Source: a virus. From it: DNA of 39,972 bases. The notes beneath the pieces are model-generated. The model ran no database searches and was not told the origin of the DNA. It saw nothing but the letters and a program-made list of their open reading frames with translations. The translations under genes and the position numbers were made by a program. Shown here piece after piece: positions 1 to 39,972 of this stretch. Positions within the stretch are counted from its first letter, which is position 1. Each line of letters opens with the position of its first letter. The stretch spans positions 1 through 39,972 of the IMG/VR virus record IMGVR_UViG_3300017743_000036. One strand, 5' to 3'.

Positions 1-2003
1 AAATAAAGTGTTGGGCCTTCTGTTTCCAACATTTGTCCTAATGATGTATAAAGATTTGGTGTCTTTGTTAAATCATTAATATCAGATGCGGCATAGTATT
101 GGTTTAAATCTGCAATATCTATTGGTCTTTTACATGGAGAATACACACAGTGGACAGGAGACTTTCCAGTAAACTCTGGTTGTCCTGTTGTTTGGTCTAC
201 GTGTCTCTGTACAACAAACCACGCATAATCATCATCTTGATCTACAGATGCTTGTTCCCACATAAAGAAACCCATACCATGGTCAGTAATAGTAATTCTA
301 TATGATAAAGGATATGTTCGTGCAGTATCGTCTATATCTTTTTGAGATCTTCTATAAAAATCTGATTTAGACTTAATTAATTGATAAGTACTACCTCTAC
401 CAACATTAGGTTCTTTATAGATATCACACAGTTCTCCAGGCTCTCTAGATACTGGACCTTTGATACCATCTCTAGATTGTCCTTTTGTCACAGACATGTC
501 ATCAAGTAATTGGTATGAAGTTGCAACATTAACTCTTACAGATGCAAGTTTTCTATCCCATTCAAAACGCAATCTCCATTTTTGGGGTTTACGATTTGAA
601 GTAGGAGATGTATATTCTGGTGTCAATGTGTCATCAGACAACAAATCTACCCCTTTAGATGATTCAACTAAAAATTTATCACTGATATCTCTTAGTGCAT
701 ATTCAACATCTACTTTATTATTGGATAATGGTTTTGGATAAATCAAGTTAAATGCGGGTGCATATGTATCAACTTCTTCGTATTCAATCAAAAAGATGCT
801 ACCAGCATCAATATATGAATTTTGATCCGAAGTTGCCAGAACTTGACCACCACCGTCAGTATTGACTGTAAATGTTTGATTTGCTGCATCCCAATTTAAA
901 TCTAATATTGCATATTGTTGTGAAGAAGTGGCGGGAATAAATACAATACCATCATTCGCAACAAATGCATGGTTTACACCACTTATTGCAGTTTGAATTG
1001 GACCCAATCCAGCCTTTCCTACTAATGCACCATATGGAACATCTAAAGAATGTTTCCAATGATATCCGATTGCAACATTAACATTATTGAGATCTGCTGA
1101 GTCTACCCATGTAATTTCTGAACCAGCAAGTAATGTAATAGTACTTCTTCTAGTCGCGTCATCTGATTCGACTGTGTAAAAACTTTCTGGTAATAATTTT
1201 CCATTAATTGAAACTCTAAATTCTCCATCTCCCAAATCACCTCTAGTGAATGGTAACATTGCAGTACCAGATGCTGCAGTCAATACAACATTAGATGATC
1301 CAATGGTAGAGATATCCTTTTCAAAAGAAGTTCTCCATTCTCTAACAACTTTATAAAGATGTTTAAAAGTTTTCTGTACACCCTCAATTCCTGTTGTGGT
1401 ATAATCATCGTTATATTGTGTAGTTAAAGTATGTCTAAGTTTTGTAACACTTGCATCTGTATATCCAGCCGCTACTGGATCGCCGTTAACGTCAAGAGGT
1501 GTTGCATGTGTTGCCTTTAACAATTCTGGTGTGTCATAAGGATGAACAGTCAAGTCTTTTGCAAGTTGGTATAATAAACCACCATCTGTACCTGTCCAAG
1601 AATCTTGCGCCTCTTGAAATCTAACCTCAACTGTATCACCAGATACTGGTCTATATTCTTCTGCAAAAATCAAAGAACCGAAAATTCCGGCACTTCTATC
1701 AAATTCTACAGAACCTAGGCCGGCAAGTTGTGAACCTTCTTTATATGTACCATCTTCCCAAGATGTTACATCGGGGTCTGTTGTAGTACCATCAACTGAA
1801 TTTTTACCTTGTGTTCTGTCAATAGAATATCTTACTTCACCAACTTTAATTTCCCAATTCCAATCTTTATCTTCGTAATCGATTTTTGAACGTAATGGAA
1901 ACACTCTTGTAGAACCGCCACCTGTATGGTATTCTACGTGTTGTCTGTGAGAGATATTAATAATCTCATTTCTTTGAATACTATACCCACTTGAACTTGG
2001 CAT
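1..2003 (-). CDS. Large virion structural protein, partial (3' end outside window)
   Basis: An open frame of 667 codons runs from ATG at 2003 to the left edge with no stop, so the C-terminus is missing. The start is preceded by a strong AAAGGAG ribosome site and a late promoter. No enzymatic motif is seen. The C-terminal part resembles the neighbour at 2069-3817. Both carry an R-L-R-(F/L)-E-(W/Y)-D stretch, then a block of the type TYP-(L/M)-x-YRIT-(I/F)-T followed by D-Q-(D/N)-DDYAW, an (V/A)QR-x-VD-x-x-TG segment and (V/L)HC-(V/M)YS. The N-terminal part (about residues 1-250) is not obviously shared. Its place at the end of the baseplate and fibre operon suggests a distal baseplate or adsorption protein. 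The function is inferred from context only; that it is coding is clear. Confidence 0.85.
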   Translation of the reverse strand, partial: MPSSSGYSIQRNEIINISHRQHVEYHTGGGSTRVFPLRSKIDYEDKDWNWEIKVGEVRYSIDRTQGKNSVDGTTTDPDVTSWEDGTYKEGSQLAGLGSVEFDRSAGIFGSLIFAEEYRPVSGDTVEVRFQEAQDSWTGTDGGLLYQLAKDLTVHPYDTPELLKATHATPLDVNGDPVAAGYTDASVTKLRHTLTTQYNDDYTTTGIEGVQKTFKHLYKVVREWRTSFEKDISTIGSSNVVLTAASGTAMLPFTRGDLGDGEFRVSINGKLLPESFYTVESDDATRRSTITLLAGSEITWVDSADLNNVNVAIGYHWKHSLDVPYGALVGKAGLGPIQTAISGVNHAFVANDGIVFIPATSSQQYAILDLNWDAANQTFTVNTDGGGQVLATSDQNSYIDAGSIFLIEYEEVDTYAPAFNLIYPKPLSNNKVDVEYALRDISDKFLVESSKGVDLLSDDTLTPEYTSPTSNRKPQKWRLRFEWDRKLASVRVNVATSYQLLDDMSVTKGQSRDGIKGPVSREPGELCDIYKEPNVGRGSTYQLIKSKSDFYRRSQKDIDDTARTYPLSYRITITDHGMGFFMWEQASVDQDDDYAWFVVQRHVDQTTGQPEFTGKSPVHCVYSPCKRPIDIADLNQYYAASDINDLTKTPNLYTSLGQMLETEGPTLY

Positions 2004-2049
2004 TAATAATCTCCTTTAAAATTTTTAGGACTTTTTGTTTATCTGAATA

Positions 2050-2057
2050 TATTTATA
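2050..2057 (-). promoter_or_regulatory. T4-type late promoter
   Basis: The minus strand reads TATAAATA, the exact T4 late-promoter -10 element recognised by the gp55 sigma factor with gp33. It lies 46 bp before the ATG at 2003, in a 65-bp intergenic gap, which leaves room for a short leader and the ribosome site. Confidence 0.7.
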
Positions 2058-2068
2058 AAACTTTTCTT

Positions 2069-3817
2069 CTAGTCTATGTTAACATCACTGTTGAAAATAT
2101 AGTCTCCATTCACTAACATCAACACTCTCATTCCGTTTCCATTTGGTAGAGTTGATAACATCCCCTGATATCTTCGGTTATCTGTATTTGTTCCATCTGG
2201 TTTGTATGTTTGCATAGGTACATTACTACTCTGTGCAACTACTTCTGAAGATGAGAATGCAATTAAATCAATTTCTTCTTTTGGATACATATATCTTTGA
2301 GTAGTGAGTCCTGTTGGGAAAGTGATAACAAACCTGTTATCATCTGTAATTGCAAGTTGTTCCATTGGGTTGATAATTGCATTACTATCTGTCTGGTGTC
2401 TAGTACAATCTTTGTGTACATCCCATGGTTTTACGATATCAAATTCTCTTGCAACAAATCTCCAAATATTTTTTGCCATAAATTCATCTGCGAGAGAATC
2501 TTCTCTGTCATATGGATTCAAAATATATAATGAATCTGAATTTAATTCGGATACCGAAAATTCATTTCCAGATTCATCATACACATTACCAATAGCATTT
2601 GCTGCAGTCTGTAAATTTGCAGCCTGTTGAGTAAAGTATACACCAAAATCTCTAGGCGAAACACTTTCCCTTGAACAAGAATACATACAATGTAATGGGA
2701 ATCTAGATGATTCATCAGTTCTTGTAATACCTGTTTGATTATCTACAGTTCTTTGTGCAAGTACCCATGCATAATCATCGTTTTGGTCTGTTGAACTATC
2801 ATCCATTATAAAGAAACAAAATCCACGTTCTGTGAATGTAATTCTATATTGCATAGGATATGTACCGGCTACTGAACTATCCTGTTTGGGGAATCTTTTA
2901 AACCAACCTTTGCCGCGTCTTTTATTTCTCCAACGAGTACTTCTATTAATAGTACCACCATCTTCAGGAATTACAATATCTTCGAAAAATAAATCAACAC
3001 ACTGGCCAGGATCTCGTAAGATAGAAGTAGAAACTGATGCACCATTTTCTAAAGTAATTAAACCATCACTAATACCTAATGGTGCAGTAATATCTCCGTT
3101 ATCTAAAATTTGGTTTTTGGTTGCAATGTTAATTTTTAACCACGCATAAGAAGGATTTGGAATTCCTACTGTGGCCTCCCATCCCGCCGGCAAACTTGCA
3201 TTTGTAACAGTACCATAGCCAGGATGTGAATTAACTAGGGTTTCTCCCCAAGTACTTACGAGAGTTTCATCAATTGCATTACCGTCACTATATGTGTCTA
3301 ATCCCAAATTACGCATTTTTAAATTTAGTTGATATAACTCTGCAGAAAATTCTTTGTCACTTTCAAATAACCTCGGACGTTCATCATATTCAAGACGCAA
3401 TCTAAATTTTTGATCGATACCTCTAGAAACTTGACCTTGATTTGGTGACATTTGGTCTGTAGAATCGTACACAATTACATGTTGCAATTGTGGTTGTCCA
3501 TCATCAGTAGTACCATAACTAGGTGTACCATCATATCCAGCAACAGGAAATACTGGGTCAAAAAATCTTTTTGTTACTAGGGTTGAACCATCTGCGGCGT
3601 CTACCACTTCATTACCAGATTGTGGGATTCCGTTGTATAATTGCCATTCTCGTTTTAAATCTAAATCTAAAACTTTGAGCATTCCACCATATGGAGTACC
3701 GTCCAATCCACCATCACCAGTAAAACCACCATTACCAGTGAAGGCAGTGAACCCTGTTCTTACAGTAGAAACTCCATAGTTTTTAAATGCTGATAAGGTA
3801 ACTTGTAATTGTGCCAT
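2069..3817 (-). CDS. Virion structural protein, paralogue of the gene at 1-2003
   Basis: 582-aa protein, probably a distal baseplate or adsorption component. N-terminal residues about 25-60 are glycine-rich. From about residue 140 it shares a domain with the left-edge gene: an FRLRLEYDERPR segment, then TYPMQYRITFTERGF, DQNDDYAW, QRTVDNQTG and LHCMYS, in the same order and spacing. This points to tandem duplication followed by divergence, since the N-termini differ. A basic patch rich in Arg, Lys and Trp (around residue 295) lies between the shared blocks. The 65-bp gap to the next gene and 35-bp gap to the previous one each hold a late-promoter-like element, so it may be transcribed separately as well as by read-through. 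No family with known function is recognised. Confidence 0.85.
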   Translation of the reverse strand: MAQLQVTLSAFKNYGVSTVRTGFTAFTGNGGFTGDGGLDGTPYGGMLKVLDLDLKREWQLYNGIPQSGNEVVDAADGSTLVTKRFFDPVFPVAGYDGTPSYGTTDDGQPQLQHVIVYDSTDQMSPNQGQVSRGIDQKFRLRLEYDERPRLFESDKEFSAELYQLNLKMRNLGLDTYSDGNAIDETLVSTWGETLVNSHPGYGTVTNASLPAGWEATVGIPNPSYAWLKINIATKNQILDNGDITAPLGISDGLITLENGASVSTSILRDPGQCVDLFFEDIVIPEDGGTINRSTRWRNKRRGKGWFKRFPKQDSSVAGTYPMQYRITFTERGFCFFIMDDSSTDQNDDYAWVLAQRTVDNQTGITRTDESSRFPLHCMYSCSRESVSPRDFGVYFTQQAANLQTAANAIGNVYDESGNEFSVSELNSDSLYILNPYDREDSLADEFMAKNIWRFVAREFDIVKPWDVHKDCTRHQTDSNAIINPMEQLAITDDNRFVITFPTGLTTQRYMYPKEEIDLIAFSSSEVVAQSSNVPMQTYKPDGTNTDNRRYQGMLSTLPNGNGMRVLMLVNGDYIFNSDVNID

Positions 3818-3849
3818 ATTAGTTTACTCTTTCTAATTCGTTATATATC

Positions 3850-3857
3850 TATTTATG
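3850..3857 (-). promoter_or_regulatory. Probable late promoter (CATAAATA)
   Basis: The minus strand reads CATAAATA, one base off the T4 late consensus. It sits 33 bp before the ATG at 3817 and overlaps the stop codon of the upstream gene. Confidence 0.45.
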
Positions 3858-4449
3858 CCGCAGAACCTGTATTACTTCCGCCGCCACCAGACAAATTTTG
3901 ATAATGTATTGGTACAAATCCATTACAAGATACAGTTGCAGTTATATTGTTAATTCCAGAATTGTCTCCATAAGAAAGTACGAAGATATCATCATTTTCT
4001 GGTTGTGGTAATATTAGACTATGGAACTTAGAAGTTCTATTGCCGGTGTTATCTTTTCCAGAAACACTTACAATTTTTTCACCAGTTGTCCAATCTTCTG
4101 TTTCACTTAATCTCCAAAAACCAATATCAAATTCATCTTGTATATCAAATCTAAACCAAACCTCAATAATAGAATATGATAAAACTGTTTCTTCTGGGTC
4201 TATTCCAAGACTAACCAATCTTTCTTTTGTTACACTGGGCCCAACCAATACTATTTCAGTTTCACATGAATATGCATTACCATAATTATTTGAGGTAAAT
4301 GACGAAATCATAGGGGCAAAGTCTACTGCAATATCACCATTCGGAGTTGTTACCACACCATTACTAACATTATCAATACCAGTAGAATTTCCATCTATAC
4401 CGATATTTATGATAAAATTACTTTGTTGACTGTTTTCTATATATGACAT
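3853..4449 (-). CDS. Hypothetical structural protein, glycine-tailed
   Basis: 198-aa protein of unknown family. The sequence is rich in Asn, Ser, Ile and Val with few Lys, and looks beta-rich. It has no signal peptide or membrane segment. Two Cys (about 80 and 175) are far apart. The C-terminus is a flexible tail of four Gly followed by SNTGSAA. It starts 3 bp after the stop of the 842-aa PA14-type protein, so it is very likely translated with it and may be an accessory or chaperone for that adsorption protein. That role is inference from position only. Start ATG at 4449; the preceding gene's end supplies the weak ribosome site. Confidence 0.7.
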   Translation of the reverse strand: MSYIENSQQSNFIINIGIDGNSTGIDNVSNGVVTTPNGDIAVDFAPMISSFTSNNYGNAYSCETEIVLVGPSVTKERLVSLGIDPEETVLSYSIIEVWFRFDIQDEFDIGFWRLSETEDWTTGEKIVSVSGKDNTGNRTSKFHSLILPQPENDDIFVLSYGDNSGINNITATVSCNGFVPIHYQNLSGGGGSNTGSAA

Positions 4450-4452
4450 TTC

Positions 4453-6981
4453 TTATCCATTAAAATATTTTGTACCAAATGAAAAATCTTCATTAGGGTC
4501 GTGCATCCATGAAAAATCAGAATTCTTTAATTGCCAATCATTACTATGGTTTGGAGATTTTACAAATACTCTCAAAACATCACGGCCGCGTCTTTCATAC
4601 ATGTTTGCAAATACAGGATATCTTTGTCCTGCTGTTAGATATTTAGAGTATTCCTGAGATGCAAATCTTTTACCATGATCCCCACCATTGTCAACTTGTG
4701 CGTTTGCGCGAGTCCTAGTACTTTTAAATTTTGCATGGTCTCCTAACCAAAAATAACTACCATCATCTGAATACGTATTAAATTTGTATGTACCAGAAAC
4801 ATGTGGTACAATATATCCATGATACATAGATACATAATAGTTACCAATATTTTCTGGAGTATCCATTTGGCTTTCAATATACTTAACTGTTGCAGGTCTA
4901 CCACCACGATAGTACCCATACCCACCTAATAATTTACTATCGCCCCACCAACCCCATACGTGATATCTGACAACGCCAGGTGACAGTGGTGGTAAAGTTC
5001 TTTTAGTATTTGCCAATGCATCAGCACTTGTAGAACCAGTTCTATTTAAATTCATTCCAGACCATGCTAAAGTAAATGCATGTGGATTTGTAGATGATGT
5101 TTGTTGTTTAAATCCGGCCTTTGCAACAGTTTTAATAGGTATATTATTTGTATCTCTAAATACGATAGTAAATATTTCTGATGAGTCATTTGCATGTTGT
5201 GGAAAGTTATATACTTTTCCTGAGTCCGCCTTTGATGCAATTTTTGTATAAACTACAAAACCATTTTCACCACCAGAAAATGACTGTAAACTCCACCCTG
5301 CAGGCCTTGCTGAATTATATTCAGTTTCTGTACGTACAGAACTTGGATTAGAAAATCTTTGTATTGCAACTATTAAATCATTATCTTTTATTCCTGATTG
5401 TAAATTTGCACTAAATCCAACATCCTGTATACCAACTCCAACTTGGTTAAGATCATTTATATTTGGCCCATCAACTTCTAACGCCAACATAAATCCGTTA
5501 TTATACGAACCTGTATCGTTTTGATCTAATTTCCATTTTGGTAATTTTTCACCTCGATTGTATAGAGAATATCCCCATTCAAAGTTTGTGCCCGTCAACT
5601 TACCAGATTCCAGTGGAGGTGTGATTAGGAAACTTGGAGCTGCATCGGAACTCACCCCAGCAATTAATATTACTGGATTTGGTAAAATACTGGATGCAGT
5701 AATAGTTGTCGTATTATCCACATAAACTGCACTTAAAGGAATATAATCTTTCTTTTGTTTTATTTGTATATCGGAAATACTAACAAAATTTTCTGAGTTA
5801 ATAAACAATGGATATACTTTATTCCAATTATTGTTATTCTTTACATAAACTTCTCTGATTTCTTTCCATGCACCAGAATCTTTTGCATATATTTCTTTTG
5901 GAACCCACCATTTTGTCCTATCATTTCCTAATGGACTTAGTAAAGTACCTGTCGAATTGTTTGGTTTAACATCTCTTACTACATTATGACCATTTTTTGA
6001 TATAACAGAAAATCTAAAAAATCTCTTATTCGCACCACGGCCAATATTATCACCAGAAACGTATGGTCTACCATCACCTATAACTTCAACTCCCTGATAC
6101 TCACCACCCTGATTAAAGTAGAAATTTGCAGTTGCATCACCATTTTTATAATGAGTTATAGTTGATGTGCCTTTGAAAAAACAAAATCCTGCTCCATCAT
6201 ATTTACCGCCAGAATGATGTGGTTGTACAATTTTAATATAACAGTTTCCACTTGCATTTCTCACGTTCATACTCATTAGTGCCCAAGAGTTTTGTCTAAA
6301 GTCAAAGTTTAGTGTCTGCATTACACGACCATCAGATTTTCTCACCAATGTCATGATATATTTTTCTCTGGTCATATCTGTATATTCCAGACCATTACTA
6401 TCATTACCAATGATATAATAAAATGAAAGAGTATCCATTCCAGTTGCATTGAATGTTGGGGATTGCCAAGAACGAGGATAATGTGTACCTATTTGTACAT
6501 ATCCTGTAATATCATTTCTGTTTGCAATGATACCATGTTTGGATGCACCACCAGTATCGCCAGAACCACTACCAAATCCACGGTTCTTTGCATCTAGTTT
6601 AAGACTCACTCTAGTCTCTGTCCAAGATAAGGGTTCGTTTGTTGCATCAATTCTTGCAACTTCTGTCCAAGGGCCCTCTTCTGTTTCACATGCCTCTAAT
6701 GATAAAATTCTATCACCTGTACCAATATTTGCAGGCCAAGTTAAATCATACGTGATATATGGATTTTCTCCCTGTTTTCTAGGATGGTTATCATCGATAG
6801 TAAAAACAGGTGTATACATTCTATCTAAATTATTTTCACTGTAATTTTTAAGTGGCTCATATAATCTGGCATCGACTGCCTTCAACCCTCTACCCTTATT
6901 ACCAGAGTGTTGGATTTGCAAATCTACTTTATACTCTACGTTCTGTTGATTAAGAGTATCATCTTTGACATAGTATGCCAT
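4453..6981 (-). CDS. Putative adhesin / receptor-binding tail protein with PA14/GLEYA-like C-terminal domain
   Basis: 842-aa protein, probably exposed on the tail tip or fibre. The N-terminal part (about 50-140) looks like a beta-sandwich. Around 365-393 there is a twice-repeated IYAKDSGAWK / VYVKNNNNWNKV motif of a kind common in phage tail-tip proteins. The last about 180 residues resemble a PA14/GLEYA lectin domain: a GTYKFNTYSDDGSYFWLGD core (near residue 737), then an Asp-Asn-Gly-Gly loop, a Y-LTAGQRYPVFANMYE strand pair and a final R-V-F-V strand. PA14/GLEYA domains bind glycans, often with Ca2+ held by a conserved Asp pair, here the DD of YSDDGS. Its position after the fibre-like gene fits host-surface binding. 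Domain call moderate; sugar specificity unknown. Confidence 0.65.
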   Translation of the reverse strand: MAYYVKDDTLNQQNVEYKVDLQIQHSGNKGRGLKAVDARLYEPLKNYSENNLDRMYTPVFTIDDNHPRKQGENPYITYDLTWPANIGTGDRILSLEACETEEGPWTEVARIDATNEPLSWTETRVSLKLDAKNRGFGSGSGDTGGASKHGIIANRNDITGYVQIGTHYPRSWQSPTFNATGMDTLSFYYIIGNDSNGLEYTDMTREKYIMTLVRKSDGRVMQTLNFDFRQNSWALMSMNVRNASGNCYIKIVQPHHSGGKYDGAGFCFFKGTSTITHYKNGDATANFYFNQGGEYQGVEVIGDGRPYVSGDNIGRGANKRFFRFSVISKNGHNVVRDVKPNNSTGTLLSPLGNDRTKWWVPKEIYAKDSGAWKEIREVYVKNNNNWNKVYPLFINSENFVSISDIQIKQKKDYIPLSAVYVDNTTTITASSILPNPVILIAGVSSDAAPSFLITPPLESGKLTGTNFEWGYSLYNRGEKLPKWKLDQNDTGSYNNGFMLALEVDGPNINDLNQVGVGIQDVGFSANLQSGIKDNDLIVAIQRFSNPSSVRTETEYNSARPAGWSLQSFSGGENGFVVYTKIASKADSGKVYNFPQHANDSSEIFTIVFRDTNNIPIKTVAKAGFKQQTSSTNPHAFTLAWSGMNLNRTGSTSADALANTKRTLPPLSPGVVRYHVWGWWGDSKLLGGYGYYRGGRPATVKYIESQMDTPENIGNYYVSMYHGYIVPHVSGTYKFNTYSDDGSYFWLGDHAKFKSTRTRANAQVDNGGDHGKRFASQEYSKYLTAGQRYPVFANMYERRGRDVLRVFVKSPNHSNDWQLKNSDFSWMHDPNEDFSFGTKYFNG

Positions 6982-6993
6982 TTATTGCCCTCT

Positions 6994-8124
6994 TTATACT
7001 CTATACCAAACATCACCATTAGAACCACCAGATGGTAGATTTGAACTAATTGTTTGGTTGTGTTGCGACTGATTACCTAAATTTCTTTTTGAAAAAGATT
7101 GTATGTGTCCTGATGAATCGACAATCACTTTATCAATCACTTCAGTACCATTGGTATTTACAGATGATGGATTATGTGTTGCGTGTGAATATGTAAATGC
7201 TGCAGAATCATATACAATTAAAGTGTCACCAGATGTTGGTGGTGTTTCTAATTTAAGAGCAAGTTGATTATAGATATTTGTATCTTCGTTTATTAATGAT
7301 TGTAAAGAAACATCTACTGCCTCTAATTTAACATCAACTGCATTAATATCGCCCTTAATATTATCTGTTATTGCATATGTATTTCCACCATCTGATGTGT
7401 AAACGCCGGCAGAGTTCAATCCAATATTTGTTTGTGATTTAGTTAATCTATTGTCCAATCCAACAATAGATTGAATATTTTGATTAATTCTATTTTCATT
7501 TGTCGCAGACTGAGTATCTAATGCAACCAAAGATTCTTTAACAGTACCAGTAATATAATTACCAACTAACGTAATATTACCACTAGAATCTGCACCAAGA
7601 TTTGTTTGCGTATTATTTAATATATCAGCTTCTTCTTTAATCTTCGTGTCTAATAAATTGTCTGCATTTGCGAGAGAAACAGATGTTGACAAATAATTAG
7701 ATGTTGTTGGTTGGATATATTGTCCAGCTGGTGTTAGACCTGCATTTAATTCAACTGCATCAATACTTTGTTGCAATCCAACATCGGCATCAATCCTTAA
7801 ATTCTTTTCAGTTAAAACTTCTGAATCAGTATATGCGACTAAAACATCATGTGCATTATTTAAACTCTCAACAAGGTTTGCACCAGCATATGCAACATCA
7901 ATACTTCCAAGAGGACCAATATTCGAAATATTGGTATTAATTAATGTTTCGTGTTCGTTAAACGCTCCTACTACAGTCTTACTATCTGTAGATAGTCCGT
8001 TAAAATCTCCTACTAGTGCCTGTACATATAATGCATGGTCTCTAATTTCATTAGTTTTAGTGGCCCAAACGTCAAACGTATCAGTTCTAATAACTTGTGT
8101 TAGTGATGGATATGTAAATGCCAT
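6994..8124 (-). CDS. Fibre-like structural protein with about 45-residue repeats
   Basis: 376-aa protein. The middle holds three imperfect repeats starting NAGLTPAGQYI, TNLGADSSGNIT and TNIGLNSAGVYT. Each is followed by a short strand and a helical stretch ending in an L-x-x-x-D/L heptad-like segment. Such units occur in trimeric phage tail fibres and baseplate spokes, where they alternate beta turns with coiled coil. The C-terminus ends in a Gly-rich SGGSNGDVWYRV tail. The N-terminus (SLTQVIRTDTFDVWATKTNEIRD) resembles attachment segments of marine T4-like tail proteins. It starts 1 bp after the small coiled-coil gene and lies 12 bp before the adhesin-like gene, so it may link adhesin to baseplate. 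No enzymatic motif; exact T4 counterpart not established. Confidence 0.65.
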   Translation of the reverse strand: MAFTYPSLTQVIRTDTFDVWATKTNEIRDHALYVQALVGDFNGLSTDSKTVVGAFNEHETLINTNISNIGPLGSIDVAYAGANLVESLNNAHDVLVAYTDSEVLTEKNLRIDADVGLQQSIDAVELNAGLTPAGQYIQPTTSNYLSTSVSLANADNLLDTKIKEEADILNNTQTNLGADSSGNITLVGNYITGTVKESLVALDTQSATNENRINQNIQSIVGLDNRLTKSQTNIGLNSAGVYTSDGGNTYAITDNIKGDINAVDVKLEAVDVSLQSLINEDTNIYNQLALKLETPPTSGDTLIVYDSAAFTYSHATHNPSSVNTNGTEVIDKVIVDSSGHIQSFSKRNLGNQSQHNQTISSNLPSGGSNGDVWYRV

Positions 8125-8125
8125 T

Positions 8126-8344
8126 TTAAGTTCTCTCTACTAGTATTTTTAATAATTCTTTTATTTCTTGCACTTCTGTTTTAATGTTGTCTATTTCTCT
8201 TTCAGTTTTATCAAATCGATTTACTCTTTTCATATAGTTTCTATATGATTGTATATCTGTATTAATAACCGCCTTTGAGTGCGGATCTCTGCGTAGATTT
8301 TTTTCTTCCTTAACTATCATAAAATCATTTATATCTCTACTCAT
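8126..8344 (-). CDS. Small coiled-coil virion-associated protein
   Basis: 72-aa protein. The N-terminal half holds a DPHSKAVINTDIQSYRNY motif that I associate with small proteins next to the giant DUF4815-type gene in marine T4-like phages. The C-terminal half is a short heptad coiled coil (FDKTEREIDNIKTEVQEIKE, then LLKILVE). It is probably an oligomeric baseplate or fibre connector; this is inference. It starts 11 bp after the stop of the 2255-aa gene, with an AGGA ribosome site about 9 nt before the ATG, and ends 1 bp before the fibre-like gene. Confidence 0.65.
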   Translation of the reverse strand: MSRDINDFMIVKEEKNLRRDPHSKAVINTDIQSYRNYMKRVNRFDKTEREIDNIKTEVQEIKELLKILVERT

Positions 8345-8352
8345 TATTTATA
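8345..8352 (-). promoter_or_regulatory. TATAAATA late-promoter match abutting a start codon
   Basis: Exact TATAAATA on the minus strand, directly before the ATG at 8344. A transcript from it would start inside the small gene, so it could serve only the genes further left, or it is a chance match in AT-rich DNA. Confidence 0.3.
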
Positions 8353-8355
8353 ATC

Positions 8356-11300
8356 CTAAGTGGCGAGTGCAACAATTCTTAAATCTGAGACACGAGGCAC
8401 TATAGAAGAATTTTTACTTCTCAATACAATTTTAACACCAAACCCAACGAATTCTTCAATATCTCTTATATCATACTCAAATTCCCTAAAGTCACTTATT
8501 GAATTTGCAGGAATTCCATACCCATCTGGTCTTTCAATGAAAGTATATGGCAATTTTCTATATTCAAGCGAATCACTACTTTTAGTTTTGTAATATAAGT
8601 CAATATCTGTATCTGCAGGTCTATTCGCAGTAATAACAATTTTCATAGATTTAGATGGCTGTGCAAGTTGGATTTCTCTAGTGATATATGTTGCATCAAC
8701 AGAACCACCCGTCGATTCTAGTTCACTCACAAATCCTGTATAAACATGTCCAATATTACCAGATGCGAGGTTGGTATCCGTTTGAATACCATTCACATCA
8801 ACGTCACTAGTCCACTGTGGTGAGTTAGTTCTATTAGATACTAATATTGCACTACATCTTTGCGTATCAACCTGTGGAGACAAATTGTCTGATTCGGAGT
8901 ACATATCGATTTCGTAAACCAAAGATTTTTTATTTATTGCATTACCACTATTAAACTGTTGTTCATTAAATCTACTAGAAATCATTCTTGGTGCATTGAA
9001 TGTGATATTACTATTAGGCACCATTGTAGACCAGTTACTATCCTTTACTCCAGCGATTTGATCTCCATCTTGTGATGCACCAGAGATAGATTTAAACTTA
9101 TATTGAATATTTGTGCCAGGCAACTGTACGTTTTGTACAATAGGCATCATCAAATCATATTTAATATTCGAATTTAAATATGGTAAAAATCCATCTACAC
9201 CTACTGGAGAAAATCTTCCAGATGTTGCAGGCATAACATTTGTACCAGTTGCAGCTGAGTATGTCTTATTATTAAAATCTATAGTAGTTTCATTATATTT
9301 AACATTTCTCATGTCAATAGAAAAACTATCAAGTGTAGTTGACAATACCTTATGAATCCCATTTAACTGGGCACCACTAAGTGAATTTGTAGAATCTGTA
9401 CCACCAAACAACGCATTATCTTTAAATCCAGTAATTTGTACATAATTATGATTTTCATGGAAATCTGTACCAATACAACCGTGATCTATAGCATGGAATG
9501 TTACAATATGTGAATTCGCAGTCAGTTCCATAGAATCCGTACCAAGTAAAATTCTATTTTCTTCACTACCCAATGAATCATAATCTTCGTTTGCAAAGTA
9601 CAATGTTGACTTTTTAGAATTATCAAATTTTGCGCGATAAACTTTAAATTTTAAATCTTCCATTTGATCCGCAGTCCAAGTGGATGCGTTTTGTGATTTA
9701 AAGAAAACCCCTGCATATGGTTGTTCTGAAATAATACCAGAACCATCAAGTGCCTCTTCACCCAATCTTGAAACATGACAGCGATATCCCTGTGTATCCG
9801 CAAGCACAACAATACAATACTCTGTACTATCCTGTACATACACTGGACAATCAAATCTAAAGTTTGTTGGTAAACTACCATCATCTGAAATTTGTACTTG
9901 ATTTGGATATAAAGTTTTCTCACCAAAAGGTAGAATTTTCTGGCCAGGATAACCATTTACTGTTTCTCTTAATTGCAGAGTTACAGGAATTCCTTCATCT
10001 TTTGTAGAGAAAAATAAATCTACACTAGTAATATATGCACCACCATCTTCCTCAATCAAAATTGTTTCTGCAAGTGGGTCATACCAACCAGTGTCAGACT
10101 CAACAACTCTTCTGGTAGTTGTATTTTGTACAGTTCTTGTATCAGAAATATTTCTCTGTACAATTTCTGCAGTACGAGTTGATAAAATAGTTTGTTGTCT
10201 CGTTTCGATTGTACCTTTTGCGGTATAGTTTGTTTGTGCGTTTGTATCTGTGTCATCAGAGTTGTTTGGTTGGTCTGTTAATCTAAAGATACGATCACCA
10301 GTTCTAAATCTGATATTATCTGTATTTGGTAGGTTAAAGATACCACGTACCTGTCCTAAATCATTTGTTTTTAGAACTTTATTATCTACTGAAACACCTT
10401 CTCCACTTTGATAATTACCAACACGAATTGAATTTCCACGAGCATCTCTTAGATACATTCTTTCTAATGTTGTGTAATTTTTGTTATCCATATTATCAAC
10501 AACAAAAAATCTAACTGAATTTGTATCTACATACTCTAGTCCAAATACATTTGTTTGATGACCACTAGTATCACCTGTTAGAGTCATTTCACCAGCTTCT
10601 GAAATCCATTTTTGTTCATTATCATTTATAAAATTGTTTGCACTTTGTGTCATTGAACCGACAGTATGTGTCTGCGCTGCAACACAAAATTCACTCACAT
10701 CAACATCATCAAAGAATGGATAAACCTTTGTGTTTGGTTTCATTCGTGTACCATGGAAGAAAATTGCACGTTCTCTAATAAATGGTACAATCTCTGTATT
10801 AACTACTCTATCACCCATGTTTTCTGTGGTTACGCGAGGTACTAATTCAGTTGTGATACCAGTTCTGGTTTGATTATTTGTAGTTTGAATGGTTTCATTT
10901 CTACCAGTAACCCTTCTAATGCCAGGGCCTCTCATAAAGTCGTTGAATTGAGTATTGCCAGTAACTTCAGTACCTGTCCAAGCGGTTTGCCAGTTATTCC
11001 ATTCTGTACCCAATACTCCCATTTCGTTTGCAAGGAATTGAATATTATCAAATTGTCCTTCGCGGTTGATAGTCAAATCTGGTTGTCTATTGACATCTCT
11101 CCACTCATCACTCGCTGGAGTAAGTTTAATAGAGCCACGGAAGGTGAAAATTGCAAATGGATTTACGTTTACAGTTTTAGATGATTTGTCTTGGTTGATT
11201 ACCATCACATCTTCGTATGGTAACAATAAAACACCATCATGGTCAGAATAATGACTTGAATCATTATATCTGAATTTCATATTAGTATTTTTTTCTGCAA

Positions 11301-14300
11301 ATCTAGGTCTTAATTGTCCAGAAACACTATCAATAGAACAATTATATTCTGGGTCAAAAACATCACCAATATTGTGTCCAGTAAATGGTTCTACTACAAA
11401 TCCGTTCTTAAATCTGTCCATACCATTTTCGTCAGTAATTTGCATGTCTTTTGTTTCTTTTTCCAAAAGACTTAGTGATGTATAGTATTCTAAACTTTTG
11501 ATTCTCGTTTCTAGAGCACCAATATCTCTCATAGTGTAACGTTTGTTGTCAACCATTTCCGCCTTTACATCTTGCACCGTTGCAGTGTAAGGACTTGCCT
11601 GTAATCTATACAATACCATACCATCATCAGGATCTTCGGGATATTCTGGTGTGAGACTAGAAGAACCATATTTAACCTTGAAATTACCAATTTTATCCAC
11701 AAAAACTTTATCTTTTCTTGCAAGATATTGTCTATAATCACAAATAACATATGTGTTGTCTAATGGATATTCCCCACTTGTTGAAATTTTAGAATAACCA
11801 CGCAACTTAGATTCTGTTGTACCATCGTTTGCCTCATATATTGTGGCAGGACGAAAATCTAGTACATCAGACAATCTACTACTATTAAATTCTCCAATTT
11901 CTCCATATGTTAAACCAGAGTTTGCATGTGTATATGAATCCACAGATGCATAGTCGCCGGCACTATGTTCAAAGTATGAATATACAATAATTGGTCTACC
12001 GGCACAAATTGATTGTCCACGTTTAAGTGTTACGTTACCCAAATTTAAAACGCCAGGCCTCATACCATTATCAAAAGTGTATCTATTCGTAACATCTACA
12101 ATTTTACTTGGAACACCACCAGACGCTGGTACTGGAGTACCACCTGATTCAATCAAGTCTAAAATATCCTGTCTGAATGGGGCATTTTCTGTTGTATCTG
12201 TAAATGGATCTGCACCAGTTTCTTCGTAATAATTCCATGCACTGAGTGCAAACAACAATTCTTCTGCAGTCATTTCAACAATAAGTTTAAATGTACCGTC
12301 AACATTAGTTTGATATGCAATTGTATTAACATTACATGTGTCATAAATCTTTTTCAATTCATGAATATCTGAGTGTTGAAGTTGTAAATCTGCTAGAGAT
12401 AAATCATAACCCTGAGCATCTTGGAAAGTTTCTGGAATATCACCACTTGCATTCAAACTAGTATAAAGAATATCTGCCTCAAATGTATCACTACTTGGAG
12501 ATGACACAAAAGTTTTTCCGACTTCTGTGAAATTACCAACACCGTTTATAAGTGAGTAGGGAGTAATTACAACATCTTCGATTAATCTTTTTTGTTTTTC
12601 GACTGCTTCAGTTTTAATAATTGGAATGAATAATTTGACAGATTGTCCAACACTAGCAACTGAAAGGTTTGTGATTGTTAAAGTTTTACCAGAAATACTA
12701 ATTTGTACATCTTCTGATGCAATACTTTCGATACCACCCACATTTGCGTCATCTGTTGGGGGCTTTACTAGAAAATAATAATCAGAATTATATGTACCAA
12801 ATGTTTCGGCCACATTTGGAGATAATTCAATCACTACTCTTGGTTGTCCGCCATCTGGATTAATTACTTGTGCGTTGATCTCTCTTTGGACTGTGTATGA
12901 AGTATCAATAGTTTCATTGCCACTTACGTCATCAATGAATCTAACTGTTTTTACATAATCTGCGTAAGTATCTACAATACTAGAACCATCACCATCAAAA
13001 ATAACTTGTTTATTTAAAATTCTTGCCCCGTTATCGATATAACGATAATTTGCAAGAGAATTGAATAGGTTAGTTGTACCACCAGTAGATGTGAATGTAA
13101 TTTCTTTTAAAATCTCATTTGGTTTGAATTGTCTAGGAGTCAATAGTGCTGCATCGTCACTTGTAAAATTACCACTACCTAACATCTTGACAAGTGCAGA
13201 ACTTCTAGTTGCATTAAAATCGTAAACAATTCCACGCACTTTTCTATCTTCATATTCAGATACTAAAATATTTTTATTCGCAAAATCTTGATTTTGGTCT
13301 ATAACTGAGTAATCAGACAAAACGTTAGAGGTAAATCTATATGTCTGTAATGCACCTGTACCAACTTTTTCTTTAGATACCAAAGACCTAACATCATTGA
13401 TTGTATAATCTTTTGTTGTTAATGGATTTTTTTGGAATTTAAAATCATATAGATATACTTTCCAAATACCAGTTTCTACTGAGGCATTTGTACCATTCCA
13501 ATCACCTTGTAGAAAGTCATTTACTTGTGCATTTTTATAATGTTCAACATATTTTACTTTTGCAGTTGCAACTACATCATGTCCTAATGTATTATTTGCA
13601 TCGGAAAAATCTGCTTCTGGAGAATATGCATAAGTTGTTACTGTAAATGAATCATCAATAGTAACAAAATCTGGACCATTAGTATTTAAGTTTGTAAATA
13701 AAACTTCTTCATTAATAAATGGTAAAGTCATATTATCAGTGACATAAACATATGTACCAAGTTTTGCAGTTAAGTATTCATTATTCTTTTGAATATCATC
13801 TCTTGAACGTTTATAATCAACAAATGTAGTTGCAAGAGTTTCAATTTCATAACCACGAACATATGCCTTACCAGCCTCCAATCCTAGAGACAAGTTTTGT
13901 TGCAATGCATATACTAAATCTGCATGAGTACGGCCTGGATAGAATTTTTCACCAGTAGTATCTAAATCTTGATCTGGGTATGCAGCCCTTTCAATTGGAC
14001 CTACAGTATGTGCCAGTCCAACATCCAGTACACCATCAACCATTCCACTATATTCACTAAAACGATCATACGCTTGGTTTTTTGCATCTACCTCAGTATC
14101 AAATTCAAAATCTTTCATGGTGAATACACCGCGATTTGAGTTTTCATTAAATAGTGCTCTAATATCTAATTTAAATGGACTAACTGTATAGTCACCAGAC
14201 TCATCAAATGTGCGTCTTGCGAGAGTTTCTTCTAAAACTGCATAATCGGTACTACGCACTTTTTGTTGAATTTTACCATTCTGAATAGAAATTAATTGAA

Positions 14301-15123
14301 TAAAGTTTTTGGTATCAGAACCACCATACTCTCTTTTCTTAAACACAAGGGTCGTTTTATATCGATCTGCGCCTGGCGAATTATAGTTTTGTGTGCCTTG
14401 GGCGTTATCTAAAAGACTAGGATCGTCATTTGCACTAATCACTTGTTCTTGAATTTCTAAACCAATTCTATATGATGGCGAATTTGTATACTTATCAAGA
14501 ATAATTTTTTGATCTTGCACAACCACCATATGTTTTTGTACATAGTAAATACCACTTTCGATAAACGCAATGGAACCCGTACCAATAGGTGTTTCTTCTA
14601 CTGGTCTTACAATACAACTATAATCTGATTGATTTGTAGATGATATCGTTGTTAAAATTTCATTAGGTAAAAATGAAATACTATCTCCGTCCGCAAAACT
14701 GACTGATGACGGGTCTGATGGATTTGCACCAGTTGTATACTTTACATAAATTGTGTCGGGGTCATCTGTTGTTTCAGTGCCAGTTGCACCAACTGCGTGT
14801 ACAATAATACCTTGTACACCAGAAATAGAACCAGTAACAGTTCTACCTATAAAATCTGTAGGACTGATATAGGAATTTGCACCATTTAAATCAATCTTTA
14901 CATATGTTGCACTAATATCTACTGCAGATTGTCCAGGCACCACCATTGCACCTTCTTTGAAGAAATGGTCTGCCATGTTTGCAATTTGTTGTTGCAAAGT
15001 AGTTTGGATTTGAGTAAGTTCACGCGCCTGTACAGAATGGCCTGGCTTGAATAAAATTCTCAAATAGCCTGTATTTACATCATAATCATCGTAATACGGT
15101 GTTACATTAAAATTTGTAGCCAT
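8356..15123 (-). CDS. Giant DUF4815-type baseplate/tail structural protein
   Basis: 2255-aa protein, the longest in the window. The N-terminus (NVTPYYDDYDVNTGYLRILF, then PGHSVQARELTQIQTTLQQQ) matches the DUF4815 family found in marine T4-like phages directly after gp8. Near residue 1460 it has the IRERAIFFHGTRMKPNTKVY and FFDDVDVSEF motif, and near 1690 the GGAYITSVDLFFSTKDEGIP block followed by NGYPGQ and later QPYAGVFFKSQNASTW. All are strongly conserved in that family. The first about 560 residues probably form the baseplate-attaching part and the rest a beta-rich extended structure. It is likely a wedge-periphery protein, filling the place of T4 gp9-gp12, but a one-to-one match to gp10 is not shown. 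ATG at 15123, 31 bp after the gp8 stop. Family call firm; function inferred from synteny. Confidence 0.8.
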   Translation of the reverse strand: MATNFNVTPYYDDYDVNTGYLRILFKPGHSVQARELTQIQTTLQQQIANMADHFFKEGAMVVPGQSAVDISATYVKIDLNGANSYISPTDFIGRTVTGSISGVQGIIVHAVGATGTETTDDPDTIYVKYTTGANPSDPSSVSFADGDSISFLPNEILTTISSTNQSDYSCIVRPVEETPIGTGSIAFIESGIYYVQKHMVVVQDQKIILDKYTNSPSYRIGLEIQEQVISANDDPSLLDNAQGTQNYNSPGADRYKTTLVFKKREYGGSDTKNFIQLISIQNGKIQQKVRSTDYAVLEETLARRTFDESGDYTVSPFKLDIRALFNENSNRGVFTMKDFEFDTEVDAKNQAYDRFSEYSGMVDGVLDVGLAHTVGPIERAAYPDQDLDTTGEKFYPGRTHADLVYALQQNLSLGLEAGKAYVRGYEIETLATTFVDYKRSRDDIQKNNEYLTAKLGTYVYVTDNMTLPFINEEVLFTNLNTNGPDFVTIDDSFTVTTYAYSPEADFSDANNTLGHDVVATAKVKYVEHYKNAQVNDFLQGDWNGTNASVETGIWKVYLYDFKFQKNPLTTKDYTINDVRSLVSKEKVGTGALQTYRFTSNVLSDYSVIDQNQDFANKNILVSEYEDRKVRGIVYDFNATRSSALVKMLGSGNFTSDDAALLTPRQFKPNEILKEITFTSTGGTTNLFNSLANYRYIDNGARILNKQVIFDGDGSSIVDTYADYVKTVRFIDDVSGNETIDTSYTVQREINAQVINPDGGQPRVVIELSPNVAETFGTYNSDYYFLVKPPTDDANVGGIESIASEDVQISISGKTLTITNLSVASVGQSVKLFIPIIKTEAVEKQKRLIEDVVITPYSLINGVGNFTEVGKTFVSSPSSDTFEADILYTSLNASGDIPETFQDAQGYDLSLADLQLQHSDIHELKKIYDTCNVNTIAYQTNVDGTFKLIVEMTAEELLFALSAWNYYEETGADPFTDTTENAPFRQDILDLIESGGTPVPASGGVPSKIVDVTNRYTFDNGMRPGVLNLGNVTLKRGQSICAGRPIIVYSYFEHSAGDYASVDSYTHANSGLTYGEIGEFNSSRLSDVLDFRPATIYEANDGTTESKLRGYSKISTSGEYPLDNTYVICDYRQYLARKDKVFVDKIGNFKVKYGSSSLTPEYPEDPDDGMVLYRLQASPYTATVQDVKAEMVDNKRYTMRDIGALETRIKSLEYYTSLSLLEKETKDMQITDENGMDRFKNGFVVEPFTGHNIGDVFDPEYNCSIDSVSGQLRPRFAEKNTNMKFRYNDSSHYSDHDGVLLLPYEDVMVINQDKSSKTVNVNPFAIFTFRGSIKLTPASDEWRDVNRQPDLTINREGQFDNIQFLANEMGVLGTEWNNWQTAWTGTEVTGNTQFNDFMRGPGIRRVTGRNETIQTTNNQTRTGITTELVPRVTTENMGDRVVNTEIVPFIRERAIFFHGTRMKPNTKVYPFFDDVDVSEFCVAAQTHTVGSMTQSANNFINDNEQKWISEAGEMTLTGDTSGHQTNVFGLEYVDTNSVRFFVVDNMDNKNYTTLERMYLRDARGNSIRVGNYQSGEGVSVDNKVLKTNDLGQVRGIFNLPNTDNIRFRTGDRIFRLTDQPNNSDDTDTNAQTNYTAKGTIETRQQTILSTRTAEIVQRNISDTRTVQNTTTRRVVESDTGWYDPLAETILIEEDGGAYITSVDLFFSTKDEGIPVTLQLRETVNGYPGQKILPFGEKTLYPNQVQISDDGSLPTNFRFDCPVYVQDSTEYCIVVLADTQGYRCHVSRLGEEALDGSGIISEQPYAGVFFKSQNASTWTADQMEDLKFKVYRAKFDNSKKSTLYFANEDYDSLGSEENRILLGTDSMELTANSHIVTFHAIDHGCIGTDFHENHNYVQITGFKDNALFGGTDSTNSLSGAQLNGIHKVLSTTLDSFSIDMRNVKYNETTIDFNNKTYSAATGTNVMPATSGRFSPVGVDGFLPYLNSNIKYDLMMPIVQNVQLPGTNIQYKFKSISGASQDGDQIAGVKDSNWSTMVPNSNITFNAPRMISSRFNEQQFNSGNAINKKSLVYEIDMYSESDNLSPQVDTQRCSAILVSNRTNSPQWTSDVDVNGIQTDTNLASGNIGHVYTGFVSELESTGGSVDATYITREIQLAQPSKSMKIVITANRPADTDIDLYYKTKSSDSLEYRKLPYTFIERPDGYGIPANSISDFREFEYDIRDIEEFVGFGVKIVLRSKNSSIVPRVSDLRIVALAT

Positions 15124-15154
15124 GTTTTCTCTCTTGTTCTAGATACTACTTAAA

Positions 15155-16849
15155 TTAGAATTCAAAGACAACTTTAATATCTTCGATTTGGTCGACAGCA
15201 CGCGAAACTGGTTGTCTGTTTTCTATGTATAATACTTTTCCAGTACCAGTATCGATATCAAAAATTGTCTGTCCTGCAGTACCATAATTAGGATGTTTTG
15301 GGCCTCTATAAGAAGTACCGTATGCAAGTTTATCTGTATATTCATCAACTGGATCACTTAAAATAACAATTTGTCTGAATACTGATCTATCTCCAGTTAC
15401 AGGGAATACAGATTCTGTAACATTTGTTACACCATCTTCTGATCTTGTATCTTGTTCATCATATTCTAGTTTGAGTGCAACCATCGCATAATAACCACCC
15501 AATTCTTCAACTGCGTTAAATCCATGTCCAGTTGTAGGCGAAATGATTGGTTTTGCTTTACATGCAGACACACTAGATGATGATACATTTCCTGCCGAGA
15601 CAGTTGCGGTTGCGTTAGTGTATCCTGTACCTTTATTGGTAATCATTACTTTTTTAATTTGGTCGCCCTGAGTAATTCCATATGCAGTAAATCCTGTACC
15701 ATCACCATTAATTTCAACATCTGGTGCAATAACAATACTACCAGAACCACCCTCTCCCTCTAGAAATGCATTTTCAATTGTGATTGTTGCAACATTGGTA
15801 GAAGTATTAAAATTCCAATTACTAATTTTTCTTTGTACTGGAGTAGTCGCACCAGTTTTTGTAAATACTACTGCATAACCAGTATAATCATTTGTTGCGA
15901 GTGCAGTTGCAGTTCCAGATAAGGTTACTGCAAAACTTAAAGTGCCCTCTGCAACTGTTGAATTGGATTGATTAATATTTTGATAATATCCAGAACCACC
16001 AGCATGGCCACTATTTACATTATCATCAGTAATTTTAACCCAATCAATTCCACCAGAATTTGCGATTGCATTTTGTTTAATTTGCCACTGTACATAATCA
16101 GCAGTCGCGGCATTTGGTTCTGCAGTCAAAAACTTAACAGGTACATAATCCTTTGTCAAGAATTTTAATGATGCATCTAAATCTACAGAATACATATATT
16201 TCCATGCATAACCATCACCAGTTTCAATAATTGCATTTGTTGGTGTACCAGTTGGTTTTACTGTAGATTTACCAGGCTGCACACCAACTGCAGCATCTTT
16301 CCAACTAGTATTATTGATACATTTATAAACATTGAACTGGTTGTTGCCTTCTGTCAAGATATATCCATTAGGAATAATTTCTTCTACGTTGTCATGTTCA
16401 TACATTGTGTATTGGGTATCAGTATTCCAATCAATTCTAGGAATTGCAAGAGAGATTGTGTCTGCAGAAACTTTCTTGAGTGCCAATAGATCAGATTTTG
16501 TTGTATTATGATATCCGACAGAATCTTCTGGAGTTGGTGGATTACTGTCATCATCCCAAGATGAATACTTACCAATACCCATGTAAAGATTGTTGAAAAG
16601 TGACCTGTTGTAGAATGCCCAAGAGACACCCCCATCAGTTACAATACCTGACAAATGAGTTGGTGGCACTGTACCAGAAACCCCACCACCATCTGGTCCT
16701 ACTGCAACATACAAATTTGAATTGTGCAAAACAACATCACCCTCATTGTAGGAATTACTTTCTTTCCACAATGGTGATTGTTCATTAATAGATTCAATGA
16801 ACTGCTGTGCATTGAAAATTCTAAGTTTGTTGGTAATAATAGCAGACAT
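15155..16849 (-). CDS. 8: Baseplate wedge subunit gp8 with inserted carbohydrate-module-like segment
   Basis: 564-aa homologue of T4 gp8 (334 aa), a dimeric wedge protein that joins gp6, gp7 and gp10. Family signs: LRIFNAQQFIESI at the N-terminus; LYMGIGKYSSWDDDSNPPTP; VYKCINN, PTGTPTNAI and DGYAWKYMYSV; KFLTKDYVPVKF; and a conserved C-terminal region. Unusually, residues about 27-79 interrupt the N-terminal strand with a module of the pattern YNEGDVVLHNSNLYVAV, then Gly-rich, then GIVTDGGVSWAF. This resembles small CBM5/12-like or tail-associated beta modules. A 63-bp gap with an exact late promoter precedes the ATG at 16849. Identification as gp8 is strong; the insertion's role is unknown. 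Confidence 0.85.
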   Translation of the reverse strand: MSAIITNKLRIFNAQQFIESINEQSPLWKESNSYNEGDVVLHNSNLYVAVGPDGGGVSGTVPPTHLSGIVTDGGVSWAFYNRSLFNNLYMGIGKYSSWDDDSNPPTPEDSVGYHNTTKSDLLALKKVSADTISLAIPRIDWNTDTQYTMYEHDNVEEIIPNGYILTEGNNQFNVYKCINNTSWKDAAVGVQPGKSTVKPTGTPTNAIIETGDGYAWKYMYSVDLDASLKFLTKDYVPVKFLTAEPNAATADYVQWQIKQNAIANSGGIDWVKITDDNVNSGHAGGSGYYQNINQSNSTVAEGTLSFAVTLSGTATALATNDYTGYAVVFTKTGATTPVQRKISNWNFNTSTNVATITIENAFLEGEGGSGSIVIAPDVEINGDGTGFTAYGITQGDQIKKVMITNKGTGYTNATATVSAGNVSSSSVSACKAKPIISPTTGHGFNAVEELGGYYAMVALKLEYDEQDTRSEDGVTNVTESVFPVTGDRSVFRQIVILSDPVDEYTDKLAYGTSYRGPKHPNYGTAGQTIFDIDTGTGKVLYIENRQPVSRAVDQIEDIKVVFEF

Positions 16850-16891
16850 TTTTATAATACCCTTTATAGATTAATTTTTTTTTGTTTCTTT

Positions 16892-16899
16892 TATTTATA
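16892..16899 (-). promoter_or_regulatory. T4-type late promoter before gp8
   Basis: Minus strand reads TATAAATA, followed by T/A-rich DNA, 43 bp before the gp8 ATG in the 63-bp gap after the gp7-like gene. Confidence 0.7.
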
Positions 16900-16912
16900 A
16901 GATTTTTTTGTG

Positions 16913-19900
16913 TCAAATCTGTTGCAACTCTTTTAATTCCGCAAAACTTGTAGGTTCAGTAGAATATTGTTGAATAATTGTTTCATGAGTGATGTTTGTG
17001 CGCGTATTATATTTGGTCATTACATCATCAATACTTTCTAAATATAGATTATTATCAACACTTTGTGGTGTTTGATTAAATTTCATTCTTTCAACTGATG
17101 CGAAAGTCATACCAGATAATAAAGGCCCGTCGACTCCTGCAGTATCCTTAGATATAACTAAATGTTTAGGCATCAGATTTACGTGTGCATCTAACACTGC
17201 GCGATAAGATTTGTCGTAGCTTGACATTATATTTTGTATTGTTTCTTGTTGCCAGTCATGATCTGTACCATCAGTAACACCTAAATACTGATTATTTCCA
17301 TATGTTGGAACCATTCCAAAGGTATTATCTCCATTTGGATTTTGCATAATAGTATGTTGTGTACCTTTCATATTAATATTATTAAATTCTCCATCAAATC
17401 CATAATAATCAAGATATGGCGACCCTTCTGCCTCTTCGTATGGACTAAATCTATATCTAACTAGATTATCAAATGGGAATATTGCAGAAAAATTAAATTT
17501 GAATCTTTCTAGTGATTTATAAGTACTACCACTCTGTGGCAAATCTCTAGATTGAATTTTTACAATAAACTTTTCATCTCTTGGGTTTGCGCCGTCTCTG
17601 ATTGAACCAATCCAAGAACTATTTACTCTTTCAACATTACCCCTAGTTTTCTTATCCCATCTAAACTCTATATTATTTAGTGGACTTTCATTGGGTAAAT
17701 TTAGATAACTATTTTCTAAAACAACACCAAACATAACAGTATTATTTACACTATCTTCTACTGCACTAATAATTTTATATCTTGCCCAAGGCCTTGTAGA
17801 TTTCCATTCATCATCTACAATATTTTTTTCTGACACATTATAGATTGTAAAAGTTCTTTCTAATATTTCACCACCATAGAAAAATGAATAATCTTTACCA
17901 TAACCATCTAGTTGATTTAATCCAACATATTTAACATCACTCCAAGTGGTTGCATTAGTAAACCCATCACCCAATAAAGCATATCTACCAGAACCAGTAT
18001 CTACTGATTGTCCAGTTGGTGTATCATCACCTACTCCATATAATTCATTCATTGCAGATTGTCTATTGTTGTATACAATAGTGTAACCATGCGACATGAT
18101 ATCATTAGAGTTTTGCGCCTCTGTACTTCTTACAAAAACTTTCACATGACTCAAATATGAGGCCTCATCTATAATGTCTTGGTCTGTACCTATAACATGT
18201 CTGATTACTAAATCGTCTGAATTGTGTGTTATCCAACCAGTGTCGATAATTGCAAACCCATGATTTTCGTAGGGATCTGGATTCCCCGCCCATGGTGCAT
18301 ATGAATATGTTTTATTGTTAAACCAAGTATATGTAGTTTCTCCAAAGGTTTCTAATGTTGTTGGATTAGGTGACGCAAAAGATTTAGTCCATATTGCAAG
18401 ATCGACAAATTCTCCAAATTGGTTTTTATATTGGAGTTTATTAATTTCGTTATCATGACTATCTACATGATGCCATGCGACTTGATATTTAACCTGAGTA
18501 TGTTGTGGTAATTGAACTGTTAAATCAACATCTTCACTTGTAAGTGGGCCATGTGCGTGTACTGGGCCCAAGTCACCAAATTGTTCCATAAAGAAAGTAT
18601 CGGTGTTACTCCAAATACCATTAGATGTTCTTGCATCGTTTCCTTCATCCACTAACTTTTGTTCGGTGTCTCTATCAGTCCAAGTGCCCAATCCGTCCAT
18701 ATTTTTAACTGTAACATCAACATTCTTGATAATCTCATAGAACAAGAATAGGTATGCATCTTTCAGTCTTTTACCTTCGACTTTGGATAGTAGTGTCAAT
18801 TCACCAAACATCATCATACCAGCTGGGTGGATGACTTTTTTAACAATATCTCTCCACTCATCAATAACTCTACCAACTTGAATTACATAGGAATAATCCT
18901 GCCATAGATAACTATCATGTATTCTATTATTATCCGATAAGAAACCTTGGTCTGAAACAAAAGAACCATCACGCACACATAAAGGTCCAGTTATGGGAAC
19001 AACAACTGCAGTACCATCTCCTAATCCTGTTAAATCTAGTGTTGGTGGAGTGACATATCCAATTCCAAATCCATCATATGCATCATTTGGGTCATTTTGA
19101 GTAATTTTAATATCTTTAATTCCACCAATAGTATCTCCTTTTGCAAGTAAAGTTGCACCAAGACCCTGAGAAACATAACTACCAGTTTGTTCTGAAACAA
19201 ATGTTGATGGTGGAATGATATACCCAAATCCACCTGTCATTAAGTCAACTCTTTTTACACCACCCCTAGGCATCTCTGTCCAATTAATTGTAACACTATA
19301 ATAATCTGGAATTGGTACAGGACGCAAAGATTTTAAATCATCACCAGAACGTATGGTTAAATCGTCTACAAAACCAGTAGTATCACTCAAAAGTCCAGTG
19401 ATAGAATCCCATGTTTCTGGTTTCCCGCCGGTATCATAAATTTCTTCCATAATAGTAAGTTTATTATTTGCAATTGCATAATAATATTTTGCATTACTAT
19501 TTTTAGTATTCTCTGCATTAACTGCAATGTTTGATTTTTCGACGGGGTCAAGTTCCCATTCATATAAAGTTTCTACATTGGAGTTAGCGGCATCCAAGAA
19601 AGTTGTATATCTGTTTCCTTTAGTAATTCTAAATGAGTCAAAATATGCAGCGATATAATCCCCCATATCAAGTTCACCAAATACTCTAAATTCCGTATCT
19701 TCCCATGCAGCGCCACCTTGACTATGGTTACAATATCCATAAGGAGATAAACCAGCAAAAACATTTCCCCAAGAATAATCAGAAAGTTTGAATGTATGTT
19801 CTGTTGTTGGGTCTAAATCTGCATCTGTATGCGTTGCATTTGTAGTAAATTGGGAGACACTTACAGTAAATACATCTCCAACATCCCTAGTAACTTTGAT

Positions 19901-22423
19901 TCTTGATTTGTTGCCTTGCCAATCACCGGCAAGACCAGGCGCCAATGAGTTTCCATCAAATACTAATTCCGCATCTGATTGCAAATGGTTATACCAAATT
20001 TGATAACCGCCACCCGACAATGTACCTTGCATCGATCTTAATACTGATAAACTATGTTCTTTTCCTGTATCTGGGTCTTTGTAAAATCCTATCAATGCAC
20101 CAATTGTGTCATTATCACCACCAGAGGCCGTAACGGTTACTCCAAAGTCATATTGCGAATAACCAGAAGGAGAGTAAAATCCTGTTAACCGCGCCAAGTT
20201 TGTTGTACACTCAATTCTATCTAAACTTGAATTATATGTGAATGCATTCAAATCACTTGCATCTGCTGGAAAATTATTTGAACTATCGTGAGAAAATCTC
20301 CCCCAAGTATCAAAAATTTGTTGTCTTGTTGGTGGTGGATCATCTGACCCTAAACCAGCATCACTGTCTGCAGCAATAAACAATCTGTCAGTAGATTCAA
20401 TATCTGCACAATCCACAGAAAGTGCATTAAGGACAAGGGCCCCATTTAAATAAATTTTTGTGCCACTACCCACAACTGAATGTACTGCAATATGATTCCA
20501 CGCACTATAACTAATTGGTAAAACAACACTTGCCACCTCGCTATCTTTATTCTGGATAATAATAGTGTTATCTGGTTTTTGCCACAATGTGAATGCATTA
20601 TACGTACCATCTGATGCACCAATAGAGAATAATGCAGAACCCCTAGAATTATCAGTGTCTAAAGTAACTGGTAAATACCAAAAATCAACGATCAATTCAT
20701 CTTCGCCTGCGATTTCAATCGCTGCGTCTTTAACTTCTACAAACCCATTTGTAAACAAGGTACTTTCATTACCAAAAAGTGGCCCTGCCAATGGAGTTTC
20801 TAGTTTTGCATTTGTTCTTAATGTCTGTAAACTATTTTTATATTCTTTATAGTTTCTACTATCAGTCATTGTTTCAAAGTCTAATAGAGTTGTTACATTA
20901 TCAAAATAATTATCAATGTTTCTGACATCTACAACTTCATTTCTAGAAGACCCTGTAGTAAAAGTTTCTCCCCCATCTGAGAAATCCCAATAATAATTTG
21001 GATAAGTATCATTCGATTCGTGTTGTACCCAAGTGATATTTTTATCTTCTGTTACACCAGTTACTTTAGTAACAGTACCAATTGCACCACTACCAAAAGT
21101 TCCTTCGCCTTCAAAAATTACTTCTTCACCAGTAATATAATTATCACCTTCGTTTACAATTTCGATTGAGTCAACTTGTCCATCTGTGGTGTTTGTTATT
21201 CTTGCACCGAAACCTGTACCACTGCCGGCAGATGATATAAAAGAATTTAAGTACATATTTCTGGGATAATTTCTGCCTGGGTTTTGAATGTCAAAACCAG
21301 TAACACATGTCCACAATTTTTCTTTGAATGTTACACCATTTTCATTTTCAATGAATACATTTTCTTGATCTTGAAATTCACCAAAAATACTACTAATAAA
21401 ATATTCTCTCACCGCATTATTAGATAGAGAGTATTCTTGATATCTCTCTACTGTCGCAAAGGCTTTACTAGTTTCTCCAACAACTCTTATTGGATTTGTA
21501 AGTGCATTCGTGCTGGGTTGAGTTCTAATACTTGTTTCCGCCGTCCATTCATTATTACTTACCTTAAAAACATTTTCTTTTGGATAGTAGAATGAAATAT
21601 CTTCGTTGAAAAAAGTTCTGAATAAAAATTCATATGATTTTTCTGAACCTTTTGCAAGATAAAACTCTTTCATAAGTTTCAGAAATTGTTTTTTGTTTGT
21701 AAATTTAGTTTTCTTAATATCAGATTTATTATTGCCGGTGGATGCATTTGTGGTTTTAAGTCTATATAGAACTCTGATTGCAACTTGATCCGTAGGTGCA
21801 ACAATTTGACCTGTATTTTTATCGTAGAATATAATTCTATCTTCTGATACAATATAGTCTTCGTCTTTAACTAATTCTACAAAATCATCTGGAAAAGTTA
21901 GGTTTGCAAATACTTGCGAAGGAGTTTCACTACTTCTTGTAATTAATGATTCATCTGTGTATTGTCCAGTAGTTGGATTTACATAAACTTTAAAATCTAC
22001 AACTCTGGTTGTTACAGTTTTTCCTTCGTAGAAAGAAGGCTCTCTATAAGAGATTGAAAATTCCGAACTAACACCATTACCCAAGAAATCATCAGATTCA
22101 AATCTTTCATTCTCCAACGGAGACACACCAAAAATTCCAGATAATTCTGAATTAATTTGATTTTTATTTTTGACCTGAACTGTATTTGGAAATGCTTCTG
22201 CAAGTAGGTGCTTAAATTCATCTACAAAAATATCTAGAGTGTTATCCAAATCCGAATAATCTAATATTTCTGCACCAACATCAAGAGTATTTGTTTCTTG
22301 AGACATCCATTCATAATACAACTCTAAAAATTTTACAAAATTATCATAATCATTCTGTTGTAAATAGAATGGTAGTTCAGAACGAACCTGAGATGCTAAA
22401 TCTTTATAGTTACTATTATCCAT
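16913..22423 (-). CDS. 7: gp7-like baseplate wedge protein with nested lectin-like domains
   Basis: 1836-aa protein between gp6 and gp8, the place of T4 gp7 (1032 aa), the wedge organiser. The N-terminus (RSELPFYLQQNDYDNFVKFL, then YEWMSQ) and residues about 240-285 (QFLKLMKEFYLAKGSEKSYE, FLFRTFFNEDISFYYPKE) are typical of the large wedge proteins of marine T4-like phages. A LamG/concanavalin-like domain starts near 570 (ELIVDFWYLPV) with WNHIAVHS and TKIYLNGALV near 645. Its closing strand AAYFDSFRITKGNRYT appears only near 930. The about 200 residues between look like a second jelly roll (YDFGVTVTASGGDNDTIGAL, and later SRIKVTRDVG and FTVSVSQF). Starts 4 bp after gp6. Role as gp7 rests mainly on synteny. 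Confidence 0.65.
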   Translation of the reverse strand: MDNSNYKDLASQVRSELPFYLQQNDYDNFVKFLELYYEWMSQETNTLDVGAEILDYSDLDNTLDIFVDEFKHLLAEAFPNTVQVKNKNQINSELSGIFGVSPLENERFESDDFLGNGVSSEFSISYREPSFYEGKTVTTRVVDFKVYVNPTTGQYTDESLITRSSETPSQVFANLTFPDDFVELVKDEDYIVSEDRIIFYDKNTGQIVAPTDQVAIRVLYRLKTTNASTGNNKSDIKKTKFTNKKQFLKLMKEFYLAKGSEKSYEFLFRTFFNEDISFYYPKENVFKVSNNEWTAETSIRTQPSTNALTNPIRVVGETSKAFATVERYQEYSLSNNAVREYFISSIFGEFQDQENVFIENENGVTFKEKLWTCVTGFDIQNPGRNYPRNMYLNSFISSAGSGTGFGARITNTTDGQVDSIEIVNEGDNYITGEEVIFEGEGTFGSGAIGTVTKVTGVTEDKNITWVQHESNDTYPNYYWDFSDGGETFTTGSSRNEVVDVRNIDNYFDNVTTLLDFETMTDSRNYKEYKNSLQTLRTNAKLETPLAGPLFGNESTLFTNGFVEVKDAAIEIAGEDELIVDFWYLPVTLDTDNSRGSALFSIGASDGTYNAFTLWQKPDNTIIIQNKDSEVASVVLPISYSAWNHIAVHSVVGSGTKIYLNGALVLNALSVDCADIESTDRLFIAADSDAGLGSDDPPPTRQQIFDTWGRFSHDSSNNFPADASDLNAFTYNSSLDRIECTTNLARLTGFYSPSGYSQYDFGVTVTASGGDNDTIGALIGFYKDPDTGKEHSLSVLRSMQGTLSGGGYQIWYNHLQSDAELVFDGNSLAPGLAGDWQGNKSRIKVTRDVGDVFTVSVSQFTTNATHTDADLDPTTEHTFKLSDYSWGNVFAGLSPYGYCNHSQGGAAWEDTEFRVFGELDMGDYIAAYFDSFRITKGNRYTTFLDAANSNVETLYEWELDPVEKSNIAVNAENTKNSNAKYYYAIANNKLTIMEEIYDTGGKPETWDSITGLLSDTTGFVDDLTIRSGDDLKSLRPVPIPDYYSVTINWTEMPRGGVKRVDLMTGGFGYIIPPSTFVSEQTGSYVSQGLGATLLAKGDTIGGIKDIKITQNDPNDAYDGFGIGYVTPPTLDLTGLGDGTAVVVPITGPLCVRDGSFVSDQGFLSDNNRIHDSYLWQDYSYVIQVGRVIDEWRDIVKKVIHPAGMMMFGELTLLSKVEGKRLKDAYLFLFYEIIKNVDVTVKNMDGLGTWTDRDTEQKLVDEGNDARTSNGIWSNTDTFFMEQFGDLGPVHAHGPLTSEDVDLTVQLPQHTQVKYQVAWHHVDSHDNEINKLQYKNQFGEFVDLAIWTKSFASPNPTTLETFGETTYTWFNNKTYSYAPWAGNPDPYENHGFAIIDTGWITHNSDDLVIRHVIGTDQDIIDEASYLSHVKVFVRSTEAQNSNDIMSHGYTIVYNNRQSAMNELYGVGDDTPTGQSVDTGSGRYALLGDGFTNATTWSDVKYVGLNQLDGYGKDYSFFYGGEILERTFTIYNVSEKNIVDDEWKSTRPWARYKIISAVEDSVNNTVMFGVVLENSYLNLPNESPLNNIEFRWDKKTRGNVERVNSSWIGSIRDGANPRDEKFIVKIQSRDLPQSGSTYKSLERFKFNFSAIFPFDNLVRYRFSPYEEAEGSPYLDYYGFDGEFNNINMKGTQHTIMQNPNGDNTFGMVPTYGNNQYLGVTDGTDHDWQQETIQNIMSSYDKSYRAVLDAHVNLMPKHLVISKDTAGVDGPLLSGMTFASVERMKFNQTPQSVDNNLYLESIDDVMTKYNTRTNITHETIIQQYSTEPTSFAELKELQQI

Positions 22424-22427
22424 GTAT

Positions 22428-24308
22428 CTATCTTCTTATAATTTGTACGTTTTGTGTAGTAATATCGTAATTATTATTATATTCGTCTGAATCTGCATCC
22501 ATTGTAATAGTAACATCATTAGGATCGATTAATAGAATTTGATTTCTTTTTGGAAAAATGTCAAAAGACACTGGTTCGGCCTCCATTCGGAAGTTATTAT
22601 TAGTGCCACTTTCAACATTTTCAATTATAATATCTTGTACCGTAACTAATCCTGTGTTATAATCGATAGTTCCTTTAATATTATTAGTATAAATCTTTTT
22701 ATTATTTAAATCAAATGAATAAAAATTAAGATTACCATCGTAAGTATCGGTTTCTTCTACATACCAATAATTTTGAGATCCAGAAACTTGTACCCCAATA
22801 GATTTTAAAGTACCTTTCTTGATTTGATTATTAAATCCGAATTGATACTGTGCGGCTCCGCCTAATAAAATTACTTTTTCATTAATCATATTTATCTTGG
22901 TGACGTTGTTTGTAATCGAACGATCTGCCATGTCAATTTGGTGAACTAAATTTGAATATCTAAAATAACTATCAAATTCATTTAAATTTTTTGCACTAAA
23001 GTCTTTAATAGTAGTTAATACTTTTTCTTTAAGTTCGTCTGCAGTAAATATTGTAGATTCATTATCCCATTTTATTTCTGTATTAATTCTAATTCTTGTA
23101 TATTCGGGGTCAACAATATCTGGGAGAATAGATACGATAGAATATTCTTTTCTTAATGTACTTTTAATAGTTTCCTTCTCAAAATCTGATAAAAAATATC
23201 CATTGTTAGGCCTAATTGCCATGAAAACTCTGCCAAATATTTGTGGTACGTTATCTTCTCCACCCCAAACATTTACTGATGATGCGGATGGATATATTTG
23301 CGGTATAATCGCCTTATAATCTCTAATAGTAACTGCACGACCTTGTCCTTCAAAATTTCTTGGTGCATTAAATTTTATTGAAGAAATATCTTCTCTGTTT
23401 GCCCCACCATTTGCAACACCTGTTACAGACAAATTACTTACTCTAAACAAATCTCTATCTGCATTTGCTCCAATAGTAAATTGTGCAATCCCATTTGCTT
23501 CCGGGCCTGTTGTAACTAAATATTTTACAATTAAGACATTTCCTGATAACAATTCACTCCCCAAGACACCATCACCAAAAAATAATTCCCAACCATTTTT
23601 TGATTCTTGTATAAAATATACTTCGTCTGTACTTTGTAGTCTTAAATTATCTGTAGATTTTTTATATTCTATTAATGCATCATCTTCGGCATCGGGTTGT
23701 ACGAATACTTTTAACGTGTCAATATCTGCCATTTCGTTAGACAGATAGAATCTTTGGTTTGGATCTGTGTTATCTACTACAAATTCTTCTTGTACTTCGA
23801 TGCCTTGGATTAATTCTAGATCGTCAATTTTATATACATTTGTGTAAGTACCATTATCGTTTTGAATGGAAGTACTCTTTTCAACAATTCTAGTGATTGT
23901 TGGTACAAAACTATAGGATTTTCCGTTATAGTTTGTTGTAAACTGAAGTCCACGATTGATTTTAATTGTATCATATACATCTGCCGATGCATAAGAATTT
24001 TGATCTAAAAGTTCTAAACTAACCTGTGCCTTGGCTGCCTTTGCACTTCTTGGTGTATAGTTTAAAAGTTTTGCCTTTGATACAACATTTTCTCTAATTC
24101 TTGCAGTATCCAAGAACATTTCATTTGTCAACATATTCATATAGAAAGAATTATGATGTGTGTTTACTGCGAGAATATCGATAAGTGTATTAAGTCCAGA
24201 TGCCTCAAAATCGTAATCTTTGAAGGTTTCATCTTTTTTCATATATGAGATAATATTAGATTTAATATTTTTTAAATCTAATTCTGTAATTTCTATAGTC
24301 TTTGCCAT
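22428..24308 (-). CDS. 6: Baseplate wedge subunit gp6
   Basis: 626-aa homologue of T4 gp6 (660 aa), the wedge protein that forms the ring of the baseplate inner part and belongs to the Baseplate_J superfamily. The N-terminal segment (ITELDLKNIKSNIISYMK, FKDYDFEASGLNTLIDILA, NEMFLDTARIRENVVSKAK, LLNYTPRSA) is characteristic. Residues about 310-475 carry the J-like region (RDYKAIIPQIYPSASSVNVW, GRVFMAIRP, then DPEYTRIRINTEIKW). Starts at ATG 24308 directly after the gp25 stop and is followed by gp7 after 4 bp, the conserved gp25-gp6-gp7-gp8 order. No abnormal feature seen. Confidence 0.93.
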   Translation of the reverse strand: MAKTIEITELDLKNIKSNIISYMKKDETFKDYDFEASGLNTLIDILAVNTHHNSFYMNMLTNEMFLDTARIRENVVSKAKLLNYTPRSAKAAKAQVSLELLDQNSYASADVYDTIKINRGLQFTTNYNGKSYSFVPTITRIVEKSTSIQNDNGTYTNVYKIDDLELIQGIEVQEEFVVDNTDPNQRFYLSNEMADIDTLKVFVQPDAEDDALIEYKKSTDNLRLQSTDEVYFIQESKNGWELFFGDGVLGSELLSGNVLIVKYLVTTGPEANGIAQFTIGANADRDLFRVSNLSVTGVANGGANREDISSIKFNAPRNFEGQGRAVTIRDYKAIIPQIYPSASSVNVWGGEDNVPQIFGRVFMAIRPNNGYFLSDFEKETIKSTLRKEYSIVSILPDIVDPEYTRIRINTEIKWDNESTIFTADELKEKVLTTIKDFSAKNLNEFDSYFRYSNLVHQIDMADRSITNNVTKINMINEKVILLGGAAQYQFGFNNQIKKGTLKSIGVQVSGSQNYWYVEETDTYDGNLNFYSFDLNNKKIYTNNIKGTIDYNTGLVTVQDIIIENVESGTNNNFRMEAEPVSFDIFPKRNQILLIDPNDVTITMDADSDEYNNNYDITTQNVQIIRR

Positions 24309-24761
24309 TTATCGAACTCTCTCTATTGCAAATTGGGTTGTGATTTCCCCGTCCATTGCCGGTAGTGTATATACAATTGTAATAATAATATTATTTTCAT
24401 CATTAAAATCGGATTCAACATTCACATCCAAAACAATAATTCGTGTTTCACTGGATTTTAGTATATCTTCAATATCCTTACCCATATTTATCAAACTTAT
24501 TGGGTCTGCTGGCTCAAATAAAGATTTGTAGAGATTTCCACCAAAGTTTGGTTTAAATGGTCTATCAAAAAAATTTGTTAATAGATTATTCTTCAAAGAT
24601 TGATTAATTGCCGAAATATCTTTTTTTACTGTAATATCCTTAGTAACAGGATTCAGTTGCATTTTTAAATCAATATCAACAAATTGATTTTTTTTGGAAT
24701 CTAATATTCCTAATCTATCTTCTTTTACATCCTCAAAACTGGTTGTTACAACTTCTGCCAT
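24309..24761 (-). CDS. 25: Baseplate wedge subunit gp25
   Basis: 150-aa homologue of T4 gp25 (132 aa), a GpW/gp25-family protein that lies in the wedge core and helps start sheath assembly. Signs: LKNNLLTNFFDRPFKPNFGG followed by LYKSLFEP, an amphipathic helix (INMGKDIEDILKSSE) and the final strand pair with NIIITIVYTLP. The family is sometimes called lysozyme-like, but the conserved residues here are structural; no lysozyme catalytic set is seen. It lies 9 bp after gp5 and abuts gp6 with no gap. Confidence 0.93.
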   Translation of the reverse strand: MAEVVTTSFEDVKEDRLGILDSKKNQFVDIDLKMQLNPVTKDITVKKDISAINQSLKNNLLTNFFDRPFKPNFGGNLYKSLFEPADPISLINMGKDIEDILKSSETRIIVLDVNVESDFNDENNIIITIVYTLPAMDGEITTQFAIERVR

Positions 24762-24770
24762 TTTCTACCC

Positions 24771-26276
24771 CTATGGATTTAAATCTATTTTGGGTGCTTT
24801 TATTGTAGTGTTACCCCCACTTTTAGTATCGATAGTACTTCCTGCACCTATTAATGCAGTACCACCAACAACAACTTGCCAATAACCATCCACTACAATA
24901 TTTAAATTTCCCTTTACGTGTATATTTTTGTCACCATGTACAATATCGAAATTACTACCAATAGTTCTTTCTACAATATCACCGTTTGGATGATATTCTT
25001 CAAACGAACCACTTCTATGATATGTGTGCAATCTTTCTGCGCCAGGCGTATCATCCATTTCAATCAAATGTCCTGAACGAGAATATGTTGCAGTATTATA
25101 TGGATACTGCGGCGCAGCTGGTGATTCTGGTTCTCCAAATAAATCATTTGATGTAACTGGAGTTTTATTCTCTACTGGTTCTGTTGTATCTAATTCTTGT
25201 TGAGTCGAATGTTGTGGTAAATCTGACAACTGGGCCCTAGACTGTCCAGTAGAACCTGATGTGCCGCTACGAGAACTACCAGATGATGCAGCCTGACTAG
25301 TTGTGGTTGTAGATGCACGATTTCTTTCACTTGCGGTTTCTCTCTGTACTAATTGATCCGTTGATGTTTCTGGAGATAATGCAGCTGGTGGTACATTACC
25401 ATCTGTACCACCAGAATTAAACATTGCAACTTCTTGTTGTCTACGTCTTGCAAGGCCAGGCAATACTTTACCAGATGCTTTATTGTATTGCAACATTTTA
25501 TTTGCAATAGTCGCATTGTCTCGCGTACCATTTGCAGTCAATGTATCTATACTGCCGGGCCCAAGGTTGTATGCAAAAGAAGTAAGTGCATCTACTTGTC
25601 TATCATTCCAATCATATCCATATTTATTTTTTCTTGCGATAACTCCAGCACGAAATTTTGCAATATTTACTTCTAGTCTACGGGTTGCTTCGGCTTCATC
25701 GATAACTTCGCCTTTGAAGTTTGCCTTAGTGCCATACCCAATAGATTCTTGTTTATGATCCCAGAATGACTTTGCAGAAAATCCTTCTTGTTGTTTCAAA
25801 AAGTCAGTTAACTCTGCACTTCCTGCATTAGATAGTTGTTCTGGTGTTGCGGTTGTATCACCTTGTGCATATCCCGCTGTACCTTCTGAAACAGAATCTG
25901 GGGATGCTGCACCACTAAGTACTTTAAGTGCGCCAGGCACCTGTGAACCCCTTCCAGAACGGTTTCCGTCTGGTGAAACTTGTTTGCCTGGAACTGTACC
26001 CCAAATAATTGGGTCTTGTGCATATTCTCCATCTCTAAAAAATCCTAAACACCAAGAACCTTCAATTACACCAGTTGGTGAAATTCCAATACCCCCAGCA
26101 GACGCACTATTCATTGGCATTATTGGACTTGCCCATGGTAATTTTTCTGTTTGCACGAATTCTTCATGATATCCAATAATACGAATTCTCACACGGCCCA
26201 ATTTTTCTGGGTCGTTAACGTCCTCGACAACGCCAGTCCACCACACAAAATTGTCTTTGCCCGCAAAATTTAACAT
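24771..26276 (-). CDS. 5: Baseplate hub/central spike with lysozyme domain, gp5
   Basis: 501-aa homologue of T4 gp5 (575 aa), the trimeric needle that pierces the outer membrane and digests peptidoglycan. Residues 10-98 are the OB-fold (FVWWTGVVEDVNDPEKLGRV, FFRDGEYAQDPIIWGTVPGK). Residues about 155-287 are a GH24 lysozyme with Glu164, Asp173 and a Ser at 178 (before IGYGT) in the place of the usual Thr. Residues about 288-385 are a Ser/Thr/Gln-rich linker where T4 gp5 is cleaved. The C-terminus (from SGHLIEMDD, near 395) is a VgrG-like beta-helix start with HRSGSFEEYHPNGDIVERT, then short repeats. It ends 9 bp before gp25. A second spike gene without lysozyme lies just upstream. Late promoter at 26297. 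Confidence 0.93.
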   Translation of the reverse strand: MLNFAGKDNFVWWTGVVEDVNDPEKLGRVRIRIIGYHEEFVQTEKLPWASPIMPMNSASAGGIGISPTGVIEGSWCLGFFRDGEYAQDPIIWGTVPGKQVSPDGNRSGRGSQVPGALKVLSGAASPDSVSEGTAGYAQGDTTATPEQLSNAGSAELTDFLKQQEGFSAKSFWDHKQESIGYGTKANFKGEVIDEAEATRRLEVNIAKFRAGVIARKNKYGYDWNDRQVDALTSFAYNLGPGSIDTLTANGTRDNATIANKMLQYNKASGKVLPGLARRRQQEVAMFNSGGTDGNVPPAALSPETSTDQLVQRETASERNRASTTTTSQAASSGSSRSGTSGSTGQSRAQLSDLPQHSTQQELDTTEPVENKTPVTSNDLFGEPESPAAPQYPYNTATYSRSGHLIEMDDTPGAERLHTYHRSGSFEEYHPNGDIVERTIGSNFDIVHGDKNIHVKGNLNIVVDGYWQVVVGGTALIGAGSTIDTKSGGNTTIKAPKIDLNP

Positions 26277-26296
26277 TTAAACTCCATAGTTTATAT

Positions 26297-26304
26297 TATT
26301 TATA
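26297..26304 (-). promoter_or_regulatory. T4-type late promoter before gp5
   Basis: Minus strand reads TATAAATA in the 28-bp gap between the lysozyme-less spike gene and gp5, 21 bp before the gp5 ATG. It would give gp5 and the wedge genes extra late transcription. Confidence 0.6.
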
Positions 26305-27141
26305 TCATGGATTTTGATGTATAGTTGGTGCAAGTATAGTTACTGTACTACCACCTAATACTTCAAATGTTCCTGATATACTATATTCTATCTTATCCCC
26401 AACTTTAATATTGAGATTTCCCTCGACAATATAATTGCAATTACCACCTACATGCATATCATAATCTCCATGCACGACTTCAAAACTACTACCAACTGTT
26501 CTTTGTGTAACATCACCATTAGGTTGATACTCTTGTGACGAACCACTTCTATGGTAATTATGAATTCTTTCTGATCCTGCACTATCGTCAATTTCTTTGA
26601 TGTGTCCAGACCTAGATGATTCAACCATATTTGATGGATATACTATTCCAATATCACTTTTTGGTTCATTACCTAGAGTACTATTCTTTTTTGTTTCGTG
26701 TATAGTTTCATCCAATTTATTAGTTGTTGCAAGTCTATTTAAATCAGATTCTTCAACAGTACTACCACCATAAAGAGAACCTTTTTCAGATGGATATATA
26801 GTATCTGGATCTTGAAATCCAACAGTTGCATCACTATTAGACTTTTGTGGTTTGCCAGGCACAGTACCCCAAATCAAAGGTTCTTGGGCATATTCACCAT
26901 CTCTGAAAAATCCTATAACCCATGAACCATTCGTAACACCAGTAGGAGATGTACCAATTCCATTCAAAGATGCACTGGTAACTGGCATAAGTGGACTTGC
27001 CCACGGTAACTTGTCTGTAGGTAACAGTCCAGTATCTTCATTATGAATACCAAATATTCTAACCCTTACTCTACCAAGGCCTTCTGGGTCAAAAATATCT
27101 TCAACCACACCTTGAAACCATACGAAATCATAAAGATTCAT
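26305..27141 (-). CDS. gp5-like (VgrG-type) spike protein lacking lysozyme
   Basis: 278-aa paralogue of the neighbouring gp5. Its N-terminal OB-fold (FVWFQGVVEDIFDPEGLGRV, LPWASPLMP, GFFRDGEYAQEPLIWGTVPG) and C-terminal spike start (SGHIKEIDDSAGSERIHNYH, NGDVTQRTVGSSFEVVHGD) align closely with gp5. The lysozyme domain and long linker are replaced by about 80 residues. The closing segment after the repeats, TILAPTIHQNP, parallels TIKAPKIDLNP at the end of gp5. VgrG-like genes (annotated VrgG) beside gp5 are known in some cyanophages. It may form mixed trimers with gp5 or a separate needle; not decidable here. It starts 7 bp after the gp27-like hub, the partner on which gp5 sits in T4. Confidence 0.85.
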   Translation of the reverse strand: MNLYDFVWFQGVVEDIFDPEGLGRVRVRIFGIHNEDTGLLPTDKLPWASPLMPVTSASLNGIGTSPTGVTNGSWVIGFFRDGEYAQEPLIWGTVPGKPQKSNSDATVGFQDPDTIYPSEKGSLYGGSTVEESDLNRLATTNKLDETIHETKKNSTLGNEPKSDIGIVYPSNMVESSRSGHIKEIDDSAGSERIHNYHRSGSSQEYQPNGDVTQRTVGSSFEVVHGDYDMHVGGNCNYIVEGNLNIKVGDKIEYSISGTFEVLGGSTVTILAPTIHQNP

Positions 27142-27148
27142 TCATCAC

Positions 27149-28363
27149 CTATTTTGTTGGTTGTGGTTGCGGTAATGGTTTATCTGTGGAATCTCTTACA
27201 CATTCCATATCTATGTAATACGCTTCTTGTTCAAATCTATGCTTGACTGCAGATACTAACCAATTCCCAGATAAATAATTGTTTACCGCACCATCACCTA
27301 GTGGACTAAATACAGGAAAAGTTAAATTTACCGTATCACCAGAACCCAATTCGGTATCTCCAAATACAGTCAAATCCATCTTTAAATTATTAAATAACTG
27401 TAATTGCGCCCTACGTTTTAAATTAGTTTCTTTGTTGTTATATGTCAAAAATGGATTTTCTGGTAATACATATAAATTTGCAGGGTTGTATTGTGTACCT
27501 TGACCACTGATATCAAATAATGGATTATTTGTTAAATGTGGAACATTTTGATACTCATCCCAAAAACTGTAAGAAATGTCTTTAAAACTTCTTGTAATAA
27601 GGTCTACAGTGATTGCTCTACTATTATACATACCTGATAAAATGTTTTGTACCACATCAAATGAAGATTTTAACCTATAATTTTGAATAATTTTATCTTC
27701 AAAGTTTGGATCTCCAACGACATTAGGTGGTTGTGCCTTATATTCAATTTTGGGAGATGCTTGAACTAACTCAGATAATGGTGAGAATACATAATTATCT
27801 TTACTTTCATAGAAAACATAATTGGCTGCGTCACCTTTATATGCCTTTTCTGTCATCCAATTACAAGTTCTAAATGCAGTAAAATTTGGAATAACAATTT
27901 TTTGTTCGTCATCACTAGAAACTGCTGAAACTGGTTTACTTGCACCCATCAAACTCAATACCTGACTGGCAATATCAGATGATGGGCCCTCAAAGTATTG
28001 CGATATTTTTGTTTGGAAATTTAAGATATAATCTAATGTTACCAATTCTAATATGAATTTAGTTGACATATTATCTCGTTCAAAACCAACAATCTTATGC
28101 ACAACCATATGTAAATCTATTTGTTTTCTGCCGCCAGGATGGTCAACAGAAATTATAACTTCTTCTTGACCAATAATCGGCAAAATTGTAACTAAATCTT
28201 CTGTTGTTACAATACCCAAACGGGCAGTCATAGATGTGGAGTATATATCTTCATATATTTCTAAAGACGCCATAACTTGTCTCAAGTCCATAACAAACCC
28301 ATTATGTGACTTTATAGACAATGTAACTAATTCATATTGACCTGCTGCAACAATTCCTGTCAT
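27149..28363 (-). CDS. 27: gp27-like baseplate hub protein
   Basis: 404-aa protein close in length to T4 gp27 (391 aa), the trimeric hub that connects tail tube to spike. The N-terminal region (LVTLSIKSHNGFVMDLRQ, then SLEIYEDIYSTSMTARLGI) and HKIVGFERDN fit the tail-tube-like domain of gp27/GpD hubs. The C-terminal part has a GSGDTVNLTFPVF strand and a YLSGNWLVSAVKHRFEQEAY segment, typical of the last hub domain. It ends in a short Pro/Gln tail. It lies between gp53 and two gp5-like spikes, the expected partners. Similarity to T4 gp27 is at fold and synteny level, so the symbol is moderately sure; the hub role is well supported. Confidence 0.75.
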   Translation of the reverse strand: MTGIVAAGQYELVTLSIKSHNGFVMDLRQVMASLEIYEDIYSTSMTARLGIVTTEDLVTILPIIGQEEVIISVDHPGGRKQIDLHMVVHKIVGFERDNMSTKFILELVTLDYILNFQTKISQYFEGPSSDIASQVLSLMGASKPVSAVSSDDEQKIVIPNFTAFRTCNWMTEKAYKGDAANYVFYESKDNYVFSPLSELVQASPKIEYKAQPPNVVGDPNFEDKIIQNYRLKSSFDVVQNILSGMYNSRAITVDLITRSFKDISYSFWDEYQNVPHLTNNPLFDISGQGTQYNPANLYVLPENPFLTYNNKETNLKRRAQLQLFNNLKMDLTVFGDTELGSGDTVNLTFPVFSPLGDGAVNNYLSGNWLVSAVKHRFEQEAYYIDMECVRDSTDKPLPQPQPTK

Positions 28364-28365
28364 AA

Positions 28366-28920
28366 TTAATCCTTCATCGACTCAGCAAACTTTTCAACAA
28401 AATCCACTAATACACTTTTTCTCAATAATCTAATAACTCTATTTTTTTCATTTTTTTCATTTTCCATCACATATGCACTATATGGTAAATATTTTTCTGC
28501 TGCAGGGTCTTTTTTTTCTACCATTCTTTCATATGTTTGTTTATTGATAATAGTGTTCCACTGTTTATCGTAATAATGAATGATAGTACTTTCTGCATTT
28601 TGAATTGTTTTATACTTACTCTTTATCATTGCATCAAATCTGGCGGTTGAAAGTGGCCATTCATCCCTGTAATTAATAATATCATTCATCATCAATATAA
28701 CCCAATAATAATTTGAATCGTCATAGTAAAGCTCGGAAATAATCTGTGGGGTCTCACCATCTTTTATTGTATATTCATAGTGACTATCGGGGTTTTGTTT
28801 AAATGCATCAACTACAATTGCTTTGTTAAATATGTTTTTTACTTTTTTGGGTTTGCCATTATAAAACATATCATAATGAATATTATTAATTTTTTCGAAC
28901 ATATACGGTGTAGTTGCCAT
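28366..28920 (-). CDS. 53: Baseplate wedge subunit gp53
   Basis: 184-aa homologue of T4 gp53 (196 aa), which clamps neighbouring wedges and carries a LysM-like fold. Signs: a YEYTIKDGETPQIISELYYD segment (LysM-like, about 47-66), followed by SNYYWVILMMNDIINYRDEW, the best conserved part of the family, then the charged C-terminal helices. Starts at ATG 28920, 1 bp after the gp48 stop, and ends 2 bp before the hub gene. No defects seen. Confidence 0.9.
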   Translation of the reverse strand: MATTPYMFEKINNIHYDMFYNGKPKKVKNIFNKAIVVDAFKQNPDSHYEYTIKDGETPQIISELYYDDSNYYWVILMMNDIINYRDEWPLSTARFDAMIKSKYKTIQNAESTIIHYYDKQWNTIINKQTYERMVEKKDPAAEKYLPYSAYVMENEKNEKNRVIRLLRKSVLVDFVEKFAESMKD

Positions 28921-28921
28921 C

Positions 28922-29755
28922 TTAATATCCCTCGTCTATATTTTTCTTGACTACCTGTTCCAATTCTAAAAATGTTAAATTCATAGAAACGTTAGTTGGT
29001 TTGCCATCAAAGAATAATCCAAATGATCCATCTCCCCCATAACTAATTTCACAAGAAGTTAATGCACAGGGTTTAAATTTGTGTAGAGTAGTCAGACTAC
29101 CATTTGCAGAAGATAATATATATTCTATTTCAAATATATCTGGAATTGTATAAAACCCCACCTTACCTTCTGCAAAATCTGGTAACATGTGTTTTCTAAA
29201 AACTTTTGTTATCTTTTCAATTTCTTGACTTTCTTTTTCGTTTTTTGCGACAAATTTATATTGAAATTGAAATTGTCTAAATTCAATACCATTGAATAAT
29301 TGATAACGAGATGCATTGGATGCAACTCCTTTTTGAAATTGTGCTCTGGCTTCGCCCAAATTATTTAATAACATATTTGAAGCTTCTCTGGTAATTGTTT
29401 CTATTCCCATACCAACCAATTCTCCAACAGATGCATCACCTTTTGCCATGATTGCACCAATACCAGAAGTCATTTCATAATTTGCAGTCTGATTCAGAGA
29501 AACATTCTCTGGTACATAGAGACTCACATTTGCAATCGCCTTCTGATCTGCAGCCTGAGTTGCCTGTTGAGTATCAGTATGTACAACTTCTTTTTTGGTG
29601 ACAGCACGATAATTGATAAAACTATGCAATTCCCCGTCCATTTGACCCAAATCTAAGGGATATTTAAATCCTGGCGCTCCAGTAGAGGCATATTTGTTAT
29701 TAGATTTTTGCTGCATAACTTTTGCAGGCCCATCATTAAAGTTTAGACTTACCAT
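28922..29755 (-). CDS. 48: Baseplate tail-tube cap protein gp48
   Basis: 277-aa protein of the gp48/gp54 type, which caps the hub and nucleates tail-tube polymerisation; the fold is related to the tail-tube subunit gp19. Signs: a FRQFQFQYKFVAKNEKESQE segment, KVFRKHMLPDF, a GFYTIPDIFEIEYIL strand and FKPCALTSCEISYGGDGS followed by a predicted closing strand NVSMNLTFLELE. T4 gp48 is longer (364 aa). First gene of the left-going late operon: ATG at 29755, AGGAG ribosome site, exact late promoter 25 bp upstream. gp48 rather than gp54 is chosen because a separate gp54-like gene lies at 30881. Confidence 0.8.
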   Translation of the reverse strand: MVSLNFNDGPAKVMQQKSNNKYASTGAPGFKYPLDLGQMDGELHSFINYRAVTKKEVVHTDTQQATQAADQKAIANVSLYVPENVSLNQTANYEMTSGIGAIMAKGDASVGELVGMGIETITREASNMLLNNLGEARAQFQKGVASNASRYQLFNGIEFRQFQFQYKFVAKNEKESQEIEKITKVFRKHMLPDFAEGKVGFYTIPDIFEIEYILSSANGSLTTLHKFKPCALTSCEISYGGDGSFGLFFDGKPTNVSMNLTFLELEQVVKKNIDEGY

Positions 29756-29780
29756 CTTGAGCTCCTAAATAGTATAATTA

Positions 29781-29788
29781 TATTTATA
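29781..29788 (-). promoter_or_regulatory. T4-type late promoter for the gp48 operon
   Basis: Minus strand reads TATAAATA, 25 bp before the gp48 ATG, within the 56-bp divergent gap between gp48 and gp4. It faces left and heads the long baseplate operon. Confidence 0.8.
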
Positions 29789-29811
29789 ATACATTATTAA
29801 GGATTTGAATT

Positions 29812-30255
29812 TTGCACAAAAGATTCACATATAAAGGTAAGTTCAAACCAATAAATCCCCACAAATACGCTGGTGACGTAAAAAATATTGTATTTCGTTC
29901 ACTATGGGAACGTAGATTCATGAAATATTGTGACACAAATAGAAATGTTATTGCATGGAACAGTGAAGAAGTAGTAATACCATACAAATCGCCAATCGAT
30001 GGAAAATATCATAGATATTATCCAGACTTTTTAATAAGAATAAAGTCATCAAATGACACAAAAAAGACGATATTGATAGAAGTCAAACCGAAAAAAGAAA
30101 CAAGGCCTCCCAAAAAAAGAAAAAAGACTGTTAGATATCTACAAGAAGTAAAAACGTGGGGAGTAAATGAGGCAAAATGGAAAGCTGCAGAAGAATATTG
30201 TAAAGACCGTAAGTGGGAATTTAAGATTCTTACAGAAGATCATCTTTTGCCCTGA
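29812..30255 (+). CDS. 4: Head completion nuclease gp4
   Basis: 147-aa homologue of T4 gp4 (150 aa), which acts on filled heads before tail joining. The sequence has a TnsA/PD-(D/E)xK-like layout: FRSLWERRFMKYCD with Glu33, WNSEEVVIPY, YYPDFLI with Asp72, and ILIEVKPKKE with Glu90-x-Lys92. A basic KPKKETRPPKKRKK stretch (92-105) may touch DNA. The start is TTG at 29812: an AAGGA ribosome site lies 8 nt upstream and no in-frame ATG exists before residue 37, which would cut off the conserved FKPINPHKYAGD segment. First gene of the right-going group. A TATAAT hexamer at 29785-29790 is the only visible promoter hint for it. Confidence 0.88.
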   Translation: MHKRFTYKGKFKPINPHKYAGDVKNIVFRSLWERRFMKYCDTNRNVIAWNSEEVVIPYKSPIDGKYHRYYPDFLIRIKSSNDTKKTILIEVKPKKETRPPKKRKKTVRYLQEVKTWGVNEAKWKAAEEYCKDRKWEFKILTEDHLLP

Positions 30256-30264
30256 TATTTTAAT

Positions 30265-30272
30265 TATAAATA
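30265..30272 (+). promoter_or_regulatory. T4-type late promoter
   Basis: Exact TATAAATA between gp4 and the next gene, 18 bp before the ATG at 30291, followed by a GAGG ribosome site at 30282. Confidence 0.7.
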
Positions 30273-30290
30273 GTCTAAAACGAGGTTTAT

Positions 30291-30869
30291 ATGGCGAATT
30301 TTGATGTACTAATCAATCGAATGCTGCGTTCTGGTGTAAAACCAAATACAAATGCAGCAAGAGAATGGTTTAGAAAAAAAATTAGAGAGACTAGAGTGAA
30401 TAGACAAAAATTGTTGTCTGATTCTAATAGGAGTTCATCAACTCCTACTATTGGTCGCATGTATTGTTATTCTTATAATCCAAAACATGCAAAAACATTA
30501 CCATATTATGATGAATTTCCTTTAATTTTTGTCGTAGAAAGGTTTAGTGGTGGATTCTTAGGTATTAATTTGCACTATGTACCACCAAGAACAAGAATTA
30601 TACTTATGGAAGCACTTACTGATATTGCAAATAATAAAAAATATGATGAAACAACTAGACTTATGTTGTCATATAGAGCATTAAAACAACTTTCCAAATT
30701 TAATGTTGTAAAACCATGCATCAAAAAGTATTTGTTTAGTCAAGTAAGAAGTAAATTTGTAAAAATAGATGCAAATGAATGGGATCTTGCAATATTTTTA
30801 CCAGTACAGAAATTTAAAAAGGCTGCACCATCAACTGTATGGTCGCAATCCGCTTTAAAAAGTAGATAA
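30291..30869 (+). CDS. Conserved T4-like phage protein of unknown function
   Basis: 192-aa protein of unproven role. The pattern GRMYCYSYNPKHAKTLPYYD, FPLIFVVE, FLGINLHYVPPRTRIILMEA, TRLMLSYRALK, VKPCIKKYL and EWDLAIFLP is one I recall from proteins of many T4-like phages near gp4 and baseplate genes, where names vary. The N-terminal 50 residues are basic and Ser-rich (REWFRKKIRE, SDSNRSSSTP), so it may touch DNA or another virion part. No signal peptide or membrane segment. Preceded by its own late promoter and followed after 11 bp by the gp54-like gene, so a late structural or assembly protein is likely; gp2 or gp28 counterparts were considered but not supported by anything seen. Confidence 0.75.
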   Translation: MANFDVLINRMLRSGVKPNTNAAREWFRKKIRETRVNRQKLLSDSNRSSSTPTIGRMYCYSYNPKHAKTLPYYDEFPLIFVVERFSGGFLGINLHYVPPRTRIILMEALTDIANNKKYDETTRLMLSYRALKQLSKFNVVKPCIKKYLFSQVRSKFVKIDANEWDLAIFLPVQKFKKAAPSTVWSQSALKSR

Positions 30870-30880
30870 GAGGAATTTAA

Positions 30881-31807
30881 ATGTATAAGCCTGGATTTAG
30901 TGTAGAAGATTTTCGTAATGGTATTGCGCGTACTGGATTATCCAGAGCAAATAAATATGTGTTGAAAATATCTCCCCCGCCCAAGTTGGTTGGTAAACTA
31001 GAAAGTAGAAATCTAGAAGAAATATTTCTTAGAATTGACACAGTAGAATTGCCCGGCAAATCTCTTGCAACTTCAGAGGTTAAGTACTATGGGCCCCCAA
31101 GAAAATCTCCATATGGAATGACATATGAAGATTTAAATTGCACACTTATGTTGTCTGCAAATATACGTGAAAGATATATTTTCAGTCAATGGATGAATGC
31201 GATATACGATTATGAAACTGCAAGACTAGAATATTTTGAGAACTATACGACAGACTTAGAATTTATAACTTACAGTGAAGATGGAAACCCGTTAGCTACT
31301 ACAAAGTTTGAAGAGGCATACCCATTGTCTATTGGTGCGATTAATTTTGCATATTCAAACGAAGATGTTGCAAGGATGCCACTAACATTCGCATATAGAA
31401 AGTGGGTAGAAACCGCGCCAGTTAAATTGAGTGGTGCGGTATCTCCATACGGTAGTCTTGCAAACGCACAGCAGTATTTATCATCAGAAGAATATGGAAA
31501 TTCTTTTGAAAGATTTATTAATCAAGCCGAATCAAGTAGTCCATTCGGACAGATAGCTTCGGGATTTGCAAAACTAGGTGGGGTGGATGCATCATTAAAT
31601 TCCGTAGTAAATAACATGAGTAGTATACTAAACGAACCATTTAGTGCAGTACAAGACTTTGGTAACAAGATAACTGCATCATTAAACGAACCATTTAAAG
31701 AATTTGGTAATTTACAAAATAGAATTAGTCAATTTAATCCAGTTAGTAGATTACAAAGTCAAGCGAACAATTTTGTCAAGAAAAGATTTGGTGGACTTTT
31801 CGGATAA
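30881..31807 (+). CDS. 54: gp54-like baseplate tail-tube initiator
   Basis: 308-aa protein near the length of T4 gp54 (320 aa), which together with gp48 starts tail-tube growth. The first about 190 residues have a tail-tube-like pattern: NKYVLKISPPP, IFLRIDTVELPGKSLATSEV, YYGPPRKSPYGMTYEDLNCT, ERYIFSQWMNAIYD, and a late AINFAYSNEDVARMPLTFAY strand pair. The C-terminal about 100 residues are helical and low in conserved motifs, with an 18-residue duplicated unit starting LNEPF (see repeat). AAGAGGA ribosome site 6 nt before ATG. Placed across the divergent gap from gp48. A second tube-related role is possible; fold-level call is good, the symbol moderate. Confidence 0.65.
   Translation: MYKPGFSVEDFRNGIARTGLSRANKYVLKISPPPKLVGKLESRNLEEIFLRIDTVELPGKSLATSEVKYYGPPRKSPYGMTYEDLNCTLMLSANIRERYIFSQWMNAIYDYETARLEYFENYTTDLEFITYSEDGNPLATTKFEEAYPLSIGAINFAYSNEDVARMPLTFAYRKWVETAPVKLSGAVSPYGSLANAQQYLSSEEYGNSFERFINQAESSSPFGQIASGFAKLGGVDASLNSVVNNMSSILNEPFSAVQDFGNKITASLNEPFKEFGNLQNRISQFNPVSRLQSQANNFVKKRFGGLFG
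31629..31697 (+). repeat. In-frame short direct repeat in the gp54-like C-terminus
   Basis: The 15-mer TAAACGAACCATTTA occurs at 31629 and again at 31683, 54 bp (18 codons) apart. Each encodes LNEPF and is followed by a phenylalanine-glycine-asparagine codon run, so an 18-residue unit appears duplicated. Confidence 0.75.
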
Positions 31808-31810
31808 ATA
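31803..31810 (+). promoter_or_regulatory. Possible late promoter (GATAAATA) before gp26
   Basis: GATAAATA differs by one base from the late consensus and overlaps the gp54-like stop codon, 25 bp before the gp26 ATG, with a GAGGAG ribosome site between. Confidence 0.4.
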
Positions 31811-31835
31811 TAATTATTGAATTGAGGAGTATAGA

Positions 31836-32573
31836 ATGTCTTTACCTATTATTAACCAACCAACATATGAGTTGACTTTACCATCAACAAATAAAACATT
31901 AAGATTTAGACCTTTTTTGGTAAAAGAAGAAAAAATTCTTTTAATGGCCCAAGAGGGGGGAGATATCGATGAACAGATTGAATCAGTAAAACAGATAGTA
32001 AGAAATTGTATTGTTTCTGATACTAATGTAGATACTATGTCAACATTTGATATTGAATATCTTTTTATTAAAATTCGTAGTAAATCTGTCGGAAATATTA
32101 TTAATCTAAATTATAAATTTGATAACTGCACAGCAGAGTTAAATGATGATAGTACTGTACCAAGAATTTGCGAAGTACCATTTGAATTAGACTTAGATGA
32201 AGTAGTAGTTAAAACCGAAGGAGAGCACAATAACATTATCAACATAACCGACGATGTTGGTGTTGTGATGAAATATCCAGATTTTAAATTATTAAGTAAA
32301 ATCGCATCAATGAATAATTATGATGAACTAATTGATGTTGTTGGTAATTGTGTAAAAATGATTTTTATGGGAGATGAAACATATGACCCCAGTGAATATA
32401 AATCAGAAGAATTGAGAAATTTCTTTGAGAGTTTGAGTCAGGAACAATTTCAAAAAGTTAGTAATTTTTTTGAAACAATGCCACAAACAATGGCAAATGT
32501 TCGTATACAATGTAAAAAATGCGGAAAGATGGAAAATATTGAATTAAAAGGTATATCGGATTTTTTCGAATAA
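31836..32573 (+). CDS. 26: gp26-like baseplate hub/tail assembly protein
   Basis: 245-aa protein of the T4 gp26/gp51 type (T4 gp26 208 aa, gp51 249 aa), needed to assemble the hub. N-terminus: YELTLPSTNKTLRFRPFLVK, EEKILLMAQEG and IKQIVRNCI-like segment (VKQIVRNCIV). The middle has DIEYLFIKIRSKSVGNII. The C-terminus has a CKKCGKMENIELKGISDFF segment, where the CxxC resembles half of a zinc ribbon; a second Cys pair is not evident (Cys107 and Cys118 are distant). The last codons are GAT TTT TTC GAA TAA, and the T run forms a slippery heptamer for a -1 frameshift. In many phages the gene just before the tape measure encodes a G/GT-type chaperone; this gene fits that place. Confidence 0.8.
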   Translation: MSLPIINQPTYELTLPSTNKTLRFRPFLVKEEKILLMAQEGGDIDEQIESVKQIVRNCIVSDTNVDTMSTFDIEYLFIKIRSKSVGNIINLNYKFDNCTAELNDDSTVPRICEVPFELDLDEVVVKTEGEHNNIINITDDVGVVMKYPDFKLLSKIASMNNYDELIDVVGNCVKMIFMGDETYDPSEYKSEELRNFFESLSQEQFQKVSNFFETMPQTMANVRIQCKKCGKMENIELKGISDFFE

Positions 32574-32743
32574 CTTTATATCATGAAAGTTTGGGGTCTC
32601 TCTACCAAACAAATTTTTCTCTTATGCAATATCATAAATATAGTTTAACAGAACTAGAAAATATGATTCCTTGGGAACGTGAAATATATGTATCGTTATT
32701 AGTTAACTATTTGCGTGAACAAGAACAGAAACAAAAAGGCTAG
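31836..32743 (+). CDS. Predicted -1 frameshift product gp26-T (302 aa)
   Basis: Reading the zero frame to 32567 and then the -1 frame from 32567 gives 244 + 58 residues ending at TAG 32741-32743. The extension runs RITLYHESLGSLYQTNFSLM then QYHKYSLTELENMIPWEREI then YVSLLVNYLREQEQKQKG. The -1 frame has no stop between the slip site and the internal ATG at 32624, and the part before that ATG already has the look of the extension (YQTNFSLMQYHKYSL), suggesting it is translated as a fusion. The layout equals the tail assembly chaperone pair of lambda (G and GT), where the short form is in excess and the T part binds the tape measure. No experiment supports it here. Confidence 0.6.
32546..32591 (+). 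promoter_or_regulatory. Programmed -1 frameshift signal
   Basis: Slippery heptamer T-TTT-TTC in the zero frame at 32561-32567. An AAAAGG Shine-Dalgarno-like stretch at 32546-32551 ends 9 nt upstream, a spacing that stimulates -1 shifts in bacteria (as in dnaX). Four nt downstream, AACTTT (32572-32577) can pair with AAAGTT (32586-32591) around an 8-nt loop. The zero-frame stop lies at the stem base. The stem is short and AT-rich. Confidence 0.55.
32624..32743 (+). CDS. Small ORF with WEREIY motif (T-part, possible independent start)
   Basis: 39-aa frame from ATG 32624 with tail-chaperone-like sequence YSLTELENMIPWEREIYVSL. No good ribosome site precedes the ATG (CAAATTTTTCTCTT), which favours expression as the -1 frameshift extension of gp26 over independent translation. 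Annotations of related phages may list such a small ORF separately, possibly as a gp51-type hub assembly protein. It ends 8 bp before the next gene. Confidence 0.5.
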   Translation: MQYHKYSLTELENMIPWEREIYVSLLVNYLREQEQKQKG

Positions 32744-32751
32744 AGGATAAT

Positions 32752-33000
32752 ATGGAAATGACAGAAAACAGAGATAATAAATATCAAAATTGGATCGATT
32801 TGGCAAAGGCCGTCGATTCGTGGAGAATCTTTCCAAGACTTTTTATTACGACATACATTTATTTACTGTATGCAGTAGTAAATTGGTTCATGACATTAGA
32901 CACACCAAATTTAGAACAATCTGGTTTGGTTAGTATCGTTGTCGGTGCCGGTGCTGCATGGTTTGGATTATATTTGGGTTCAAGTAAAAAGGCTGAATAA
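32752..33000 (+). CDS. Small two-helix membrane protein (holin-like candidate)
   Basis: 82-aa protein. A charged N-terminus (1-25) is followed by a hydrophobic helix (about 27-47, LFITTYIYLLYAVVNWFM), a short polar hairpin with Asp and Pro, and a second helix (about 57-77, GLVSIVVGAGAAWFGLYLG), then a short Lys/Glu tail. Size and two-helix hairpin fit class II-type holins, but proteins of this kind in marine phages are mostly listed as unknown. AGAGGA ribosome site before ATG. The stop overlaps the tape-measure start (TAATG), so the two are translationally coupled. That coupling might instead suggest a role in tail assembly or in inserting the tape measure during infection. Function unproven. 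Confidence 0.75.
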   Translation: MEMTENRDNKYQNWIDLAKAVDSWRIFPRLFITTYIYLLYAVVNWFMTLDTPNLEQSGLVSIVVGAGAAWFGLYLGSSKKAE

Positions 33001-35543
33001 TGGCAACTTTAGATTCCGTAATAGAAAATATTAATAGTTTTAATAATACAGGACAACTATCACAGGCACTAGAAAGTGTCTCTGATAGTTTAGAAACTGG
33101 TACTGGTGTCACTGCACTTGGTGAAATTTCACAACTCATCAAAACACAAGGTGATATGTCTGTTAAGGAATTAAAACGTTCAAGAGAAGATTTAGCATCT
33201 CTTAAAGATAAAGTATTAACATCTGATAGAATTGCAGAAAAAGATAGAAGTAATATTCTAACTCTTATTCAAAATCAAGAAGATGTAATTAATCAAAATA
33301 CTACATTATCAAAAAGAGCTGCAGAGTTTGTCCAAGAAAATATTAAAGAAAAAATACCAGACATTGCTGGTGTTGCAGCAGGGGTACTTTCGGAGAGTCC
33401 AGCGGCCGCTCTTGGTGTTAAGTTTATTGGTGATAAAATCCAAGAGAGTAGAGAAAGAAAAAGAAAAGAAAGAGAAGAAAGAGCTGCAAGATTGCAGAGA
33501 ATTGCAGACGAAGAAGATAGGCATAATAGAGAATTAGAAGTACTACGTGGACAAATAACTAACGAAGAAACTCTTTCTAAAGTCAATATGACTCAACAGG
33601 AAGCTGCAGATATTGCAAAACAAAATGGGATGGATTATCAAGATTATATCAATGACTTAAAAAATCAATTGATTGAACAATCCAAACTACAGAAACAACA
33701 AAAAGATGTTCAAGAAGCAAAATTAAAAGAAACTGAAGAACTAAAAGATAAATTTGGTTTTGATCAAAGTGGGGCCCCAGTAACAGAAAGTCCTATTGGG
33801 CCTGGCAATCCATCTACCCCATCAGAACCACTAGAAACATTATCTGATGGTGGTGGCGAACCATACCTTGCAGAAATTAGAGACTTGTTAAAATTTATGT
33901 CAAGTCCAGATACAGTGACTCCATTTGACATAGAAAATAGTAGAGAAGAACGTAGATTTCAAAAAGATTTGGCCGCAAAAGAAGAGGCAGTAATTGAACA
34001 ATTAGAAATCCAAACTGATTTATTAGAGAAAATTCATAAAGAACAAAATGATGACTTAAAAGAAAATATCATTGCAAACATGGCAGGCAGTATTGGTGGC
34101 AAATTAAGTGGTTTTGCCTCTATGATTGGTGGTAGTGTTGCAGGCGCATTAGGACTTGGTGGTCTTGGCGGTGCGTTAGGACTTGGCGGAAAGAGTGCGA
34201 AGGCAGGCAAAACTGCAGGCAGGGCTGCAAAGGCAGGAAAACTTGGTAGACTTGCAAAGATAGGTAAGATTGCAAAAACTGGTGGTATTGCGGCACTAGG
34301 TGCAACTGCAGCAAGTGCATTAGTTGGTGGTGCTACAAAACTAGGAAAAACTGTAGTTGGTGCTGGTAGTGCATTAATGGGGGGTGTTAAAAGAGTTGCT
34401 GGTTCTGTTGGAGAGATGGCAGGAAGGGCGACAACCAATCTTGGTGAATCTATAGGTAAGGTTGCATCATCTGCAACTGGTATTGCAAAAGCAACTCCAG
34501 AACCAAAAGCACTCACGAATGTAGCAGATGCAATTACTAAAACTGGGCCTGATATGATTGATGGTAAAATTGCATCCCCCAAAGTTACACCAACCCCCAA
34601 AGTTTCTACTCCACCAAAACTACCAAAGGCCGCCGGTGCGTTAGATACTGCGAAAGGTGCATTAAAAAATGTAACTGCACCAGTTGTTAAACTAAAGGAT
34701 GGTGCGGCCAAATCAGTTGCTGGTGCATTAGATAAAACCATTGCAAAAAAGATTCTTGCATCAAAAGGTGCAAAGTTACTTGCAAAGGCAATCCCAGGCA
34801 TAGGTATGGCCGCAGGAGGATTATTTGCACTCAACTCATTATTTAAAGGTGACTTTGTTGGTGCAGCTGCGGAAGCGGGAGGAATATTCCTTCCATCTGT
34901 TGCAGGGGCCCCATTAGATGCAGGGATTATGGCAAGAGAAACATATAATCAAATGTTTGGTACAGAAGATAATCCATTTCCACTCGAAGGAGATATGATT
35001 AAACAACCTGATGTTGCAAAAAGTCGTATGGGTCAACTAAAGGATATGGCATTAGAGGTTATTGGAGTTGGACAGGAAGAACTAGATAAACAAGGAAAAA
35101 TACAGGCATTGCAAAAAGAAATAACTGATGCCGAAGATAGAATTACAAGGTCTACTGGCGGAGAGAATGTATATTATGGTAGAGATTCCAAAGGAATTGA
35201 AAAAGACCAAGCTTCTATTGCTGCAAAACAGGCAGAAATTAATTCTTTATCAGTCTCATCTGGTGAAACATCAACATCCCCAGACTTGAGTGGTGGTTCT
35301 GCAACTGAACAAATGAGTATGAATTCTGAAAGAGCCAATTTAAACCAAGAAATGAACAACATGATGCGACAAGAGGCGATAACTAGAAATACACCATCCA
35401 ATACTGGTGGAACCGCAAATGTTGTTAATGCGCCTCAACAAAATATCAATGCATCAAAGACAACAATTGTACAACAACCGCACGTTAGAAATCCAGACCC
35501 ATCAATTGGGTTTGCTCAACGTGGATTACAAGGAGCAGTATAA
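33000..35543 (+). CDS. 29: Tape-measure / gp29-like tail protein
   Basis: 847-aa protein next to the chaperone-like gp26, the standard place of a tape measure; T4 gp29 (590 aa) sets tail length inside the tube. Residues 1-115 are helical; 148-182 and 220-250 are highly charged coiled coil (RERKRKEREERAARLQR; KLQKQQKDVQEAKLKETEEL). A Pro-rich linker follows (261-277). Residues about 360-480 are Gly/Ala/Lys-rich (GALGLGGLGGALGLGG), and about 600-655 hydrophobic (IPGIGMAAGGLFALNSLF), typical of tape-measure segments that may enter the membrane. The C-terminal 150 residues are polar. At about 0.15 nm per residue the length would suggest a tail of about 125 nm. No recognisable peptidase motif. Sequence homology to gp29 is not evident; the role is inferred. 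Confidence 0.65.
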   Translation: MATLDSVIENINSFNNTGQLSQALESVSDSLETGTGVTALGEISQLIKTQGDMSVKELKRSREDLASLKDKVLTSDRIAEKDRSNILTLIQNQEDVINQNTTLSKRAAEFVQENIKEKIPDIAGVAAGVLSESPAAALGVKFIGDKIQESRERKRKEREERAARLQRIADEEDRHNRELEVLRGQITNEETLSKVNMTQQEAADIAKQNGMDYQDYINDLKNQLIEQSKLQKQQKDVQEAKLKETEELKDKFGFDQSGAPVTESPIGPGNPSTPSEPLETLSDGGGEPYLAEIRDLLKFMSSPDTVTPFDIENSREERRFQKDLAAKEEAVIEQLEIQTDLLEKIHKEQNDDLKENIIANMAGSIGGKLSGFASMIGGSVAGALGLGGLGGALGLGGKSAKAGKTAGRAAKAGKLGRLAKIGKIAKTGGIAALGATAASALVGGATKLGKTVVGAGSALMGGVKRVAGSVGEMAGRATTNLGESIGKVASSATGIAKATPEPKALTNVADAITKTGPDMIDGKIASPKVTPTPKVSTPPKLPKAAGALDTAKGALKNVTAPVVKLKDGAAKSVAGALDKTIAKKILASKGAKLLAKAIPGIGMAAGGLFALNSLFKGDFVGAAAEAGGIFLPSVAGAPLDAGIMARETYNQMFGTEDNPFPLEGDMIKQPDVAKSRMGQLKDMALEVIGVGQEELDKQGKIQALQKEITDAEDRITRSTGGENVYYGRDSKGIEKDQASIAAKQAEINSLSVSSGETSTSPDLSGGSATEQMSMNSERANLNQEMNNMMRQEAITRNTPSNTGGTANVVNAPQQNINASKTTIVQQPHVRNPDPSIGFAQRGLQGAV

Positions 35544-35687
35544 ATGAAAAAAATAATTAGTAGATTAACAAAAGAAAAAGAAGCAATTTGTATCATTGCT
35601 GGTATTGCAGTATTACTAACACCAACTAGTTTAATTGGTTGGGGGTTAATTCTGTATGGCGCATACAATGTCTTTATGGATAGATGA
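35544..35687 (+). CDS. Small single-helix membrane peptide
   Basis: 47-aa frame starting directly after the tape-measure stop, with AGGAG (35530-35534) 9 nt before the ATG. A basic N-terminus (MKKIISRLTKEKE) is followed by a hydrophobic stretch with a central Pro-Thr (AICIIAGIAVLLTPTSLIGW, GLILYGAY) and a short polar end. Small size and one or two tight helices suggest a membrane peptide, for example a lysis or envelope accessory; nothing more can be said. It overlaps the next tiny ORF by ATGA. Confidence 0.55.
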   Translation: MKKIISRLTKEKEAICIIAGIAVLLTPTSLIGWGLILYGAYNVFMDR

Positions 35688-35782
35688 ATAAAGAAGATAC
35701 AATTAAATTTGTAAAGGTGCATGTATTAAGACATGTAATGAAAACTTTACGTCAGAGAGAAGAAAAAGAAAAGGAGGGATAA
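35684..35782 (+). CDS. Tiny basic/charged peptide
   Basis: 32-aa frame overlapping the previous ORF by ATGA. Sequence MNKEDTIKFVKVHVLRHVMK followed by a Lys/Arg/Glu-rich helix; no hydrophobic segment. Translational coupling is the main support, as no own ribosome site is visible. It ends inside the terminator hairpin. It may be non-functional. Confidence 0.35.
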   Translation: MNKEDTIKFVKVHVLRHVMKTLRQREEKEKEG

Positions 35783-35793
35783 ACCCTCCTTTT
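35769..35793. terminator. Bidirectional rho-independent terminator
   Basis: AAAAGGAGGG (35769-35778), loop ATAAA, CCCTCCTTTT (35784-35793): a perfect 10-bp hairpin whose ends give a U run on both strands. It separates the right-going tail group from the left-going gp32 group, which converge here. Confidence 0.85.
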
Positions 35794-35877
35794 CCACTCT
35801 TGCTATGTGTTAGTTTTTTTAGGTGGTGTTACGACCATTCGGACTTATCTGCACCAAGGATATACTAACTTACCTTT
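35794..35877. other. Convergent intergenic spacer with possible folded RNA
   Basis: 84 bp between the terminator and gp32's stop codon. GTTAGT (35809-35814) can pair with ACTAAC (35864-35869) and GGTG (35822-35825) with CACC (35852-35855) inside it. No ORF. It forms the 3' untranslated part of gp32 mRNA before the terminator. Confidence 0.3.
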
Positions 35878-36798
35878 TTAGTCCTCTGCAGCAAGTTTTT
35901 CAAAGTACGAGAAATCCTCGTCATCATCATCTACTGTGCTACTTACACTTTTTGGTTCCTTCCATGATTTATCTTCAAAAGTAGGAGCCGAAACTTCTGG
36001 CATTACTGGTGCAGGAGTCTCTTCGACATAAACATCTCTTTCTGCAGATGTTGTAGTCTGTACAGAACCAAGGACTTTTCCTAAACGATCCTTTAGTGCA
36101 TCATAAGATTTAAACTTATCTTCGGCAACAAACTCTGCGAGAGAATGTTGTGAGTTGTATATTGTTTCCAATACACTTTCATCTTCCGATAGTCCACTTG
36201 TTGAATCGAATTCAGATTTATCGTAGTTCTGATAACCATCTACTCGTCTGATTTTTAGTTTAAAGTTTGCACCATCCCAAAAATCAAATGGGTTTACTGG
36301 TTTTTCATCTTCAAACTCAGGACGCATCATGTCTTGAAGTTTATCGAAGATTTTTTTACCAAACTGATAAAGGAAAACTTTTCCTTCATTGTGTGGGTTT
36401 GCAGGGTCTTTTACTACGTAAATATTAGAAATGTACTTCAATTTACGTTTACGTTCCCTAACAATATTCTGGTTTGCAGTAGAACCTGTCTGCCACAACT
36501 CAGAATTCGCTTCACAGATTGGACATTTCTTGTTGATGGTTGTAAGACAGTTATCTATCAACCACCCGCCAGGGCCCTTAAAACCGTGATTAAATACTCT
36601 TACCCATGGCAAATCTTCACCTTGTGGTTGAGGGAGGAAACGAATAACGGCATAACCATTACCAGATTTATCAACTTCTGGTTTCCAAAATCTCTCATCC
36701 TTATTAGACGAAGTTTGTTGTGGGTTTGATGTTTTTTCTAATTCTTCTGCAAGTTTAGAAAAGTTAGTACGGTTAGATTTTAATGCTGCGAATGACAT
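35878..36798 (-). CDS. 32: Single-stranded DNA-binding protein gp32
   Basis: 306-aa homologue of T4 gp32 (301 aa), which coats ssDNA and coordinates replication, recombination and repair. Zinc ligands match T4 in order and nearly in spacing: His71, Cys84, Cys92, Cys95 (T4 His64, Cys77, Cys87, Cys90). Residues 126-155 (IYVVKDPANPHNEGKVFLYQ, FGKKIFDKL) follow the T4 core; a basic RERKRKLK stretch (114-121) lies at the DNA face. The C-terminus is acidic (VDDDDEDFSYFEKLAAED), the part that binds partner proteins such as gp59. The N-terminus (ALKSNRTNF) stands where T4 has its cooperativity motif. AGGAGA ribosome site. Own sigma70-type promoter. The leader may allow autogenous control as in T4, but no pseudoknot was shown. 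Confidence 0.95.
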   Translation of the reverse strand: MSFAALKSNRTNFSKLAEELEKTSNPQQTSSNKDERFWKPEVDKSGNGYAVIRFLPQPQGEDLPWVRVFNHGFKGPGGWLIDNCLTTINKKCPICEANSELWQTGSTANQNIVRERKRKLKYISNIYVVKDPANPHNEGKVFLYQFGKKIFDKLQDMMRPEFEDEKPVNPFDFWDGANFKLKIRRVDGYQNYDKSEFDSTSGLSEDESVLETIYNSQHSLAEFVAEDKFKSYDALKDRLGKVLGSVQTTTSAERDVYVEETPAPVMPEVSAPTFEDKSWKEPKSVSSTVDDDDEDFSYFEKLAAED

Positions 36799-36866
36799 AT
36801 ATTTTCTCCTATGTTTGTATACGTTGTATTCGATTGTTTATAGTAAGTCACATTTACATAATGTAT

Positions 36867-36884
36867 GAGTGTACTATATCACTC
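36867..36884. promoter_or_regulatory. Inverted repeat over the gp32 promoter -10
   Basis: GAGTG (36867-36871), 8 bp, CACTC (36880-36884), enclosing the -10 hexamer. It is placed like an operator. On the gp32-coding strand no T run follows the repeat, so a terminator for the membrane-protein gene is less likely. Confidence 0.35.
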
Positions 36885-36901
36885 TTTTATTGATTCGTCA
36901 A
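36873..36901 (-). promoter_or_regulatory. Sigma70-type promoter before gp32
   Basis: On the minus strand TTGACG (36901-36896), a 17-bp spacer and TATAGT (36878-36873). It lies across the end of the membrane-protein gene, giving a leader of about 65-70 nt before the gp32 ATG at 36798. Confidence 0.6.
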
Positions 36902-38105
36902 GCTGTTTTTTTCTTTTTTCTTTGTTTTTTGAAACTTTTTGCCAACCAGTGTTGGTTTTAATGAGAACTTGTTCTGCGTCCTTGACACTATCCTCAATTT
37001 TTGTTCCTTTCTCTAACAGTTTTCTTTCTTTTCGCATCTTGAAAGATAACTGCGCGGCGATTAATAATAAGATTGCAAGAGGGTCGAAAACAAATACAAT
37101 TGCAATTATAACCCATCTCACTGCAGACTCAAGTATATCAGCATCTGCATCACCATACACAAACTCTGCAATGTATTTTACAGGTCCAACTTCGGCCTCT
37201 AGTTTTCTATATGATGTTTCTAAATTATACCTTTCTTCAGTCAATGTGTCAATAGATTTTTCCGCATCTATAATATTATTTTCTAGTCTTTGAATTCTTG
37301 TAAGTTGAGTTTCACTTAATTCATTAACACCCAATTTATCTCTTAGTCTATCTAAAAGTTCATTACTTTGTGTTAGTTCATTTCTTTCTGCATCTCTTAA
37401 CTGATTGATTCTTTCTCTTGAAGATGTGACAATTTCACTAACCTTTGACTCTTCTTTTTCTCTGAATTCTTCAACTTTCTTTGCAGTATTTTTACCATAG
37501 TTACCATCTACTGCTGCACCGACTAGAGATTGCAAGGCCTCTATGTTTTGGTCTGCAATGTACTGTTTAAGTAAGTCTAAAGTACCAGATGCAGAATTAA
37601 TAATCTCTTGTTGTTCATCAACTAATGAATTGTAATTTTTACGTACTGTTTCAATTCTAGTTAATTCTTTTTCTATTTGTGCGTTAACTTGTTCGTTTGT
37701 GTTAGAACCAGAAGTTTCAATTTTTTCAATTTCTACGAGTGATTTAGTTACAATAGTTTCTTGTCTTACTATGTTGGTAGAAATCTGCTCAATCTTTGCA
37801 ATATTTTCTCTTGCGGTTGAAGTTTGTTCGATATGTGCGGAAGATAAAAATCCAAAAATACCCATACTGGTAAGCAACATTAGAACGAATACTGCAATTG
37901 TCAGATATCCACGCAACCATCTAGGTATATCTTTCCAATGTCTATGTAACCATAGTGCAGTAACAATTTTACCGGCCTCTAAAACTCCACCCATGATGAT
38001 AATAGGTAACATCGCAGCGGCGAAGATTTTAGATAAACCAATAATACTGTAATATGCTGCAACTCCACTAATAGATAGTGCAACAAATAAAGTTAAAAAT
38101 TCCAT
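36879..38105 (-). CDS. Membrane protein with long coiled coil and peptidoglycan-binding-like motif
   Basis: 408-aa protein of unknown function. Three hydrophobic helices lie at about 2-18, 28-50 and 66-88, then a long charged coiled coil (about 92-310), a further helix at about 329-352 (WVIIAIVFVFDPLAILLLIA) and a basic C-terminal tail. Within the coiled coil, residues 186-214 read QNIEALQSLVGAAVDGNYGK then NTAKKVEEF, matching the core of PG-binding-1 domains (DG-x-(F/Y)-G-x-x-T-x-x-x-V-x-x-F). An even number of helices suggests cytoplasmic ends and a periplasmic coiled coil. It might control lysis, exclude superinfection or anchor replication to the membrane; none is shown. It lies between gp59 and gp32, in the early-type operon, 12 bp after gp59. 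Confidence 0.85.
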   Translation of the reverse strand: MEFLTLFVALSISGVAAYYSIIGLSKIFAAAMLPIIIMGGVLEAGKIVTALWLHRHWKDIPRWLRGYLTIAVFVLMLLTSMGIFGFLSSAHIEQTSTARENIAKIEQISTNIVRQETIVTKSLVEIEKIETSGSNTNEQVNAQIEKELTRIETVRKNYNSLVDEQQEIINSASGTLDLLKQYIADQNIEALQSLVGAAVDGNYGKNTAKKVEEFREKEESKVSEIVTSSRERINQLRDAERNELTQSNELLDRLRDKLGVNELSETQLTRIQRLENNIIDAEKSIDTLTEERYNLETSYRKLEAEVGPVKYIAEFVYGDADADILESAVRWVIIAIVFVFDPLAILLLIAAQLSFKMRKERKLLEKGTKIEDSVKDAEQVLIKTNTGWQKVSKNKEKRKKQLDESIKE

Positions 38106-38117
38106 AGTTATCTACCC

Positions 38118-38798
38118 TTATAGTAGATGACCATACTCCTCGTTGAAATCATCTACCATTACTTTCTTTAAAATATCTTTATAGTAATCTATATTTATAT
38201 CCAAAAAGGCAGAGTATTTTTGACATTTAAATTTGTATAGGGGCCAATAGGTTGTTTCGTTTATATTCACCTTATCCACAAAACCAAACATCTTATCAAA
38301 TACTATTAGGGTTTCTAGGGAAATTTCTCCCCTAGATTCCATTTTCATAATAAGTGGATATTCGCCATGTACAGATTTAAATATTTTTGCAAAATTTAAA
38401 TCTAAATCTACGGCCTTGGTAAGTAGTTCCTTTACATCATTTTCAAATATATAAGATAAACTTTGGATTCTTTTTTTCCATTCCTTGTGTGTATCAAAGG
38501 TTTCGTCATCCAATAATTTTCCAGACCACATGAATTCATTTCTGGCGAGTGCGAGACTACCACCAGAAGTTACATCTAGAAACGCTGCAAGTAAAAATTC
38601 TTCTAACTCTTTTTTGTTAAATCTTCTAGAAAGTTCTTCAAAAGTTTTTTTATCATCTCTACGTTGAAATGCATCATTACTTACTTTTTGTTTACCTTTA
38701 TATTTTACATAGTCATACTCACCTTGAAAATGAGATTTCATTGCAATATAAATTTTAAATGCGTCAAATTCATCCATTTTTCTTTGCGATACTATCAT
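38118..38798 (-). CDS. 59: gp59 helicase-loading protein
   Basis: 226-aa homologue of T4 gp59 (217 aa), which loads the gp41 helicase on gp32-coated forks. Conserved block: AFKIYIAMKSHFQGEYDYVK, YKGKQKVSNDAFQRRDDKKT and FEELSRRFNKKELEEF, matching the T4 HMG-like N-terminal domain (YDVIKYN..RVSDAAYQKRRDK..F). The C-terminal helical half (YWPLYKFKCQKYSAFLDINI) fits as well. The ATG overlaps the gp33 stop (ATGA), so the genes are coupled. Order gp33-gp59-gp32 is as in T4, with an extra membrane protein inserted between gp59 and gp32. Confidence 0.92.
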   Translation of the reverse strand: MIVSQRKMDEFDAFKIYIAMKSHFQGEYDYVKYKGKQKVSNDAFQRRDDKKTFEELSRRFNKKELEEFLLAAFLDVTSGGSLALARNEFMWSGKLLDDETFDTHKEWKKRIQSLSYIFENDVKELLTKAVDLDLNFAKIFKSVHGEYPLIMKMESRGEISLETLIVFDKMFGFVDKVNINETTYWPLYKFKCQKYSAFLDINIDYYKDILKKVMVDDFNEEYGHLL

Positions 38799-39019
38799 AG
38801 AGGTAATTTAGTTGCGGTCTTGGGAATCATGTGAAGATTCTCAGCCTCATATTGTATCTTCTCCTTTAATAGTGGTCCAACCAAATTTGAAACTGATTCT
38901 ATATCCAAATCTTTTTCCTCGCAATATTGCACAATACACTCTATATAACTCATGCCAGATTCTTTTGCAATATTTTCAATATCACCTGTAAACTCTTTAC
39001 TACTTTTAACTTTCAACAC
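38795..39019 (-). CDS. 33: gp33 late transcription coactivator
   Basis: 74-aa protein of the gp33 type (T4 gp33 112 aa), which bridges RNA polymerase beta flap and the gp45 sliding clamp to activate late promoters. The sequence (KEFTGDIENIAKESGMSYIE, CIVQYCEEKDLDIE, LLKEKIQYEAENLHMIP) is like that of short gp33 proteins of marine T4-like phages; position before gp59 agrees with T4. Start is GTG at 39019, directly after the TAA of the SleB-type gene, with GGGAGA about 10 nt upstream. It stops in an ATGA overlap with gp59. The window's TATAAATA promoters are its expected targets, with gp55, which is not in this window. Confidence 0.85.
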   Translation of the reverse strand: MLKVKSSKEFTGDIENIAKESGMSYIECIVQYCEEKDLDIESVSNLVGPLLKEKIQYEAENLHMIPKTATKLPL

Positions 39020-39577
39020 TTATTTGTTCTCCCTATAAAAAATATGTTTACCAATTTTATTTGTTCGATGGAACTTTTTAGACCAAGATGGTTGTACATA
39101 ATCTGCATGATAGAATGTTGCACCAAAACTTGGGTCGTAAGTTCGATTAGATAGATATTCATTAACTACGTGCCACGAAACTCGCATTGCAAGATCCCAA
39201 GCTCGTGCATCATAAATTTTATCAGACTTACCATCACACCACCAACTAAACTGACAACGATGACGGATAGGATAAAATTTACCATTTTGTTTCCAAGATT
39301 CTTTTACTGGACCTTGTTTAACGACCCCACAAATATCATTGGGAAAATTGTCTGAAAATACACGATTAAGAGTTACGTATGCAACTGCAACCTGTCCTGT
39401 AATAGATTCACTTCTAGATTCATGATATACATTTTCTGCCAAACATCGCAATTCCGAGTTTAACATATTTTCAACATCTTTATATTTTGGAATTTCTGCG
39501 TATGATGCTGCGGTACTAACTGTAGTAGTAGCAAATACAGCAAGGGCCAAACCCAATTTAGTAACTACCTGTTTCAC
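39020..39577 (-). CDS. Exported SleB/CwlJ-type cell-wall hydrolase
   Basis: 185-aa protein of the Hydrolase_2 (SleB) family, lytic-transglycosylase-type enzymes that cut peptidoglycan glycan strands. An N-terminal signal peptide (Lys7, then a hydrophobic core 8-23, cleavage after ASYA at 27) suggests Sec export. The catalytic region has CLAENVYHESRSE with Glu48 as likely catalytic residue, GQVAVAYVTLNRV, FPNDICGVV, CQFSWWCDG, and GATFYHADYVQPSW with IGKHIFYR at the end. Four Cys (45, 83, 108, 114) could form disulfides in the periplasm. Start is GTG at 39577, with AGAGG 7 nt before; no in-frame ATG exists nearby. It follows a consensus sigma70 promoter and precedes gp33 with no gap. Probably endolysin, though early-type expression is odd for that role. 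Confidence 0.9.
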   Translation of the reverse strand: MKQVVTKLGLALAVFATTTVSTAASYAEIPKYKDVENMLNSELRCLAENVYHESRSESITGQVAVAYVTLNRVFSDNFPNDICGVVKQGPVKESWKQNGKFYPIRHRCQFSWWCDGKSDKIYDARAWDLAMRVSWHVVNEYLSNRTYDPSFGATFYHADYVQPSWSKKFHRTNKIGKHIFYRENK

Positions 39578-39609
39578 TTTATGCCTCTTTAGTGATTCTT
39601 TATAGTTAC

Positions 39610-39638
39610 ATTATATTAGATTTGACCCATACTGTCAA
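39610..39638 (-). promoter_or_regulatory. Consensus sigma70 promoter
   Basis: On the minus strand TTGACA (39638-39633), exactly 17 bp, then TATAAT (39615-39610): both hexamers match the consensus fully. It lies in the 69-bp gap before the SleB-type gene and faces SleB, gp33 and gp59. Confidence 0.88.
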
Positions 39639-39646
39639 GTGTTTTA

Positions 39647-39868
39647 TTAATCTTTATTTGAAACAAAAGAATACATTTCTTTTGCTTTATTCATTAACTC
39701 GTCCATAGAATATGGTTGGCAAGCCTCTTGAAATTCTTCAGTGGTTGCTTTATTAGCTTCAAACTGCTGGCGCCAGAAATCCATGTTGATATGGTATTGT
39801 TGATCCATATAATCTTTTGCCAGTTTAAGCATATCTGCTCTTATTTCAAATGGGTTCTTATTAGACAT
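39647..39868 (-). CDS. Small conserved phage protein, function unknown
   Basis: 73-aa protein, fully helical in look, with KNPFEIRADMLKLAKDYMDQ at the N-terminus and MDELMNKAKEMYSFVSNKD at the C-terminus. Proteins with an N-P-F-E-I-R start and a K-A-x-E-(L/M)-Y-x-F-V end occur in marine T4-like phages as small hypotheticals. Two aromatic and acidic helices (HINMDFWRQQFEANKATTEE) lie between. The ATG overlaps the stop of the upstream gene (TAATG), so the two are co-translated. No catalytic motif; no membrane segment. Confidence 0.75.
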   Translation of the reverse strand: MSNKNPFEIRADMLKLAKDYMDQQYHINMDFWRQQFEANKATTEEFQEACQPYSMDELMNKAKEMYSFVSNKD

Positions 39869-39972
39869 TATTTCATCCCTTTCACAAAGGCATCACCAGT
39901 TGCATTTGCAAAATCACTCATAGATTTTACTGCAATTTTTGTGAATGTTGTTTGGGCTTCAATAAAGGCCTT
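39868..39972 (-). CDS. 3' end of an unknown helical protein (cut by window edge)
   Basis: 34 codons and TAA are visible, reading KAFIEAQTTFTKIAVKSMSD followed by FANATGDAFVKGMK. The amphipathic helix with Ala, Lys and Phe in heptad-like spacing recalls phasin-type or other small helical proteins, but too little is present for a call. Stop overlaps the next ATG (TAATG), showing a shared transcript. Confidence 0.6.
   Translation of the reverse strand, partial: KAFIEAQTTFTKIAVKSMSDFANATGDAFVKGMK

Follow-up and report, generated by a model that had tools for sequence, protein, structure and literature searches.

A T4-type gp26 gene of an uncultured phage probably encodes short and long tail assembly chaperones through -1 frameshifting at T TTT TTC

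Is the gp26 gene of this virus read as one protein or as two? The DNA that we analyzed, here called the window, is the whole of the 39,972-base IMG/VR virus record IMGVR_UViG_3300017743_000036. At 31836..32573 on the plus strand it carries a 245-aa gene that matches Pfam family PF12322 (T4_baseplate, E 8.7e-58) and phrog_150 (E 2.6e-60), and the nearest named gp26 match is that of Pelagibacter phage HTVC008M (41.5% identity). These profiles, together with the AlphaFold model described below, point to a baseplate hub/tail assembly chaperone in its short form (TAC-N). An earlier note on this DNA had proposed a zero-frame slippery heptamer near the end of gp26, with a single GAA codon before the stop, and a -1 frame open for 58 codons. 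Indeed, T TTT TTC lies at 32561..32567 (plus strand) in frame 0 of gp26 near its 3' end, where the codons read GAT TTT TTC GAA TAA and the stop occupies 32571-32573. The -1 frame (32567..32743, plus strand) runs from CGA at 32567 through 58 open codons to TAG at 32741-32743, and the nearest -1 stop upstream starts 31 nt ahead of the gp26 stop.

The peptide encoded in the -1 frame, previously described as coherent, proved to be gp51: it matches phrog_634, "baseplate hub assembly catalyst" (gp51), with an E-value of 9.7e-27. A second match, to the gp26 profile phrog_150, covers positions 232-277 at the C-terminal end of that profile (E 4.4e-06), and tblastn searches with the peptide gave matches in 559 phage records, in a few of which the slip site was read. 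The three profiles PF12322, phrog_150 and phrog_634 place the window gene, as judged by homology, in the T4 gp26/gp51 family, and we refer to the -1 extension as the putative gp51 domain (TAC-C), a reading based on phrog_634, tblastn and the substitution patterns given below. As a control for chance occurrence, we surveyed the 25 main open reading frames (ORFs) of the window, which comprise 12,042 codons and 111 in-frame XXXYYYZ heptamers. Among these 25, only gp26 combined a T6 heptamer inside the overlap with a long unannotated -1 extension, which in this survey reached 56 codons past the stop. The ORF at 24771-26276 has a TTTAAAT heptamer in its overlap with a -1 extension of just 12 codons, and the two -1 extensions that are longer (405 and 847 aa) each correspond to the gene that follows.

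We consider it very probable, on the comparative evidence that follows, that the window gp26 is read two ways through -1 ribosomal frameshifting at T TTT TTC, giving a short and a long chaperone. Most ribosomes would terminate at the gp26 stop and release the 245-aa short form, while a minority would slip by -1 on the heptamer, bypass the stop and fuse gp26 to the 58-aa gp51 domain. If the two forms act like lambda gpG and gpGT, the short one may coat the tape measure protein, and the long one may recruit tail tube or hub components through its gp51 domain. Comparison of homologs supports the heptamer, the switch of frame, selection on the -1 frame and the homology of the -1 peptide to gp51; we infer the slippage itself and its rate, along with binding to the tape measure and the division of labor between the two forms.

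To follow the heptamer across the family, we assembled 165 sequences: the best 80 IMG/VR loci by gp26, the best 80 by the -1 peptide, four named phages (HTVC008M, P-SSM4, KVP40 and phiM19) and the window. One locus (L039) was left out as a contig end cuts its gp26, which left 164 analyzable sequences; another (L025), whose tail is cut by a contig end, was counted for the heptamer and partial tail and excluded from the fused set. Some contigs were present in both locus sets, and the 137 distinct fused sequences fell into 97 clusters at 80% amino acid identity. The earlier note had suggested aligning homologs, and among the matches listed the outcome was uniform: T TTT TT(C/T/A) stood in frame 0 of gp26 in 164/164 analyzable sequences (last base C in 118, T in 45 and A in 1), and a homolog of the -1 peptide followed in the open -1 frame in 164/164 (partial for L025). 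Homologs without the heptamer or with stops in the -1 frame, which the note had named as evidence against a frameshift, were absent from these 164 listed sequences. Because 80 of the 160 IMG/VR loci had been found through the -1 peptide itself, the cleaner figure comes from the loci of the gp26 search alone that have a gp26 stop: 79/79 among the matches listed carried both heptamer and -1 frame. The distance from heptamer to stop ranged from 0 to 8 sense codons and was one codon in 153 of the 164 listed sequences.

Codon choice at the site was equally uniform. Among the 97 clusters of listed matches, the last codon of the slip site was TTC in 76, TTT in 20 and TTA in 1. A codon ending in T preceded the slip in 97/97 of these clusters, with a mean expectation from each gene's own codons of 0.60, and the first Phe codon was TTT in 97/97, with a mean expectation of 0.70; both comparisons take the clusters as independent, though they are not.

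Substitution patterns indicated that the heptamer marks the point where coding constraint leaves frame 0 for frame -1. We calculated pN/pS over the 97 clusters of listed loci, restricting the calculation to sequence pairs with differences at no more than 45% of the sites of the stretch concerned. Upstream of the heptamer, pN/pS was lower in frame 0 (0.47) than in frame -1 (2.51). The relation was reversed beyond it, with values of 0.36 (frame -1) against 0.97 (frame 0) for codons 3-10 after the slip, and of 0.20 and 0.95, respectively, for the core at codons 20-44. Possible starts in the -1 frame varied among the 97 clusters of listed matches: 16 had one before the slip, 17 in the first four post-slip codons and 22, the window among them, in the next six, and 42 began with 11 or more post-slip codons free of ATG, GTG and TTG. 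Taken together, these 42 clusters had a pN/pS of 0.33 in frame -1 and 1.02 in frame 0. The earlier note had judged the -1 part ahead of the start to be protein-like, and selection bears this out in the 42 of 97 listed clusters where it can be tested, a group outside which the window falls. The note had further described ATG 32624 as the only ATG of the -1 frame and as lacking a ribosome site. The second point stands by eye, as a pyrimidine-rich tract without a Shine-Dalgarno match lies ahead of this codon; yet other starts are possible, since TTG 32591 precedes it, after 8 codons of the -1 frame.

Upstream of the slip site, AAAAGG at 32546..32551 (plus strand) had been proposed as a stimulator. 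Its position, 9 nt upstream of the heptamer, agrees with this, and the Shine-Dalgarno-like element is conserved in the family as a class, but it is weak in the window, where the duplex with the anti-Shine-Dalgarno sequence is worth about -3.9 kcal/mol. Family hybridization energy peaks 7-9 nt upstream of the heptamer, with a mean best value of -6.06 kcal/mol over the 97 cluster representatives of listed matches, compared with -4.83 for synonymous shuffles and -1.27 for other in-frame places of the same genes; none of 100 shuffle sets was as strong as the real signal. As the shuffles already reach -4.83, the protein motif accounts for much of the signal, and a part goes beyond it. The dnaX frameshift shares this arrangement of an internal Shine-Dalgarno-like stimulator ahead of the slip site. 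We also considered the element as a start signal for gp51 and rejected this: between 12 nt ahead of the heptamer start and 5 nt past it, 0/97 clusters of listed matches had an ATG, GTG or TTG in the -1 frame, so that the element is unlike a ribosome site for gp51. The same range held an ATT, ATC, ATA or CTG in 16/97 listed clusters.

Downstream structure was less informative. The hairpin that the earlier note had proposed as a second stimulator (32572..32591, plus strand; 6 bp with an 8-nt loop) is placed as claimed, 4 nt downstream of the heptamer, but it is weak (-2.0 kcal/mol alone) and is displaced in the minimum-energy fold of a longer stretch. That fold, of 32568-32620, has an energy of -6.9 kcal/mol and contains a putative alternative hairpin, GTTTGG/CCAAAC, at 32589..32610 (plus strand), about 21 nt downstream of the heptamer. 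In the 97 representatives of listed matches, folding energy dipped 0-8 nt past the heptamer, with mean z of -0.83 to -1.00 and 21-28% of sequences below -2, against 6% below -2 at control offsets of -60, +30 and +45; a second dip occurred at +20 (mean z -0.70). We rejected downstream structure as a general stimulator, the dip being modest and too weak for a claim of a conserved element.

The alternative that survives best, although we regard it as improbable, is that gp51 is a separate small protein whose translation is coupled to gp26 termination and begins in the -1 frame at TTG 32591, ATG 32624 or a non-standard codon. GenBank records of P-SSM4, KVP40, phiM19 and S-PM2 do annotate a separate gp51, some homologs have an ATG at or just past the gp26 stop, and the window itself offers a TTG after 8 codons. 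A separately started gp51 is nonetheless hard to reconcile with the 42 of 97 listed clusters, because their -1 codons are constrained (pN/pS 0.33, as above) ahead of any standard start. In SRB7757 the -1 ORF contains no ATG, GTG or TTG at all. The absence of a standard start near the heptamer from all 97 listed clusters, with non-standard codons there in 16, argues the same way, as do the preservation of the heptamer at synonymous positions and the finding, described below, that T4 gp51 is a full fusion. Since starts do occur before or soon after the slip in some clusters, some phages may make additional free gp51. That the long form is the short form plus a C-terminal domain is what the comparison indicates, both from the 42 of 97 listed clusters without a start, the window lying outside them, and from the natural fusion in four T4-type phages.

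A fusion could also arise if RNA polymerase slipped on the T run and produced a mixed population of mRNAs, and runs of seven or eight T in some homologs would suit such slippage. We think this very improbable: 76 of the 97 clusters of listed matches read TTTTTTC, the window likewise has six T followed by C, a run of six T is short for polymerase slippage, and the conserved Shine-Dalgarno-like element upstream would act on translation and not on transcription. Finally, a sequencing error or a decayed gene might have split one fused ORF, as the intact fused paralog of T4-type phages could suggest, but the same break at the same heptamer in 164/164 listed sequences, with purifying selection on both sides, leaves this a negligible chance.

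We also compared 21 named phage regions, 17 of them in addition to HTVC008M, P-SSM4, KVP40 and phiM19. The heptamer and the -1 gp51 frame were present in 13/21, namely these four and Ah1, SRB7757, TCU-VP04-AIR2, RHph_I1_18, S-CREM2, MA01, P-SSM2, Mosig and S-PM2. A similar -1 frame without the heptamer was found in 4/21 (Dickeya RC-2014, Salmonella pSK20 and Erwinia Bue1, all Ackermannviridae, and Vibrio K413), and neither feature in the other 4/21 (T4, Enterobacter Entb_43, Klebsiella KR1 and one Acinetobacter phage). These last four have a 249-252-aa gp51 next to gp26 on the opposite strand. We searched eight sequences with a profile built from the frameshifted fusions: it matched the four gp51 proteins with E-values of 7e-18 to 3e-13, in alignments that continue across the junction into the gp51 tail, and the four gp26 proteins as well, minus the tail. 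Pfam PF12322 likewise includes T4 gp26, T4 gp51 and Entb_43 gp51. By sequence homology, then, T4-type gp51 is to be read as a full-length paralog of gp26, the short and long forms being encoded as two genes, and the heptamer would be absent from these four phages because a separate long gene is present. A T4 relative with 58% gp26 identity (L204) has GAG TTT TTT AAA near position 2603, close to the end of gp26, which may be the remnant of a slip site. The T4 record (L165) annotates gp26', the product of an internal in-frame start, at 2546-2833.

The heptamer-free loci of the Ackermannviridae type were compared as a set of 21 (L171, L172, L179 and L182-L199; 13 distinct), made up of the three named phages together with 18 IMG/VR loci that a search with one of these phages retrieved. 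In 21/21 the gp26 end reads (GAR or CAG) ATT TTC ATY TAA, and in 21/21 the -1 frame continues as a conserved peptide. No -1 ATG, GTG or TTG precedes a GTG at +32 in 16/21; in the rest, either an ATG lies over the stop (4/21, Limestonevirus type) or a TTG stands at +17 (Erwinia phage Bue1). Between the stop and +31, substitutions numbered 48, 46 and 170 on -1 codon positions 1, 2 and 3, respectively. In the shortest overlaps a shift would be possible only at ATT, TTC, ATT or the stop, and good -1 re-pairing of a tRNA would be expected only at U-UUC. ATT TTC may therefore serve as a non-canonical -1 slip site in this group. We considered an ATT-to-ATT hop across the stop and dropped it by eye, since the Limestonevirus-type sequences have ATG at the landing place. 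In Vibrio phage K413 (L168, 2200-2225), gp26 ends CTT TTC AAG TAA and is followed by a similar-looking -1 frame; K352 is a second Vibrio record of this kind. Scans of IMG/VR with the gp26 proteins of K413 and of SRB7757 gave no relatives; the one record read for the CTT TTC site is thus K413.

These comparisons raise the possibility, to which we give slightly less than even credence, that the gp26 family reaches its two-product output by three routes. In the first, T TTT TTY would direct the shift in most sequences examined, often with an internal Shine-Dalgarno-like stimulator; the heptamer is held by marine Kyanoviridae-type, Schizotequatrovirus, Cinqassovirus and Emdodecavirus phages. In the second, a separate long paralog would take over, as in the four T4-type phages examined. 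In the third, (A/G)ATT TTC or CTT TTC would serve in Ackermannviridae-type phages and one Vibrio phage, with the Phe tRNA alone re-pairing well in the -1 frame. If true, this last route adds a heptamer-free, single-tRNA slip to the frameshifts of tail chaperones.

The earlier note had likened the pair to G and GT, and structure prediction lends this analogy moderate support. An AlphaFold model of gp26 built with 42 aligned gp26 proteins (pLDDT 91.5, pTM 0.85) gave four leading PDB matches in VIA-align, 3fgx (Z 8.2), 2ob9 (Z 7.7), 3klu (Z 7.2) and 5ir0 (Z 5.3), the next reaching 2.8; with this aligner top scores of Z 7 to 8 are common. Among them, 2ob9 is the HK97 tail assembly chaperone and aligned to N-terminal residues 1-85, and we take 3fgx (RBSTP2171) and 3klu (YqbN) to be chaperone relatives. 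The top three alignments covered 83-85 residues at 5-11% identity, and gp26 has about 150 residues more than these proteins. Foldseek E-values for 2ob9 and 3fgx against the model were not significant (2.7-3.0). A search of the PDB with the gp26 sequence returned no match at E up to 1, and a profile search gave weak matches only, led by an unrelated protein at E 0.071. The predicted viral structures that matched best were gp26-type baseplate hub proteins, which are uninformative on the chaperone question. Because the HK97 chaperone was the match expected beforehand, we take the fold result as moderate support for a predicted chaperone fold in about residues 1-91. The fourth match, 5ir0, is ORF19 of a Vibrio cholerae PICI-like element and matches the gp26 chaperone domain; a satellite protein that shares the fold of a tail chaperone might interfere with tail assembly of the helper.

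A tail tube gene lies upstream of gp26, and downstream an 847-aa ORF (33000..35543, plus strand) is presumed, from its position and size, to be the tape measure gene. It had no PHROG match and no accepted Pfam match, and only a 13% stretch of it matches four Methylophilales phage records (Melnitz proteins); in HTVC008M a gene annotated as putative tail tape measure occupies the equivalent place. Between the gp51 tail and this ORF, an 82-aa ORF (32752..33000, plus strand) matches phrog_10198 (E 7.4e-21), a family of unknown function, has hydrophobic stretches and could be a small membrane or holin-like protein. The earlier claim that gp26 lies just ahead of the presumed tape measure gene thus holds for its being upstream but not for direct adjacency. 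Like lambda gpG/gpGT, the window locus combines a probable -1 frameshift near the end of a chaperone gene, giving short and long forms, with a place upstream of the tape measure gene (presumed in the window); unlike lambda, it has the 82-aa gene in between. The lambda slip site differs from that of the window, and the tail frameshift of double-stranded DNA phages was reportedly treated by Xu, Hendrix and Duda in 2004.

Genes 26 and 51 are said to be the ones that Vladimirov and colleagues treated. Their paper on T4-like tail assembly chaperones (Vladimirov, Gautam and Davidson, 2022, Virology 566:9-15) is known to us through passages of two papers that cite it (PMC10885494, PMC12846349), and these answer in the affirmative the earlier doubt whether a frameshift had been described for T4-type gp26. 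Poly-T slippery sites are known from T4-like TAC-N genes, according to passages of PMC12846349, and some T4-like phages have one short and one long fused gene without frameshifting, according to passages of PMC10885494. By its title and these citing passages, the 2022 paper concerns the same genes, here found in an uncultured relative, so that mechanism and gene family appear to be already known and the window is a well supported new example. In Pseudomonas phage Adele and Vandenendeviridae, as presented in passages of PMC12846349, the TAC locus is also read as TAC-N/TAC-NC and, like that of the window, keeps the -1 frame past a poly-T with the -1 part unannotated; unlike the window, it has the invariant motif GTTTTT and belongs to another phage family. 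A 2010 review of the T4 tail counts gp26 and gp51 among the hub assembly chaperones and contains, in the portion available, no word beginning "frameshift" (PMC3004832). A 2016 review of frameshifting describes the lambda gpG/gpGT case, and its first 300,000 of 475,107 characters contain none of gp26, gp51 or baseplate (PMC5009743). Titles and abstract openings on gp26/gp51 and on tail chaperone frameshifts, a scope outside which Vladimirov et al. (2022) falls, included neither the Shine-Dalgarno-like element nor the Ackermannviridae-type site, and these two, the stimulator and the variant site, are the parts worth following.

Current annotations show gp26 and a fragmentary gp51 as separate genes, or leave gp51 out, where there is most likely one recoded gene; recognizing this would put right both the number of genes and the N-terminus of gp51 in many T4-like phages. 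The slippery site together with the internal Shine-Dalgarno-like sequence may determine the proportion of short to long chaperone, and the frameshift reading may explain why T4 has both gp26 and gp51.
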